A DNA stretch of 60,364 bases, from the NCBI GenBank assembly GCA_016841325.1, contig JAENZJ010000005.1:100634-160997 (forward strand). The letters are read 5' to 3'. Under the pieces are notes generated by a model. The model saw only the letters and a program-made list of their open reading frames with translations. It had not been told where the DNA came from and searched no databases. This stretch comes from Thermincola carboxydiphila (GTDB lineage Bacteria; Bacillota; Thermincolia; Thermincolales; UBA2595). The first letter of the stretch is position 1. The number at the start of each line of letters is the position of its first letter. The position numbers and the translations under genes were made by a program. This document shows positions 1-60,364 of the stretch, piece after piece.

Positions 1-15
1 GCCATCAGGCATTTC

Positions 16-44
16 TTGCAAATAGCAACAAATTGTGGTATCAT
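16..44 (+). promoter_or_regulatory. Probable sigma-A promoter of mtrB
   Basis: A -35 like TTGCAA (16-21) and a -10 like TATCAT (39-44) are separated by 17 bases, about 45 bases before the mtrB start. This is seen directly; promoter activity is inferred. Confidence 0.45.
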
Positions 45-90
45 TACTTTGCCTGAAAATTAATGCGATAGCGTTGTGAGGTGGTAAATT

Positions 91-318
91 ATGAAGGAAT
101 CACAAATTACCGGTGAATACATTGTCATCAAGGCTCTGGAAAACGGTGTAAATATTATAGGCCTGACGCGGGGACAGGATACCAAGTTTCATCATACCGA
201 AAAACTTGATAAGGGAGAAGTTATGATAGCCCAGTTTACTGAACACACATCAGCTATGAAGATTCGGGGCAAGGCCCAGGTGCTGACCAAACACGGCCAG
301 TGCGAGTCAGGTTTATAG
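91..318 (+). CDS. mtrB: Trp RNA-binding attenuation protein (TRAP)
   Basis: TRAP is the small RNA-binding protein that forms an 11-subunit ring, binds free tryptophan and then wraps GAG/UAG repeats in trp leader RNAs to cause termination or block translation. At 75 residues it has the normal family length, and it can be aligned with Bacillus MtrB without gaps through the core, including the segments [10 protein letters not shown] and [12 protein letters not shown]. The three RNA-contacting residues known from Bacillus correspond here to Lys38, Lys57 and Arg59. A GAGGTGG ribosome site precedes the ATG. No trp, folate or anti-TRAP gene is in the window, so its targets lie elsewhere. A weak hairpin follows the gene. 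Confidence 0.95.
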
Positions 319-327
319 AAAGACTTG

Positions 328-360
328 TCCAGGGTTTATACTCTGGATTTTCTTCTTTTA
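328..360 (+). terminator. Weak terminator after mtrB
   Basis: TCCAG (328-332) can pair with CTGGA (343-347), followed by a T-rich run. The 5-bp stem is short, so termination may be leaky. Confidence 0.35.
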
Positions 361-455
361 TTTGTTTAAAAATAAAGGAATATAGATAATACTAGTCGAA
401 GGATTATGTAAGAATTGTTCCATCCCATTGAATGTAGCAGATAGGGGGCTTGGAC

Positions 456-653
456 ATGTGGACTGTGGTCTATATAGCGCCTAGTAAATCAGTTGCCGAA
501 AACCTGCAAAAAGTGCTTAGCAATGAAGGTCTGTTAGTTACATTACGTGCTATTGGATTACCGCATGGAAACGATTCGGGTGCTGTTGAGATCCTTGTTC
601 CTGAATCGGAAGTAGATGAAGCCATGGAGATTCTTAATAGTGCTGTTGGATGA
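456..653 (+). CDS. Small DUF2007-like protein
   Basis: This is a 65-residue protein of mixed alpha/beta pattern with no membrane segment. It begins with a beta strand (WTVVYIAP), has a helix (SVAENLQKVLSNEG), a second strand, and ends with an acidic helix (ESEVDEAMEILNSAV). That layout resembles DUF2007, a small ferredoxin-like fold described as a putative signal-transducing domain; no biochemical role can be stated. The ATG at 456 is chosen over an in-frame TTG at 450, because AGGGGG at 443-448 is well spaced for the ATG and too close for the TTG. It lies upstream of accD with about 200 bases of structured leader between. Confidence 0.7.
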   Translation: MWTVVYIAPSKSVAENLQKVLSNEGLLVTLRAIGLPHGNDSGAVEILVPESEVDEAMEILNSAVG

Positions 654-686
654 CAAAACGGCATATACTAAATAAAAACATTGCAT

Positions 687-816
687 GTCAACCCTGCCAA
701 TGAGAGGTTTTTTCACTGCATTGGCGCAGGTTGGCTGTTGTTAATTAACCGCCGGTTAAAGATCACTGTCCCCGGAAGTACTAGTGGCTGTAAGGGGACT
801 GTTCAGCCGGCGCTTA
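687..816 (+). promoter_or_regulatory. Two hairpins in the accD leader
   Basis: The 198-base gap before accD has two foldable elements. The first (687-735) pairs GCCAATG with CATTGGC and continues imperfectly outward. The second (746-816) closes with TAACCGCCGG against CCGGCGCTTA (one mismatch) and holds an inner GTCCCC/GGGGAC stem. Neither is followed by a T run, so neither looks like a plain terminator. A leader regulating accDA is possible but unproven. Confidence 0.35.
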
Positions 817-851
817 GTTTAACAGAGTAGAGATGAGGTGCATAGTCTATA

Positions 852-1724
852 ATGTTTAAGGACCTGTTTCGCAAACCCAAGTATGTTACCGTACATGCTG
901 ATACAGCTAAAAAAGACATGCCTGACGGTTTGTGGCAAAAATGCCCAAACTGTAATGAAATCCTTTATGCCAAGGAACTGGAAAAAGGCCTGAAAACCTG
1001 CCGGAAGTGTGGGGCTTATTTCCGTGTCGGGGCCCGGGAGCGGGTTAGGATAACTGTTGATGAGGGCAGCTTTGTGGAAACAGATGCCGGCCTTCTGTCC
1101 ACCAATCCCCTGGGATTTGAGGACTACCCGGACAAAGTGGCCAGGGCACAGGAGGCTACCCGGATAAATGAAGCAATTTTGACAGGTGAGGCCGCCATAG
1201 GAGGACATCCTGTAATAATCGGGGTAATGGACCCAAATTTCATTATGGGCAGCATGGGGTCTGTAGTGGGAGAAAAGGTTGCCCGGGCAGTCGAACGGGC
1301 CATAGACAAAAGAATCCCCCTGGTTTTGTTTACCGCTTCCGGAGGGGCTAGGATGCAGGAAGGCGTTATTTCCCTGATGCAGATGGCCAAGACGTGTGGA
1401 GCCCTGGCCAGGCTGCATGAAGCCGGGCTTTTATATATCACCGTCCTTACAGACCCGACAACAGGGGGTGTTATGGCCAGTTTTGCCTCAATGGGTGATA
1501 TTATTATTGCTGAGCCCGGGTCCCTGATAGGATTCACCGGACCGCGGGTTATCGAGCAGACAATGAAGATCAGACTGCCGGAAGGATTCCAGACGGCAGA
1601 GTTTATGCTTGACCATGGATTTGTAGATATGGTAGTGCCCAGAGCCGATTTGAGGAATACCTTAATTAAACTCCTAGACTTACATACGACCGGAGGAAAT
1701 GGAAATGCCCAGCATTATGCTTGA
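852..1724 (+). CDS. accD: Acetyl-CoA carboxylase carboxyltransferase beta subunit
   Basis: AccD and AccA form the carboxyltransferase of acetyl-CoA carboxylase, moving CO2 from carboxybiotin to acetyl-CoA to give malonyl-CoA, the first committed step of fatty-acid synthesis, in the cytoplasm. The 290-residue protein has the N-terminal zinc ribbon of bacterial AccD, with Cys31, Cys34, Cys50 and Cys53, followed by the crotonase-like domain with SGGARMQEG, GGVMASFA and GFTGPRVIEQT. GAGGTG precedes the ATG. Its 3' end overlaps accA, which fits coupled synthesis of the two subunits. The biotin carboxylase and carrier genes (accC, accB) are not in the window. Confidence 0.97.
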   Translation: MFKDLFRKPKYVTVHADTAKKDMPDGLWQKCPNCNEILYAKELEKGLKTCRKCGAYFRVGARERVRITVDEGSFVETDAGLLSTNPLGFEDYPDKVARAQEATRINEAILTGEAAIGGHPVIIGVMDPNFIMGSMGSVVGEKVARAVERAIDKRIPLVLFTASGGARMQEGVISLMQMAKTCGALARLHEAGLLYITVLTDPTTGGVMASFASMGDIIIAEPGSLIGFTGPRVIEQTMKIRLPEGFQTAEFMLDHGFVDMVVPRADLRNTLIKLLDLHTTGGNGNAQHYA

Positions 1725-2664
1725 GTTTGAAAAGCCTATTGCCGAGCTTGAGGCCAAAATTGAAGAATTAAAGAGTTTCAGCAGTGAAAAGGGGATCGAC
1801 CTTACAGAAGAAATTAAAACAATGCAGGCCAAGGCAGAGGCACTAAAAAAAGAGATCTTTGATAATCTTACCCCTGCCCAGAGGGTTGCTATTGCCAGGC
1901 ATCCCGAGAGGCCGGGTACCCTGGAGTACATTAAACATATTTTCGAGGATTTTGTGGAGCTCCACGGTGACCGCCACTTTGGTGATGACCGGGCTGTTAT
2001 TGGCGGAATTGCCAGGTTCAGGGGAGAACCTGTCACCGTTATCGGCCATGCCAAAGGCAAGGACACCAAGGAGAACCTGGCGAGGAATTTTGGGATGCCG
2101 CATCCTGAAGGAAACAAAAAGGCCCTGAGGCTGATGGAACAGGCCGAGAAATTCGGCAGGCCTGTATTCACCTTTGTCGATACACCGGGGGCCCACTGCG
2201 GCATGGGTGCCGAGGAACGCGGCCAGGCCCATGCAATTGCGGCTAATCTGGCCCGCCTGATGAAACTCAGGGTACCGGTAATCAATACGGTAATCGGTGA
2301 AGGAGGGAGCGGCGGCGCATTGGCAATTGCAGTGGGTGACCGCCTGATGATGCTGGAGAACTCGGTATTTTCCGTTATTTCTCCCGAATCATTTGCTTCC
2401 ATACTTTGGAAAGACCCTGCCAGGGCCCAGGAAGCTGTTGCCGCTATGAAGATGACGGCTCCTGATCTTGCAGAACTGGGTATAGTGGACGAAGTAGTCC
2501 CGGAACCCCTGGGAGGGGCTCACAGGAACCCGGGTGAAATGGCGGCAATGCTTGGGTCAAGACTTCAAGAGGCTCTCGACTGCCTGAAAAAAATGCCTGT
2601 TGATGAGATGCTACAGAAAAGGTATGAGAAATTCCGTGGCATAGGACAATTTGTTTCAGGATAG
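1705..2664 (+). CDS. accA: Acetyl-CoA carboxylase carboxyltransferase alpha subunit
   Basis: Partner of AccD in the carboxyltransferase. The N-terminal helical region (about residues 1-60, starting MLEFEKPIAELEAKIEEL) is the family signature, and the crotonase core carries the stretches FVELHGDRHFGDDRAVIGG, FVDTPGAHCGMGAEERG and GEGGSGGALAI. About 319 residues, normal for AccA. The start is placed at the ATG at 1705, which lies 7-8 bases after GGAGG (1692-1696); an in-frame ATG at 1699 is too close to that site. The gene overlaps the end of accD by 20 bases. Confidence 0.97.
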   Translation: MPSIMLEFEKPIAELEAKIEELKSFSSEKGIDLTEEIKTMQAKAEALKKEIFDNLTPAQRVAIARHPERPGTLEYIKHIFEDFVELHGDRHFGDDRAVIGGIARFRGEPVTVIGHAKGKDTKENLARNFGMPHPEGNKKALRLMEQAEKFGRPVFTFVDTPGAHCGMGAEERGQAHAIAANLARLMKLRVPVINTVIGEGGSGGALAIAVGDRLMMLENSVFSVISPESFASILWKDPARAQEAVAAMKMTAPDLAELGIVDEVVPEPLGGAHRNPGEMAAMLGSRLQEALDCLKKMPVDEMLQKRYEKFRGIGQFVSG

Positions 2665-2686
2665 AATACAGATGACCTGACCTTTT

Positions 2687-3753
<1,067 letters not shown>

Positions 3754-3767
3754 ACGGGGTGGTTACC

Positions 3768-5519
3768 ATGAGACGCACAAAAATTGTATGTACTGTAGGC
3801 CCGGCAAGTGATTCTGTGGAAACTCTCAAAAAAATGATTTCCAATGGAATGAATGTGGCCAGACTGAATTTTTCCCACGGCACCCACGAACAACATGCAG
3901 CCAATGTTGCCTTAATCCGCCAGGCTGCGGGAGAACTGAATGCGGTGGTGGGGATTATGCTGGATACCAAAGGGCCAGAGGTCCGGACAGGCTTGCTGGA
4001 GGCAGACAGGATTACTCTGGAGGCGGGTAAGCGGATAACACTGACCACAGAGAATGTCAAAGGTACTGCAGAACGGCTTTCCGTAAGTTACCAGGGACTG
4101 CCGGGTGATGTCTGCCAGGGCTCCAAAATACTTATTGCTGATGGATTGATAGAACTTGAGGTCGAGTCTGTGAAGGGGGCGGAAATACACTGCCGCATTA
4201 TAAGCGGTGGTGAAATCGGGAGCAGGAAAAATATTAACCTCCCCGGTCAGGTGGTAAACCTCCCGGCCGTTACCGAAAAAGATGTGGCAGATATCAGGTT
4301 TGCTGTGGACAATGGCTTTGATTTCATTGCCGCTTCTTTTGTCAGGACTGCTTCAGATGTCCTCGAAATAAGAAAGGTCCTGGAAGAGAATGAATCCGGT
4401 ATCCAGATTATAGCAAAGATTGAAAACCACCAGGGTGTGGAAAATATAGATGAAATATTGAAAGTGGCTGACGGGATTATGGTAGCCCGGGGTGACCTGG
4501 GGGTGGAAACCCCGACTGAAGAGGTGCCCCTCATCCAGAAGATGATTATTGAGAAGTGCAACAGGCTGGGCAAACCGGTAATTACCGCTACCCAGATGCT
4601 GGACTCCATGATAAATAACCCGCGTCCCACGAGGGCAGAGGCTACAGATGTGGCCAATGCCATATTTGACGGGACAGATGCCCTGATGTTGTCAGGGGAA
4701 ACAGCAGCCGGCAGATATCCTGTGGAAGCAGTATCCATGATGGACAGGATCGCCGTAAGGACTGAGCGGGCTCTGGGATTCAGGGAAATCCTGGGCAGGA
4801 AGGAAATTGCCCCGGGAAGGACTGTGACAGATGCCATCAGTTATGCCACCTGTACCACCGCCTTCGACCTGGGAGCTACAGCTATTATAACTTCCACGAA
4901 ATCCGGCCATACGGCACGGATGGTCTCCAAATACCGTCCCCAGGCGAGGGTTATCGCAGTTACTCCAAAAGAAGGGGTGGTGCGCAAGCTGAGCCTTGTC
5001 TGGGGAGTATCGCCGATATTGGTTACAGAGACTGACAGTACTGATGAGATGATTGATGCTGCAACCAGGGCCGCACTTGAGGCCGGCCTGATCCACAGCG
5101 GCGACCTGGTGGTAATTACTGCAGGAATTCCTGTTGGGGTTCCGGGGACCACCAACATGATTAAGGTCCATATAGTCGGCGATGTTATCGCCAGGGGGAC
5201 TGGTATAGGAGTCCGGGCAGTGACCGGTACCGTCCGGGTTGTCAAAAATGCCCGGGAAGCCCTCCGTGTGATTGCCCCGGGGGATATCCTGGTAACTGCT
5301 GCCACAGACAGGGATTTTGTCCCTGCCATGGAAAAGGCCGGTGCTGTGATCACAGAAACCGGCGGCCTGACATCACATGCCGCTATTGTCGGTATTAACC
5401 TGGGGATTCCGGTTATCGTCGGAGTCGATGGCGCTGTCTCCATTCTGGAGACAGGGACTACCGTTACGGTTGACGGGACCAGGGGACTGGTATACCGCGG
5501 CCAGGCCAAGGTGCTGTAG
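3768..5519 (+). CDS. pyk: Pyruvate kinase with C-terminal PEP-utiliser domain
   Basis: Converts phosphoenolpyruvate and ADP to pyruvate and ATP. The N-terminal barrel is intact (RRTKIVCTVGPAS at the start, KIENHQGVENID, MVARGDLGVE, KPVITATQMLDSM, the phosphate-binding LSGETAAGRYPVE). After the kinase C-domain, at about residue 475, there is a mobile PEP-utiliser domain (TGGLTSHAAIVG) as in the 585-residue Bacillus-type enzymes; the length here is 583. The ATG at 3768 is preferred to a GTG at 3759 that lies inside the GGGGTGG ribosome site. It is 14 bases after pfkA, so the pair is probably cotranscribed. Confidence 0.97.
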   Translation: MRRTKIVCTVGPASDSVETLKKMISNGMNVARLNFSHGTHEQHAANVALIRQAAGELNAVVGIMLDTKGPEVRTGLLEADRITLEAGKRITLTTENVKGTAERLSVSYQGLPGDVCQGSKILIADGLIELEVESVKGAEIHCRIISGGEIGSRKNINLPGQVVNLPAVTEKDVADIRFAVDNGFDFIAASFVRTASDVLEIRKVLEENESGIQIIAKIENHQGVENIDEILKVADGIMVARGDLGVETPTEEVPLIQKMIIEKCNRLGKPVITATQMLDSMINNPRPTRAEATDVANAIFDGTDALMLSGETAAGRYPVEAVSMMDRIAVRTERALGFREILGRKEIAPGRTVTDAISYATCTTAFDLGATAIITSTKSGHTARMVSKYRPQARVIAVTPKEGVVRKLSLVWGVSPILVTETDSTDEMIDAATRAALEAGLIHSGDLVVITAGIPVGVPGTTNMIKVHIVGDVIARGTGIGVRAVTGTVRVVKNAREALRVIAPGDILVTAATDRDFVPAMEKAGAVITETGGLTSHAAIVGINLGIPVIVGVDGAVSILETGTTVTVDGTRGLVYRGQAKVL

Positions 5520-5623
5520 AGGGGAAATAGGTATTTGTTGAATATTAAATTGTAATGAGGACAGGGGTAGTTGTACTTCTTGGCTAGTAGCCTTGAGGAA
5601 ACATCTGCCCTTTTTGAATTGCC

Positions 5624-5653
5624 TTGACCTTAGTATATACTTAATGGTATTAT
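5624..5653 (+). promoter_or_regulatory. Promoter and AT-rich repeat before hicA
   Basis: TTGACC (5624-5629) and TATTAT (5648-5653) with an 18-base spacer form a plausible promoter. The -10 region sits in an imperfect inverted repeat of TATATAC and GTATTATATA, a reasonable place for HicB autoregulation, which is typical of such modules. Binding is inferred. Confidence 0.45.
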
Positions 5654-5733
5654 ATATAGTGTCAAAATGTTTTATCAATATTACTTTTGGTATCGGATCT
5701 GGTGCTTCTGAGTATATTATAGGAGAGATATAC

Positions 5734-5982
5734 GTGTCGCGAATCAAAAAAAGATTTGAACGTATAATGAATAATCCAAAGGATATAAAGTGGAATGAAC
5801 TACGCACAGTGCTTGAAAGCTTCAGTTTGATATGCGAACCCCCTGGTAACGGAAGCCACTGGACCGTTTACGACTCAGACTCCGATACTAACCTTACTGT
5901 TCCAGTTCATAACAACAGGGTTAAACCAGTTTACGTAAGGAAGCTTATTGCGCTAATTTCAGAAGTCAGAGGGGAGGACTAA
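5734..5982 (+). CDS. hicA: HicA-like toxin (mRNA interferase)
   Basis: An 82-residue basic protein resembling the HicA/YcfA family, small double-stranded-RNA-binding-fold ribonucleases that cleave mRNA when not held by HicB. The segment GNGSHWTVY contains the conserved histidine (His42) in the usual glycine-rich turn, followed by the strand LTVPVHNN and a C-terminal helix. The GTG at 5734 has AGGAGAGA 5-10 bases upstream; there are in-frame codons further up but no ribosome site. HicB begins two bases after its stop. The gene is more AT-rich than its neighbours, a sign of transfer. The fold assignment rests on pattern recognition only. Confidence 0.72.
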   Translation: MSRIKKRFERIMNNPKDIKWNELRTVLESFSLICEPPGNGSHWTVYDSDSDTNLTVPVHNNRVKPVYVRKLIALISEVRGED

Positions 5983-5984
5983 GT

Positions 5985-6515
5985 GTGATGAAGGAACTGG
6001 AATATTATATGACACTGGAATATCGTGTAAATCTGTGTCCACTAAGCGATGATGATGGAGGTGGATGGTTAGCTGAAATACCGGAACTGAAAGGCTGTGT
6101 TTCTGATGGTGATACACCTGAAGAAGCATTGCATAACATTCAGGATGCCAAACTTTCTTGGATTAAAACCGCATTGAAAAGAGGACAGAAAATACCCGTT
6201 CCAATTATTGAAGAGCAAGATGATTTTAGTGGCAAATTCACACTCAGATTGCCTCGGTTTTTACACAAAGAACTAACAAACGCCGCGCGAAAAGAAAATA
6301 TAAGCTTAAATCAATATATCGTTGCACTATTATCGTTTAATTTCGGCAAGAGAATGGCGGAAAATAACGGAAAGCCAATTGTACAAAATGTTTATATCTA
6401 CAATCATGAAAATATTCAACCAAACCTTAAGAGAAAATATCCTCCGGTAGGCGATTTAACTGAGAACAGCTTAGGCTTATGGTTGCAGCCAGATAATGAA
6501 TGGGGGGACAACTAA
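5985..6515 (+). CDS. hicB: HicB-like antitoxin with C-terminal extension
   Basis: The N-terminal half (about residues 10-80) is the HicB fold, with the typical GGWLAEIPELKGCVSDGDTPEEAL signature in two pieces around residues 27-49. Residues 83-120 (FTLRLPRFLHKEL, then SLNQYIVALLS) form a ribbon-helix-helix DNA-binding domain, as expected of an antitoxin that represses its own operon. Beyond that is a tail of about 55 residues (121-176) that ordinary HicB proteins do not need; it is polar, with hydrophobic or aromatic patches including LGLWLQPD. With a SecB-like gene directly downstream, this tail is a good candidate for a chaperone-addiction segment. Start: GTG 5985 or ATG 5988, both behind GGGGAGG. 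Confidence 0.78.
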   Translation: MMKELEYYMTLEYRVNLCPLSDDDGGGWLAEIPELKGCVSDGDTPEEALHNIQDAKLSWIKTALKRGQKIPVPIIEEQDDFSGKFTLRLPRFLHKELTNAARKENISLNQYIVALLSFNFGKRMAENNGKPIVQNVYIYNHENIQPNLKRKYPPVGDLTENSLGLWLQPDNEWGDN

Positions 6516-6517
6516 TT

Positions 6518-6931
6518 ATGTCAGCAGAGACAAAAAAAAGGACGAAAAAAACCAAACCCGAAAACTCGTTTATCAGATTGTCTGATATTGAATTATATAG
6601 TGTCAATGGGCAACAACTTCCTCACGAACCAGCAAAAGAATTAAGCTTATTTAGACAGAATAATTTAGATTTAATTGAAGTTAATAATACCACGATGAAA
6701 ATTAAGTTGTCTGAACGGCTATTTTTCAAACCCGAAGGACCTTTTAAACTTGATATTGAAGTGATTGGAACATATGAGTCCAGCGAGACCATTGATGAAG
6801 AAAAGATATCAGACAGCATTGAAAGTCTTGCACAACCCCTTTTATCTTATGCCGGACTAATAATTGCGTTTATAACAGAAAAACTCGCAACTCTTCCGGT
6901 GATAGTACCTCCCAGAAAAACCAAAGACTAA
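6518..6931 (+). CDS. SecB-like chaperone, probable antitoxin partner
   Basis: A 137-residue protein that resembles the SecB fold: strands in the first two thirds (for example MKIKLSERLFF and FKLDIEVIGTYE), then a helix running through LAQPLLSYAGLIIAFITEKL and ending in a proline-rich TLPVIVPP, comparable to the conserved end of SecB. Gram-positive bacteria generally lack the housekeeping SecB; SecB-like proteins in them are known mainly from toxin-antitoxin-chaperone modules, in which the chaperone folds and protects the antitoxin. The position immediately after hicB fits that. Start at ATG 6518, ten bases after GGGGGG; an upstream in-frame ATG at 6500 lies inside hicB. The assignment comes from pattern and context and could be wrong. 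Confidence 0.6.
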   Translation: MSAETKKRTKKTKPENSFIRLSDIELYSVNGQQLPHEPAKELSLFRQNNLDLIEVNNTTMKIKLSERLFFKPEGPFKLDIEVIGTYESSETIDEEKISDSIESLAQPLLSYAGLIIAFITEKLATLPVIVPPRKTKD

Positions 6932-6937
6932 AGTTTT

Positions 6938-6965
6938 AGCTTCCCGAAAGGGGGGCTTTTTTTTA
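6938..6965 (+). terminator. Terminator after the hicAB cassette
   Basis: AGCTTCCC and GGGGGGCT pair around a GAAA tetraloop (with G-T pairs) followed by eight T residues. Confidence 0.8.
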
Positions 6966-7082
6966 TTCGATAGAAACTTTTGTTTTTTAGAGGATAATTT
7001 TGGCAAAAAATTGCCGGTAAGAGAGAATACAAAGTGGTTCCGGTGAATAAGGTAAAAAAGAGATGGAGGTGATGCCACAAAA

Positions 7083-8285
7083 ATGAAAATTTCTCATTTG
7101 CACTGGGGCTTTCCACCGGTTATCGGTGGAGTTGAAAGCCATTTGGCCATGCTGGGCCCTGAACTGGTGAAAAAGGGCTGTCAGGTTTCGCTGTTGACAG
7201 GGTCTGTCGGAGGGTGCCCTGAAAAGGAATATTATGAGGGGATGTATATTAAGAGGACCCCGGCTATGGATCTTAATAATCTCACTCCTGAAAGAATCGC
7301 GGAACAGTATGAGGATATAAGTGGGGATATTGCCCAATTTATAGAAGAAACAGAGCCTGACATCATCCATGCACACAATATGCATTATTTCAGTCCGATG
7401 CACACAGACATCCTGAACAAAATAAAAACTGAAAAAAATATCCCGCTAATGCTGACTGCCCATAATGTCTGGCCTGATGATGACAGGACCTGGGCTGAAA
7501 TGAACAGGAGGGCAGATATATGGGATGCTGTAATAGCTGTCAGTCATTACATAAAAGGTGAGCTGGTCAGGGCAGGATATAGGAGAGAACGGGTTACCCC
7601 GGTACACCATGGGATAGACCTGGCAAAATTTGGCCCCTGTAGCGGAGAGGACAGGGACAGGATCAGGTCACTTTATCCGGAATTTGAAGGACGCCGGGTC
7701 ATCTTCCATCCTGCCAGGATGAACCTGGAAAAGGGAAGCCATGTAAGTGTCCGTGCCTTGGATATTATCAGGAAGGAGTTCCCCGATGTGCTCCTGGTCA
7801 TGGCAGGGACGGAAAAAGCAGTTGACTGGGGGTCTGTGCACCGGAAACATGTTGCTAAAGTAATGGGAATGATAGCAGACCTGAGATTGGAAGACAATGT
7901 ATTTGTCAAATTCTTTCCCTGGCATGAAATGCCACTTGTTTACAAGGCTGCTGAGTTCTGCCTGTCACCCTCATGTTTTGAGGAACCCTTCGGTATTGTA
8001 ATGCTGGAGAGTATGGCCAGCGGAAGACCGGTGATAGTAAGCCGGGCCGGTGGTATGCCGGAGGTTGTCACAGATGGCATAAACGGATTTATAGTAAAAA
8101 TGTCCGATGCCGGAGACCTTGCCGAAAAATGCCTGGTCCTGCTCAAAAACCCCGAGTTATGCAGGAGGATGGGGGAAAAGGGCATGGAAATGGTTGAAGC
8201 TAACTGGACCAAAGAGAAAATGACTGCAGCAACACTCGAAGTGTATCGGAACGTTCTGGAGAGAAAAAACAAAACCGGCAGCTAA
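7083..8285 (+). CDS. GT4-family glycosyltransferase
   Basis: A 400-residue retaining GT-B glycosyltransferase. The N-terminal domain opens with ISHLHWGFPPVIGGVESH, whose glycine-rich GGVE turn is typical of GT4, and the C-terminal domain has HPARMNLEKGSH and the E-x7-E nucleotide-sugar motif in CFEEPFGIVMLE, followed by SGRPVIVSRAGGMPEV. No membrane segment. Donor and acceptor cannot be read from sequence. It opens a run of carbohydrate genes (debranching enzyme, OtsA, OtsB, TreT-like) with short gaps, so a role in making glycogen, an alpha-glucan or a glucosyl compatible solute is more likely than cell-wall work, but this is inference. Confidence 0.88.
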   Translation: MKISHLHWGFPPVIGGVESHLAMLGPELVKKGCQVSLLTGSVGGCPEKEYYEGMYIKRTPAMDLNNLTPERIAEQYEDISGDIAQFIEETEPDIIHAHNMHYFSPMHTDILNKIKTEKNIPLMLTAHNVWPDDDRTWAEMNRRADIWDAVIAVSHYIKGELVRAGYRRERVTPVHHGIDLAKFGPCSGEDRDRIRSLYPEFEGRRVIFHPARMNLEKGSHVSVRALDIIRKEFPDVLLVMAGTEKAVDWGSVHRKHVAKVMGMIADLRLEDNVFVKFFPWHEMPLVYKAAEFCLSPSCFEEPFGIVMLESMASGRPVIVSRAGGMPEVVTDGINGFIVKMSDAGDLAEKCLVLLKNPELCRRMGEKGMEMVEANWTKEKMTAATLEVYRNVLERKNKTGS

Positions 8286-8312
8286 TGAAGCCCGGACCTC
8301 GGAGGTAATTAT

Positions 8313-10538
8313 ATGGAAGTGTGCAATCAGAATGTTCATGACGAGTTAAGGGTATCTCCGGCTGATATACGTTCCAGTATCGATGTCTTAAAGGAAGGCC
8401 GTATGTTTATAAACACCCTGCCTGGAGGGGAAATACCGTGTGACGATCAGGGTGGGCTGGGTCTTTACTTTGCTGATACCAGATTTTTGAACTGTCTGGA
8501 ACTGAGGCTGAACAACACTTCTCCTGTTTTCCTGTCACGCACCCTGAGGGACAGTCACTTTTCCCAGGTGGAAATGACAAACAATGAATTTACCAGCAAT
8601 GATGGGCAGCAGGTTTTGCTGCAGACAGTACATCTCCGCCTGCTCAGGATGGTCAAGGATGCCTATTACCAGCGAATCAGGGTAGCCAATTTTGGTTCGT
8701 GTCCATTTGTGGCCACCCTGAGCATTAAGCTGGGCACTGATTTTGCTGATATCTTTGAGGTCCGCGGGACACCGCGGGAGAAGAAGGGTTCCCGGCAGGG
8801 CAGTGTACTGCAGCGGCATAGTGCGGCTATAAACTACCTTGGGACAGATAATATCAGGAGGTCTGTACTGATAAATTTTTCACCGGCTCCTTCCGGCCTC
8901 AGGGAAGAGGATCATTTTATAATTGCTGAATATAATTTAAGGCTGGAACCTAAGGCAAAAAACTATATATACCTCAGAGTTACTCCCGTGGTTGAACCGG
9001 TGACCGGTCCCAGGAAAGCTCAGGCATCTGCCGGGAAGGTTCAGGCATCTGCCGGGCCAGGGAAAGACCTGGGGTTTGCCGGTGCTTCCCAATACCTGAT
9101 TGATGCTTATGATTCATGGAAAAATGAGTGTATCCGGATAACTTCCGATAACGAACATTTTAACCAAATGGTAAATGTAGCTGTTACTGACCTCAGGGCT
9201 CTGAGCACAATTTATCCGGGTACCGGGTCCGTCCTGGAAGCCGGTATCCCCTGGTATGCCGCTCCTTTCGGGCGGGATTCCATGATAGCGGCCTGGCAGG
9301 CATTAATGGTAAATCCCGTCCTGGCCAGGGAAACACTGCGCTATATGGCCAGGTACCAGGGCCGGGAAGTAAACCCCTGGCGGGATGAAGAACCGGGAAA
9401 AATCCTCCATGAGATGAGATATGGGGAAATGGCCCTGTCAGGTGAACTGCCCCATACACCCTATTACGGTTCGGTGGATGCGACTCTTTGGTTCATTATT
9501 CTGCTGGCTGAATATATCAGGTGGACAGGAGAAACAGAATTTCTGGATGAAATGGCCGAACCTCTGGAAAATGCCCTGAACTGGTGCCGGGAATACGGTG
9601 ACATGGACGGGGACGGCTATATTGAATACCTGTGCCGTTCGGAACGGGGCCTGGTAAACCAGGGGTGGAAAGACTCCTGGGACGGGGTTATTCACAAGGA
9701 TGGTACTATCCCGGAAGGCCCGATTGCACTGGTCGAGGTCCAGGGTTATTATTACCGGGCCTTGCTGGATGCTGCCGAACTTTACCAGGTAACCGGCAGC
9801 AAGCTTAAGGCCGCCAATCTCAGGGGTATGGCAGATGATCTTCAGGCACGTTTTATACATGACTTTTGGCTGGATCGGAATGGATTTGTGGTTTATGCCC
9901 TTGATGGCCGGAAGAAGCCTGTAACCACAATAGTTTCTAACCCGGGCCAGTGTCTGTTTACCGGTATATTCCCAGCCGGAATGGCGGGAAAGACGATAGA
10001 ACGCCTGATGAAGCCTGATATGTTTTCCGGGTGGGGGATCAGGACCATGAGTACAGATGAAGCCCCCTATAACCCTATGAGTTATCACAATGGTTCTGTC
10101 TGGCCGCATGATAATTCCATTATTGGCTTTGGCATGAGACAGTCAGGAGCCCTGGAAGAACTCAGGCTGCTTACCGATACTCTTTTTGAGGCTGCCCAGT
10201 TTTTTGACCCTATGCGGCTTCCGGAACTTTTCTGTGGTTTCACCAGGGCGGGTAAAGTGGGTCCGGTAAGGTATCCGATTGCATGTGACCCCCAGGCATG
10301 GTCTGTAGGCAGTGTATTCCTACTGTTACGGTCCATACTGGGCCTTCAGTGCCGTGGAAATGAGTTGAGAGTACGCAGCCCGCATTTGCCCCACTCTCTT
10401 AAATTACTGCGCCTGGAAAATATCAGGGTGGGCAGCGGCGCTGTCAGCCTGGAGTTTGCCAGGAGGGAAGACCAGACATATACCAGTGTTATAGACACAG
10501 AGGGGATGGCCAGGGTGACTTTTGAAAAGGAGGTGTAG
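8313..10538 (+). CDS. Amylo-alpha-1,6-glucosidase (debranching enzyme)
   Basis: A 741-residue protein with two parts: an N-terminal beta-rich glycogen-debranching domain (about residues 20-230) and a C-terminal alpha/alpha-barrel glycoside hydrolase (about 270-720). Motifs include PFGRDSMIAAWQAL, HEMRYGEMA, TPYYGSVDATLWF, QGWKDSWDG and SYHNGSVWPHDNSII, which together mark the amylo-alpha-1,6-glucosidase family that removes alpha-1,6 branches from glycogen. Between the domains is a low-complexity linker containing two copies of QASAG. No signal peptide, so it is cytoplasmic. It would work with the glycogen phosphorylase at 24.2 kb. Some relatives act on other glucosides, so the exact substrate is open. 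Its last codons contain the ribosome site of the next gene. Confidence 0.88.
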   Translation: MEVCNQNVHDELRVSPADIRSSIDVLKEGRMFINTLPGGEIPCDDQGGLGLYFADTRFLNCLELRLNNTSPVFLSRTLRDSHFSQVEMTNNEFTSNDGQQVLLQTVHLRLLRMVKDAYYQRIRVANFGSCPFVATLSIKLGTDFADIFEVRGTPREKKGSRQGSVLQRHSAAINYLGTDNIRRSVLINFSPAPSGLREEDHFIIAEYNLRLEPKAKNYIYLRVTPVVEPVTGPRKAQASAGKVQASAGPGKDLGFAGASQYLIDAYDSWKNECIRITSDNEHFNQMVNVAVTDLRALSTIYPGTGSVLEAGIPWYAAPFGRDSMIAAWQALMVNPVLARETLRYMARYQGREVNPWRDEEPGKILHEMRYGEMALSGELPHTPYYGSVDATLWFIILLAEYIRWTGETEFLDEMAEPLENALNWCREYGDMDGDGYIEYLCRSERGLVNQGWKDSWDGVIHKDGTIPEGPIALVEVQGYYYRALLDAAELYQVTGSKLKAANLRGMADDLQARFIHDFWLDRNGFVVYALDGRKKPVTTIVSNPGQCLFTGIFPAGMAGKTIERLMKPDMFSGWGIRTMSTDEAPYNPMSYHNGSVWPHDNSIIGFGMRQSGALEELRLLTDTLFEAAQFFDPMRLPELFCGFTRAGKVGPVRYPIACDPQAWSVGSVFLLLRSILGLQCRGNELRVRSPHLPHSLKLLRLENIRVGSGAVSLEFARREDQTYTSVIDTEGMARVTFEKEV

Positions 10539-10542
10539 TCAG

Positions 10543-12045
10543 CTGGGTTCTTTAAAAACTCTGAAAACCAACACCAATGGCGGTTTGACAGTAGTATCCA
10601 ACAGAGGACCATACACCTTCAGAAAAACCGCCAGGGGGATACAGGTGATACCTTCGGTCAGTGGATTGGTGTCAGCTATCCAGCCTGTGATCAGACAGAT
10701 CCATGGCACATGGTTGGCCTGGGGCGGGAGATACGGCAGTGAAGAAGATACTCTGGGCCGTTCACTTACCCTGCGAAAAACAGATAAATGGCTTTTTCAG
10801 GAGATAATGCTGACAGAGGCTGAAGTTGCCGGATATTATGAAGGCATGGCTAACAGCTGTCTTTGGCCCTTATGCCATAACTTTGTTGAAAAGTCCGTTT
10901 TTGACGAAGACATGTGGCAGATTTATCGCCGGGTCAACAGGAAGTTCGCGGATGCAGTGTTAAAGACAACCGGGCCGGGAGACATGATTTGGATACATGA
11001 TTTTCACCTGGCCCTGCTTCCCCGGTATATCTGCCGGAAAAAGCCCGGTGCCAGGGTTTCCCTGTTCTGGCATATACCTTTCCCACCACCGGAGATATGT
11101 GCTATCCTGCCATGGGCCAAAGAATTTCTGTATGGCTTATTGGGTTGTGAATTTATCGGTTTCCATACAGAAGGCTATGTACTAAATTTCCTGCAAAGTG
11201 TCCGTGAAATCTGTGGTTTGGAAGCAGATATCACCAATGGGGTGGTCTACGGTCCGGAGCGGACGGTCAGGGTGGGGGCTGTACCTATTGGCATTGACTG
11301 GCGGGAATTCGAAGAAATTGCCTCCCGGCCCCGGGTGGTCCGGAAGGCTGCAGAAATCAGGAGTGATATCGGTGGTGAATACGTAATTATCGGCGTTGAC
11401 CGCCTGGACTATACAAAGGGTATTCCGGAACGGCTGCTGGCCATAGAGTACCTTTTGGAGCGGCGCCCGGAGTATAAGGAGAAACTTACCTTTGTCCAGA
11501 TTGCAGTACCCAGCAGGACAGATGTGGCAGCTTACCGCAGCCTGAGGAGACAGATAGAGGAAATCGTGGGACGGATCAACGGCAAACATACGGAGAACTT
11601 TCACGTCCCTGTCAGGTATCTGTTCAAACCGCTGAACCGGGAGGAACTGGTGGCCCATTACCTGGCTGCAGATATGGCTGTGGTTACTCCGCTGAAAGAC
11701 GGCCTGAACCTTGTTGCCAAGGAATATGCGGCAGTCAGGTCCGACACCGGCGGGGTACTTGTCTTAAGCCCCTTCGCCGGCGCAGCGGTCCAGTTAAGCG
11801 GAGCCCTGACAGCAAATCCCTACAATCCGCAGGAGACGGCAAATCAAATAATTGCCGGCCTTGAGATGGATGAGACAGAAAAGAAACGGCGCATGTCAGC
11901 ATTAGCGAGGTCTGTCAGGGAACAGGATGCCAACTGGTGGTGGCAGAGGATTCAGCACAACTGGCTGTCAGGTACGGAAACAACCGGGGAATCATCACCT
12001 GATTCTGCCATTGGCGGTGGGTTGCCTCAGGGGGGTACGTTATGA
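10543..12045 (+). CDS. otsA: Trehalose-6-phosphate synthase
   Basis: GT20 enzyme transferring glucose from a nucleotide sugar to glucose 6-phosphate. Conserved pieces are VVSNRGPY near the N-terminus, WIHDFHLALLPRY, HIPFPPPE, VDRLDYTKGIPERL and DGLNLVAKEYAA, all in the positions expected for OtsA; about 500 residues. The start is unusual: AAGGAGGTG (about 10527-10535) points to a CTG codon at 10543, and there is no ATG, GTG or TTG in a suitable place. An in-frame TTG at 10522 lies upstream of the ribosome site, and the next TTG (10585) would cut into the first strand. The ribosome site overlaps the stop of the debranching gene. A glucosylglycerol-phosphate synthase role cannot be excluded. 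Confidence 0.92.
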   Translation: MGSLKTLKTNTNGGLTVVSNRGPYTFRKTARGIQVIPSVSGLVSAIQPVIRQIHGTWLAWGGRYGSEEDTLGRSLTLRKTDKWLFQEIMLTEAEVAGYYEGMANSCLWPLCHNFVEKSVFDEDMWQIYRRVNRKFADAVLKTTGPGDMIWIHDFHLALLPRYICRKKPGARVSLFWHIPFPPPEICAILPWAKEFLYGLLGCEFIGFHTEGYVLNFLQSVREICGLEADITNGVVYGPERTVRVGAVPIGIDWREFEEIASRPRVVRKAAEIRSDIGGEYVIIGVDRLDYTKGIPERLLAIEYLLERRPEYKEKLTFVQIAVPSRTDVAAYRSLRRQIEEIVGRINGKHTENFHVPVRYLFKPLNREELVAHYLAADMAVVTPLKDGLNLVAKEYAAVRSDTGGVLVLSPFAGAAVQLSGALTANPYNPQETANQIIAGLEMDETEKKRRMSALARSVREQDANWWWQRIQHNWLSGTETTGESSPDSAIGGGLPQGGTL

Positions 12046-12884
12046 GCAGTTCACCCTTGTTTGTTGGCAGCCGGGATGCCCTGGCGGAAATCGTCACCCA
12101 AAGGCAGGATTTACTTATAATGACAGATTATGACGGGACCCTGGTACCCATCAGGGAGAGGCCGGACCTGGCAGTACCCGGCCCGGAGCTCCTTCAGGCA
12201 GTTAAACGACTCAGGAGGACAGATAAGGTTGCCTTCGCCGTGATCAGCGGCCGCAGCCTGGAAGACCTGGAGAAGATGATTCCGGTTTCCGGGATCTACC
12301 TGATCGGCTGCCATGGGGCACAATTCCGGACTCCCAATGGGGAACGGTTTGCAAAAACTGACCCTGACAGGCTGCACCCTATAATGGACCGGCTGGCAGA
12401 AATTGCATCCGGGTGCACCGGCGGTAAAAAGGGATTTTTAGTTGAACATAAGGGTATTTCCCTGGCATTTCACTACCGGCAGGCCGAAGCTAGGGGGCAG
12501 GTTGAAGCCACAGGTCAGGCCCAAACCGCTGCGGTCCGGGAGGTATTGGAAGTGCTGGCACGATTTTTGAAAAAGGCGGCCCCCTTGATGGCAGGCGCCG
12601 GCCTGGAAGCCATGGCAGGGAAGAAAGTTGTGGAAATCCACCCCCGTAATATTAACAAAGGAGAAGCGGTAAAATACTTAATGAACCGTTACCCAAAACA
12701 CTATCCGCTATATTTCGGTGATGATACTACTGATGAGGATGCTTTTACGGCAGTGGCGGAGAGGGGAACGGGTGTACTCGTGTCCGGGAGGACAGTGCCT
12801 GAAAGGTACTCTGCGGCATCGTTAACACTGCCTGGACCGGCAGATGTAATAAAGTTTCTGGAAAATTTAACAGCAGGGAGTTGA
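12042..12884 (+). CDS. otsB: Trehalose-6-phosphate phosphatase
   Basis: HAD-superfamily phosphatase that releases trehalose from trehalose 6-phosphate. The nucleophile motif is in TDYDGTLVPI (about residues 28-37), motif II in VISGRS, and the C-terminal GDDTTDEDAF is the Mg-binding motif typical of OtsB. About 280 residues. The ATG overlaps the otsA stop (ATGA), indicating translational coupling, so OtsA and OtsB are made together. A small gap-filling stretch rich in Ala, Gln and Glu lies around residues 145-165. Confidence 0.94.
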   Translation: MSSSPLFVGSRDALAEIVTQRQDLLIMTDYDGTLVPIRERPDLAVPGPELLQAVKRLRRTDKVAFAVISGRSLEDLEKMIPVSGIYLIGCHGAQFRTPNGERFAKTDPDRLHPIMDRLAEIASGCTGGKKGFLVEHKGISLAFHYRQAEARGQVEATGQAQTAAVREVLEVLARFLKKAAPLMAGAGLEAMAGKKVVEIHPRNINKGEAVKYLMNRYPKHYPLYFGDDTTDEDAFTAVAERGTGVLVSGRTVPERYSAASLTLPGPADVIKFLENLTAGS

Positions 12885-12889
12885 AGCAC

Positions 12890-14116
12890 TTGGTTACAAA
12901 AACAGGGATTGAACGGAATATTTCACTAAATGACTATGCATCCTTTGCTGATGAAGAACTCCTTGACCGCATAGACAAACTATCGGCCAGGTTAAAGGGA
13001 GCTTCCATTCAGCATATTAATTCCACATTCATCGGTGGCGGAGTGGCTGAAATTCTGCAGAGCCTGACTCCTGTCATGCGTTCCATTGGCCTTCAGGCCA
13101 GGTGGGATATCATCAGTGCCGGTGATGAATTCTTCGGGGTTACCAAGGCTTTTCATAATGCCTTTCATGGTGAAAGGATTGATTTCAGTGAACGAATGAA
13201 GGAGGTTTACCGTCTGACTTCTGAGGCTAATCTGGATGTGGTTGACCGCAATGCAGATTATGTGGTTGTCCACGACCAGCAGCCCCTGGGACTGACTGAC
13301 CGCAAAGCCGGCCACGGGGGAAAATGGGTCTGGTACTGTCACATTGACCCTGTTAATGTGGATGCCAGGCTATGGGAATTCCTCAGCGGCTATGCCGCAA
13401 GGTGTGATGCCGCTATCTACCATATGGCCGAATACGCCAAAAATCTGGGGAACCGGCAGTTTTTCCTGCCTCCGGCCATAGACCCTTTAAGTGACAAGAA
13501 CAGGGAAGTGACTGCAGCCGAACGGGAACGGGTCCTTCAGGAGCTTGATTTTCCGCGTGATAAACCGGTGATCATGCAGGTTTCCCGTTTTGACAGGCTG
13601 AAAAATCCCTTTGGTGTGGTGGAGGCCTTTCGCCGGGTTAGGGCTGATATCCCCAGTTACCTGATTTTTGCCGGGGGCGCTGCTGATGACGACCCCGAGG
13701 GTCAGGAGGTACTCAACGAACTTTTGCAGATGGTTGGAAATGAGCCGGATATCAGAGTCCTGAACCTGTCTCCTACCAGCCACCTGGAGATAAATGTCCT
13801 CCAAAGGTCCTGTGATATTATTGTCCAGAACTCTGCCAGGGAAGGGTTTGGCCTCACGGTTACGGAAGCGCTGTGGAAGGGAAAACCGGTTGTAGCCGCC
13901 CCGGTGGGAGGGATATTAAAGCAGGTTATTCATGAGCAGACTGGGCTTTTGGCCAAAAACGGGGAGGAGTTGGCAGCCTGCCTGCGGCTGCTTCTCAAAG
14001 ATCAGGCTCTGGCCAGGGAACTGGGCCGGAGGGGGAAAGAACATGCTCGCCGGAATTTTATTACTCCGGTCTACCTGTACAACTGGCTTGCATTAATGGA
14101 TGAGCTGAGGGTGTGA
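12890..14116 (+). CDS. treT: TreT-like trehalose glycosyltransferring synthase
   Basis: A GT4 enzyme of about 408 residues resembling TreT, which reversibly joins NDP-glucose and glucose to form trehalose in one step. Diagnostic N-terminal pieces are IQHINSTFIGGGVAEIL and EFFGVTKAFHNAFHG; the middle has VHDQQPLGL and WYCHIDP, and the C-terminal nucleotide-sugar motif is REGFGLTVTEAL. The TTG at 12890 is chosen because AGGGAG ends nine bases earlier; a TTG at 12881 overlaps the otsB stop but is too close. Having both OtsAB and TreT in one operon looks redundant, so this protein may act in the degrading direction or on a related acceptor. Confidence 0.82.
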   Translation: MVTKTGIERNISLNDYASFADEELLDRIDKLSARLKGASIQHINSTFIGGGVAEILQSLTPVMRSIGLQARWDIISAGDEFFGVTKAFHNAFHGERIDFSERMKEVYRLTSEANLDVVDRNADYVVVHDQQPLGLTDRKAGHGGKWVWYCHIDPVNVDARLWEFLSGYAARCDAAIYHMAEYAKNLGNRQFFLPPAIDPLSDKNREVTAAERERVLQELDFPRDKPVIMQVSRFDRLKNPFGVVEAFRRVRADIPSYLIFAGGAADDDPEGQEVLNELLQMVGNEPDIRVLNLSPTSHLEINVLQRSCDIIVQNSAREGFGLTVTEALWKGKPVVAAPVGGILKQVIHEQTGLLAKNGEELAACLRLLLKDQALARELGRRGKEHARRNFITPVYLYNWLALMDELRV

Positions 14117-14131
14117 TGATTGATATTTACA

Positions 14132-14230
14132 TTACTTCACTTTTCGTTTCTGTGTTGCAAACCACCACCAGGCAAAACCGCCTGCTGCAAGCAATGCAAG
14201 AATAAGCAGTGAGTCTTCAAGCCATTCCAT
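14132..14230 (-). CDS. 32-residue single-pass membrane microprotein
   Basis: A short reading frame directly behind copA. The copA stop and this ATG share one base (TAATG), and AAGGTG lies 6-8 bases upstream, which is the arrangement of a translationally coupled gene. The predicted protein has an acidic start (MEWLEDS), one hydrophobic segment of about 18-20 residues (about 8-25, ending GGFAWWWFA) and a basic tail (TQKRKVK), so it should sit in the membrane with the C-terminus inside. It has no cysteine or histidine and so is unlikely to bind copper itself. Small subunits such as KdpF attached to P-type ATPases are the closest functional analogy. No named family recognised. Confidence 0.6.
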   Translation of the reverse strand: MEWLEDSLLILALLAAGGFAWWWFATQKRKVK

Positions 14231-16593
14231 TATTTTTCACCTTCCTTATCCTTTTTGATCCCATCCTCTGCCTGTTTGGCAACATCTTTCCTGCGGTTTT
14301 CCGCAGGACGTCTTAATGGTCCGGTCAGGGGGCTCAGTTGAGTCCCTTTGCCGGCCTGGCCAGGCTCCTCTCTTGAAGTCCGGAACTCACGATATGGGTC
14401 AAAACGCTTTAGCCTCAATGAGTTGGTAACAACTGAAACTGAACTGAAAGCCATGGCTGCACCCGCCAGAATCGGGGAGAGATAGCCCAGGGCGGCCACC
14501 GGGATTCCGGCAGAGTTGTAGGCCAGGGCCCAAAAGAGGTTCTGTTTAATGTTTCGCATAGTGGTGCGGCTCAGCCTGATGGCCGCAGGGATACCGCGTA
14601 AATCGCCCCGCATCAGGGTAATATCGGCTGCCTCCATGGCCACATCGGTACCTGTACCTATAGCCATACCCAGGTCTGCTGTAGCCAGAGCGGGGGCGTC
14701 ATTTATTCCGTCTCCGACCATTCCAACAACTTTGCCCTGTTTTTGAAGCTCTTCAACTTTTTTGGCTTTGTCCTGAGGCAGGACCTCGGCCAGCACCTTA
14801 TCAGGTGAAATTCCCACCTGGCGGGCAATGGCTTCAGCGGTACGCCCGTTATCCCCGGTGAGCATCCATACTTCCACACCCATATCATAAAGGGCTTTGA
14901 TTGCTGTGACTGAATTTTCCTTCACTGTATCCGCTACAGCAATGATGCCCGCTGCTTTGCCCTCTATAGCAACCAGCATGGCGGTTTTTCCTTGTTTTTC
15001 GAGGTTTTCTATATTTTCTTCTATGCCCGAAATATCAATGTTTTTTTGCTTCATCAGCTTCCGGTTGCCGATATATACCGGTTTATTTTCCAGTTTAGCT
15101 TCAATCCCATGGCCGGGTATGGCATTGAATTCAGCTGCTTCAGCAAGGTCCTGTCCTTTTTCTCTGGCATATTCCACTATAGCCTGACCCAGGGGGTGCT
15201 CGGAAGATTTTTCGACCGATGCTGCCCAGCCAAGCAATTGGTCTTTTTTATACCGGTCATCGAAGATGACTATATCTGTCACATCAGGTTCACCCTTGGT
15301 AATGGTGCCTGTTTTATCTAAAATAACGGCATTTAAGCGGTGGGCTTTCTCAAGGTGTTCCCCCCCTTTTATGAGGATACCATTTTCCGCTCCCCGGCCT
15401 GTTCCCACCATAATTGAAGTTGGTGTGGCCAGCCCCAGGGCACAGGGGCAGGCGATTACCAGGACTGCTGTGAAATTAATCAGCGCCCGGGCAGCGTTAC
15501 CCGGGTCTGCGATAAAATACCATCCCATAAACGTGGTTATGGCAATTATTACTACAATGGGCACAAAGTATCCTGATATCACGTCAGCCATCCGCTGGAT
15601 AGGAGCCTTGGAACCCTGGGCATCCTCAACGATTTTGATGATCTGGGCCAGGGCCGTGTCTGCCCCTACTTTGGTGGCTTCAAATTTAAAGGTGCCATGC
15701 TTGTTGATGGTTGCCCCTATTACCTCATCTCCCGACTTTTTGTCGACCGGAACGCTCTCACCGGTCAGCATTGATTCATCAATAGTGGAAAATCCTTCCC
15801 TGATTATCCCGTCTACCGGCACTTTTTCTCCGGGTCTGACAATTACTATGTCCCCTGTTTGCACATCTTCGATAGGGATGTCTGCCTCATGACCGTCCCG
15901 TGCTACTCTTGCGGTTTTGGCCTGGAGTCCCATCAGTTTTTTGATGGCTTCAGATGTGCGCCCCTTGGCGATGGATTCCAGTAATTTACCCAAAATTATC
16001 AGGGTAATAATTACTGCTCCTGTCTCATAGTAGACATGGCCGGGAATAAAAAAAGTGGTGGCCACACTGTAAGAATATGCTGCCGATGTGCCGAGGGCTA
16101 TAAGCACATCCATATTTGCCGAGCCATGGCGCAGGTTCTTATAGGCGCCTTTGTAAAACTGCCACCCGGCTATGAACTGCACAGGGGTGGCCAGGGCAAA
16201 CTGGAAAACCTTGTTGTTAATAATAGGGGGTAATGCAAGCATAAACAATTCGCCAAACATAACCATAATCAAAGGGACCGAGAGGACTGCGGAAAAAACC
16301 AACAAAATCGTTTGCCTTCTGGTTTCTTTTTGCCGTTCAAGTTTTTCGCGGTCCTCGTCAAACCTTGTGTCAGCTTGTTGGGCTTCGTAACCTAAGTCAG
16401 CTACTGCTGCTTTCATTTCCTCTACCGATACTGCTGAAGGGTCATACTCAACTGTGGCCCTCTCCATGGCAAAATTGACTCCGGAATGGGAAACACCCCC
16501 CAGACTGCCCAGTTTTTTTTCAATTCTGGCGGCACAGGCGGCACATGTCATCCCGGAAATCTTAAGGGTGATTTTTTTATCAGAGTCAGCCAT
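14230..16593 (-). CDS. copA: Cu(+)-exporting P-type ATPase
   Basis: P1B-type ATPase that pumps monovalent copper out of the cytoplasm. One N-terminal metal-binding domain carries [16 protein letters not shown] (about residues 14-29). The core has eight predicted membrane segments, the intramembrane CPC in [12 protein letters not shown], the phosphorylation motif [11 protein letters not shown], the HP motif in SSEHPLG, and [10 protein letters not shown]. The length is about 787 residues. It ends in a hydrophilic, charged tail of about 45 residues that typical CopA lacks. The ATG at 16593 is preferred to a TTG at 16602, because AAGGGAG is eight bases before the ATG. No copZ or csoR adjoins it; the only partner is the 32-residue gene downstream. 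Confidence 0.95.
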
Positions 16594-16648
16594 TTTTTTC
16601 AACTCCCTTGAAAAGTTTACTCCTTCACCTTTATTTTGATTGACAAAG

Positions 16649-16696
16649 CATATTAATATGTAATTTTTTTATTACCTAAAGGGTTTTTCAGGTAAT
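16649..16696. promoter_or_regulatory. Inverted repeats between copA and the subtilase
   Basis: The divergent gap holds a perfect 12-base palindrome CATATTAATATG (16649-16660) and a spaced inverted repeat ATTACCT-N12-AGGTAAT (16671-16696). Either could be an operator for copA or for the protease gene. Neither matches the copper operators I know (CopY, CueR, CsoR types). Confidence 0.35.
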
Positions 16697-16787
16697 ATGT
16701 GGAAGTAGTCCTTCAGATGCAGTTTTGGACATCGGTCCGGGCAGTTGGTGCTGGGAGATGGTCAGACCGAAACGGAGGGAAAACAAC

Positions 16788-19700
16788 ATGATCAAGCTAA
16801 AGAAAACACGATTTCCGGCGATATTTGTGCTTATTATCGCTATGATGCTCCCGCAGGCTGCATGGGCATCACAGTATGCTGCCGGGGTACCGCAACAGTT
16901 GGCCACAGCAGCCTCGGGAGCATTACAGCAGCTGGTTCCGGTGTCTTCCGGGGCAGTACAGCAGCCGTCGGCAGTTTTACCCGGCGCAGGGCAGTATGGC
17001 CCGGAACCGGTGTACCGCAAAGGGGAGGTAATTTTTAAGACAAGCCGTCTGGCCGATGCCTTCACACTGATAAAAAAGTACGGTATGAAGATGGTCCGCC
17101 GGGATATCAGGTTAGGCTATATTGTTGCAGAAGTACCGGCAGATACTGATGTGGCTGCTCTTTCCCGGCAGCTCACCAGGGAAGATGCGGTGCAGTATGC
17201 CCAGCCTAATTATACATACAGGCTCTTGGGCACTCCTAATGACCCCCAGTACGGTCGGCAGTGGGCCATGAAACAGATTAATGCTGAAAAGGGATGGGAG
17301 GTCCTGGGGTCCGGTGACCCTGTCATCATAGCTGTACTTGATTCCGGGGTGGATGTGAATCACCCGGACCTGAAAGGCAGACTGGTCCCGGGTGTCAATA
17401 CCGTCAATCCCCTGAAAAGCGCCAGGGACAGTGAAGGTCATGGGACCCATGTGGCCGGAATTGCCGGAGCTACGGCAAACAATGGCCTTGGTGTGGCCGG
17501 AGTGGCCGGAGTACCCGGTGTCAGGATAATGCCGGTTAAGGTTTTTGACGGGTGGGATGGCACAGATATCTCTATAAGTGACGGGATTATCTGGGCCGCT
17601 GACCATGGGGCGCGGGTTATCAATATGAGTTTTGGAAGCTGGTTTAACTCTGAGGTCCTGAATGAGGCCATTGAATATGCTTATGAAAAAGGAGTGGTCA
17701 TGGTTGCCGCTGCCGGAAACTGGGCTTCCGAGGATATCAGCTATCCGGCGGCAGTTTCAAAGGTCATTTCCGTCTCCGCCACAGACAGGGAAGGCAATCT
17801 TGCCAAATTTTCCAGTTATGGGCCCCTGATTGATGTGTGCGCACCGGGGGACGAAATATACAGCAGCGTCTGGGACCCTTATAAGGGCTCCACATACACG
17901 GAAATGAGCGGTACATCTATGGCCTCCCCGATGGTTGCCGGACTGGCAGCTTTGCTTCTGGCTAAAGACCCGGAGCTGACGGTGGAAGATGTCAGGCAGA
18001 TTATTGAGGTAACAGCCACTGACCTGGGAGAGCCGGGATGGGATCCGGAATTCGGCCATGGGAGGATTGACATCAGCAGGGCTTTGGCAGCCACCCTTGA
18101 TAATGCCGGGGATTCTAACACCGGTATGGAAAGTGCGGTTACTATGGAGAATGGCCTCCCGGTATTAGAAAAGCTTGATCATGGGGACGATGTGGATTGG
18201 TTTAGGGTCAGTATCCCGGAAGGAAGTCACCTGCAGGTAGAGGTCCTGCCGGCAGGCAAAGTGAGTCCCGGTGTACAGGTCTGTGACTCTGCAGGAGAAG
18301 TCATCTCTGCCTTCAATACAATTGAAAAGTCAACTGATAACGGATGGGAAACCGATACCGGGTGGGAAACCGGCATTTTTACGGCATCGGGACCGTCACT
18401 TAAGGTCGCTGAAGCCGTTTACGGACTGGTTACAGACCTGGAGGAAGGTGACTACTATGTCAGGGTATTTGGCAATCATTTCCGCTGGTCTGACGAAAAC
18501 TATACCGTTACAGCAAGAATATTGTCCGGTGACAGCCTTATTACTGATGCCAATGAACCCAATGATTTGTATGAAGAAGCAAAAAGAATAGAAGTGGGGA
18601 AAACTGTAAAAGGAGTCATGGGAGGCCAGGCGGATGAGGATTGGTTTCAGGTCCGGCTGACCGGTAAGGCATATAAAATCAGGGTTGATGTCCCTGGTGG
18701 GCTTGACCTGGCTGTTGATGTGGAGAGTTCAGCTAATTTCAGTGAATTTGATGAAGATGATTATTGGGACTATTACAGCAGCTGGTACTATGAGTTAATA
18801 GATAATAGCGGCCAGGGTGAGGATGAAGAAGGAGTGATAGTCCTTCCTGAATCGGGCAGCGGTACTTACTACTTAAAGGTCTATGACACCGGGGGCGCCT
18901 CCCGGAATGTTGAATACAGCCTGACGGTATCAGGGTTCAGTTTTTCCAGGGACCGCTACGAAAGAAACGATACCTGGAAGCAGGCAGCCCGTTTAACTCC
19001 GGGCGAAGAAATCACCGGTAACTTTCACAGCGAACAGGATGAAGACTGGTATGAGTTTGATGTCCCGGAAACAGGCCTGCTTTCGGTCGATTTCCGGGAG
19101 CCCGGGGGTGGATGGTGCAGTCTGTATATATTCAGTGACCCTGAAGGAGAACCCCTTGGGTATTCGTCCGGCGGATATGACTACGAATATCCATGGGATG
19201 CAGAAGAAGGCGGCCCCCTGGCCATTAAAGTGAATCCTGGCAAACACTATATTAATGTGAGCAACTGGGGATACCAGACTGCAGACAATTACCAGCTGAA
19301 AGTTGAATTCAGCCGGTATGATTTTGTGGACCCTGAGATGAATGACGAGCCGCTCCTGGCTGTGCCTGTTGCCGAGGGGGCTGTCCGGGAGGGGACAATC
19401 TTTCCTGGTGACGATCTGGATATCTATGTATTTGATGTGGTCAACCCACAGCCATTTCTTGTCTGCCTTGCACCTCCGGAAGACCTGGATACGGCCCTGA
19501 TTGTAATGAAGGAAGTGGAACCAGGTGATCCCGGTGAGGCTGAAAACGGAGATGAGGAAGGGACCGGAGAAGATTTTAAGGAAAATGACAACCTGCCCGG
19601 TGTTGTTTCGGAGGATTCGGGAGAGATGCCTGAACCTGAACTGGTCCCGGTAACTGAAATAGACAACGGAAAAGCGGGGCAGCCTGATACCGGGGTATTT

Positions 19701-20435
19701 ATCCCGGCAAAGCCGGGTAGGTATTATATTGCCATAGTATCAGTTGAGGGCAAATCAGAGGAACGGTATTCCTTTGTTATCAAGCCATTTAGCGCATCCC
19801 CTGATGCCTGGGAAAACAACGATACCCGGGATAAAGCGGCAGCGCTCACCGGTGGAGTCACTATAAAACCAACTTTTATGGGAACTGAGGATATTGACTG
19901 GTATAAGGTCTATCTCCCTGATAAGGGCGTATTGGGAGTCACCCTTGATGTTCCCGGGGATATCGACGGCGTGTTTGAGGCCTATGGTCCGGATGGCAGG
20001 CTGTTGGGAAAGATTGACCATTCCATGACCGGGATAGAGGAAGTAGCCACTTTTAATGTTTATCAAAAGGGATATTACTTTATCAAGGCATATGATTACC
20101 TGGGCAACTCATCAGTTCAGCTCTATGCCCTGACTGCACGTTACCTGGAAAAGATCCCGCCCGTGGTCAGTGAAATTAAGCTCAGCGGCAGGGAAGTATC
20201 GTTCAGGGTTTCAGAGGATGTACGGGTTTTTGTTAAAGTCCTTGACAGCAGTGATCGGTTTGTGGCCATGGTAAAAGACGATGTTAAAATCCCTAAAGGA
20301 AAAGTATCAGCCGTATGGAACGGAAAAGATGCCCAGGGACGGGATGTCTCCCCAGGTATCTATGCCATAAAAATCGTCGTCATCGATGGTTCGGGAAATA
20401 AATCAGAACCCGTTTTTACTACAATTAAAATTTAG
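16788..20435 (+). CDS. Large secreted subtilisin-family protease (S8)
   Basis: A 1215-residue exported serine protease. Residues 1-28 are a signal peptide (basic KLKKTR, hydrophobic core, then AAWAS). An inhibitor-like propeptide follows (to about 150). The catalytic triad is Asp185 (LDSGVDVNHPDL), His218 (GHGTHVAG) and Ser377 (SGTSMASPMVAG). After about residue 440 come four or five beta-sandwich domains of the bacterial pre-peptidase C-terminal type, each with a pattern like NDTWKQA and EDWY/DWFRV, plus an acidic spacer around 920-960, and finally a FlgD-like Ig domain (VWNGKDAQGRDVSPGIYAIKI). No sortase signal or S-layer anchor is seen. ATG 16788 follows GGAGGG; a hairpin terminator follows the gene. 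Confidence 0.93.
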   Translation: MIKLKKTRFPAIFVLIIAMMLPQAAWASQYAAGVPQQLATAASGALQQLVPVSSGAVQQPSAVLPGAGQYGPEPVYRKGEVIFKTSRLADAFTLIKKYGMKMVRRDIRLGYIVAEVPADTDVAALSRQLTREDAVQYAQPNYTYRLLGTPNDPQYGRQWAMKQINAEKGWEVLGSGDPVIIAVLDSGVDVNHPDLKGRLVPGVNTVNPLKSARDSEGHGTHVAGIAGATANNGLGVAGVAGVPGVRIMPVKVFDGWDGTDISISDGIIWAADHGARVINMSFGSWFNSEVLNEAIEYAYEKGVVMVAAAGNWASEDISYPAAVSKVISVSATDREGNLAKFSSYGPLIDVCAPGDEIYSSVWDPYKGSTYTEMSGTSMASPMVAGLAALLLAKDPELTVEDVRQIIEVTATDLGEPGWDPEFGHGRIDISRALAATLDNAGDSNTGMESAVTMENGLPVLEKLDHGDDVDWFRVSIPEGSHLQVEVLPAGKVSPGVQVCDSAGEVISAFNTIEKSTDNGWETDTGWETGIFTASGPSLKVAEAVYGLVTDLEEGDYYVRVFGNHFRWSDENYTVTARILSGDSLITDANEPNDLYEEAKRIEVGKTVKGVMGGQADEDWFQVRLTGKAYKIRVDVPGGLDLAVDVESSANFSEFDEDDYWDYYSSWYYELIDNSGQGEDEEGVIVLPESGSGTYYLKVYDTGGASRNVEYSLTVSGFSFSRDRYERNDTWKQAARLTPGEEITGNFHSEQDEDWYEFDVPETGLLSVDFREPGGGWCSLYIFSDPEGEPLGYSSGGYDYEYPWDAEEGGPLAIKVNPGKHYINVSNWGYQTADNYQLKVEFSRYDFVDPEMNDEPLLAVPVAEGAVREGTIFPGDDLDIYVFDVVNPQPFLVCLAPPEDLDTALIVMKEVEPGDPGEAENGDEEGTGEDFKENDNLPGVVSEDSGEMPEPELVPVTEIDNGKAGQPDTGVFIPAKPGRYYIAIVSVEGKSEERYSFVIKPFSASPDAWENNDTRDKAAALTGGVTIKPTFMGTEDIDWYKVYLPDKGVLGVTLDVPGDIDGVFEAYGPDGRLLGKIDHSMTGIEEVATFNVYQKGYYFIKAYDYLGNSSVQLYALTARYLEKIPPVVSEIKLSGREVSFRVSEDVRVFVKVLDSSDRFVAMVKDDVKIPKGKVSAVWNGKDAQGRDVSPGIYAIKIVVIDGSGNKSEPVFTTIKI

Positions 20436-20441
20436 GGTTCA

Positions 20442-20470
20442 GGCTGCTGACCAGGTTCAGCAGCCTTTTC
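20442..20470 (+). terminator. Terminator after the subtilase
   Basis: GGCTGCTGA (20442-20450) pairs perfectly with TCAGCAGCC (20457-20465), followed by TTTTC. Confidence 0.8.
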
Positions 20471-20613
20471 ATATTAGTATAATTTATCCGGTTCACGGTA
20501 TTATGTCCCGCAGGTGTTGTAAAACGGGCACTAATGGTGCTATACTGATAATTATTCCAAACAAAATACAAAACAGGAACAAGATAAAGAAGAACTAACG
20601 GAGGCCTGGATAA

Positions 20614-21264
20614 ATGAAAAACCAAAAATTGAAGGCAGCCTGCATACTTTTTGACCTTGACGGAACTCTGCTGAACACTAATGACCTGGTGCTGGAATCA
20701 CTCCAGCACACTATAAGGGTGCACCTGGGTCAAAAGGTGGAGCGGTCCGCACTTTACAGATATTTCGGGGTACCCCTGGTAAAGATTATGGCAGACCTTG
20801 ACCCGGGGCAGACTGAAGCAATGTGTGCCACGTACCGGGAATACAGTGCGGAAAGACATGACCAAATGGTAAAAGTATTTCCTCATGTCCCCGACACTAT
20901 TAAAAAGCTCCGGCAAGATAATATCCCAATGGCGGTTGTTACCTCCAAGCTAAAGAGTTTGGCCGTAAGGGGCCTGCAGTTATTCCGGCTTGACAGCTTT
21001 TTTGACGTGGTTGTGGCCTTTGAGGATACCAAAAAACATAAGCCTGAGCCTGACCCGGCACTTGAAGCCCTGTATAGACTGGGGATACCTTCCGGAAACG
21101 GGGCACTTATGGTTGGAGACAGCCCCTATGATATCGGCTGTGCCCAAAATGCCGGTATATTGAGCGCTGCAGTCAACTGGAGCCTGCATAAACGGGAAGA
21201 ACTGCTGGAACTTGGTCCGGATATCTGGTTGGAAGACTTCCGGGAATTACTTGATTATGTATAG
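20614..21264 (+). CDS. HAD hydrolase, PpaX/Gph type
   Basis: A 216-residue cytoplasmic HAD phosphatase. The nucleophile motif is FDLDGTLLNT (Asp14, Asp16), a helical cap follows, motif II is VVTSK, the lysine motif lies in KKHKPEPDP and the acidic motif is MVGDSPYDI. The size and the YRYFGVPL cap element match PpaX (pyrophosphatase involved with HPr(Ser) phosphate) and phosphoglycolate phosphatase; sequence alone does not separate the two. No hprK or lgt is next to it, which weakens the PpaX assignment. AACGGAGG precedes the ATG. It stands alone between two unrelated genes. Confidence 0.85.
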   Translation: MKNQKLKAACILFDLDGTLLNTNDLVLESLQHTIRVHLGQKVERSALYRYFGVPLVKIMADLDPGQTEAMCATYREYSAERHDQMVKVFPHVPDTIKKLRQDNIPMAVVTSKLKSLAVRGLQLFRLDSFFDVVVAFEDTKKHKPEPDPALEALYRLGIPSGNGALMVGDSPYDIGCAQNAGILSAAVNWSLHKREELLELGPDIWLEDFRELLDYV

Positions 21265-21324
21265 AAATGCCTGTACCATGGCCGGGGAAGACCTCCTTTC
21301 CGTACCTGCCCGTTTGTCAGCAGG

Positions 21325-21353
21325 TGACACAAATATTATGTCAATTGCATAAT
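21325..21353 (+). promoter_or_regulatory. Candidate promoter of hsp20
   Basis: TGACAC (21325-21330) and CATAAT (21348-21353) with a 17-base spacer, 26 bases before the start of the heat-shock gene. No CIRCE element is visible. Confidence 0.35.
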
Positions 21354-21378
21354 ATGTTAACTGAAAGGAGTGATCGCT

Positions 21379-21780
21379 ATGGCTGACCTGGTAAAATGGG
21401 ATCCGTTTCAGGATATGACCGGTTTTTTCGATGAATTAGACAAATTGTTTACTCATTTTATGAAATCATTTTCTGAAGAACTTTATTCGGCCCAACTGGC
21501 TGGAAACAAAATGAACCTTCAGGTAAAGGAAGTAGACGGTGACCTGGTCATCACCGGTGATATTCCTAACTCAGTAAAAGATAATATCGATGTTGTGGTA
21601 AGGCAGGACAGTGTGGTGATTAGCGGGGAAAACATGCTCCAAAAAGAGAAAGGAGAACAGAAAGAATATCAGTGGAGCAAATTTACCAGGGCCTGCACCC
21701 TTCCGGCCAGAGTCAATTCTGAAAAGGCCCGGATAGATTTTAAGGACGGCAAACTTATCATCCGGGCTCCAAAAGTGTGA
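21379..21780 (+). CDS. Hsp20-family small heat-shock protein
   Basis: A 133-residue alpha-crystallin-domain chaperone that binds unfolding proteins without ATP. It has the N-terminal WDPFQDM motif, a central domain from about residue 45 (MNLQVKEVDGDLVITGDIP) through DSVVISGE, the strand WSKFTRACTLPARVN and the end ARIDFKDGKLIIRAPK. The final I-x-I-type segment needed for oligomer assembly is not obvious, and the protein ends right after IRAPKV. ATG 21379 follows AAAGGAG; a GTG at 21370 overlaps the ribosome site. Single-gene unit. Confidence 0.92.
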   Translation: MADLVKWDPFQDMTGFFDELDKLFTHFMKSFSEELYSAQLAGNKMNLQVKEVDGDLVITGDIPNSVKDNIDVVVRQDSVVISGENMLQKEKGEQKEYQWSKFTRACTLPARVNSEKARIDFKDGKLIIRAPKV

Positions 21781-21860
21781 CCCAATAGAAGTTAAAAACC
21801 GTCCTCAATATTTGCGGAAACAGACCAACTACAAATGTTAGTAATTTTTTGTCCAATCTA

Positions 21861-21889
21861 TTGAAATTTATTACAAATTAAGATACAAT
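21861..21889 (+). promoter_or_regulatory. Probable promoter before the 93-residue gene
   Basis: TTGAAA (21861-21866), 17-base spacer, TACAAT (21884-21889), in an AT-rich stretch with few other features. Confidence 0.5.
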
Positions 21890-21954
21890 ATTTAAGAATA
21901 ATAGTTTTTATTAAAAAATTCTACAGATTAAACATCGGGAGGGATAGGCTTTTG

Positions 21955-22233
21955 ATGCAGAGATTTTTTCATTTTACCATAACCAGTGATGCCAGAAGGC
22001 AGATTCCCAAAATGATACTTGAACGCCTTGTTGATGAATATATCTGGCAGGGTCAGGAATACCAACGTGGTGTTGCTTCAGTAAAGGACAGGGCACAGCG
22101 GGTCCGTAAGCTGGTGGAAGCAGAAATTGCCAGAAGAAACGTTCATAAGGAATTTGACAGGTTGATGAGCAGAAGAATGCCGGAACTGGAGCTGGAAATG
22201 GAGCAACAGGATCAGGAAAAAACCGGAAGCTAG
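21955..22233 (+). CDS. Conserved-looking hypothetical protein
   Basis: A 92-residue protein, no family recognised. It starts with a beta-like segment (RFFHFTITSDA) followed by a long, strongly charged, probably all-helical region with many Arg, Glu and Gln residues, ending in an acidic tail rich in Glu and Gln. No cysteine and no membrane segment. It has its own promoter, a GGGAGGG ribosome site 11 bases before the ATG, and its own terminator, so it is very likely a real single-gene unit. Nucleic-acid or protein binding would fit the charge pattern but is speculation. Confidence 0.65.
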   Translation: MQRFFHFTITSDARRQIPKMILERLVDEYIWQGQEYQRGVASVKDRAQRVRKLVEAEIARRNVHKEFDRLMSRRMPELELEMEQQDQEKTGS

Positions 22234-22243
22234 TTAATATTGG

Positions 22244-22272
22244 AGGAATCCCAAGTAATGGGATTCCTTTTT
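22244..22272 (+). terminator. Terminator
   Basis: AGGAATCCC (22244-22252) pairs perfectly with GGGATTCCT (22260-22268), followed by TTTTT. Confidence 0.88.
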
Positions 22273-22412
22273 GACATCCCTTTTTTTCGACAACTGGCAG
22301 GCGCATTATGTAGGAATTTGACGTACGTTTTTTCAACATTTTCGGGCATACATATGCTATACTGTTTTCAGTGCGATTAGTCAATAATAAACCTAAAGGA
22401 GGAGAACAGGGC

Positions 22413-22586
22413 GTGATCCGGGCCAGGGTATCTGAAATTATCGGAGGATTTGCTATTTTAGAATTTGACGGAATTGCAAAAGTTGTGTCGTGTGACGAAT
22501 TGCCTGAATGTGTCAAAGAAGGGGACATTGTTTTTTATAAGGACAGAAAGACAGCTTATGTTAAACGTGATTTGGAGGCACGTTAA
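22413..22586 (+). CDS. Small DUF3006-like protein
   Basis: A 57-residue protein with the layout of DUF3006: a short strand pair with a conserved glycine (VSEIIGGFAILEFDG), a central turn (CDELPECVKEGDIV) and a closing strand. The family is a small beta-barrel of unknown function found in Firmicutes, often encoded next to hydrolases. The GTG at 22413 has AAAGGAGG (22395-22402) at ten bases; an in-frame GTG at 22371 has none. It converges on the minus-strand PduL-GNAT gene, with a large palindrome between them. Confidence 0.7.
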   Translation: MIRARVSEIIGGFAILEFDGIAKVVSCDELPECVKEGDIVFYKDRKTAYVKRDLEAR

Positions 22587-22630
22587 GGTAAACGCTGGCG
22601 GCTGACGAAAACTTGAAGACTGTCATTAAA

Positions 22631-22691
22631 TAGGGGCATATAAATTCCTCCGGCGGAGATGCAGCCCGCCGGAGGAATTTATATGCCCCTA
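22631..22691. terminator. 26-bp perfect palindrome, bidirectional terminator
   Basis: Bases 22631-22656 are the exact reverse complement of 22666-22691, with a 9-base loop. It lies between convergent genes. The arms contain A/T blocks (ATATAAATT) around a GC core, so each strand ends in an AT-rich tail after a GC-rich stem. It is much longer than ordinary terminators in this window. Confidence 0.75.
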
Positions 22692-22710
22692 TACACTTCG
22701 AAAAATAATG

Positions 22711-23943
22711 TCAAAGGACCTTTGCCAGGTTATGGAATGCCTGTTCCAGGGTTACCGTGTTTAGATTTGCTTCAACTACAAGTGGTTTGAACATCAGGAG
22801 CACTTCTTCGGCAAATCCGAATTTCCCCGCCGGATAAAAGGAAGTGTCTACAGGAATGGCCCCAAGGTTCAGGAAAAACTGTTTCCTGTTGTCTGTTTCC
22901 TCATGTGACTGGCGGACTTCCAGCAGCAGCCCTTCAATCTCAGGATGTTCTTTTTCCAGAAAAGATGTTACCTTGTGGTACAGGAAGCTGCCGATACCGC
23001 GGTTTCTGTATTCCGGAGTAATACCTATGTGTTCCAGGTATCCCAGCCTGGATTCTGTAAGGTAATAAAAACACGAGATGCCGACGACTTTATCACCTTC
23101 CATGGCTGAGAGGAGATAAAACCTGTTAGGTTCTATGAGATAAGGATTAAGCATTTTATTTACAATTGACTGCTGGGTGGTTACAGGGTAATGAAAGACA
23201 TTCCTGAGCAGGCGGATTCCTTCAATACTGGCATAGTCATGGGGAGTTTTCCCACGGATAAATTTAATATTGTCAACCCCGACTTCAACAATGTTGCCAT
23301 AGTTGTCTTTGACAACCATTTCCCTGTGTTTGATCATGGCCAGGTCACCTGTGTCCACAAAAGCGGCATTAGCCTCATCTGTATCCATATGAAACTCTGT
23401 TTCGCCTGTGTCTGTAATCCTGACCAGAACATTATGATAGCAGACGACTTTTGGGCCTTTAATTAATATACTGACCTTGTCCCGGTCATTAAGGTCCAGG
23501 AATTCGGCTTTTTGTTTTGCCATATGGATGTGGGCCCGCGGAATAATGACTCCTTTTTTCAGGACCAGGGGACCTGCGGGTCCGATAAGAATAGCCCCCG
23601 GGGTCTTATCCAGTTCGCCTGAATCCCTGATGGGTGCGTCAATACCAATTTTAACGGCATCAGTACGACTTATTTCCACCTGTGAGACTTCTCTTGGCGG
23701 ACCGACAATTCTTACCCGTTCCAGAACACCTTTTGAACCCACAATATTCACTGTCTCTCTAGCCGCGTAGTTTCCCGTCTGGGCCAGCTTCTTGGCAACA
23801 GTGAGCTGGTACCCTCTGCCAAATAATATCTCTATATCTTCCCGGGAAAGGTGAACATGCCTGTTGGATACACCTACAGGTATCAGCCACTTATTAGATT
23901 TTTTAAAGTCCACTTTATCCGGATCGATTTTAATGTTTAACAT
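22711..23943 (-). CDS. PduL phosphotransacylase fused to a GNAT domain
   Basis: A 410-residue two-domain protein. Residues 1 to about 225 are PduL, the zinc-dependent phosphotransacylase that interconverts acyl-CoA and acyl phosphate; the metal-site motifs SNRHVHLS, RAHIHMA and EFHMDTDEANAAF are all present, together with GPAGPLVLKKGVI. Residues about 240-370 are a GNAT acyltransferase with an acyl-CoA loop ITPEYRNRGIG and the strand GYLEHIGI. PduL normally stands alone at about 210 residues, so this fusion is unusual. No shell-targeting peptide is seen at the N-terminus. A GAAGGGA site lies nine bases before the ATG. It is a single-gene unit ending at the palindrome; the eut operon 30 kb away would produce acetyl-CoA. 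Confidence 0.88.
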   Translation of the reverse strand: MLNIKIDPDKVDFKKSNKWLIPVGVSNRHVHLSREDIEILFGRGYQLTVAKKLAQTGNYAARETVNIVGSKGVLERVRIVGPPREVSQVEISRTDAVKIGIDAPIRDSGELDKTPGAILIGPAGPLVLKKGVIIPRAHIHMAKQKAEFLDLNDRDKVSILIKGPKVVCYHNVLVRITDTGETEFHMDTDEANAAFVDTGDLAMIKHREMVVKDNYGNIVEVGVDNIKFIRGKTPHDYASIEGIRLLRNVFHYPVTTQQSIVNKMLNPYLIEPNRFYLLSAMEGDKVVGISCFYYLTESRLGYLEHIGITPEYRNRGIGSFLYHKVTSFLEKEHPEIEGLLLEVRQSHEETDNRKQFFLNLGAIPVDTSFYPAGKFGFAEEVLLMFKPLVVEANLNTVTLEQAFHNLAKVL

Positions 23944-24197
23944 TTGCTGTCTTCCCTTCTGTTAATATAGCTGCATCTAATATCCCGGATATCCCCTGAT
24001 AATTATAACAAGAACTATTATTGTATACAAGATGATTTGGTGCACAGACCGGAGGCATATCTGTGAAAAGCGGTTATTATCGCCTGATAACTTGCAAAAT
24101 CAAAAAAATAGAAAATAAATATATCAGGAATATTTTACCGGAACTGCAGGATAAATCAGGATTAATATCGAACAAGTACCCCAATAGGAGGAGTGCT

Positions 24198-26630
24198 ATG
24201 TTCCGGGACAAAGAAACCTTTAAAAACGCTTTTTTGGAAAAAATGCAGGTCATGTGCGGCAAAAGCCTGGATGAGGCCACTGCTTTTGATAAATATATGG
24301 CTGTGGGCGGCATGATTAGAGACCATATCAGCAGGAAATGGGTTAAAACAAATGCCCGTTACCTGGAAGAGGATGTCAAACAGGTGTATTATTTCTCCCT
24401 GGAATTTCTGCTGGGCCGTTTGCTGGGAAGCAACCTCCTTAACCTTGGCCTGACGGCAGTATGCAGGGAGGCCCTTGAGGAACTGGGTGTGGATCTGAAT
24501 GAAGTAGAAAATGCCGAGGCCGATGCCGGGCTGGGGAACGGGGGCCTGGGAAGGCTGGCGGCCTGTTTTCTGGACTCTATGGCTTCACTGGGTTTACCGG
24601 GGCACGGGTGTGGTATCAGGTACAGATACGGTTTTTTTGAACAGAGAATCATTGATGGATATCAGGTAGAGCTTCCTGATAACTGGCTGAGAGATGGCAA
24701 TGTCTGGGAACTGCGCAAGCCTGACAAGGCAGTTGAAGTAAGGTTTTACGGTACTGTCAGGGAAGAATACAGCAGTGGGAAGACAGTGTTTATTCACGAA
24801 AATTATGAGCCTGTTTTGGCCGTGCCTTATGACACTCCGGTAATAGGTTATGGCAATAATACCGTAAATACACTGAGGTTGTGGAGCGCAGAGGCTGTCC
24901 AGACTGATTTTGATTTCTCCTCCTTCAGCCATGGTGATTATCTCAAGGCTGTGGAGTACAAGTACTCAGTTGAAGCCATTTCACAGATCCTGTACCCGGA
25001 TGATAATCATTACAAGGGCAGGGAACTCAGGCTTAAGCAGCAGTATTTCTTTGTTTCCGCAGGGGTCCAGAGCATAGTCCGCAGGTTCAGAAAAAAGAAC
25101 GGTTCCCTGGAGCAGCTGCCGGAAAAGGTGGCCATTCACGTCAATGATACCCACCCGGTGCTGGCGATTCCTGAACTGATGAGGATCCTGATTGATGAGG
25201 AGGGTATGGGCTGGGGCGAAGCCTGGGATATTACCACACGCACCATATCTTATACAAACCATACGATTCTCTCGGAGGCTATGGAGAAATGGCCTGCAGA
25301 CCTTTTCCGTAACCTGCTGCCAAGAATTTATATGATTGTCCATGAAATCAATGAAAGGTTCTGCCGTGAGCTGTGGGACAGGTATCCGGGAGACTGGGAC
25401 AGGATTGCCTCTATGGCCATAATTGCTGATGACTATATCAAAATGGCTCACCTGGCCGTTGCCGGGAGCTACAGTATCAATGGTGTGGCCAGGATACACA
25501 CTGATATACTCAGGCGGCAGGAAATGAATAACTTTTACCAGGTTTATCCCCATAAGTTCAATAATAAGACAAATGGGGTTACCCACAGGAGGTGGCTCCT
25601 GAAAGCCAATCCGGAACTGGCTGCACTGATTACTGAGGCCATTGGCCCTGAGTGGATTGATAATCCTGCCGAACTGACCGGGCTTTTAAAATATGCTGAA
25701 GACCCGTCCTTCAGAGACCAGGCTGCGGCTGTTAAGAAACGGAATAAAACCGCCCTCGCGGGAATGATAAGGGACAAATATTCAGTTAATGTTGACCTGG
25801 AGTCAATATTTGATGTCCAGGTGAAAAGACTTCATGCATATAAAAGGCAGATACTGAATGTCCTTCACATAATGCACCTTTATTTCAGGCTCCTGGAGAA
25901 CCCCGACCTGGATATGGCGCCACGGACCTTTATTTTCGGAGCCAAAGCCGCGCCCAGCTACTACCAGGCTAAAACCACCATCAAGCTGGTCAACACCCTG
26001 GCAGACATTGTCAATGGCGACAGGCGTACCAGGGACAGGATCAGGGTGGTATTCCTGGAAAATTACCGTGTTTCCCTGGCAGAGATGATTTTTCCGGCTG
26101 CAGATGTCAGTGAACAGATTTCGACTGCCGGAAAAGAGGCTTCCGGTACCGGGAATATGAAATTTATGTTAAACGGTGCAGTTACCATAGGCACCCTGGA
26201 TGGTGCCAACATAGAGATTTATGAGAAAGTGGGCCCTGACAACATTTTTACCTTTGGGCTCACTGCTGAAGAGGTCATGGAGTATTACCGCAGCGGTGGA
26301 TACAGTTCGCGGGAACTGTATGAAAACGACAGCAGGTTAAGGTCAGCGATTGACAGTCTCGTTAACGGGTTCTTTCCTGTTCCTGCCGGGGAATTCACCA
26401 ATATATACAACTCCCTGATCATGCACAATGACGAGTTTTTTGTACTTGGGGATTTTGCTGCATATGCCGATACCCAGTTAAAGCTGGACAGGGAATTCCG
26501 GAATAAAGGGAAGTGGATGGAAATGAGTATAAACAACATTGCCTGTTCAGGGACATTCTCAAGTGACCGGACTATTCAGGAATATGCCAAGGACATATGG
26601 AAAGTCAAACCCCTGAAAATTGAATCATAG
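24198..26630 (+). CDS. glgP: Glycogen/alpha-glucan phosphorylase
   Basis: Releases glucose 1-phosphate from the non-reducing ends of glycogen using phosphate and pyridoxal phosphate. The 810-residue length is typical for bacterial GlgP of GT35. Motifs include YYFSLEFLLGR, NGGLGRLAACFLDSMA, HVNDTHPVLAIPE, KRLHAYKRQ and EASGTGNMKFMLNG, in which Lys655 is the pyridoxal-phosphate lysine. The ATG at 24198 is behind AGGAGGAG; an open frame continues upstream to 24063 but has no ribosome site there. It complements the debranching enzyme at 8.3 kb, though the two are in different transcription units. Confidence 0.96.
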   Translation: MFRDKETFKNAFLEKMQVMCGKSLDEATAFDKYMAVGGMIRDHISRKWVKTNARYLEEDVKQVYYFSLEFLLGRLLGSNLLNLGLTAVCREALEELGVDLNEVENAEADAGLGNGGLGRLAACFLDSMASLGLPGHGCGIRYRYGFFEQRIIDGYQVELPDNWLRDGNVWELRKPDKAVEVRFYGTVREEYSSGKTVFIHENYEPVLAVPYDTPVIGYGNNTVNTLRLWSAEAVQTDFDFSSFSHGDYLKAVEYKYSVEAISQILYPDDNHYKGRELRLKQQYFFVSAGVQSIVRRFRKKNGSLEQLPEKVAIHVNDTHPVLAIPELMRILIDEEGMGWGEAWDITTRTISYTNHTILSEAMEKWPADLFRNLLPRIYMIVHEINERFCRELWDRYPGDWDRIASMAIIADDYIKMAHLAVAGSYSINGVARIHTDILRRQEMNNFYQVYPHKFNNKTNGVTHRRWLLKANPELAALITEAIGPEWIDNPAELTGLLKYAEDPSFRDQAAAVKKRNKTALAGMIRDKYSVNVDLESIFDVQVKRLHAYKRQILNVLHIMHLYFRLLENPDLDMAPRTFIFGAKAAPSYYQAKTTIKLVNTLADIVNGDRRTRDRIRVVFLENYRVSLAEMIFPAADVSEQISTAGKEASGTGNMKFMLNGAVTIGTLDGANIEIYEKVGPDNIFTFGLTAEEVMEYYRSGGYSSRELYENDSRLRSAIDSLVNGFFPVPAGEFTNIYNSLIMHNDEFFVLGDFAAYADTQLKLDREFRNKGKWMEMSINNIACSGTFSSDRTIQEYAKDIWKVKPLKIES

Positions 26631-26659
26631 ATGTATTTCTCCTGCTCATACGATTTTCA

Positions 26660-26740
26660 TTGACACCCTGAGGTTTATGGAGATATAATATGACCAGACA
26701 GTCATATGACTAGCGAGTCACGTGACCGTCTGGTCATATT
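26660..26740 (+). promoter_or_regulatory. Promoter with overlapping TetR operator
   Basis: A near-consensus promoter, TTGACA (26660-26665), 18-base spacer, TATAAT (26684-26689), runs into a 54-base nested palindrome. The outer arms are AATATGACCAGAC (26687-26699) and its exact complement (26728-26740), and inside are two further palindromes, GTCATATGAC (26701-26710) and GTCACGTGAC (26717-26726). The overlap with the -10 box and transcription start is what is expected of autorepression by the TetR protein encoded next. Confidence 0.8.
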
Positions 26741-26763
26741 ATTTAGTGCTAAGAGGTGAAGCT

Positions 26764-27423
26764 ATGCCAACCCCAACCTTTTTTAACCTGCCTGAGGAGA
26801 AACGAAAGCGCATCCTTGAGGTGGCCATGGATGAGTTTGCCACACATCCTTACAGTAAGGCATCCCTGTCCAATATAGTGGTCCGGGCCGGAATTGCCAA
26901 GGGCAGCATGTACCAGTATTTTGACAATAAGCAGGACCTTTACACATATATTCTGGACCTGGCTGCCCAGGAGAAGATAACCTATATGAAGCAGGAATTT
27001 GACCGGGAAGACGATTTTTTTACTGCCGTTGAACGGTTGCTGGCGGCAGGAACCCGCTTTAGTCTGGAACATCCCCAGCTGGGGCGGATTGTTGCCAATT
27101 CTCTTGATTCTACAGGGGAAGAGTTGCTGCATGACCTGTATTCCAAGGGCAGAGAAATGTCCATGGAGTTTTTTGAAAACATGATTAAGCTGGGGATGGA
27201 AAAGGGGGAACTAAGGCAGGACATGGACCCCAGACTGGTGGCAAATTTGATGTATTCCCTGCTGGGACAGGGGTTGGCTGACTATCTGCTGGAAACCCTG
27301 GGTGTTACTATGAGGGAATACCTGGCTAATCCGGGGATATGGAAAGAACTGACACCTGAACATGTAGAACGCGTTGTTACAGAAGTGATAAAAATTTTGC
27401 GCAGCGGCCTTCAGGCCCAGTGA
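26764..27423 (+). CDS. TetR-family repressor
   Basis: A 219-residue regulator with a typical TetR N-terminus: EEKRKRILEVAMDEF, then the helix-turn-helix SNIVVRAGIAKGSMYQYFDNKQDLY (in pieces, about residues 30-55). The C-terminal ligand domain is helical and not conserved. ATG 26764 follows AAGAGGTGA. It is the first gene of an operon with an ABC ATPase, a permease and an adaptor protein, and its promoter carries a large palindrome, so it very probably represses the operon until the exported compound binds. The inducer is unknown. Confidence 0.92.
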   Translation: MPTPTFFNLPEEKRKRILEVAMDEFATHPYSKASLSNIVVRAGIAKGSMYQYFDNKQDLYTYILDLAAQEKITYMKQEFDREDDFFTAVERLLAAGTRFSLEHPQLGRIVANSLDSTGEELLHDLYSKGREMSMEFFENMIKLGMEKGELRQDMDPRLVANLMYSLLGQGLADYLLETLGVTMREYLANPGIWKELTPEHVERVVTEVIKILRSGLQAQ

Positions 27424-27443
27424 TAATAAAGGAGCCGGTGCTA

Positions 27444-28148
27444 ATGGAAACTGTAATTCAGACCAGAAACCTTCATAAGATATTTAATACCGGGGAAGTA
27501 TCTGTCCATGCCCTAAAAGGGGTAGACCTCCAGGTGCCGGAGGGGCAGTTTCTGGTTCTCCTGGGGCCCAGCGGTTCAGGGAAAAGTACCCTGCTCAATA
27601 TCCTTGGGGGCATGGATACCCCGACTGAGGGGGAATTTATATACAGGGGGACCCCGCTGCAGAAGATGAGTAAACACCAGCTGACCATGTTCAGGAGGAA
27701 GGCAGTGGGATTTATCTTCCAATTCTATAACCTGATGCCAAACCTGACGGCTTTGGAAAACGTGGCTCTGGCGACAGAGCTTACCGATACGCCTCTGGAC
27801 CCCGGTGAAGTCCTTGCCGAGATAGGGCTGGCTGACCGGAAGGATCACTTCCCTTCACAACTTTCAGGAGGCCAGCAGCAGAGGGTGGCCATCGCCCGGG
27901 CTATTGCCAAGAATCCTGATATATTACTCTGTGATGAGCCTACCGGAGCCCTTGACTACGAGACAGGGAAACAGGTGCTCAACTACCTGCAGAAAATCAA
28001 CCGGGAACGGGGCAAGACGCTTTTGGTAATTACCCATAATGCTGCCATAGGTAAAATGGCTGACAGGGTGGTCCATATAAAAGACGGCAGGATAGACCGG
28101 ATTGAGGAAAATATTAACCCCGTTACAGCAGATGAGGTGAGCTGGTAA
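27444..28148 (+). CDS. ABC transporter ATPase, LolD/MacB type
   Basis: A 234-residue ATP-binding subunit of the MacB/LolD/FtsE group. Walker A is GPSGSGKST, the Q-loop lies in [19 protein letters not shown], the signature is [15 protein letters not shown], Walker B is [12 protein letters not shown] and the switch histidine is in [10 protein letters not shown] 27444 is nine bases after AAAGGAG; a GTG that overlaps the tetR stop has no site. The stop codon overlaps the ATG of the permease (TAATG), so the two are translated together. Confidence 0.94.
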
Positions 28149-30505
28149 TGTTAAGGCGAAAACTATGGCGGGATATCAGGGGCAACTACGGCGCATATAT
28201 AGCAGTTATCAGTGTCTCCATTATCGGTCTGATGCTGTATGTATCCATGGCCCTTATACTTGACAGCCTCAGGAGCAGTGTTGACAGTTACTATAGTGAG
28301 CACAACTTTGCTGAGGGGTTTACCCGGATAGTCCGGGGACCACAGGGCCTAGTCGAAGACATCCGGGGTATTGACGGCATTGACAGGGTCAGCGGCAGGA
28401 TAGTCAGTGATGTACTGGTGAATAAAGCAGCGGGGGAGGAAAATACGACACTACGCCTGGTTACTTTTAGCGGGGGCCGGAATGAGTTAAACAGGTTTAA
28501 ACTTGAAGATGGCAAGATACCATCGGCAGATGCCAGGGAAATCCTGGTATCACCGGCCTTCCTCTCGGCGAACCAATATGAAATAGGGGATGAGATCCCC
28601 CTGATTATTTCGGGAACAGAAATCCGGTTTAAAATTACCGGTACCGCTATCAGCCCTGAATATGTATATGAGATTCCCAGCGGGCAGACCCTTACACCTG
28701 ACCCGAAGGTTTTTGGTGTGGCTTTTTTGCCCTACAGCACTGCTGCCCAGGTATTGGGCATGGATGGACAGATAAATGACATTGTTTTTACCCTTGACGG
28801 AAATACCAGCTTTTCCGGCATCAAAAGGCCGGTGGAAAATATGCTTGGGAGCTATGGCCTGACCCAGCTGTATCCCCGTAAAGACCAGATCAGCCACTCC
28901 ATGCTGACACAGGAAATCGTGGGTCTTGAGGCGACTGTAAATACTTCACCGGTGATATTCCTCCTGGTTGCCGCCAGTATCCTTTATATCATGCTCAGGC
29001 GGATGGTGGAACAGCAGAGGGGACTCATCGGTATACTAAAGGCTTTTGGCTTCACTGACAGGGAAATCATCACCCACTATCTCGGTTATGCCGTGTTTAC
29101 AGGCGGTGTTGGGGGGCTGGGGGGAGGCCTTCTGGGGACATGGCTTTCATTTTATTTCGCAAAATTGTACCAGCAGTTCTATAATATTCCCGGTCTGTCG
29201 GGCAGGGTTTCTGCAGAGTACATTCTTACAGCTACTTTATTGGCGGTTGCCTTCAGCGTTTTTGCCGGCTACCAGGGGTGTAAAGGGGTCCTCAGGCTGA
29301 GCCCGGCTGAAGCGATGCGGCCTCCGGCACCCAAAGTAGGAAAAAAGACTCTTGTCGAACGGATTACTTTTCTCTGGAATATATTAACCACCCTGGGTAA
29401 AATGGCGGTGAGAAATGTTTTCCGCAGCAAGCAGCGGAGCTTTTTGGCGGTGTTTGGCATAGCCACCTCATTTAGTCTCATGGTGGCTTCAGGGGCATCC
29501 TTTGACGCTGTCTACTATTTAATAAACTTCCAGTATGAGAAGGTAGAAAAATACGATATTAAGATAGGGCTGAAGAACTACGCTGACAGGACAGAGGCGG
29601 TAACCGGAGCCCGTTATCTTGAAGGGGTTATCAAAGCAGAGCCCATGCTGGAAGTGCCGGTGACCATTTCTAACCGGTGGCGGGAAAAAGACACGGTTAT
29701 CACCGGGCTGCCGCAGGAGGCAGCACTTTATCACCTCCTTACAGATAAGGGGAAACAGGTCAGACTGCCGGAACGGGGGATGGTAATCTCAACCCAGATG
29801 GCTAAAATCCTCGATATTAAGCAGGGCGATACCGTTACAGTAAAACCATTTTTGGGTGACCGGGAAGAGCGGCAGGTAGTCGTCAGGCAGGTCATACCCC
29901 AATATGTCGGGCTGGGAGCTTATATGGATATTGAGTCTCTCAGCAGCCTTCTAAGGGCACCTCCTGTGGCCTCATCAGTCCTGATGAGAGTTGAGGAGAA
30001 AAATATGTCAGAGGTTCGGGAAGAACTCCGCACCGGAAAAAACGTTTCCGCGATTCACGATAAAAACAAGCTCAAGGCCCAGTTTGAGGAGTTGATGGAA
30101 ACATCACAGGCTTCACAGTATATTCTGTTATTCTTCTCCTTTATCATGGGATTTGCCATTGTCTACAATGTTAACATTATCTCTCTTTCGGAGCGGGAGC
30201 GGGAAATGGCCAGCCTCATGGTGCTGGGGATGACTGAAGGGGAGGTTTCCCGGATTCTCCTGTTTGAACAGGGGTTTCTGGGCGTAGTTGCCATAATTGC
30301 AGGAGTGCCTTTAAGCTATGGGATGCTTTATGCCATAGTCAATGCATCGGGGAGTGAGATTTACAATATGCCCCTGATTATCGACCCCAGGAGTTTTTTG
30401 ACGGCATTCCTGGGCACACTGATGTTCCTGCTGGCAGCCCAGTGGAAAATGAAAGGGAGAGTTGGCAAACTGTCGATGCTTGATGTTCTTAAACAGCAGG
30501 ATTAG
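28148..30505 (+). CDS. FtsX-like ABC permease
   Basis: A 785-residue permease with duplicated FtsX modules. The first membrane segment is near residues 15-40, followed by an extracytoplasmic domain of about 220 residues, three membrane segments (about 265-385), a second N-terminal segment (about 425-450), a second external domain and three final segments (about 655-775). This is the arrangement of mechanotransmitting transporters that work from the outer face of the membrane (macrolide, peptide or lipoprotein exporters). Partner ATPase upstream and adaptor protein downstream. Substrate unknown. Confidence 0.92.
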   Translation: MLRRKLWRDIRGNYGAYIAVISVSIIGLMLYVSMALILDSLRSSVDSYYSEHNFAEGFTRIVRGPQGLVEDIRGIDGIDRVSGRIVSDVLVNKAAGEENTTLRLVTFSGGRNELNRFKLEDGKIPSADAREILVSPAFLSANQYEIGDEIPLIISGTEIRFKITGTAISPEYVYEIPSGQTLTPDPKVFGVAFLPYSTAAQVLGMDGQINDIVFTLDGNTSFSGIKRPVENMLGSYGLTQLYPRKDQISHSMLTQEIVGLEATVNTSPVIFLLVAASILYIMLRRMVEQQRGLIGILKAFGFTDREIITHYLGYAVFTGGVGGLGGGLLGTWLSFYFAKLYQQFYNIPGLSGRVSAEYILTATLLAVAFSVFAGYQGCKGVLRLSPAEAMRPPAPKVGKKTLVERITFLWNILTTLGKMAVRNVFRSKQRSFLAVFGIATSFSLMVASGASFDAVYYLINFQYEKVEKYDIKIGLKNYADRTEAVTGARYLEGVIKAEPMLEVPVTISNRWREKDTVITGLPQEAALYHLLTDKGKQVRLPERGMVISTQMAKILDIKQGDTVTVKPFLGDREERQVVVRQVIPQYVGLGAYMDIESLSSLLRAPPVASSVLMRVEEKNMSEVREELRTGKNVSAIHDKNKLKAQFEELMETSQASQYILLFFSFIMGFAIVYNVNIISLSEREREMASLMVLGMTEGEVSRILLFEQGFLGVVAIIAGVPLSYGMLYAIVNASGSEIYNMPLIIDPRSFLTAFLGTLMFLLAAQWKMKGRVGKLSMLDVLKQQD

Positions 30506-30559
30506 TCTCTATAGCCGGGGCGGTATTTTACTGCGGCATGTATACAAGGAGGGAACGGC

Positions 30560-31789
30560 ATGAAAAAATGGAAAAAGCGGGGGCTCATCGGGGCGGGGAT
30601 AGCTGCTGTGCTTATACTTGCAGCCCTGTCGATGTCCAAAGCAGTAGATGTGGAAGAAGCAGAAGTAATCAGGGGAAATGTGGCTGCAGTCGTTGTGGAA
30701 AAGGGTAAGGTGACAAGTGAAGAAAGTGCGGACATTTACAGTGAAGTCCAGGGCAGGGTAAAAGCCGTCCATGTGGAGGAAGGTGATACAGTTGCCCGGG
30801 GTGACAGTCTGGCAGAAATAGATGCCGGTGACCTTGAGGCCCGGATTGCCGCGTTGGAAGGGGAGCTAAAGTCTATCGAAGGCATGGAGAGGGCCGCCCA
30901 GGGGAATGCCAGCCAGGTCAGGCAGCAGGAAGCGGCTCTGGAGCAGGCTGAGTTGTCTTTTGAACTCGCTGAGACCGCATATCAAAGGGTACAGCAGTTA
31001 TATGCCGAGGGCGCCGTTACCAGGGCTGAACTGGAAAGGTCCCAAAATGAGATGGAAACTGCCGCCGAGGCGGTGGAACAGGCCCGTGCCGCACTTAATG
31101 CAGCCAAAAAGCTGGGTGAGGGCAACAGGCTGCAGTACCAGGGACAGAAGGAAAGTATTCAGGCACAGTTGACCCGGCTCAGGGAGCAGAAGGAAAAAGC
31201 CGTGGTCACTGCCCCGGCGGACGGGACCGTGTTTGCCGCAGGTATTCAAGAAGGGGACTTTGTGTCACCGGGGACGCTGATGTTTACTGTTGGGAAGGCA
31301 GGCAGGATAAAAATTGAAACCTATGTGGGTACCAGGGATATCCGCGACCTGAAAACAGGTGACAGTGTCAGGGTGCTCTTTAAAATGCCCGGAAAGGATA
31401 CCGAGGTTTCCGGAACAATTACCAGGGTTAACCCGGCTGCCGAAGAAAGGGTTTCTTCCCTTGGTATTACCGAGGATAAAATAAAGGTTCTCGCAGAACT
31501 GGATGAAGAGCCCGGGGAGCTTCGCATCACTCCCGGGATGTCTGTTGATGTCACCTTCACGACTCAGGAAGAGCGGGATGTCCTTGCTGTCCCCCGGGAG
31601 GCCGTCTTTGGCGATAACGGTAAAGACTATGTGTGGGTTATTGAAGATGGGAGAGCAGTCCTCAGAGAAATAACGACAGGTACAGAGGGGGACGAATTTG
31701 TTGAGGTTGAAAAAGGTCTGCGGGAAGGGCAGCAGGTAATTTTAAACCCACACCAGGAAGGCCTCACAGAAGGGATAAAAGTAAAATAG
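30560..31789 (+). CDS. HlyD/MacA-type adaptor protein
   Basis: A 409-residue membrane-fusion-type protein anchored by one N-terminal segment (about residues 9-27). It has a split biotinyl-lipoyl domain (SEVQGRVKAVHVEEGDTV and VTAPADGTVFAAGIQEGDFV), a long alpha-helical hairpin between them (about 90-215), and beta-barrel domains at the C-terminus. It would bind the external face of the FtsX permease. It starts 55 bases after the permease, behind AAGGAGG. Such adaptors occur in Gram-positive bacteria without an outer membrane, where they are thought to bridge to the wall or to regulate the transporter. Confidence 0.93.
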   Translation: MKKWKKRGLIGAGIAAVLILAALSMSKAVDVEEAEVIRGNVAAVVVEKGKVTSEESADIYSEVQGRVKAVHVEEGDTVARGDSLAEIDAGDLEARIAALEGELKSIEGMERAAQGNASQVRQQEAALEQAELSFELAETAYQRVQQLYAEGAVTRAELERSQNEMETAAEAVEQARAALNAAKKLGEGNRLQYQGQKESIQAQLTRLREQKEKAVVTAPADGTVFAAGIQEGDFVSPGTLMFTVGKAGRIKIETYVGTRDIRDLKTGDSVRVLFKMPGKDTEVSGTITRVNPAAEERVSSLGITEDKIKVLAELDEEPGELRITPGMSVDVTFTTQEERDVLAVPREAVFGDNGKDYVWVIEDGRAVLREITTGTEGDEFVEVEKGLREGQQVILNPHQEGLTEGIKVK

Positions 31790-31856
31790 AAATTATTTTA
31801 CAGTAGTTCAGGAAAAAATTATCAGGTAGTCCTAAAAACCGGCAGCCAAACGTATC

Positions 31857-31885
31857 TTTAATATAGTTTGTACAATTATATTAAA
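31857..31885. promoter_or_regulatory. AT-rich inverted repeat
   Basis: TTTAATATA (31857-31865) and TATATTAAA (31877-31885) are exact reverse complements with an 11-base spacer, immediately before the ribosome site of the decayed gene. Probably its old operator or promoter region. Confidence 0.4.
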
Positions 31886-31893
31886 GGGGGAGT

Positions 31894-32593
31894 TTGGTGC
31901 TGAGAAGACGGACGGCTTTGTTTTTGGCCCTGGTATTGATATTTACCCTGTTTTTGCCATAGGCCGGTGCCCTGGGTTTATCCTACGGGTCAGGTGTCCC
32001 GGGGCGGGAGAGGGTGGATCTTACCGGCAGTGACCGGGATCCGGCATCAGAAAATTATTTTCCTGAATATACTCCCGCGGCTGGGAGAAATCCCTTCCGT
32101 GCCGAGGCAGATAAGGCAGCAGAAGTGGATACTTCTATCCCGGAAATAGAAGTACCCACTGATCTTGTATCTATGACTGAGGCAAGGGAAATTGAAATAA
32201 GTGTTGAGGTCCCGCCGGGGACTGAGGTCAGTTCCCTGCAGTGGACATTCGGCAGGCTGAACTTCAGTGAGTGGAAACAATGGCAGAGTGAAACCGGTAA
32301 GGCCTGGCCGGCGGTTATTCCGGGGCAGAAATGCTTTATTGTGCATCAGGTACCTTTATAAGCTCAATACCGGATACAGCTGTTGTGCTGGCCGAGGCCG
32401 GCAGCGGGGAAGACTTTTTTAAGGCCGGCTGGTGGCCCTGGCATGAACTGGTGCAGGGCAGGGTGCTGGCCAAAACGGATAGTGCCAGGCTGCCGATATC
32501 ACGCTGTTCGCCTGTGACCTGACCAACAAGGCACACCCCGGAAATAATTTCAGGCTGTTGGCCAATGCAGTCTTTACAGCAGTACAGAAGTGA
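31894..32593 (+). pseudogene. Decayed secreted-protein gene
   Basis: A coding region broken at least three times. It starts with AAAGGGGGA, a TTG/GTG start at 31894/31897 and a clear signal peptide (LRRRTALFLALVLIFTLFLP), then an amber codon at 31960-31962. The same frame continues (GALGLSYGSG, ISVEVPPGTEVSSLQWTFGRL) to a stop at 32361. Coding character then moves to a second frame (about 32331-32495: SSIPDTAVVLAEAGSGEDFFKAG, in pieces) and a third (32495-32593: DITLFACDLTNKAHPG to the end QK). Together these describe one ancestral exported protein of about 230 residues. The family was not recognised. A terminator follows. Confidence 0.75.
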
Positions 32594-32614
32594 TATGGTT
32601 TTAAACTGAAACAG

Positions 32615-32659
32615 GGAAGGCAGATTTCCTTAAGAAATACTGCCTTCCTGAATTTTTTT
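32615..32659 (+). terminator. Terminator after the pseudogene
   Basis: GGAAGGCAG (32615-32623) pairs with CTGCCTTCC (32640-32648), extended by ATTT/AAAT, followed by TTTTTTT. Confidence 0.8.
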
Positions 32660-32673
32660 AAAAAAAAGGGGAA

Positions 32674-34083
32674 ATGGGCCCTGCCGGTGGAAATAATATA
32701 AATATTATGACAGATAAAAGATTAATACCCCCTGAGGTTATGACAGTATTATATCAACTGCACAGCAATGGTTATCAGGGCTACCTGGTAGGAGGGTGTG
32801 TCAGGGATATGCTCCTGGGAAGGGAACCGGTGGATTTTGATATCTGTACTTCCGCCCGGCCGGACCAGGTAAAAGAACTGTTTGAACGGGTGTTTGACAG
32901 TGGAATCAGGTATGGGACCGTAACTGTTCTACTTGGTGAAAAGCCTTTTGAGGTAACTACCTTCAGAAAGGGGTTTGACTCCTGGGATGGCAGAAGGCAA
33001 AATGTTTATGAGTTCGGCTCTGATGTCAGGGAAGACGTGAAATTAAGGGATTTTTCCATTAACGGGCTGCTGTGGGACGGGAAAAATGTGCTTGACTATG
33101 TAAACGGTCTGGAGGATTTGGAGAGGCGATTGATCAGGGCAGTAGGGAGCCCGCAGGCCAGGTTCCGGGAGGATGCCATAAGGATGATGCGTGCGGTCAG
33201 ACTCAGCTGCCAGTTGGAATTTGACATCACCGGGGAAACCCTGGCAGCGATCCCGGAAAACGCAGGTCTGCTGAAGAATGCATCCATTGAGAGGATTAGG
33301 GATGAACTGGTGAAAATCCTGAGCTGCCGGAATCCCTCAAGGGGAATCAGGAGCCTCCGGGAAACGGGCCTGCTGTGTCACTTTCTTCCTGAGATGCAGG
33401 AGTGCCATGGATTTGCACAGCATAACCCCCATCATGACAAAGATGTTTTTGAACATACCATGGCTGTACTTGATAACACAACAGCTGATCCTGTTTTGAG
33501 GCTGTCTGCACTGTTACATGATATCGGCAAGCCCCGGACCTTTACCCTGGATGGTAACGGCAGAGGGCACTTTTATTCTCACCACATTGTCGGAGGTGAT
33601 ATGACGGCAGAGATTATGGCCAGGCTCCGGTTTGACAGGAGCACCGCTGTCTCTGTAACTGCCCTGGTGGCCGATCATATGAGCAGGTTTGCGTTTTTAC
33701 GCAAGGGAGGGGTCAAAAAACTGATTAACAGGGTCGGGACCGGTAACCTGGAAAGGCTGGTCAGGCTGCAGGAGGCTGATATCCTTGGGTCGGCAGGCCC
33801 CTATGATTTCCGGCTGCTGCTGGACCTGATGAGGGAAATAAATCTGGTCATTAACCGGAACGAACCTCTGGGGGTCAAGGACCTGGCTGTCAGCGGAAGG
33901 GACCTTATCCGGATGGGAATTAAGGAAGGCCCTGAAGTGGGCCGGATATTAGGAATTCTTCTCACAAAGGTGTGGGAGGACCCCAAAATCAATAGCCGGG
34001 AGTCATTAATTTCAGCTGCGGAAAAGATTATGACCGAAACCGGTTGCACAAACAGTGAAAAAGGTAGACCAGGGGCAACTTAA
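32674..34083 (+). CDS. cca: CCA-adding tRNA nucleotidyltransferase
   Basis: A class II nucleotidyltransferase of 469 residues that adds or repairs the CCA end of tRNA; some relatives are poly(A) polymerases. The head domain has LVGGCVRDMLLGREPVDFDICT, whose DFD carries the metal-binding aspartates, and RRLIRAVGSPQARFREDAIRMMRAVR for the neck. An HD domain follows (HDIGKPRTF at about residue 285), as in bacterial enzymes with 2',3'-phosphatase activity. The start is uncertain: ATG 32674 lies very close to its AGGGG site, and ATG 32707, eleven codons later, is an alternative; the conserved core begins after both. Confidence 0.92.
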   Translation: MGPAGGNNINIMTDKRLIPPEVMTVLYQLHSNGYQGYLVGGCVRDMLLGREPVDFDICTSARPDQVKELFERVFDSGIRYGTVTVLLGEKPFEVTTFRKGFDSWDGRRQNVYEFGSDVREDVKLRDFSINGLLWDGKNVLDYVNGLEDLERRLIRAVGSPQARFREDAIRMMRAVRLSCQLEFDITGETLAAIPENAGLLKNASIERIRDELVKILSCRNPSRGIRSLRETGLLCHFLPEMQECHGFAQHNPHHDKDVFEHTMAVLDNTTADPVLRLSALLHDIGKPRTFTLDGNGRGHFYSHHIVGGDMTAEIMARLRFDRSTAVSVTALVADHMSRFAFLRKGGVKKLINRVGTGNLERLVRLQEADILGSAGPYDFRLLLDLMREINLVINRNEPLGVKDLAVSGRDLIRMGIKEGPEVGRILGILLTKVWEDPKINSRESLISAAEKIMTETGCTNSEKGRPGAT

Positions 34084-34160
34084 CTATTATACTTAAAACA
34101 TATACTTAAAACAGGATTACCTTAATAATTGTAGAAAAGGTTCCCGGGAGGAGTCGAGAT

Positions 34161-35444
34161 ATGACAGGAGGTAAACCAAAGGGCCAGGTCGGCAGAGGGA
34201 AAATATTATATTTTGACTGTTTTGCCGGCGCGAGTGGTGATATGATAGTCGGAGCCTTGCTGGACCTGGGGCTGGATGCGGAACTATTCAAAAACGAACT
34301 GGAGAAAATGCCACTGGGCAGTTATGATATCAGTATCAGGAAAATAACAAAATCAGGGATTAGGGCGACCAAATTTGACGTGCTGCCGCAAAACGAAGAT
34401 AACTGTGAACGGCACCTGCATGATATTGAGCAGATAATTGACGCCAGCAGGCTGGCGCCAGAGGTCAAAAGCAGAAGCAAAGCGGTTTTTCGCCTGCTGG
34501 CTGATGCCGAGGCCAGGGTGCACGGGACGACACCCGAAAAGATCCATTTTCACGAGGTGGGGGCAGTTGACTCCATTGTTGACATTGTTGGGGCGGTGAC
34601 TGCACTGTACCTGCTGGGGGTTGAAAGGGTTGTGGTATCCCCACTGCCTATGGGTAAAGGTTTTGTCAGGTGCAGCCATGGGCTGATTCCTGTTCCGGCC
34701 CCCGCAACAGTGGAACTCCTAAAGGGAATGGTTACATACGGTTCTGAACATGATGGGGAGACAGTGACCCCGACCGGGGCTGCACTTCTTTCCGCCCTGG
34801 CGGAACAATGCGGCCCGATGCCGGCCCTTGAGGTTGAAGGAGTGGGATATGGTGCCGGGACAAGGGATTATGGGGTGCCTAATGTAATCCGTGCCGTTAT
34901 AGGCAGGGAAGCCCACCTGATGAAAACACTGCAAAGCAGCATGAATCCGCCGGAGAGCATGAATCCGCCGGAGAATATCCTGTTTGACGGCATTGAAGGT
35001 ACGGTTGTGGTCCTGGAGGCCAATATTGATGATATGAACCCGGAGTTTTTTGACCATATCTTAGAGAAGCTGTTGGCCCATGGTGCCCTGGATGCTTTTC
35101 TCATTCCGGTACAGATGAAAAAGAACAGGCCCGCGGTTCTGATAAAGGTACTGTGTAATGAGGAAGATAAAGAAAAAATTGCAGAACTCCTGTTTCTGGA
35201 GACATCAACAATCGGGGTCAGGTACAGCAGGTGGAATAGGTACTGCCTGAGGCGGGAAAGCCGTTTAGTACATACGGAATATGGTGATATACAGATAAAA
35301 ATTGCTCTGCTGAACGGTATTGTTGTCAATAAAGCCCCCGAGTATGAGGACTGCCGCAACAGGGCTGCAGCTCACGGAGTACCGCTGAAAAAAGTTTACC
35401 TTGCGGCACTGAGGGCATCTGAAGAAGACAATATATCAGGTTAA
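34161..35444 (+). CDS. larC: Nickel-pincer cofactor synthesis protein LarC
   Basis: LarC inserts nickel into the pyridinium dithiodicarboxylate mononucleotide cofactor using CTP; the cofactor serves lactate racemase and related enzymes. Family motifs are YFDCFAGASGDMIVGALLDLG at the start (in two pieces), HFHEVGAVDSIVDIVGA, GLIPVPAPATVELLKG, VTPTGAALL and EANIDDMNPEFF. It is one continuous frame of 427 residues, unlike the two-frame larC1/larC2 of Lactobacillus. A six-codon tandem duplication (SMNPPE twice, 34938-34973) sits in the linker between domains. No larA, larB or larE is nearby, so it is an orphan here. ATG behind GGAGG. Confidence 0.93.
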   Translation: MTGGKPKGQVGRGKILYFDCFAGASGDMIVGALLDLGLDAELFKNELEKMPLGSYDISIRKITKSGIRATKFDVLPQNEDNCERHLHDIEQIIDASRLAPEVKSRSKAVFRLLADAEARVHGTTPEKIHFHEVGAVDSIVDIVGAVTALYLLGVERVVVSPLPMGKGFVRCSHGLIPVPAPATVELLKGMVTYGSEHDGETVTPTGAALLSALAEQCGPMPALEVEGVGYGAGTRDYGVPNVIRAVIGREAHLMKTLQSSMNPPESMNPPENILFDGIEGTVVVLEANIDDMNPEFFDHILEKLLAHGALDAFLIPVQMKKNRPAVLIKVLCNEEDKEKIAELLFLETSTIGVRYSRWNRYCLRRESRLVHTEYGDIQIKIALLNGIVVNKAPEYEDCRNRAAAHGVPLKKVYLAALRASEEDNISG

Positions 35445-35518
35445 CACACAAAAGAATAATAAGGCCAATAATTGATTTTTACTCTCTGATTTTAGAGTGT
35501 GCATGATTCTATTGAGAG

Positions 35519-35550
35519 CCTTCCTGAAAATTCAGGAAGGTTTTTGTTTT
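35519..35550 (+). terminator. Terminator after larC
   Basis: CCTTCCTGA (35519-35527) pairs perfectly with TCAGGAAGG (35532-35540), followed by TTTTTGTTTT. Confidence 0.88.
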
Positions 35551-35578
35551 AGAAGGACTGTTTGATGGAGGTTGGTAT

Positions 35579-38029
35579 ATGGACGGAAAAACTTATCCAA
35601 GGACTGACAGGAGAACTGAACGGAAGGTAAAAGTCCTGGCAAAGGTTGAACTGCTTTCAGGCCTGACCCGGCAGGAACTGTTTGAACTTGCGGGAGATTT
35701 CCGGTGGGAAGAACATGCCAAAGGGACTTTCATCTTTAGGCAGGATAAGGAAGCACACGGATTTTATGTCATTGCTGAAGGCCGGGCAGATGCATTTATT
35801 AACCGGGAAGGCCGGGGACTGATTAAATTGTCTTCCTTCGGGCCGGGTGATGCTTTTGGAGAAGTGGACCTTTTTACCGGGAAGCTCTCATCGGCAAGTG
35901 TACAGTGTACGGAGGACTGCAGGGTTTTGGCTCTCAGTGCCGAACGCTTTGCCTATATGCTGGTACGGTGGCCTAAACTGTACGCAGGCTTCGTAACAAG
36001 TCTTTCCCAGCGTCTTAACCTGCTCAACAAAGAGTTGTGGGAAGAGGGTTACCGGAACTTTCTGCGATCGGGATTGCAGTTCCAGCTCAAGTACAGGTCC
36101 TATGAATATTGGGGCAGCCCGTATTCGATGAGGGAAATAGAGGAGAGGCTCGGGAAACTTTCGCAAACAGAAGAAAATGTACTTTTCCTGGGAGAACGGG
36201 GGACAGGTAAAACCCTTGTTGCCTGGCTGCTGCATAAGAAGAAGTATGGGGAAAATGCCCCATTTATTATAATAGATGGACGGCATATGGACCGGCAGTG
36301 GGGAGACATACTGTTTGAAACCCGGCAAATCCCTGGGAACCCTGAGGGGGCAAAGACGTATTGTATCCTTAAGGTGGCAGAGGGAGGCACTCTTTTTATC
36401 AAGGATATCAATATGCTGTCTCCCAGGGCTCAGTTGAAACTGGCAGAGGTTCTGGGCTCCACCCCGTGTGCTCCATGCCGTATAGTGGGGACACTTCAGG
36501 CAGAACCGGAACACCTGTCAGTGAAAATTTTGCCGGAGCTGAAGAAGTTTTTCACTGAAGAATACCGCTTTTTGCCGCTAAGGGAACGTAAAAGGGATAT
36601 TCCGGTTATTTCCGCCAGGCTGCTGAAAAAACTTGCTGAACAGCACGGCAGAAAAACACCGTTGATTGACCGGGAAGCTACCAAGGTACTGCTAAACCAC
36701 AATTTCCGCCAGACAAATGTAGCTGAACTTATTCAGATTGTGGAACGTGCTTTTTTACTTGTCGATGGTGACATTATTGGGGTGGAACACCTCTTTTTCG
36801 GTCCTCCCGGAGAGAGAATAGGGCGCAGTTTCAACCTTCTGATGTGGAAGCGTTTCCACTCGTGGGTGAAGGAAGGGCTTTTTCCACGACGGCTGCAAAA
36901 GTTGACGTTTATCATAATGGTTGCCACTATAGTGGCCCTGCTGTTTATCCCGGGAGAAAAACCGGCCAGTTTTGGGCTTACCCTTGTATGGGGGTTGTGG
37001 TGGCCTGTCATTGTGATTAGCGCTTTCTGGATTGGCAGGGTATGGTGCGGCGCCTGCCCGGTTTCCTTTACCATGGAAAGGATCCAGAAGGTATTTCATT
37101 TAAACAGGCCGGTACCCAATGTTATTAAAAAATACGATTACCTGATCACAACTTTTCTGTTTGTACTGGTATTCTGGATTGAGGAAATGACCGATATGCG
37201 GAATAACAGGGTCTACGGCGGATTATGGCTTTTTATCATTACTTCGGCTGCAGCTGTTACCGGAGTTATATTTACCCGGCATACCTGGTGCCGCCACCTG
37301 TGTCCATTGGGTGGGCTGATTGGGATGGCATCTATAAGCGGTATGGTGGAGGTCAGGGCTGATCCGGAGATATGTCTGAATAAGTGTTCGACCCATGAGT
37401 GTTATCGCGGGACAGGAGATGTAGAAGGATGTCCCATGTCCCAGCATTCGGCTTTCCTGGACAGCAACCAGGCCTGTAAACTTTGCCTCCGGTGTGTGCG
37501 CAACTGTCCCAATGATGCTGTCAAAGTGAATATCCGGGTTCCGGCAAGAGAGGTCTGGCATTTGGTCAGGGTTAACCAGGGGTTTGTATTATTTATTGGG
37601 GTTGCCCTGGGAGTGCTGGTCCCAATTTTATATTTCGGGCCTCTCCACGGCGTATGGCCTGAAGAACGGTGGCGGTTTTGGTTTAGTGTGGCTTACTGGG
37701 GTGCAGCTGTTGTCACAGGGCTGGTTACATGGATGTTAGCCAGGCCTTTCAGGGAAAAAGCAGCCCCCCGCAGGATCAAACTTGTTTTCGCTTTTATTCC
37801 TGTTGTCATAGCCGGGTTTATAGCCTATCAGCTGAACTTCCTGCCCGGGACCAGGACTATCCTTGTCGGCCTGGGGTATGTTCCCCACATGGGTGCTGAC
37901 AATGTTTTCTATGTCCCGGTTTTACGGGTTGGTCAGGCGGGAGCAGCTCTGATGGGGATAATCTTAACAGGTTTTACTGTTGTCATGGTGATTCTAAGGA
38001 CCAGAAAAACCGGATTGAAAAAGAAATAA
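35579..38029 (+). CDS. cNMP-sensor / AAA+ / 4Fe-4S membrane fusion protein
   Basis: An 816-residue protein with three parts. Residues about 20-140 are a CRP-type cyclic-nucleotide-binding domain (GFYVIAEGRADAFI, FGPGDAFGEVDLFTG). Residues about 175-405 resemble the AAA+ domain of sigma-54 activators: Walker A GERGTGKT (205-212), GGTLFIKDI (269-277) at the Walker B site and LRERKRDIP. But the Walker B aspartate position is Lys275, no GAFTGA loop is present, and there is no C-terminal DNA-binding helix. From 440 on it is a NapH/NosR-like polyferredoxin: about four membrane segments with CGACP (490-494) and CRHLCP (571-576), then two [4Fe-4S] sites (Cys599/603/608/618 and Cys633/636/639/643) and four more segments. 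It probably passes electrons across the membrane under control of the front domains. ATG follows TGGAGG; single gene. Confidence 0.85.
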   Translation: MDGKTYPRTDRRTERKVKVLAKVELLSGLTRQELFELAGDFRWEEHAKGTFIFRQDKEAHGFYVIAEGRADAFINREGRGLIKLSSFGPGDAFGEVDLFTGKLSSASVQCTEDCRVLALSAERFAYMLVRWPKLYAGFVTSLSQRLNLLNKELWEEGYRNFLRSGLQFQLKYRSYEYWGSPYSMREIEERLGKLSQTEENVLFLGERGTGKTLVAWLLHKKKYGENAPFIIIDGRHMDRQWGDILFETRQIPGNPEGAKTYCILKVAEGGTLFIKDINMLSPRAQLKLAEVLGSTPCAPCRIVGTLQAEPEHLSVKILPELKKFFTEEYRFLPLRERKRDIPVISARLLKKLAEQHGRKTPLIDREATKVLLNHNFRQTNVAELIQIVERAFLLVDGDIIGVEHLFFGPPGERIGRSFNLLMWKRFHSWVKEGLFPRRLQKLTFIIMVATIVALLFIPGEKPASFGLTLVWGLWWPVIVISAFWIGRVWCGACPVSFTMERIQKVFHLNRPVPNVIKKYDYLITTFLFVLVFWIEEMTDMRNNRVYGGLWLFIITSAAAVTGVIFTRHTWCRHLCPLGGLIGMASISGMVEVRADPEICLNKCSTHECYRGTGDVEGCPMSQHSAFLDSNQACKLCLRCVRNCPNDAVKVNIRVPAREVWHLVRVNQGFVLFIGVALGVLVPILYFGPLHGVWPEERWRFWFSVAYWGAAVVTGLVTWMLARPFREKAAPRRIKLVFAFIPVVIAGFIAYQLNFLPGTRTILVGLGYVPHMGADNVFYVPVLRVGQAGAALMGIILTGFTVVMVILRTRKTGLKKK

Positions 38030-38044
38030 CAGGGATAATGTGTC

Positions 38045-38305
38045 TTATATAAATTTCCTGGATTCCTGAACCTGGCCGTATATCTCAGCCAGGACTGCCG
38101 AAACCTGAAAAACATATGCCTCTATATCATCCAGCCTTTGGTCCTCAATTGCAGCCATCAGGTTGCCAAAGGGCCGGCCCAGTATCAGGCCCCACAGCTC
38201 CAGAGGCTTCCCCTCATCTTTGGCAGCATTTTTGAAACGGTTGATTTCAACCTGAGTGGTTGTTCCAGCCATAAACTTTTTGTAATCAATACGTGGTAAA
38301 GACAT
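38045..38305 (-). CDS. Hypothetical 86-residue protein
   Basis: No family recognised. It is a soluble, probably helical protein (for example DYKKFMAGTTTQVEINRF and a C-terminal helix AYVFQVSAVLAEIYGQVQES), with no cysteine and no membrane segment. AAGGGAGG lies ten bases before the ATG, which supports a real gene. It converges with the fusion-protein gene with only 15 bases between stops, and there is no obvious terminator there. Confidence 0.65.
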   Translation of the reverse strand: MSLPRIDYKKFMAGTTTQVEINRFKNAAKDEGKPLELWGLILGRPFGNLMAAIEDQRLDDIEAYVFQVSAVLAEIYGQVQESRKFI

Positions 38306-38580
38306 GATTTTTCCTCCCTTTTTTCTGTGGTAATACCGGCGCTGCCGGTTTGTTTTTTTTAGGATTAATTATTATACCGGCAACCGTTGCAGTAAGCAAC
38401 ATAACCAACAGTAGCAATAAAACAAAACTAAATAGCAATAACTGAAAAGAAAGGGATTAGTAAAAATGATATATTTAGATTAAACCAAATTATGAGAAGG
38501 GAGGCAATATGAAAAAATAAAAATTGCAGCTCAATAAAATCCAGGGTGAGGTTAGTGTGATATAAATAAAGGAGGTACTT
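38306..38580. other. AT-rich intergenic region with a three-codon frame
   Basis: This 275-base gap between divergent genes is AT-rich. On the plus strand AAGGGAGG is followed by ATG AAA AAA TAA (about 38508-38520), a minimal frame with a good ribosome site, and 60 bases later AAAGGAGG serves the next gene. The first site may be the remnant of a lost gene start or a tiny regulatory frame. No strong hairpin is seen. Confidence 0.4.
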
Positions 38581-39732
38581 ATGAGAAGATTAAAAACAGT
38601 AATTTGTGTTTTTACCGTGATGACGATGTTAACTGGTTTTAGCGGAATGGCCTATGCTTTAACATTTAACCCGACACTTCCGTCAGTCCCTATGCATCCA
38701 CTGCAGCCAACAGAACCCCTGGAGCCTGTAAAACCTGTAACACCGGTAGTTCCTGTAGAACCGGTAGTCCCTCTGGACCCTGTAGTGCCTTTGGAACCGG
38801 TAGAACCGCTTGATCCGCTGGTTCCGGCAGAGGGCCCCATTGACTGTGATTCTTGTAACATGAGTCTTTATGCTATGGTAGAAAACAATGTAGTCAAGCT
38901 GACTTGGACTCTTAGTTGGGATCCGGACACATGGACTAAGGGGTTCCGGATTTACCGGACTTCTGACGATAATACCGCCGCGTCTGTACCTTTGACTGAC
39001 TTCGATTTGACGGGAAACAGTTATACTGACAGCAATATAGTTTTTGGTATACCATACAAATATGTAATTAAACCTGTATTTGCTGACGGGACAGAAGGAA
39101 AAGCCTCAAATGAAGTAAATGTTCAGATTGACAGTCCGGGGACCACAGTTTCCCTGCAAATTGATAACCCGATGATAAACGTAAACGGTGCCGGGAAGGA
39201 AATTGACCCGGGGCGAGGGATAAAACCGGTAATCATCAATGGCAGGACCTATGTACCAGTCAGGGCAGTTACTGAGTCCTTTGGGGCGGTCCTGGCATGG
39301 AACGCTGATGAACAAAAGGTAACTATAGATCTGGATGGGGTAAGACAGGAACTTAAAATAGGCAGTAACATTATATCAACTGTAGAACCCGGCTGTGCCC
39401 TGTGCACTCCCAAACAGATAACCATGGATGTAGCCCCGGTTATTCAGAATGGCAGGACACTCCTCCCCATAAGGTTTATTGCTGACGGGTTCGGATGGAG
39501 CACTGCATGGGAAGGTAAGACCAGGACTGTCACCATAGTGAAACAGGCTAATGCCAAGGTCTGGCCTGCCAATTTCATAGGTATGCCTGACGGGAGCTTT
39601 AATCCTGAAGGAAACGTCATCCGCCCTGAAGGCGGAGGTGAGTGGACACCTGATTCCAATACGGGTATCTTGGAGCCTGACCCGTGGACCGGCCTGACCG
39701 GAGAAGGCGGCGGAACAATTTGGGGCAATTAG
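38581..39732 (+). CDS. Secreted protein with copper-amine-oxidase-like domains
   Basis: A 383-residue exported protein. Residues 1-27 form a signal peptide ([11 protein letters not shown], ending GMAYA). A proline-rich stalk follows (about 35-85) made of imperfect PV(V/L)P(L/V)(E/D)P units. Next is a fibronectin-III-like domain (about 95-180), then two copper-amine-oxidase N-terminal-like repeats of the kind common in clostridial surface proteins ([21 protein letters not shown] and [21 protein letters not shown], each in part), and a glycine-rich tail. Despite the name these repeats are not catalytic and probably bind wall or other proteins. Two pairs of cysteines (DCDSC, CALC) may form disulfides. 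AAAGGAGG precedes the ATG. Confidence 0.85.
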
Positions 39733-39757
39733 GTAGGTGCAGACATAATGTCAAATG

Positions 39758-39784
39758 GCCACAGGAGCAAATACCTGTGGCTTT
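39758..39784 (+). terminator. Probable terminator
   Basis: GCCACAGG (39758-39765) pairs perfectly with CCTGTGGC (39774-39781), followed by TTT and then mixed bases, so the U-tract is weak. Confidence 0.55.
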
Positions 39785-39886
39785 GGTCTGTAATTCTATA
39801 ATCATATTTGCGTATTTACAAACCCGCATTTTGCTGGTATCGTAACATGTATACAGAAAAAACACAGGGAGGGTGATGAATTTAAA

Positions 39887-40396
39887 TTGAAAAAGTATTT
39901 ATTAATCTGTCTGGTCTTAGTAAGCCTCCTTGCCGGTGGGTGTGGGCCTCAAAGCCTTGACCAGATGATAAGCGACCGGTACAGCCTGATTGATACCCGC
40001 CCCAGCAAGCTTTATCCTGACGATATTGCATATGTGTTCCAGGCTGATAAGGACATTTCTGCTGTTGCTTCAGAGATAGCAAACCTTGAGAAGCCCCAGA
40101 GGATGATAAGCTCCGGGAAAGGCCGGGTAATGATGTCCTACCCACAGGGACTTGTTCACTTGTATCCTGACAAAAACAATTTAAATGTAAGTTTTATTGA
40201 ACTCATGTCCATGGAATATGCCGCCAATAATTATACTCCCGGTTATTTCGAGGATGAGTGGGAAGATGATGATATTTTCGATGACCTCTTTAAGACCAAA
40301 AAATATAAATACGGTACCGCCAAAGCATTGAGCTCGGGATGGGCCTCGATCAGAAGCAGTTCAGTACGGGGAGGCGGGCCTGCCCTGGGGAAATAA
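39887..40396 (+). CDS. DUF4247-like lipoprotein
   Basis: A 169-residue lipoprotein: short basic start (KKY), hydrophobic core and lipobox LLAGGC with the lipidated cysteine near residue 19. The mature part has DRYSLIDTRPSKLYPD and YAYVFQ-like strands resembling DUF4247, an acidic loop (EDEWEDDDIFDD) and a Ser/Gly-rich end that finishes GGGPALGK. The TTG start follows GGGAGGGTGAT; a four-codon frame (MNLN) starts just before and its stop overlaps this TTG. DUF4247, DUF350 and an aminopropyltransferase-like gene occur together in other Gram-positive genomes, and the same order is seen here. Confidence 0.72.
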   Translation: MKKYLLICLVLVSLLAGGCGPQSLDQMISDRYSLIDTRPSKLYPDDIAYVFQADKDISAVASEIANLEKPQRMISSGKGRVMMSYPQGLVHLYPDKNNLNVSFIELMSMEYAANNYTPGYFEDEWEDDDIFDDLFKTKKYKYGTAKALSSGWASIRSSSVRGGGPALGK

Positions 40397-40444
40397 TGTA
40401 ATCAGTAGTTTGAACCATAATTGAGTAACAGGAGGTAATCATTT

Positions 40445-40852
40445 ATGAACATAATGGACATACCTGAGCTGAGTACCGTTATCTGGGCACTGGTTGGTTT
40501 TGGTATGGGTATGCTGGGCCTGCTTCTTTTTGATTTGTCGGTACCGGCATTTAATATCACCCGGGAGCTGAAGGAAAAAAGCCCTGCAATCGGGATAGTG
40601 ATGGCCGGGCTGCTCTTCTCAATAGGTACGATAGTTTACAATTCCATGATATTCAGTGATTCCATCCTGGCGGCGGTCAAATACTCCGCCATCGGCATTG
40701 TATTGAATATCGTTCTTTATCACCTTGTCAACCTGCTGCTTCCCGGATGGAGGTTGAGCAGGGCAATAGATGAGCATAATCAGGGTGCTGCCTGGTTTGT
40801 TTTTGGTTTGTTCCTGTTAATCGGACAGAGTATTGGGGGAGCCATCTCTTAA
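40445..40852 (+). CDS. DUF350 membrane protein
   Basis: A 135-residue protein with four predicted membrane segments (about 12-33, 46-67, 75-98, 114-134) and the DUF350 pattern: two similar halves, with LFDLSVPAFNITRELKEKSPAIGIVMAG in the first and a related arrangement in the second. Function is unknown. It has an AGGAGG site, and its TAA stop overlaps the ATG of the next gene, so the two are coupled. Confidence 0.82.
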   Translation: MNIMDIPELSTVIWALVGFGMGMLGLLLFDLSVPAFNITRELKEKSPAIGIVMAGLLFSIGTIVYNSMIFSDSILAAVKYSAIGIVLNIVLYHLVNLLLPGWRLSRAIDEHNQGAAWFVFGLFLLIGQSIGGAIS

Positions 40853-42366
40853 TGAAAAACACACAGGCCAGGGAACTGAATGTGGTTTCAGCAATGGTGT
40901 CCATATCGGGCATAGTGTTTCAGCTGCTGCTGGCTGCCAATATGAGTTACCTTCTGGGTAATGCCGTGTTGCAGTATTCCGTTACTATAGGCCTTTTTTT
41001 GAGCGGCATGGGGATTGGTTCATATATCTCAAAATATATTACTGACCGGTATATTTACACATGGTTTGCCGGAAACCAATTGGTTATTGCTTTTATTGGC
41101 GGTTCATCAACTTTCCTTTTGTTTACACTGTATGCATATTCAGGCTTCTATCAATTAGCGGCATATATGATAATCCTTCTGCTGGGTACCTGTGTGGGTA
41201 CTGAACTGCCGGTACTATTGCGTATGGTGACCGGGATAATCGGGTCTCTGAAGGAAGGCTCCTCAGAGGTTCTGGCCTGGGATTATTTAGGCAGTCTGTT
41301 TGGCAGTATCGCTGTCCCGCTTGTAGTTGTACCTTACCTTGGTTATGTCAGAGGGGCATTTGTCATAGGAATGCTGAACCTCGGTATTGCACTTTTTATA
41401 ATAATTCGTTTCAGGGAACATATTGAAAAGGCGGCCGGACTCAGGCTGGCTGCCTTTATTGTCTCACTGGCACTTCTGACAGGGATAAGTTATGGTGACA
41501 GGCTTGCCTTCAGTATGGAACAAAAGCTCTACCGGGACAGGATTATTAAGACAATTCAGACCGAATACCAGCGCCTGACCCTGACAAAATCCAAAGAAGA
41601 TGTCCGCCTGTTTATTGATGGAAATCTGCAGTTTTCCAGTACAGATGAATACCGTTACCATGAAGCACTGGTCCATGTTCCGGCAGGCTTCCCCGGTCCG
41701 AGGGGACGGGCCCTTATACTTGGCGGCGGTGACGGCCTTGCGGTCAGGGAACTCCTGAAGTATAAGGATGTTGAACAAATAACCCTGGTGGACCTTGACC
41801 CCAAAATGGTCAAATTTGCCAGGGAGGAGCCTCTGATAAGGGAATTAAATGAAGGCTCCCTGGATAATCAGAGGGTTGAAATTGTATATGAGGATGCATA
41901 CAAATTTCTTGAAAATAATCAAACACTATATGACCTCATCCTGATTGATCTTCCTGACCCAAACAATGAAAGTCTTAATAAGCTTTATACCCTGGAATTT
42001 TATGCCCTGGTAAAAAACCACCTCAGACCCGGAGGTAAGGCTGCATTGCAGGCAACCAGCCCGGTATTTGCCAGGGAAGTTTACTGGACCATTGTGAATA
42101 CGGTGAGAGCAGCCGGACTAAGGGCATTACCCTATCATGTTGATATTCCTTCCTTTGGCAATTGGGGCTTTGTCCTTGCCTCGGAGAATCCGCTTGACCC
42201 CGGGGATTGGAAGCTAAATGCCGATACCAGGTATCTGGTGCCGGGAATGCTTAATTCCCTTACGGCTTTTGGTGAGGATGAGGGTCCTGTTGAAGAGGAG
42301 CAGGTTAATACCCTGCTGAAACCGGTGGTAATAAATCAATATCTGGAGGCATGGCGGAACTACTAG
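40852..42366 (+). CDS. Membrane-bound spermidine-synthase-like protein
   Basis: A 504-residue protein whose first 210 residues form about seven membrane segments and whose C-terminal domain is a spermidine-synthase-like Rossmann fold: LILGGGDGLAVRELL (glycine-rich nucleotide loop), ITLVDLDPKMVK and YDLILIDLPDPN, with YHEALVHVP before them. These are the family motifs for binding decarboxylated S-adenosylmethionine and polyamine. The exact product is not known for the membrane-bound subgroup. It is the last gene of the DUF4247-DUF350 operon; no speD is adjacent. Confidence 0.87.
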   Translation: MKNTQARELNVVSAMVSISGIVFQLLLAANMSYLLGNAVLQYSVTIGLFLSGMGIGSYISKYITDRYIYTWFAGNQLVIAFIGGSSTFLLFTLYAYSGFYQLAAYMIILLLGTCVGTELPVLLRMVTGIIGSLKEGSSEVLAWDYLGSLFGSIAVPLVVVPYLGYVRGAFVIGMLNLGIALFIIIRFREHIEKAAGLRLAAFIVSLALLTGISYGDRLAFSMEQKLYRDRIIKTIQTEYQRLTLTKSKEDVRLFIDGNLQFSSTDEYRYHEALVHVPAGFPGPRGRALILGGGDGLAVRELLKYKDVEQITLVDLDPKMVKFAREEPLIRELNEGSLDNQRVEIVYEDAYKFLENNQTLYDLILIDLPDPNNESLNKLYTLEFYALVKNHLRPGGKAALQATSPVFAREVYWTIVNTVRAAGLRALPYHVDIPSFGNWGFVLASENPLDPGDWKLNADTRYLVPGMLNSLTAFGEDEGPVEEEQVNTLLKPVVINQYLEAWRNY

Positions 42367-42432
42367 AAGGTAAGCAATACATGGGCTGAACCGTCCGGTC
42401 AGGGAAAACTGCCAACAGATGGGAGGTAAAGT

Positions 42433-43266
42433 ATGCAGCAGGTAAGGCGAAGGCTTCACGAGATTTTAAGAGTCGCGGAGCCTGACGATAAGGTTAGCCA
42501 CATGGTGGATAAGGCAATATTTATCCTTATTTTGCTAAACATTCTGGCAGTTATTCTGGAAACAGTAGAGTCTCTTAACACTTCTTATGGTGCCTTTTTT
42601 AAGTGGTTTGAGATGGTCTCTGTTTTCATATTCACCATAGAGTATTTAATCAGGATTTGGACATGCACCTTTGAAGAGAAATTTAAATCACCCATTGTGG
42701 GAAGGGCTAGGTATATATTAACTCCTATGGCCCTTGTTGACCTGGTGGCAATACTGCCTTACTTCCTTCCGTTTTTCATTCCTCTGAACTCACGGGTTGA
42801 TTTCCGTTTTGTAAGGGCTGTACGGATGTTGAGAATATTACGGATACTGAAACTGGGCCGTTATTCTTTGACAATTTAGAAGCTGGGCAGGGTAATAAAA
42901 AATAAGAAGGAAGAACTGGTAATAACATTGGGAGTGGTGGGAATATTACTTGTGTTTGCATCTTCCCTGATGTATTATGTGGAGAATTCAGCCCAGCCGG
43001 ATGTGTTTTCCAGTATTCCGGCAGCTATGTGGTGGGGTATTGCAACACTGACAACAGTTGGTTATGGTGATGTGTATCCAATAACACCTGCTGGCAAAAT
43101 GCTGGGGGCCTTTATTGCCCTGCTGGGTATAGGCATGGTCGCTTTACCTACAGGAATATTGGGTTCGGCCTTTATGGAGGAAATTGAGAAACAAAAGGCT
43201 GAGGATGAAGAAAGAGCAATGACAAAACAAAGTTATTGCCCCCATTGCGGCAGCAAGCTTAAATAA
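42433..43266 (+). pseudogene. Voltage-gated potassium channel with internal amber codon
   Basis: Two open stretches in the same frame, separated only by TAG at 42877-42879, encode one six-segment channel of 277 codons. The first part (148 residues) has S1-S4, with a voltage-sensor S4 of repeated arginines (RFVRAVRMLRILRILKLGR). The part after the amber codon has S5, the pore with selectivity filter TTVGYGD and S6, then a short Cys-containing tail (CPHCGSKL). The codon would be Gln if TAG came from CAG. There is no good ribosome site for the second part (a TTG at 42928 is the first candidate). A recent nonsense mutation is most likely; a sequence error or readthrough is possible. GGGAGG precedes the ATG. 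Confidence 0.78.
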
Positions 43267-43280
43267 TTTATCAACAAATT

Positions 43281-43307
43281 AAGCACAAACATCTGTGCTT
43301 TTTTTAT
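43281..43307 (+). terminator. Terminator after the channel gene
   Basis: AAGCACA (43281-43287) pairs with TGTGCTT (43294-43300), followed by a T run. Confidence 0.85.
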
Positions 43308-43369
43308 GTCTGTTAACAGATATTTGTCCTAATTAATGACTCGGTTATTGGTAACATTTGTCGAAATTA

Positions 43370-43398
43370 TTGAGTAGTACTAAAAATAATAGTATAAT
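43370..43398 (+). promoter_or_regulatory. Promoter of first multiheme cytochrome gene
   Basis: TTGAGT (43370-43375), 17-base spacer, TATAAT (43393-43398). The surrounding bases (TTGTC, AATTATTGAGTAGTACT, AGTATAATAT) recur almost unchanged before the second cytochrome gene. The AGTAGTACT element covers the -35 box and could be a regulator site. About 185 bases of leader follow before the start codon; no gene was seen in it. Confidence 0.75.
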
Positions 43399-43512
43399 AT
43401 TCCAAGAGGGAAACATATCAATATCTTTCCAGCTTGTAATTCCATTGATTAAAAACATTTCCGTTACTTCATTGCAAAAACCATTAGAAAAAATAATTGA
43501 ATCACTATTTGC

Positions 43513-43522
43513 GGGGGGGGGG
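43513..43522 (+). repeat. G10 homopolymer tract in cytochrome leader
   Basis: Ten consecutive G residues about 60 bases before the GTG start. The frame of the cytochrome gene is open through this tract up to about 43497, so length changes would alter any upstream-initiated product as well as leader RNA structure. Confidence 0.7.
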
Positions 43523-43583
43523 ATTTACTTTACAAAAGTCTGACAGAGCTAAAAAAACTGTTGGGAGAAAGGGAGGTTATCTG

Positions 43584-46500
43584 GTGAATATATCTAAACG
43601 AAGAGCAGCAATTATTTTTATTTTGGCAGCGCTGCTGGTCGTATCAGTTGTCTCCACCGTTATAGCTGTGGAATCCTCTGAACCGATTGTTGCGGCATTT
43701 TCGCCCGCAGATGGGACGCAATTTAATTCCGGCAGAGTTAACATTTCTTTTACGGTTAGTGACCCGGACCTTATTGCATCATCCAATTATTACATAAAAG
43801 TCAATGGCCGGAGTGTTCCGTCTTCAATCAGATTCCGCGGGCACTATGAGTATGACTCCTGTGGAGGAAGCTATTGGGTGGTTGACGGGGAAGACCAGGC
43901 CACTATTTCCGGCACGGCAACCGGGCTTGGAGATGGTGTCCAAAACGTGGAAATCGCGGCATCAGACCGTCTGGGAAATACTGTTGTAAAGACATGGACC
44001 TTCAATGTTGCCCAAAAACCTGTTTTATCGACTTTTACTCCGGCTAATGGCAGCATTGCAGCCGGAGCAGATATAATTTCTGTGAAAGTCACAGACAACG
44101 GGCAGATAGACGAGAGTTCCATCTCAATGGTATTAAACGGGGAAAGCCTTTCAGGAGTGCAGTTTGACCCGGCTTCGGGACTAGTATCTTATGTACCGCC
44201 CGCCCCGCTGGCAGATGGGAAGTATAACGTCAGTGTAACTCTTAAAGATACAGGAGATAACCAGGCCAGTTCTTCCTGGAGCTTCAATGTCTCCACTTCC
44301 GGGCCTCAGGCAACTTTTGCCAATGACGGGCAGGATTTCACCACTTATAAGCCAACACTGAGCATCAATCTGAAGTCGGTTCCGAAACTTGCGGAATCAG
44401 GCCATGTGGTGGAAGTCGACGGCCAGGCTGTTGGGGCAAATTTCCAGTATAAGGGACATACTGAATGGGACTCCTGTGGTGACTATAGCTGGTATGTTGT
44501 TGACAGCTACTATGAGGGTACCCTTACATATGTTCATCCATATCTTACCGATGGGGAGCATACACTTACAGTTAAAGCAAAAGACTCACTGGGTAATATC
44601 TCCACCAATTCCTGGACTTTTGGGGTTCAGCAAAAACCCGTTATTTCCGGCAATCAGCCTACAGGAATAGTTACCACTACTCCAGTCATTAAGGCCACTA
44701 TTTCTGATCCAAACGGTTCGCCCATAGATATGGAAACAATTGTACTGAAAATTGACAACACTGTTGTTACACCTGAAATAATTTATGATAACAGTGAGAG
44801 AACCTCTGTAACATTAACCTATACCGCTGCTGATTGTTCTGATGATCGGGAACATTCTGTTTACCTTGAAGGAACCGATGCTGCCGGCAATACCGTTAGC
44901 AAGAGCTGGACCTTTTACGGTTCGGTAATGGGTACTGCCACCGGTTTTACCAATCTGTATCCCACCGGTACTGTATATACCGCACCGCAAAATGTATCAG
45001 TACACTTTACCGATCTGGAAAACAAGTATGATGTCAATATGGCGAGAATCATCATCGATGGGTACATACCAACGACTTATTACTATGATTCCTGCGGTTC
45101 ATGGAGTGTTGAACACCGGCCCAAAGTATTTGGTGCCAGTCCTGAATATACACTGACCTATACAACAGAGCCTTTGGGTGACGGTGACCACACAATTGAG
45201 ATTACTATCCCTGCTAAAGACGGTGTCAGTCCAAATATCAGCACAACCATGAATTTTACGGTAAAAGTTCCTCCTTCCCTGGAGAAGTATACTCCGGATG
45301 AGGTCACAGGGACAAAAACACCGCAGTTAATTACCTTCTGGTCAGATAACTATGCACTAAAGCCTGACGGTTCAGGAAGTATCACCGATCCGTCTTCTTT
45401 TGGAAATGCTCAGGTCAGCATAGACGGACAGGAGCCGGTAATAATTAAGCTTGACCCGGTTTATCCCGGAACCACCGGAGTCAACACCAGTGGCAGGTTT
45501 ACTTATCGGATTCCCAATGAACTTGAAGACGGCAGGCATACGGTAACATTTACAGTTTATGACGTATTGGGCAATGCAGGTACCGGTGAATGGGACTTCA
45601 TTGTTGACACTGACCTGGGCCCGGACTACCCGGATATGCCCCTAGTACCTCTTGATGAAGATACCTGCCATTCATGTCACGCTGAAGAGACACCAAGTCT
45701 GGGCGGTAGTCACCCCGTTGTTGAGAAGTGTTATATGTGCCATACAGAAAAAACCTGGACATCAGGTTACCTGAATTACTGCTCATTCTGTCACAATGAC
45801 AACCGCGGTGAATATCAGAAATTCTTTACCTGGCGGCATACCGGGGACGGATACTCGACCTTTGAAAATATTGACTTTATTAAACATCCTATTAATGATG
45901 CCCATATTTCTGATACCAAAGGTTGTCAAAAATGCCATTCCCGGATTCTGACAGACGAACATAATGGTCCTGACAGGACAGATGCATCAGGAAATGCCAT
46001 GACCTGTGATACCTGCCATATGTCTTCAGATGCCATGGTTAAGGAAGCTATCAGTAACAGGGATTCCAACTGTACGGCCTGCCATGAAAGTGCTGACCAT
46101 GAAACAGTCCATACCGGCGGCACTAATGGCAAATGGGGACTTGACGAGAACTGCCTCACCTGTCACTCGGAGTCCCTGACCGGGGAACACCTGGATAATG
46201 AGATTACCAACCCAAATAAAGGATATACCTGTGACACCTGTCACGGCAGTGCAGCAGGCAAAGCAGCACAGAGAACAATTGCTGCCGGCAGGCTGAATTG
46301 CTCCGGATGCCACACTGACGGACATAACCTGCTTTTTGCAGACAGCGTCCCTGGCGATATTCCCGTTGCCCCGGGATTTGGATGGAGTCTGCCTATGGAA
46401 GCTGCTATATTTACGGGTGAATCCTCAATACCGGGGGGTTATGAAAATGGTCAGGTAGTAATCTCCAACAGGCGCTCCGATGTTACCGCAGAGAGCCTTT

Positions 46501-46694
46501 GGGCCTTCTATAATGATGGAATGACTGCTCAGGGCTGGACACTGAAAGCCGGCGCACCAGCCGCAGGTGCAGTTGAGTTCACGGCAGAATTTGAGAAGGA
46601 AGGCCGGTTTACTACAGTCAACTGTTTTAACACAGAAAACAGGGACGGTACCGGTCCCGATGCAGGATACAGGGTTGAGGTCTGGTACAAATAA
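43584..46694 (+). CDS. Exported Ig-repeat multiheme c-type cytochrome (9 haems)
   Basis: A 1036-residue exported protein. The N-terminus is a signal or anchor sequence (NISKRRAAII, hydrophobic to about residue 32). About residues 35-680 are six or so Ig-like beta-sandwich domains, each ending in a pattern like SWTFNV or EWDFIV. Residues 695-910 hold nine CxxCH haem sites (CHSCH, CYMCH, CSFCH, CQKCH, CDTCH, CTACH, CLTCH, CDTCH, CSGCH). The last 120 or so residues are a haem-free domain (from VPGDIPVAPG to YRVEVWYK) shared with the next cytochrome. GTG 43584 follows AAAGGGAGG. The likely job is electron transfer at the cell surface; partners and acceptor are unknown. Confidence 0.9.
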   Translation: MNISKRRAAIIFILAALLVVSVVSTVIAVESSEPIVAAFSPADGTQFNSGRVNISFTVSDPDLIASSNYYIKVNGRSVPSSIRFRGHYEYDSCGGSYWVVDGEDQATISGTATGLGDGVQNVEIAASDRLGNTVVKTWTFNVAQKPVLSTFTPANGSIAAGADIISVKVTDNGQIDESSISMVLNGESLSGVQFDPASGLVSYVPPAPLADGKYNVSVTLKDTGDNQASSSWSFNVSTSGPQATFANDGQDFTTYKPTLSINLKSVPKLAESGHVVEVDGQAVGANFQYKGHTEWDSCGDYSWYVVDSYYEGTLTYVHPYLTDGEHTLTVKAKDSLGNISTNSWTFGVQQKPVISGNQPTGIVTTTPVIKATISDPNGSPIDMETIVLKIDNTVVTPEIIYDNSERTSVTLTYTAADCSDDREHSVYLEGTDAAGNTVSKSWTFYGSVMGTATGFTNLYPTGTVYTAPQNVSVHFTDLENKYDVNMARIIIDGYIPTTYYYDSCGSWSVEHRPKVFGASPEYTLTYTTEPLGDGDHTIEITIPAKDGVSPNISTTMNFTVKVPPSLEKYTPDEVTGTKTPQLITFWSDNYALKPDGSGSITDPSSFGNAQVSIDGQEPVIIKLDPVYPGTTGVNTSGRFTYRIPNELEDGRHTVTFTVYDVLGNAGTGEWDFIVDTDLGPDYPDMPLVPLDEDTCHSCHAEETPSLGGSHPVVEKCYMCHTEKTWTSGYLNYCSFCHNDNRGEYQKFFTWRHTGDGYSTFENIDFIKHPINDAHISDTKGCQKCHSRILTDEHNGPDRTDASGNAMTCDTCHMSSDAMVKEAISNRDSNCTACHESADHETVHTGGTNGKWGLDENCLTCHSESLTGEHLDNEITNPNKGYTCDTCHGSAAGKAAQRTIAAGRLNCSGCHTDGHNLLFADSVPGDIPVAPGFGWSLPMEAAIFTGESSIPGGYENGQVVISNRRSDVTAESLWAFYNDGMTAQGWTLKAGAPAAGAVEFTAEFEKEGRFTTVNCFNTENRDGTGPDAGYRVEVWYK

Positions 46695-46807
46695 TAGCAT
46701 TTGACCATAACTGGGCTGCCTGACACAGGCCGCCCAGTTGTTTGTTTGTCTGATTAACCAGAGAAACTTTGTTTTTAATTTTTTTCTGGCATTTTTTGTC
46801 ATAATTA

Positions 46808-46836
46808 TTGAGTAGTACTGGGATGAGTAGTATAAT
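46808..46836 (+). promoter_or_regulatory. Promoter of second multiheme cytochrome gene
   Basis: TTGAGT (46808-46813), 17-base spacer, TATAAT (46831-46836), inside a stretch nearly identical to that at 43357-43400. The gap between the two genes has no clear terminator. Confidence 0.75.
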
Positions 46837-46913
46837 ATATTTAATTAAGGAAAAGTTTAACAAGTTAAAGGGGGAATTCCATTGAGTGCAGTTTGGGAAA
46901 GGTGGTGGAAAGC

Positions 46914-49900
46914 GTGCCTGCTAAGCATAACATTACCTGGGTATTAGTGATAGCGCTGTTAATATCGATTTCCGGATGGGTTTATGGAGTTGACGCTGAA
47001 GGAGACTCAACCGGTCCGGAAGTGAGTCAGTTATCTCCAGTACCCGGAAGCACTGTTAACAGTAATACTCCCCAATTCAGCCTCAGGTTTAATGATCCGG
47101 CACAACTTGATTCCAATGTAACTGTCAAAATTGACGGACAGGCGGTTACCCCCGCCATTACATGGGACGGCCTGTACAAAGATGTCCAGGACACCTGTAC
47201 AGGTGAATGGTATAAGGAACGGATAGGTGATGACTATACCAAAGGTATTGTTACCGCCCAGCTGCAGCAATTGAACAAAGGAGAACACACGATTTACTAT
47301 AACCTGAAGGACCGCCTGGGCAATGTGACAGAAGCCAGTTATACCTTTACCGTTTCTGACACCCAGGCCCCCCAGGTAAGTCAGCAGACCCCAGCCAATG
47401 AAATCACTGATCCAAGGCCTGTCATCAGGGCCAAGGTGAGTGATAACAGCACGATTGACCCCGGCAGTGTTTCCCTTGTATTCAGCGGAAATCCTGTTCC
47501 GGCGGTATATGACCCCATCACATCAATTGTAACCTATACAGTAACAGAAACCCTGAAGAACGGGACATATCCTGTTAATTTAACTGTATCTGATGCCTTT
47601 GGCAATACAACAACAAGTTCATGGAGTTTTACTGTCAATGAAAAAACACCACCTGCAATCAGCGGCCTGACACCGCCAAACGGTGGTGCAGTGAGTACAG
47701 GTACCCCCCTTATTGAAGCAGCTGTCAGTGATATCAGCGGCATAGTCAATCCTGTCTATCTGCAGATTGATGACAGCAGCCATACTGTGCAGTATAACGG
47801 GCAGACAGGTAAAGTGTCATACACCCCGGCAGGCGGGTTAAGCCAGGGACAGCATAGTGTAAGCATGTTTGTCTATGACTTCCAGGGGAATAAGGGTTCG
47901 GCTTCCTGGACATTTACTGTGGAATTTGCCGGACCTGCTGTAACTGATTTGTCTCCTGCCCCGGGAAGCATAACCGATAACGCCAAACCGCAGTTCAGCC
48001 TGAGATTTAGTGATTCCAGCCAGCTTGATCCCAATGTTACCGTTAAAGTTGACGGGCAGGCTGTAGCAACCAGTATTACCTGGGATGGCCTGTATAAGGA
48101 TGTTCAGGACACCTGTACAGGCGAATGGTATAAGGAGCGGGTAGGTGATGATTATACCAAAGGTGTTATTGTGGGCCAACTGCCGGAATTAAAAAACGGA
48201 GAACATACCATTTACTATAAACTAAAAGACCGTCTCGGCAATTTAACCGAAGACAGTTTTACATTCACTGTCTCTGATACAAAGGGCCCCCTGATTAGTC
48301 AACAGACCCCGGCGGATGGAAACGAAACAGGTGACGGGACTCCTGTTATTAGCGCCAGGCTGGCGGATACCAACGGCATTGACACTGAAACTGTCAATTT
48401 AAGTTTAAACGGGAGTCAGGTTAACTTTTCCTATGATATAAACACGGGTGTGGTCAGTTACCAGGTACCCCAACTCCTGCCCCAGGGAACTGTCAATGTG
48501 GAGTTAAGGTGTAGTGACAAACTTGGGAATTTCACAACCGGTTCATGGAGTTTTGACATTAAAGATACGACAGGGCCGCAGGTAACCCTGTTATCACCTG
48601 CACCGGAGGCGACTATCAGCAGTTTCTTTCCGGTGATATCTGCCAAAATTATTGATGAAAATGGGTTGAATACCCAAAATATCTCACTGACATTTAACGG
48701 GAAACAGGTTGGCTCTTATAACCCGGCTGACGGGACAGTTTCATATGTACCTGAAGCCCCCCTTGCCTACGGTGATTATACTGCAGCAGTATTGGCACAC
48801 GACAGTTATGGCAATTCTTCATCAGTCAACTGGAAGTTCTATATCCGTGATCCGGGCCCGCCGGTGGTAAGTGACCTCTTGCCGCCGCCAATGATGGGAA
48901 CAGCAGCAACCAGACCGGTTATTTCTGCCAGGGTTGCTGATTCTCTGGGCATAGATCTGGAAAAATCCACAATAAGTGTAGACCGGGTTTTACTTGATGC
49001 CGCCTTCATACCTGATATTGAGGATTCGGTCGTTTCCGGTACAATATATGCTGTTCCTGATACTGACTTGAGTGATGGATTACATTCTGTAGTGATCAAT
49101 GTTTTTGATATCTCAGGAAACAGCCGGCAGGAATCATGGCAATTTGGCGTAAACTATTATGACATGGTTGTTGATTACACTAATTGTCTCACCTGTCACG
49201 AGGGAGGTGCAGCCATAGAACAGAGACACCTTGCGGTACAAGACTGCAGCAGCTGCCATGGCTCTGATTGCGGTGAGTGCCACTCAGCACACACAACTTA
49301 TTGGCCGCCGCCTGTACAAAATACTCCGTGTTCAAATTGTCATAACTCCGCTGCTGTACATAGTTCTAATGAAGTCCTGCACAGTTTTGCCAAACTCGGC
49401 AGTGACTGCTCGAACTGCCACATGTCTGATTTAACAAAGGAGCATAATGTCTACAGAGAGGGAAGTGGCACAGATTACAGCTGCCAGACCTGTCATAGCA
49501 GCAGTGACCCCCTTGTACAACAGGCTATTACAGATAATAACTTGTCATGTACTGCCTGTCACGGGAATACTGCCGACCATGAAACCGCTCATACTAACAG
49601 TCTTGACGCGGCATGCAGGGATTGTCATTCCACAACCCTGACCGCTGACCACATTGTAAACAGGCCTGACCTGGGATTGAACTGCAGTACCTGTCACGAT
49701 AGTTCTACTTCATCGGTAACAAATGCAGTTAATACAGGTGACCTGCAATGTGCAGCCTGCCACAGCCAGGGTCATGGTGTAACAATTGTTTCGTCTGTAC
49801 CTGAGGACATCCCATTATTGGGGGGAGTGCTCTGGTCAACTCCCATGAAGGCAAGTATATGGGCAGGAGAATCATGGATGCCGGCAGAGTTCTTGGATAC

Positions 49901-50147
49901 CGGGAAAGTAGTGGTATCAGAACGGAGTAATGATATTTCCGCCGGCTCGGTTTGGGATTTTTATGAGCCGGAAATGTCAGTCCGGGGATGGTCATATGAC
50001 CGGCCTCCGGATATGGGATCTGATTTCTACAAAGTAACCTTTACCAAGGGGACGCGCAAGGCGCTGCTGTGGTTCTACGGCGGTGCAGGCCATCAATCAT
50101 CACCGGCAATTCCTGCCGGGTATCGCGTAGAGATAATTTATAAATAA
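46914..50147 (+). CDS. Exported Ig-repeat multiheme c-type cytochrome (10 haems)
   Basis: A 1077-residue paralogue of the preceding protein. Signal peptide near residues 1-27 (ending WVYGVDA). About 30-750 are seven or so Ig-like domains; the first and fifth are near-duplicates, both containing ITWDGLYKDVQDTCTGEWYK and GEHTIYY. Residues 758-950 carry ten CxxCH sites (CLTCH, CSSCH, CGECH, CSNCH twice, CQTCH, CTACH, CRDCH, CSTCH, CAACH). The C-terminal domain (from VPEDIPLLGG to YRVEIIYK) matches that of the first cytochrome. GTG 46914 follows GGTGG; a separate TTG frame at 46883 behind AAAGGGGG gives only 21 codons. Presumed role: surface electron transfer. Confidence 0.9.
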   Translation: MPAKHNITWVLVIALLISISGWVYGVDAEGDSTGPEVSQLSPVPGSTVNSNTPQFSLRFNDPAQLDSNVTVKIDGQAVTPAITWDGLYKDVQDTCTGEWYKERIGDDYTKGIVTAQLQQLNKGEHTIYYNLKDRLGNVTEASYTFTVSDTQAPQVSQQTPANEITDPRPVIRAKVSDNSTIDPGSVSLVFSGNPVPAVYDPITSIVTYTVTETLKNGTYPVNLTVSDAFGNTTTSSWSFTVNEKTPPAISGLTPPNGGAVSTGTPLIEAAVSDISGIVNPVYLQIDDSSHTVQYNGQTGKVSYTPAGGLSQGQHSVSMFVYDFQGNKGSASWTFTVEFAGPAVTDLSPAPGSITDNAKPQFSLRFSDSSQLDPNVTVKVDGQAVATSITWDGLYKDVQDTCTGEWYKERVGDDYTKGVIVGQLPELKNGEHTIYYKLKDRLGNLTEDSFTFTVSDTKGPLISQQTPADGNETGDGTPVISARLADTNGIDTETVNLSLNGSQVNFSYDINTGVVSYQVPQLLPQGTVNVELRCSDKLGNFTTGSWSFDIKDTTGPQVTLLSPAPEATISSFFPVISAKIIDENGLNTQNISLTFNGKQVGSYNPADGTVSYVPEAPLAYGDYTAAVLAHDSYGNSSSVNWKFYIRDPGPPVVSDLLPPPMMGTAATRPVISARVADSLGIDLEKSTISVDRVLLDAAFIPDIEDSVVSGTIYAVPDTDLSDGLHSVVINVFDISGNSRQESWQFGVNYYDMVVDYTNCLTCHEGGAAIEQRHLAVQDCSSCHGSDCGECHSAHTTYWPPPVQNTPCSNCHNSAAVHSSNEVLHSFAKLGSDCSNCHMSDLTKEHNVYREGSGTDYSCQTCHSSSDPLVQQAITDNNLSCTACHGNTADHETAHTNSLDAACRDCHSTTLTADHIVNRPDLGLNCSTCHDSSTSSVTNAVNTGDLQCAACHSQGHGVTIVSSVPEDIPLLGGVLWSTPMKASIWAGESWMPAEFLDTGKVVVSERSNDISAGSVWDFYEPEMSVRGWSYDRPPDMGSDFYKVTFTKGTRKALLWFYGGAGHQSSPAIPAGYRVEIIYK

Positions 50148-50188
50148 GCTGAAAGAGTTTTTTGTTAAAATTAATTTCATATAAGCAA

Positions 50189-50235
50189 AGTAGTGGCTGA
50201 TATATTCCTCCGGTAGGAAAATATCAGCCACTACT
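50189..50235. terminator. Bidirectional terminator between convergent genes
   Basis: AGTAGTGGCTGATAT and ATATCAGCCACTACT pair around a CCGG-containing loop. An outer inverted repeat (TTAAAATT near 50165 and AATTTTAA near 50237) frames it and gives T-rich tails on both strands. Confidence 0.85.
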
Positions 50236-50277
50236 CAATTTTAACACAAAATTATGTCAGAGCACAGTCCAGAATTA

Positions 50278-50862
50278 TTACATATTAGACAACTTGAGCA
50301 GTTTCTCTACATAAACTATATCTGCCTCCTGTTTCAGGGAGCGGGCAGACAGGAGTTCCAGAAGGGTATTATGCTTGCCCAGTTCCTCCTTCATGGAACT
50401 AATATCGCTTTGAATGCGGGTAATACAACCCTTGTTGTAATTAGTAGTTTCTGAAATTGCAGTAAGCTGAGCGGCGTTTTCCTCTGTCCGGTGTTCCAAA
50501 GCGTTAAGAAGCTCCGTATGTTCATTGAGAGTTGACCTGATGTCACTGACATCGGACTTCAGGCCGGTGATATCGGATTTCATATCGGCCATTTCGGACT
50601 TCATATCGGTCATTTCAGACTTCATATCGGCCATTTCGGATTTCATATCGGCTATTTCGGATTGCATATCGGCCATTTCGGACTTCATATCGGTCATTTC
50701 AGACTTCATATCGGTCATTTCAGACTTCATATCGGCCATTTCAGATTTTATGTCTGTTATGTCAGACCTGATGTCGGTGATTTCGGATTTTACCCCACAT
50801 AAATTGGTCTCCATGCCGGAAACCTTTTGTAATAAGAGTTCCAACATACCTCTTTCGTCCAT
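50278..50862 (-). CDS. Coiled-coil protein built from heptad repeats
   Basis: A 194-residue cytoplasmic protein that is almost entirely coiled coil. About residues 28-100 are successive seven-residue units of the type MKSEMTD or MKSEMAD, encoded by a 21-bp tandem repeat. The flanks are also helical (MDERGMLELLLQKVSGME at the front, LLELLSARSLKQEADIVYVEKLLKL at the end). Methionine and isoleucine occupy the a/d positions. It resembles many unstudied bacterial proteins with tetrameric or dimeric stalks; no function can be assigned. AGGGAGGACAAG precedes the ATG. It converges with the second cytochrome gene. Confidence 0.75.
   Translation of the reverse strand: MDERGMLELLLQKVSGMETNLCGVKSEITDIRSDITDIKSEMADMKSEMTDMKSEMTDMKSEMADMQSEIADMKSEMADMKSEMTDMKSEMADMKSDITGLKSDVSDIRSTLNEHTELLNALEHRTEENAAQLTAISETTNYNKGCITRIQSDISSMKEELGKHNTLLELLSARSLKQEADIVYVEKLLKLSNM
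50581..50748. repeat. 21-bp tandem repeat, eight units
   Basis: Eight consecutive 21-base units beginning CATATCGG, differing at a few positions (GGCC or GGTC, GGAC, AGAC or GGAT), followed by two more decayed units. Each unit encodes one heptad of the coiled coil, so unit gain or loss would keep the frame. Confidence 0.9.
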
Positions 50863-51081
50863 TACTTGTCCTCCCTCATAATGTATTTTGTGAGAAATTA
50901 AACAGGCCTGGGTATATTATAACATAAAATTGGGCAAAAATAAAGAACATATGTTCGGGTAAAAATAATTTTTGAGTACTAAATCTATCGGAAAATTATG
51001 GGCATCGAAAAACCGTGCAGGATTATAATCAGGACTGATAGAATACCATAAGAAATCAATTAGGCAAAGGCAGTGAACTAA

Positions 51082-52506
51082 ATGAATGAGTTGAAAAGAC
51101 TTTGCAAAAAATTCACAGAGCTGTCGGAATCTGATATAAACATCCTGGAGCGGGTGTCGGTCAATTTGCCGCGCATATCGGAACTTACAGGAAACGATAC
51201 CTTTGTCGATGCACTTACAAAAAACAAAAAGGATGCGGTGGTCCTGGCATGGGCCAAACCACCGGAACACTCACTTTATTCTGCCAGTGTCGTGGGCCAG
51301 TTGGCTTACCATTACAATGAGCCTGCCGTTTATCATACACTTAAAACAGGTGAAATTAACCGTGATTTCCGCGGTATCAGCCAGGAAGGGGTTCCCATTG
51401 CCCAAACTGTAGTCCCTATTAAAAATGAGGAACAAAAAACAATTGGCGTCCTAATAATGGAAAGAAACATATCCAAAGAGCTGGAGCAGGAAGAAAAGGT
51501 CGGCTTATTGAGTTATACTGCCGAGAAATTAAGCAGTACCCTTATGTCTCTCTCGGTTAATGAGAAAAATTTTGAGGCCTGGATTGGCAACGGAATATTT
51601 ATTCTCAATAAGCATGGGAAAATTACCTATGCCAACAAGAATGCTTCCGGGATATTTACCCAGATTACCGGGAAAGAAGCTCTTGGGTCAAGTTTTCTGA
51701 TATTATTCGCCAGCTGTTTTTCTATTTCAGATGTGTTAGAACACCTGAAAAACCCGGTGGAAATTTATAAAGAAGACCGCTGTTACCGTTTTCAGTCATA
51801 TCCCCTGATTGATGAGGGTAAGTTAAGCGGCTGTGCCGTTTCTACCCAGGATCTGACAGATTTGAAAAAAAAGGAACAGAAACTGAATACCCAGAGTATT
51901 ATTATCAGGGAAATACACCATCGCGTAAAGAACAATCTGCAAAATATTGCAGCAGTTCTGAGGCTGCAAATGAGGAGGTCAAAATCGGACACTGTAAAAA
52001 CCGAGTTTGCGGCCAGTATAAACAGAATTATGTCAATTGCCCTGGTCCATGAGGTTTTTGCGGTACAGGACTGGGATACCACTGAACTGAAGGAGTTTTG
52101 TAAGCGGATTTTGGGTTTGGTGCTTGAAAGCCTGGAATTAAACAGCGGGAAAATACACACCAAAGTAGAAGGGGTTTCTGTCAACGTATCCAGCAGCCAG
52201 GCAATTCCGCTGGCATTAATAATTAATGAACTGGTTACCAATAGTATAAAGCACGGAATAAGTGATGATGGAGGCCATATATTTATTTCTCTTTCTGAAA
52301 GAAACGGAATGATAAACTTAATTGTCTGTGACAGTGGTGAGAAATTGCAGGGACAGCCTTTTTTTGTACAGAAAAAGGGACTGGGAATGCAAATTATTGA
52401 ATCACTTGTCCAAAATGAACTCGAAGGTTTTTTCCGTTTGGAGAAAAAAGACGGAAATACCTGTGCCATGGTTTGTTTTCCCAAATACGCCGGGGATAAG
52501 TACTGA
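51082..52506 (+). CDS. eutW: Ethanolamine-sensing histidine kinase
   Basis: A 474-residue soluble kinase of the EutW type. The first 140 residues form the kinase N-terminal sensor domain found in EutW/PdtaS-like proteins (YHTLKTGEINRDFRGISQEG in two pieces); residues about 165-275 resemble a PAS domain; the dimerisation domain is HisKA_2 type with the phosphoacceptor histidine in IREIHHRVKNNLQNIAAVL; the ATPase part has LALIINELVTNSIKHGI and a G box GLGMQIIESLV. No membrane segment, so it should sense ethanolamine inside the cell. EutV lies downstream. ATG follows GGCAGTG with a weak ribosome site. Confidence 0.9.
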   Translation: MNELKRLCKKFTELSESDINILERVSVNLPRISELTGNDTFVDALTKNKKDAVVLAWAKPPEHSLYSASVVGQLAYHYNEPAVYHTLKTGEINRDFRGISQEGVPIAQTVVPIKNEEQKTIGVLIMERNISKELEQEEKVGLLSYTAEKLSSTLMSLSVNEKNFEAWIGNGIFILNKHGKITYANKNASGIFTQITGKEALGSSFLILFASCFSISDVLEHLKNPVEIYKEDRCYRFQSYPLIDEGKLSGCAVSTQDLTDLKKKEQKLNTQSIIIREIHHRVKNNLQNIAAVLRLQMRRSKSDTVKTEFAASINRIMSIALVHEVFAVQDWDTTELKEFCKRILGLVLESLELNSGKIHTKVEGVSVNVSSSQAIPLALIINELVTNSIKHGISDDGGHIFISLSERNGMINLIVCDSGEKLQGQPFFVQKKGLGMQIIESLVQNELEGFFRLEKKDGNTCAMVCFPKYAGDKY

Positions 52507-52607
52507 AAAAAATTAAAAAAATTTTTTGTATTAAGAAGGATTTTTTTAAAAAGTGCAGAAGAATACTGAAAAGGAATCTCCAGCGGTATTAATACAAAGG
52601 AATATTC

Positions 52608-52675
52608 AGGCAAAAGCGCCTTTGGTCCTATGCTTTGAAGTTTTTGATAAAGAATGGGATTAAGGGCTTTTTTTG
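52608..52675 (+). promoter_or_regulatory. ANTAR-type antitermination leader before eutV
   Basis: A small hairpin, AGGC-(AAAAGC)-GCCT (52608-52621), shares bases with a terminator in which GCCTTTGGTCC (52618-52628) pairs with GGGATTAAGGGC (52656-52667, several G-T pairs) followed by seven T residues. The two structures exclude each other, as expected for EutV-type antitermination. The hexaloop has A at position 1 but G at position 5, not the usual position 4. A second upstream hairpin was not identified with confidence. Confidence 0.7.
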
Positions 52676-52767
52676 TGGGGAAATAATATCTTCAGTCAGG
52701 GACAAAATAAACTGGGATAAATAAGTCTTGATTATTGTCTTTATTCCCGGACCAAGGGAGAATTATT

Positions 52768-53349
52768 ATGAAAAGGCTGTCAATTCTTATCGCGGAAGAC
52801 CAATCACTGACCAGGATGGATTTAAAGGAAATGCTGGAGACTGCCGGACACTTTGTCTGTGCAGATACCAATAATGGCCAAAAAGCAGTGGAACTTGCCA
52901 GGCAGTTAAATCCTGACCTGGCCCTGGTCGATATTAAAATGCCTGGTATGGATGGTCTGGAAGTAGCCCAGGCAATGCATTCCTTAAATATTCCTGTAAT
53001 CATCCTTACTGCTTACAGTCAGCAGAATTTTATTAACAGGGCAGAAAAGGTACATGTGTTTAATTACCTGGTGAAACCTGTTTCCGAGCGGGACCTGCTG
53101 CCGGCGGTTCAGATTACTTTTTCACGATGGAAGGAAATGCAGGAAATCAGGGATAAACTGCAGAATGCACGTAATTCACTGGAAATGCAAAAAATAATTG
53201 CCCATGCCAGGTCATGGCTGGCTAGAGAAAAAGGTGTTTCCGAATATGATGCCCACAACTGGTTGGTCAAAACAGCCATGGACCGCCGGATTACTGTTGC
53301 ACAACTGGCAACTCAAATTATAAAAAAATCAAAAAAACATCAGAATTAG
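52768..53349 (+). CDS. eutV: ANTAR response regulator, transcription antiterminator
   Basis: A 193-residue response regulator with a receiver domain (about 1-120: ILIAEDQSLTRMDL, phosphoacceptor in LALVDIKMPGMDGLE, switch ILTAYS, lysine in NYLVKPVSE) and a C-terminal ANTAR RNA-binding domain (about 125-190: KIIAHARSWLAREKGVSEYDA, in parts, with A-x-x-W-L-x-x-x-x-G). Phosphorylated by EutW, such proteins bind paired hairpins in nascent leaders and stop terminator formation. Two matching leaders lie before this gene and the permease gene, so the system would amplify itself. ATG 52768 follows AAGGGAG. Confidence 0.93.
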   Translation: MKRLSILIAEDQSLTRMDLKEMLETAGHFVCADTNNGQKAVELARQLNPDLALVDIKMPGMDGLEVAQAMHSLNIPVIILTAYSQQNFINRAEKVHVFNYLVKPVSERDLLPAVQITFSRWKEMQEIRDKLQNARNSLEMQKIIAHARSWLAREKGVSEYDAHNWLVKTAMDRRITVAQLATQIIKKSKKHQN

Positions 53350-53410
53350 AGATTCATTTTAAATTCCGGGTTAAACATTGATTTTCTGATTGTTTTCTCA
53401 AAAGAAATAT

Positions 53411-53470
53411 AAGGCAAAAGGGCCTTTAATCCTTACTTCTTAACCGAGGTTTGGATTAGGGGCCTTTTTT
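53411..53470 (+). promoter_or_regulatory. ANTAR-type antitermination leader before eut permease
   Basis: AAGGC-(AAAAGG)-GCCTT (53411-53426) overlaps the left arm of a 12-bp terminator, GGCCTTTAATCC (53421-53432) against GGATTAGGGGCC (53453-53464), followed by TTTTTT. The layout and several bases (GGCAAAAG, TTTTTTGT) repeat the leader at 52608, so both should respond to EutV. Confidence 0.78.
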
Positions 53471-53539
53471 GTCCGGAAAGGAGGGGTTGGAGGCTCACTA
53501 CAGGTAAATAACTATATACATTAAGAAGGAGGAAGATGA

Positions 53540-54916
53540 ATGTCTCAGACTGGTGAGGTTATTAGCCAAGAAAAAACTAAAACTGAAGATGGTAAACTGG
53601 TAAGATCTCTTAAGCCGATTCATTTATGGGCGCTCGCTGTTGGTCTTGTTATTTCAGGAAACTACTTTGGCTGGAGCTATGGTTTTGGGGCCGGCGGTCC
53701 GATTGGACTGGCAATTGCAACAATTCCGGTCGTAATATTTTATGCCACCTTTATCTTTTGTTATTCTGAGCTGGCAACAATGATTCCACATGCCGGTGGT
53801 CCTTCGGCATATGCAAGGCGTGCACTGGGCCCGTTTTGGGGGTACTTAAACGGGATCAGCTGTCTTGTTGAATTCGTGTTTGCTCCCCCCGCCATCGCTT
53901 TGGCTGTCGGTGGATACATCAATTACATGATTCCCGCCATCCCGGCGCTTCCGGCTGCTGTAGCTGCTTTTCTGATTTTCATTTTTATCAACTTTTTGGG
54001 AATGAAGACATCAGCTGTTTTTGAATTAATTGTAACGATTATTGCTTTAGTTGGTCTCGTAATATTCTGGGTTGCTGCATTCCCGAACTTTAACTGGGAT
54101 ATGGTAGTTCAGGCCCCGATACTTCCCCAGGGCTATGAAGGCATTATGGCAGCTATTCCTTTTGCCATCTGGTTCTATCTGGCCATTGAGGGCGGCGCCA
54201 TGGCTGCCGAGGAAATGGTTAACCCCAGAAAAGATATCCCCAAGGGCTTTTTAAGTGGTATGCTGACACTGGTTATCATGATGCTGCTGACCCTCTTTTT
54301 GACAGCAGGAATCGCAGACTACAATTTAGTTTCTGCCGTAGATTTTCCTCTGCCTATCGCTTTAGCCAATGTATTTGGTGAAAAAAGCTTTATTGTACTT
54401 CTGGTTAACTTTATCGGATTGTTTGGCCTGATAGCTTCACTGCACGGAATTGTTGTAGGATACTCCAGGCAGACCTATGCTATGGCCAGGTCAGGGTATC
54501 TGCCCAAGTTTCTCGCCAGTATTAACTCAAAGTACCATACCCCTCACTGGGCCTTACTGGTGCCCGGCCTTGTAGGAATTGCCGCCGTATTGACCGGTCT
54601 GACTGCTGTGGTAATTACGGTAGCCGTTTTTGGTGCAGTGGCTTTATATCTTATCAGCCTGGTAAGCTTCTTTATGCTGAGGAAAAATGAGCCTGACCTG
54701 AAGCGGCCATTTAAGGTGGCTTACGGAAACCTTGTTGGAGCAATCAGTATGATTACCGGTCTGTTCTGCCTGTACAGTGTTGTTGTATATAATGTTACCG
54801 CAATTAAGTGGGTAGCAGTCATTTATGCAATTGCCCTGGTTTGGTATGCTGTTGCCGGCAGAAAAAACCTCAGGCCTTTTGAAGAAGAATTTGGCATATT
54901 GGATGAACTGGACTAA
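53540..54916 (+). CDS. eat: Ethanolamine permease, APC superfamily
   Basis: A 458-residue transporter with twelve predicted membrane segments in the amino acid-polyamine-organocation fold. The first segment has the family glycine motif (ALAVGLVISGNYFGWSYGFG, in parts), and FCYSELATMIPHAGGPSAYARRALG and IEGGAMAAEEMVNPRKDIPKG are signatures of the ethanolamine permease group. The eut genes that follow make ethanolamine the most likely substrate; other small amines are possible. AAGGAGG precedes the ATG. It is the first gene after the regulated leader. Confidence 0.88.
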   Translation: MSQTGEVISQEKTKTEDGKLVRSLKPIHLWALAVGLVISGNYFGWSYGFGAGGPIGLAIATIPVVIFYATFIFCYSELATMIPHAGGPSAYARRALGPFWGYLNGISCLVEFVFAPPAIALAVGGYINYMIPAIPALPAAVAAFLIFIFINFLGMKTSAVFELIVTIIALVGLVIFWVAAFPNFNWDMVVQAPILPQGYEGIMAAIPFAIWFYLAIEGGAMAAEEMVNPRKDIPKGFLSGMLTLVIMMLLTLFLTAGIADYNLVSAVDFPLPIALANVFGEKSFIVLLVNFIGLFGLIASLHGIVVGYSRQTYAMARSGYLPKFLASINSKYHTPHWALLVPGLVGIAAVLTGLTAVVITVAVFGAVALYLISLVSFFMLRKNEPDLKRPFKVAYGNLVGAISMITGLFCLYSVVVYNVTAIKWVAVIYAIALVWYAVAGRKNLRPFEEEFGILDELD

Positions 54917-54920
54917 CAGT

Positions 54921-54974
54921 CAGGCCAGGGCCGGGGAGAGGACCAACCGACTTTCTCCGGCCGAAACCTGGCTG
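54921..54974 (+). other. Stem-loop between permease and eutB
   Basis: An inner stem GGCCGG-GGAGA / TCTCC-GGCC and an outer stem GCCAGG / CCTGGC form a large GC-rich hairpin without a T run. It is probably an mRNA stability or processing element that separates permease from enzyme expression. Confidence 0.5.
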
Positions 54975-55012
54975 CCCCAATTATCACTACTTTATCCTGA
55001 CAGGGAGGGCAG

Positions 55013-56383
55013 ATGGCAATGATACTCAAAACCCGGCTTTTTGGACAGACCTATAGTTTTAAGAGTGTAAAAGAAGTCCTGGCCAAAGCCAATGAAATTA
55101 AATCAGGTGATACACTGGCCGGCATTGCTGCAGAAAGCGCTCAGGAAAGAATTGCAGCAAAGCACGTGTTATCCCGGCTGACTCTGGAAGAACTACGGAA
55201 GAATCCGGTTGTTCCACTGGAAGAAGATGAGGTATCCCGAATAATTGACAGTGATGTTGATGAAGAAATATATGGTGAAATTAAAAATTGGTCAGTTGCA
55301 GAATTTAGGGAATATATCCTGGACAACAACACCTCCGGAGCTGACCTGCGCCGTGTCAGCCGGGGCCTGACCTCGGAAATGGTTGCCGCTGTGACAAAAC
55401 TTATGGGTAATCTGGACCTGGTCCTGGGAGCATCCAAGATCCGGATTACTGCCCACTGCAATACCACTATCGGGTTACCGGGCTCCCTGGCTTCCAGGCT
55501 CCAGCCAAACCATCCCACTGACTCCACTGAGGGCATACTTTCCAGTATCAGGGAAGGCCTGGCCTATGGTGTGGGTGATGCTGTTATCGGACTGAACCCG
55601 GTGGATGATTCACTGGAGGCAACTATCAGGAATCTTGAGGGCATGTACAATTTTGTCAATGAGTGGAATATTCCGACCCAGATTTGTGTACTGGCCCATA
55701 TAACCACACAGGTCAAAGCATTGAAAAAGGGTGCCCCCATTCACTGCCTGTTCCAGTCTGTTGCCGGAAGTGAAAAGGGAAACCAGGCCTTTGGGATAAA
55801 CAAGGAAATCCTGGATGAGGCTTATGAACTGGGCCTCAAAGAAGGAAAGGCCACCGGTCCCAATATCATGTATTTTGAAACCGGCCAGGGGTCGGAACTG
55901 TCGTCAGATGCTCACCATGATGCAGACCAGGTTACCATGGAGGCACGGTGTTATGGCCTTGCCAGGCATTATAACCCGTTCCTGGTGAATACGGTTGTCG
56001 GTTTTATCGGCCCCGAATACCTGTATGATTCCAAACAAGTAATCAGAGCAGGTCTGGAAGACCATTTTATGGGGAAACTGACCGGTATTTCCATGGGCTG
56101 TGATGCCTGCTACACCAACCACATGAAGGCAGACCAGAATGATATTGAAAACCTGGCAATCCTGCTGGGAAGTGCCGGATGTAATTATTTTATGGGAATT
56201 CCCATGGGTGATGATGTTATGTTGAATTATCAATGTACCAGTTATCATGATGTGGCTGCCTTAAGAGAGGTTCTCAGGCTTCGTCCGCTCCCGGAATTTG
56301 AGGTGTGGCTGGAAAGTATGGGAATTATGGTTAATGGCAGACTGACATCCCGTGCCGGTGATGCCACAATATTTTCAAGGTAG
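55013..56383 (+). CDS. eutB: Ethanolamine ammonia-lyase large subunit
   Basis: Catalytic subunit of the adenosylcobalamin-dependent enzyme that splits ethanolamine into acetaldehyde and ammonia. About 456 residues, colinear with enterobacterial EutB: LFGQTYSFKSVKEVLAKAN at the start, then CNTTIGLPGSLASRLQPN, YFETGQGSELSSDA, GFIGPEYLYDSKQVIRAGLED and ISMGCDACYTNH, all strongly conserved. ATG 55013 is very near the GGGAGGG site; the in-frame ATG at 55019 is better spaced and gives MILKTRLFG, the usual family start. It is followed by eutC after ten bases. Confidence 0.97.
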   Translation: MAMILKTRLFGQTYSFKSVKEVLAKANEIKSGDTLAGIAAESAQERIAAKHVLSRLTLEELRKNPVVPLEEDEVSRIIDSDVDEEIYGEIKNWSVAEFREYILDNNTSGADLRRVSRGLTSEMVAAVTKLMGNLDLVLGASKIRITAHCNTTIGLPGSLASRLQPNHPTDSTEGILSSIREGLAYGVGDAVIGLNPVDDSLEATIRNLEGMYNFVNEWNIPTQICVLAHITTQVKALKKGAPIHCLFQSVAGSEKGNQAFGINKEILDEAYELGLKEGKATGPNIMYFETGQGSELSSDAHHDADQVTMEARCYGLARHYNPFLVNTVVGFIGPEYLYDSKQVIRAGLEDHFMGKLTGISMGCDACYTNHMKADQNDIENLAILLGSAGCNYFMGIPMGDDVMLNYQCTSYHDVAALREVLRLRPLPEFEVWLESMGIMVNGRLTSRAGDATIFSR

Positions 56384-56393
56384 GTGAAACAAT

Positions 56394-57293
56394 ATGGCCA
56401 TGGAAGACACCATAAAACTAATTATTGAACAGGTTTTAAATGAAATAAATAATGGAAACGGCAAAGCTGTGGAGACTGCAGCGTCAGCCGGCAACAGGAC
56501 GATTGAAGCAGACGGCGCCGATTCCGGGAAAATACTTCCCGATATTACGGAAGTTGATTTAAAGCAGCAGCTAAATGTTCCTAATCCGGTGAATCCAAGT
56601 TTCTACCGGGACATGAAGCGGACTACACCGGCCCGGATCGGGGTATGGCGCTCCGGAACCAGACCGCTTACTGATACAATTTTGCGTTTCCGGGCAGACC
56701 ATGCTACTGCACAGGATGCTGTATTAAATGATGTCTCTGATGAGTTTGTGGAAAAAATGAATTTAATCAAACTGCAGAGCGCCTGTAGCAATAAAGACGA
56801 ATTCCTCACAAGACCCGACCTGGGCAGGAAATTGTCTGCAGAAAGTCTCGAGCTGCTGCGGAAGCAGGGAACCAAAGAAAGCGATGTCCAGATTGTTGTG
56901 GTCGACGGTCTTTCGAGTACTGCTGTGGAAACAAATGTCCCGGACATTTATCCGGCACTGATGCAGGGATTAGCAGCCCTTGGCATAAAGAACACCGGCT
57001 CACCCCTGTTTGTAAAATACGGCCGGGTGGCCATTATGGATGAAATCGGTGAGGAGCTTAAACCCAATGTTGCGGTTGTTTTAGTCGGCGAAAGGCCCGG
57101 ACTGGGTACAGCCGAAAGTTTAAGCGCTTACCTTGCCTATAATCCCCGGCGCGGGATGCTGGAAAGTGAAAGGACTGTGTTCAGTAATATTCATAAGGGT
57201 GGTACCCCTGCCGCAGAAGCCGGTGCGCATCTTGCGGGGATAATCAAAACAGTTTTGGAGAATAAGGCTTCCGGAGTTGCACTGTCAGAATGA
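56394..57293 (+). CDS. eutC: Ethanolamine ammonia-lyase small subunit
   Basis: Forms the dodecameric lyase with EutB and helps hold the cobalamin. A 299-residue protein with a variable N-terminus of about 70 residues, which in other species targets the enzyme to the microcompartment, then conserved stretches [36 protein letters not shown] and [16 protein letters not shown]-like [22 protein letters not shown] precedes the ATG; a second ATG two codons on is also possible. Its stop overlaps the eutA start (ATGA). Confidence 0.95.
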
Positions 57294-58738
57294 TTATCAC
57301 AAGTGTGGGTATAGATATCGGGACTACTACCACCCAGCTGGTCATCAGCCGTTTAACCATTAAAAATATTGCCCCCGGCTCATCCATACCGCGTATGGAA
57401 ATAACCGACAAGGAAGTGCTGTACCGCAGCGGAATTTACTTTACACCATTGCAGAGCCGCGAAACAGTTGATTCCGGGGCTATTGCTGAAATAGTGGCCA
57501 AAGAATACCACCTGGCCGGCCTGTCACCTGACAGAATTGATACCGGAGCGGTTATCATTACCGGTGAAACGGCAAAAAAAGAAAATGCAAAAAAGATAGC
57601 TGATTCAATGGCCGGACTGGCCGGTGATTTTGTTGTGGCAACTGCCGGGGTAAATCTGGAATCGGTATTGGCCGGTAAGGGATCGGGTGCTGCGGCTTAT
57701 TCCAAACAAAGGCACCGGGTTACTGCAAATATTGATATTGGCGGAGGGACGTCAAATATTGCCGTGTTTGAGGAAGGCCGGGTGATTGATACCGCGTGCA
57801 TAAATATTGGCGGCCATCTCCTGGAGTTTGAAAAGAACGGCGATAAAATCACATATATTTCCGAACCTGCCAGAGCGGTGCTGAAGACGTGTGGACTGTC
57901 ATGGCAGGCCGGTGACCGGGCAGACATTGAAGAACTAAAGAAAATAGCTTTGATAATGGCTGAGTGTGTAGTTGAGTCAGCAGTATCAAAAAAACATTCG
58001 GAATTAACCCGGGAATTGATGATGACTCCTCCTTTAACCCTGGATTACCATGTGGAGGAAATCATGTTGTCAGGCGGGGTGGCTGATTTTGTTTATGACG
58101 GCTTTACGCCAATATCAGTAACTCAGGTTACCCGGTATGGAGACATTGGCCCCCTGCTGGGCTGGGCAGTTAACCAGGTATTTTCTTCCCGGGGCATTGT
58201 TCCGGAAAGACCGGGGGAAACCATCAGGGCAACAGTTATCGGAGCAGGGGCACACTCGGTAAATCTAAGCGGCAGTACCATCACGGTCTCGGAAACGGCG
58301 CTACCTATGCGGAATATCGCTGTGGTTTCCCCGTTTGCCGGGGAACTGCCGGAGCTGCCCGGAGAAATAGCGGCCGGGATTCAGGGTGCGGTGCAAAGGG
58401 TGACCGGTGACGGTTCATCTGAAACTGTGGCTATTGCTATGGAAGGACCACGCATTATCACATTTAGAGCTATACAGGACCTGGCAGATGGGATTGCCGG
58501 GGGCATGGCAGAGCATATTGCCAGTGGTAAGCCTTTAATTGTGGTGTTGTTCCGGGACTGTGCCAAGGTACTTGGCCAGACCCTTCAGTTGAAGCTGGGC
58601 GGGGATGCGGACATTGTATGTATTGACCAGGTAGAGGTCAGCGAAGGTGATTATATAGATATCGGCAAACCCATTATGGGAGGAAGAGTGGTACCTGTGG
58701 TGGTAAAAACACTGGTTTTTGAGAATACCGGGGCATGA
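57290..58738 (+). CDS. eutA: Ethanolamine ammonia-lyase reactivase
   Basis: EutA is an actin-fold ATPase that removes damaged cobalamin from inactivated EutBC. The N-terminus has the phosphate-1 motif [17 protein letters not shown], the middle has [18 protein letters not shown], and GEATITGET-like [15 protein letters not shown] and [12 protein letters not shown] are in the expected places; 482 residues. It starts inside the last codon of eutC, so the two are coupled. Confidence 0.95.
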
Positions 58739-58765
58739 CTATTTAATCCAAGGAGGTAGAGAAAT

Positions 58766-59428
58766 ATGGGAGTTTTGGACCCCATCAAAGCAAGTGTTCT
58801 GGCAGTAAAAATTATCCCAAATGTATCGAGGGATTTGGCGGAAAACCTGAAATTGTCTCCCGACCAGAGAAGTATAGGTTTATTTACCTGCAGCATAGAT
58901 GATGTGGGTTATACAGCACTGGATGAAGCAACCAAAAAAGCAGTGGTGGAAGCTGTTTATGCAAAATCATTTTATGCGGGAGCCGCCCATGCTTCAGGCC
59001 CGCTGTCAGGAGAATTCATCGGAATTCTGGCCGGTCCGGACCCAGCAGAAATTAAGGCCGGAGTGGCGGCTGCCATCCAGTGTATAAATGAGGAAGCATG
59101 CTTCTATTCTGCCGACCCGGAGGACCAGCTGGCTTTTTATGCCCATACTATCTCCCGGACCGGTTCCTACCTGTCGAAAGTTGCCGGTATTGCCGAAGGG
59201 GAGTCCCTGGCATACCTGATAGCGCCGCCCCTGGAATCAATTTATGGTATCGATGCGGCTTTAAAGGCAGCAGATGTCAGGATGGCGGTCTGGTACGGAC
59301 CTCCCAGTGAAACAAACTTTGGCGGCGGACTGCTGACAGGCTCCCAGAGCGCCTGCAAGGCTGCCACAGAAGCATTCCGGGATACGGTTATCGCAGTAGC
59401 CCGTAATCCAAGGGACTATGAAGGTTAA
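58766..59428 (+). CDS. eutL: Microcompartment shell protein EutL
   Basis: A tandem-BMC trimer-forming shell protein, 220 residues, with two BMC-like domains (about 1-110 and 111-220). Family segments are DPIKASVLAVKIIPNVS, SIGLFTCSIDDVGYTALDEATK and EAIAYLIAPPLESIYGIDAALKAADV-like SLAYLIAPPLESIYG. EutL trimers have a gated pore thought to admit larger cofactors. CAAGGAGG precedes the ATG. Its presence shows that ethanolamine breakdown here is enclosed in a microcompartment; other shell genes must lie beyond the window. Confidence 0.95.
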   Translation: MGVLDPIKASVLAVKIIPNVSRDLAENLKLSPDQRSIGLFTCSIDDVGYTALDEATKKAVVEAVYAKSFYAGAAHASGPLSGEFIGILAGPDPAEIKAGVAAAIQCINEEACFYSADPEDQLAFYAHTISRTGSYLSKVAGIAEGESLAYLIAPPLESIYGIDAALKAADVRMAVWYGPPSETNFGGGLLTGSQSACKAATEAFRDTVIAVARNPRDYEG

Positions 59429-59468
59429 TTGGAAACAGGCAGAGTTTCACCGGGGAGGGTTTTGAAAA

Positions 59469-60281
59469 ATGAGGGTAATTACTGAAGCAGAATTAAGGGA
59501 CCAGTACCAGCAAGCTGAATTCACCTCTTACCGGATGCCTGCAGGAACCAGGCTGACACCTTCGGCACAGCAGTTCCTTAATGAGCGCAGGATTAAAATA
59601 GTGACTGACACGCAAAATATTGATCCAGAAGCCGGGATGGCGGGTACACGTGCCGAAACGGATGGTACGCGAACTGAACCGGAAAAGGATGGAACAACTC
59701 CTCTGGCTGTCCGGGACAGTGCTTACGGGCACCCAAGCCTGGGTGGTCAAAAGCCCATGGAGAAACCGGAACACATGACCCATATCAATGGTAAAAAACT
59801 TGTCCCCAAGAGCCATCCGCGGATCAGGTTCAGGGGAAAGCTTGATTACCTGCAGGCCCTTTTAATAGGGATTATCATTGATGTAGAAGGTTATGGATAC
59901 AGGGAAATGGCCCGGGACCTTGCCGGAGTATTGAAATATCTCATGCAGATTATGAGTGCCGAGGTAAGGGAACAGCCCCTGGACCCTTTGGATTTTCACG
60001 GTTTATCTCAGGCAGAAATTCGGGAGCAGTCCCAGCATCCGGACAGATTTTTCGGTATATCTCACATTTTCCCCCAGCCGGGGAATGGAAAGCTTATGGC
60101 CCAGCTGAACCTGCTGCGGACAGAGGTCCGGGAACTTGAATTAGCGGCACTGGATGCATTTCACGGCCAGCCGGAAGGGCAGGATAGGCCTGACATTATA
60201 CAGTCACTAAACCGTTTAAGCAGCCTGGTATACGTATTCATGCTCCGGCTTGCTTCCAGCCAATATAGGGTGGGCGGTTAA
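59469..60281 (+). CDS. eutT: EutT-type cobalamin adenosyltransferase
   Basis: Makes adenosylcobalamin, the cofactor of EutBC. The 270-residue protein follows the EutT layout: an N-terminal domain (ITEAELRDQY, TRLTPSAQQFLNERRIKI), a linker of about 60 residues that is poor in conserved residues, LVPKSHPRIRFRGKLDYLQALL and, at the end, NLLRTEVRELELAALDAF and IIQSLNRLSSLVYVFML. It lacks the HX11CCX2C iron/zinc motif of the Salmonella and E. coli enzymes: no cysteine pair is present in the linker. That implies a metal-independent version, as reported for some other EutT. GGGAGG precedes the ATG. Confidence 0.88.
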   Translation: MRVITEAELRDQYQQAEFTSYRMPAGTRLTPSAQQFLNERRIKIVTDTQNIDPEAGMAGTRAETDGTRTEPEKDGTTPLAVRDSAYGHPSLGGQKPMEKPEHMTHINGKKLVPKSHPRIRFRGKLDYLQALLIGIIIDVEGYGYREMARDLAGVLKYLMQIMSAEVREQPLDPLDFHGLSQAEIREQSQHPDRFFGISHIFPQPGNGKLMAQLNLLRTEVRELELAALDAFHGQPEGQDRPDIIQSLNRLSSLVYVFMLRLASSQYRVGG

Positions 60282-60308
60282 CGCCACTTCAGGACAGGAG
60301 GGACGGAA

Positions 60309-60364
60309 ATGGAGAACTTAGCCAGAGTAAATGACTTCATTTCAGAATTTGCAGCAAAGATGAA
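60309..60364 (+). CDS. Start of the next eut-operon gene (partial)
   Basis: GGAGGG is followed after about six bases by ATG at 60309, and the frame stays open to the window edge (first residues MENLARVNDFISEFAAKM). It starts 28 bases after eutT, so it belongs to the same operon. Too little is present to name it. Confidence 0.6.
   Translation, partial: MENLARVNDFISEFAAKM

Follow-up and report, generated by a model that had tools for sequence, protein, structure and literature searches.

The stretch of DNA analysed here (the window, 60,364 nucleotides from Thermincola carboxydiphila) harbours a gene for a protein, P0001, in which a CRP-type cyclic-nucleotide-binding (CNB) domain, a degenerate sigma-54-activator AAA+ domain and a membrane polyferredoxin are joined in one chain. 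The architecture is conserved in two phyla, its aligned members form a single clade with invariant cysteines in the membrane part, and their head has lost the motifs of an ATPase and of a cAMP receptor and is under selection. The reading that we favour, which we judge to be about evenly poised between right and wrong, is a menaquinone-linked redox protein with Fe-S clusters on the cytosolic face and a non-catalytic CNB/AAA control head that binds a ligand or a partner.

Gene and transcription context

The P0001 frame opens with an ATG at 35579, preceded by a Shine-Dalgarno sequence (GGAGG) 8 nt 5' of the start, and runs uninterrupted to a stop codon ending at 38029; the single 816-codon frame described in an earlier note on this DNA is one complete gene. 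The hairpin in the leader 5' of this gene is read as the larC terminator, and with that terminator lying ahead the P0001 gene is transcribed either on its own or by read-through. An Rfam search over 30-46 kb of the window gave no match, and neither did the viral_contigs scan.

35519..35551, plus strand: intrinsic terminator CCTTCCTGAAAATTCAGGAAGGTTTTTGTTTT between larC and the P0001 gene (similar hairpin in a congeneric genome, locus L064)
35579..38029, plus strand: complete gene for P0001, 816 aa, CNB, pseudo-AAA+ and membrane polyferredoxin (open reading frame, domain matches, full-length homologues)

Downstream, an 86-aa ORF without a Pfam match (38045-38305, minus strand) is kept in three Thermincola loci, adjoining or near the fused gene. 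An ion-channel gene (PF00520; 42433-43266, plus strand) is split by a stop codon into pieces of 148 and 112 aa; in a congeneric genome the same gene is intact in one 288-aa frame (L062, 3100-3966), and the broken copy is either a pseudogene or a sequence error. Further on, 43497-46694 and 46893-50147 (plus strand) encode two large proteins of Ig-like repeats whose C-terminal parts are multiheme cytochrome domains (PF14522, PF22113), the second also carrying a CopC domain; both are candidate cell-wall cytochromes.

Domain architecture and the membrane module

All Pfam matches on P0001 lie above the curated cut-offs: cNMP_binding at residues 45-128 (6.5e-17), Sigma54_activ_2 at 182-305 (7.3e-15), AAA_lid_14 at 335-405 (2.3e-12) and Fer4_5 in two stretches of the C-terminal half (2.1e-6). 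The NCBIfam model napH_ matches residues 477-651 with an E-value of 4.6e-10, but at 39.4 bits against a curated cut-off of 213, which is short of the score of a NapH/MauN protein. The CRP-like, sigma-54-activator-like and NapH/NosR-like parts named in the earlier note are thus borne out.

35711..35962, plus strand: CNB/CRP-type beta-roll, residues 45-128, with the cyclic-phosphate Arg replaced (FGEVDLFTGKLSSASV; Pfam PF00027, 6.5e-17, and motif columns)
36122..36793, plus strand: degenerate sigma-54-activator AAA+ domain (182-305) and lid (335-405) (Pfam PF14532 and PF25601; control alignment against six genuine activators from P0001's genome)
36893..37996, plus strand: eight predicted TM helices, residues 439-806 (hydropathy, positive-inside count)
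37046..37060, plus strand: CX2CP motif, residues 490-494 (C490, C493), invariant, predicted on the cytosolic side (15-sequence alignment, topology)
37289..37306, plus strand: CX3CP motif, residues 571-576 (C571, C575), invariant, predicted on the cytosolic side (15-sequence alignment, topology)
37373..37510, plus strand: two predicted [4Fe-4S] sites, residues 599-644, with 8/8 Cys invariant (15-sequence alignment, motifs)

The NapH/NosR-like membrane [4Fe-4S] module spans about residues 430-816. Its helices are predicted at 439-457, 467-485, 522-540, 547-565, 669-687, 702-720, 733-751 and 788-806, and hydropathy also reveals a weaker hydrophobic segment at 574-592, directly past the CX3CP motif. 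When eight crossings and a cytosolic N-terminus are assumed, the Lys/Arg counts are 7, 6, 12, 5 and 6 inside and 1, 2, 2 and 2 outside. This agrees with the positive-inside rule, fits the earlier estimate of about eight membrane segments and places all 12 motif cysteines on the predicted cytosolic side.

These cysteines are invariant (12/12) among 15 aligned fused proteins from two phyla. Eight of them make up two predicted [4Fe-4S] motifs, CX3CX4CX9CP (599, 603, 608, 618) and CX2CX2CX3CP (633, 636, 639, 643), so that the two sites claimed previously stand with the correction that the former motif is non-canonical. Both membrane CP motifs are likewise present, the first being CX2CP and not CX3CP. 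With two CP motifs at helix ends and eight cysteines for two clusters, P0001 is a NapH/NosR-like polyferredoxin in the broad sense. It contains no CXXCH, no FMN-binding domain (Pfam) of the kind that carries covalent FMN in NosR and RdhC, no outward Fe-S site and no match to an HTH family; having no extracytoplasmic cofactor, the module alone would be unable to pass electrons outward. Against PDB sequences the membrane module gave short ferredoxin matches only (E 0.04 or worse) and no solved structure matched, while an AlphaFold2 model from two sequences, with a pLDDT of 35, was unusable.

Distribution and origin

The three-part architecture was found in P0001, in a second full-length copy of its own genome (49% identical), at 14 further Bacillota loci and on two cyanobacterial plasmids. 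The genome of P0001 is a 3.43-Mb draft of 99% completeness, and it and three relatives each harbour two paralogs. An orthologue in a Thermincola ferriacetica MAG has 88% identity to P0001, and the plasmid copies (Aulosira laxa, Pseudanabaena galeata) are 897-904 aa long with the same Pfam order and 23-24% identity. Of 398 genomes of the phylum searched with a profile, 13 have the architecture, one of them (G087) with a broken gene: at locus L061 (7673-9824) the sole fused copy of this genome is interrupted by a frameshift or stops, leaving a 611-aa frame and remnants. A fusion by sequencing error, which the earlier note had raised against its own reading, was rejected, as the architecture is the same in the 14 other aligned sequences, the own-genome paralog included, and neither chance nor a frame error can account for homologues in many genomes that match P0001 in length and in the order of their domains.

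A maximum-likelihood tree built on the membrane module divides 15 fused proteins from 19 stand-alone relatives at one branch (99/98; 200/200 bootstrap trees), and the AAA parts of the fused proteins likewise separate from those of the six true activators in P0001's genome (99/97). Judged by sequence, the fused proteins form one clade separate from the stand-alone relatives, in a tree without root placement. No description of the combined architecture was found in the open-access literature, to which the search was confined, so that its absence is weak evidence.

A cysteine synthase gene lies 6-18 nt behind each cyanobacterial copy, in an apparent two-gene unit (L048, 8833-12524; L049, 8926-12563). 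Genes for PetC (Rieske) and D1 lie less than 10 kb away at these loci, and rhodanese/DsrE genes are found at L049. Elsewhere, at L083 (3636-6095), the gene behind that of an FTR1-like iron permease encodes a stand-alone relative of the membrane module, an arrangement that, by eye, resembles FtrCD-type iron uptake.

Motif loss and selection in the head

The Walker A motif that the earlier note had seen is present in P0001 itself (GERGTGKT), but it is not a family trait: the Lys is found in 7/15 aligned members including P0001, the full GKT in four, and eight have GRQ, with Arg for Lys. The Lys noted at the Walker B position of P0001 (FIKDI) is part of a wider loss, in that the Asp is absent from all 15 members and replaced by K, R, Q, N or E. 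The GAFTGA loop is found in 0/15 and the arginine-finger stretch is missing in the aligned members (n=15). Six true sigma-54 activators from P0001's genome, aligned as controls, retain Walker A intact, together with acidic Walker B pairs and arginine-finger stretches, with the exact GAFTGA in 5/6 and HTH-like tails as judged by eye. The ATPase motifs are thus lost in the family and kept by the same-genome controls, and the nucleotide-driven conformational change once envisaged finds no support, given the loss of the Walker B Asp in 15/15 and of the Walker A Lys in 8/15 and the missing arginine-finger segment.

When Thermincola orthologues were compared with P0001, dN/dS was 0.03-0.08 in the head domains and 0.05 in the Fe-S core, ratios that are approximate with dS near 1. 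The head is under purifying selection as strong as that on the Fe-S core. It is therefore functional, though neither as an ATPase nor as a cAMP receptor.

An active, membrane-tethered sigma-54-dependent activator (bEBP) would have in its favour the AAA+ and lid domains, which share homology with NtrC-family proteins, and an rpoN match in 12/13 host genomes. This role is refuted on its defining features and has a negligible chance of being correct: GAFTGA, the Walker B Asp, the arginine-finger segment and an HTH, by which NtrC-family proteins differ from P0001, are absent from the 15 members and kept by the true activators of the same genome. Moreover, the single-contig genome G302, 98% complete, carries an intact fused gene and gave no rpoN match, which argues that the family does not serve as sigma-54 activators. 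The gene occurs in Cyanobacteria as well, which are not known to possess sigma-54, and a control genome, Synechococcus elongatus, gave no rpoN match. The earlier doubt about a transcription role, raised on the lack of GAFTGA and of a DNA-binding domain, was well founded. In public annotation the members go by 'nitrogen assimilation regulatory protein' or else by 'cyclic nucleotide-binding domain-containing protein', names that are contradicted by the lost motifs.

The CNB part is related to CRP/PKA-type domains at the domain level (6.5e-17) but differs in that the phosphate-contacting Arg of the cNMP cassette is absent from 15/15 aligned members, and a cAMP sensor was rejected on this ground. 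Class III cyclases, the only class searched, matched in 3/13 host genomes, and in neither P0001's genome nor the four nearest host genomes. Cyclic-nucleotide sensing as originally proposed is thus unsupported; gating of P0001 by some other small ligand is possible. In kinetoplastid PKA, a cassette that has lost the Arg and has an acid at the A202 position is associated with binding of nucleoside and not cAMP (PMC10959531). P0001 has Asp at the aligned position, where most relatives have Ser, and by analogy this may hint at a nucleoside-type ligand, as a lead only.

Neighbours and hosts

Tabulation of 16 Bacillota loci revealed no neighbour conserved between genera, and the multiheme cytochromes downstream of P0001 (43497-50147) are a genus-level neighbourhood. 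Polyferredoxins of the FtrD/CcoG type deliver electrons for metal or sulfur handling, and P0001 could serve as a maturation or assimilation factor of this kind and not in respiration. The stand-alone relative adjoining the FTR1-like permease and the cysteine synthase genes close behind both cyanobacterial copies would suit such a role, but fused and stand-alone forms lie in separate clades and no such neighbours occur at the Bacillota loci, which leaves it improbable.

The earlier note had a ligand-gated, possibly nucleotide-driven protein as a candidate link from quinol to multiheme cytochromes, which would here mean a ligand- or ATP-gated link in extracellular electron transfer. The cytochromes nearby within the genus speak for it, as does the presence of PF09699 cytochromes in 11/13 host genomes against 60/398 sampled, a comparison limited by shared ancestry. 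However, PF09699 matched nothing in the hosts G206 and G302, and G003, a 99% complete genome of the same family, is rich in these cytochromes and has no fused gene. The neighbours are not kept outside the genus, the cysteines are all predicted to be cytosolic with no outward cofactor, and the fused protein is also found in Cyanobacteria. In the published Thermincola pathway, moreover, it is the decaheme ImdcA that is proposed for the quinol-to-periplasm step (PMC7911101). The link to cytochromes is hence even less probable than a maturation or assimilation role, and both are less likely than a redox module or a redox sensor.

A marker of the menaquinone pathway was present in 13/13 hosts, with PF02621 in 11/13 and MenD scoring above its cut-off in G130, G345 and G385; MqnC was found in 8/13 hosts and 102/398 sampled genomes, and these counts are confounded by shared ancestry.

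Proposed function

The favoured reading of a quinone-linked redox module would have P0001 in the inner membrane, where its NapH/NosR-like module may trade electrons with the menaquinone pool by way of the two cytosolic-face [4Fe-4S] clusters and the two CP motifs at the membrane border. The N-terminal head would be a former regulator, a CRP-like beta-roll with a sigma-54-activator AAA+ domain, that has given up ATPase and sigma-54 function and was perhaps retained as a cytosolic control module which, with a protein or a small ligand as its binding partner, sets or reports the activity of the Fe-S module. The invariance of 12 cysteines across two phyla points to Fe-S redox chemistry, and the relatedness of the C-terminal module to NapH and to stand-alone 4Fe-4S membrane proteins suggests a link to quinone, which the pathway marker in every tested host would specify as menaquinone. 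Low dN/dS, family-wide loss of the ATPase motifs and presence of the gene in the rpoN-less G302 and in Cyanobacteria argue for a non-catalytic control head. Against this reading counts that none of the 16 Bacillota loci has an operon partner pointing to an electron donor or acceptor. What the head binds, and whether it gates electron flow or the redox state signals through it, are matters of speculation.

The main rival, which we hold to be possible though rather unlikely, is a redox sensor and not a respiratory carrier: the polyferredoxin would read the redox state of the quinone or of the cytosol, and the head would relay it to a protein partner, for instance through titration of a true regulator. 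It would agree with an orphan gene outside any respiratory operon, a head of signalling-protein descent under selection and the paired paralogs in P0001's genome and three relatives. NosR and RdhC proteins were also regulators in the first proposals (PMC5928378), but for RdhC this role was later dropped in favour of electron transfer (PMC5928378), and P0001 has neither a DNA-binding domain nor an output domain of known type.

Returning to the quinone-linked module, we tentatively suggest, as less likely than not, a new class of membrane redox switch. In it, the catalytically dead AAA+ domain of a sigma-54 activator and a CRP-type sensor that does not bind cAMP would have been co-opted in a single event to gate, or to read out, a quinone-linked [4Fe-4S] module on a cytosolic ligand, and the combination would then have spread over Bacillota and Cyanobacteria. 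If true, a cytosolic sensory head would be coupled to a membrane Fe-S carrier in one chain, with electron flow controlled or reported without transcription, and the family would be a clear example of a transcription-activator ATPase reused as a non-catalytic module.

Comparison with known systems

NapH and NosR, built on a core of four membrane helices with CP motifs, act in the transfer of electrons from quinol to enzymes (PMC5928378). P0001 shares with NapH/MauN and NosR the CP motifs at helix ends and the two [4Fe-4S] sites, and differs in its first motif (CX2CP), one non-canonical Fe-S motif and four extra C-terminal helices; it has no FMN domain and no nap or nos genes nearby, and carries the CNB and AAA head instead. 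The stand-alone 4Fe-4S membrane proteins of Bacillota and Deinococcus (about 445 aa) are 27-39% identical to P0001 over the membrane/Fe-S module, but they belong to the separate clade (99/98), are headless and frequently come in a pair with a small, secreted-looking protein. RdhC/PceC resembles P0001 in joining an added N-terminal domain to a membrane core of four helices that bears CP motifs (PMC5928378); PceC has an extracytoplasmic FMN domain and no [4Fe-4S] motifs, whereas P0001 has a cytosolic regulatory head and has kept the clusters.
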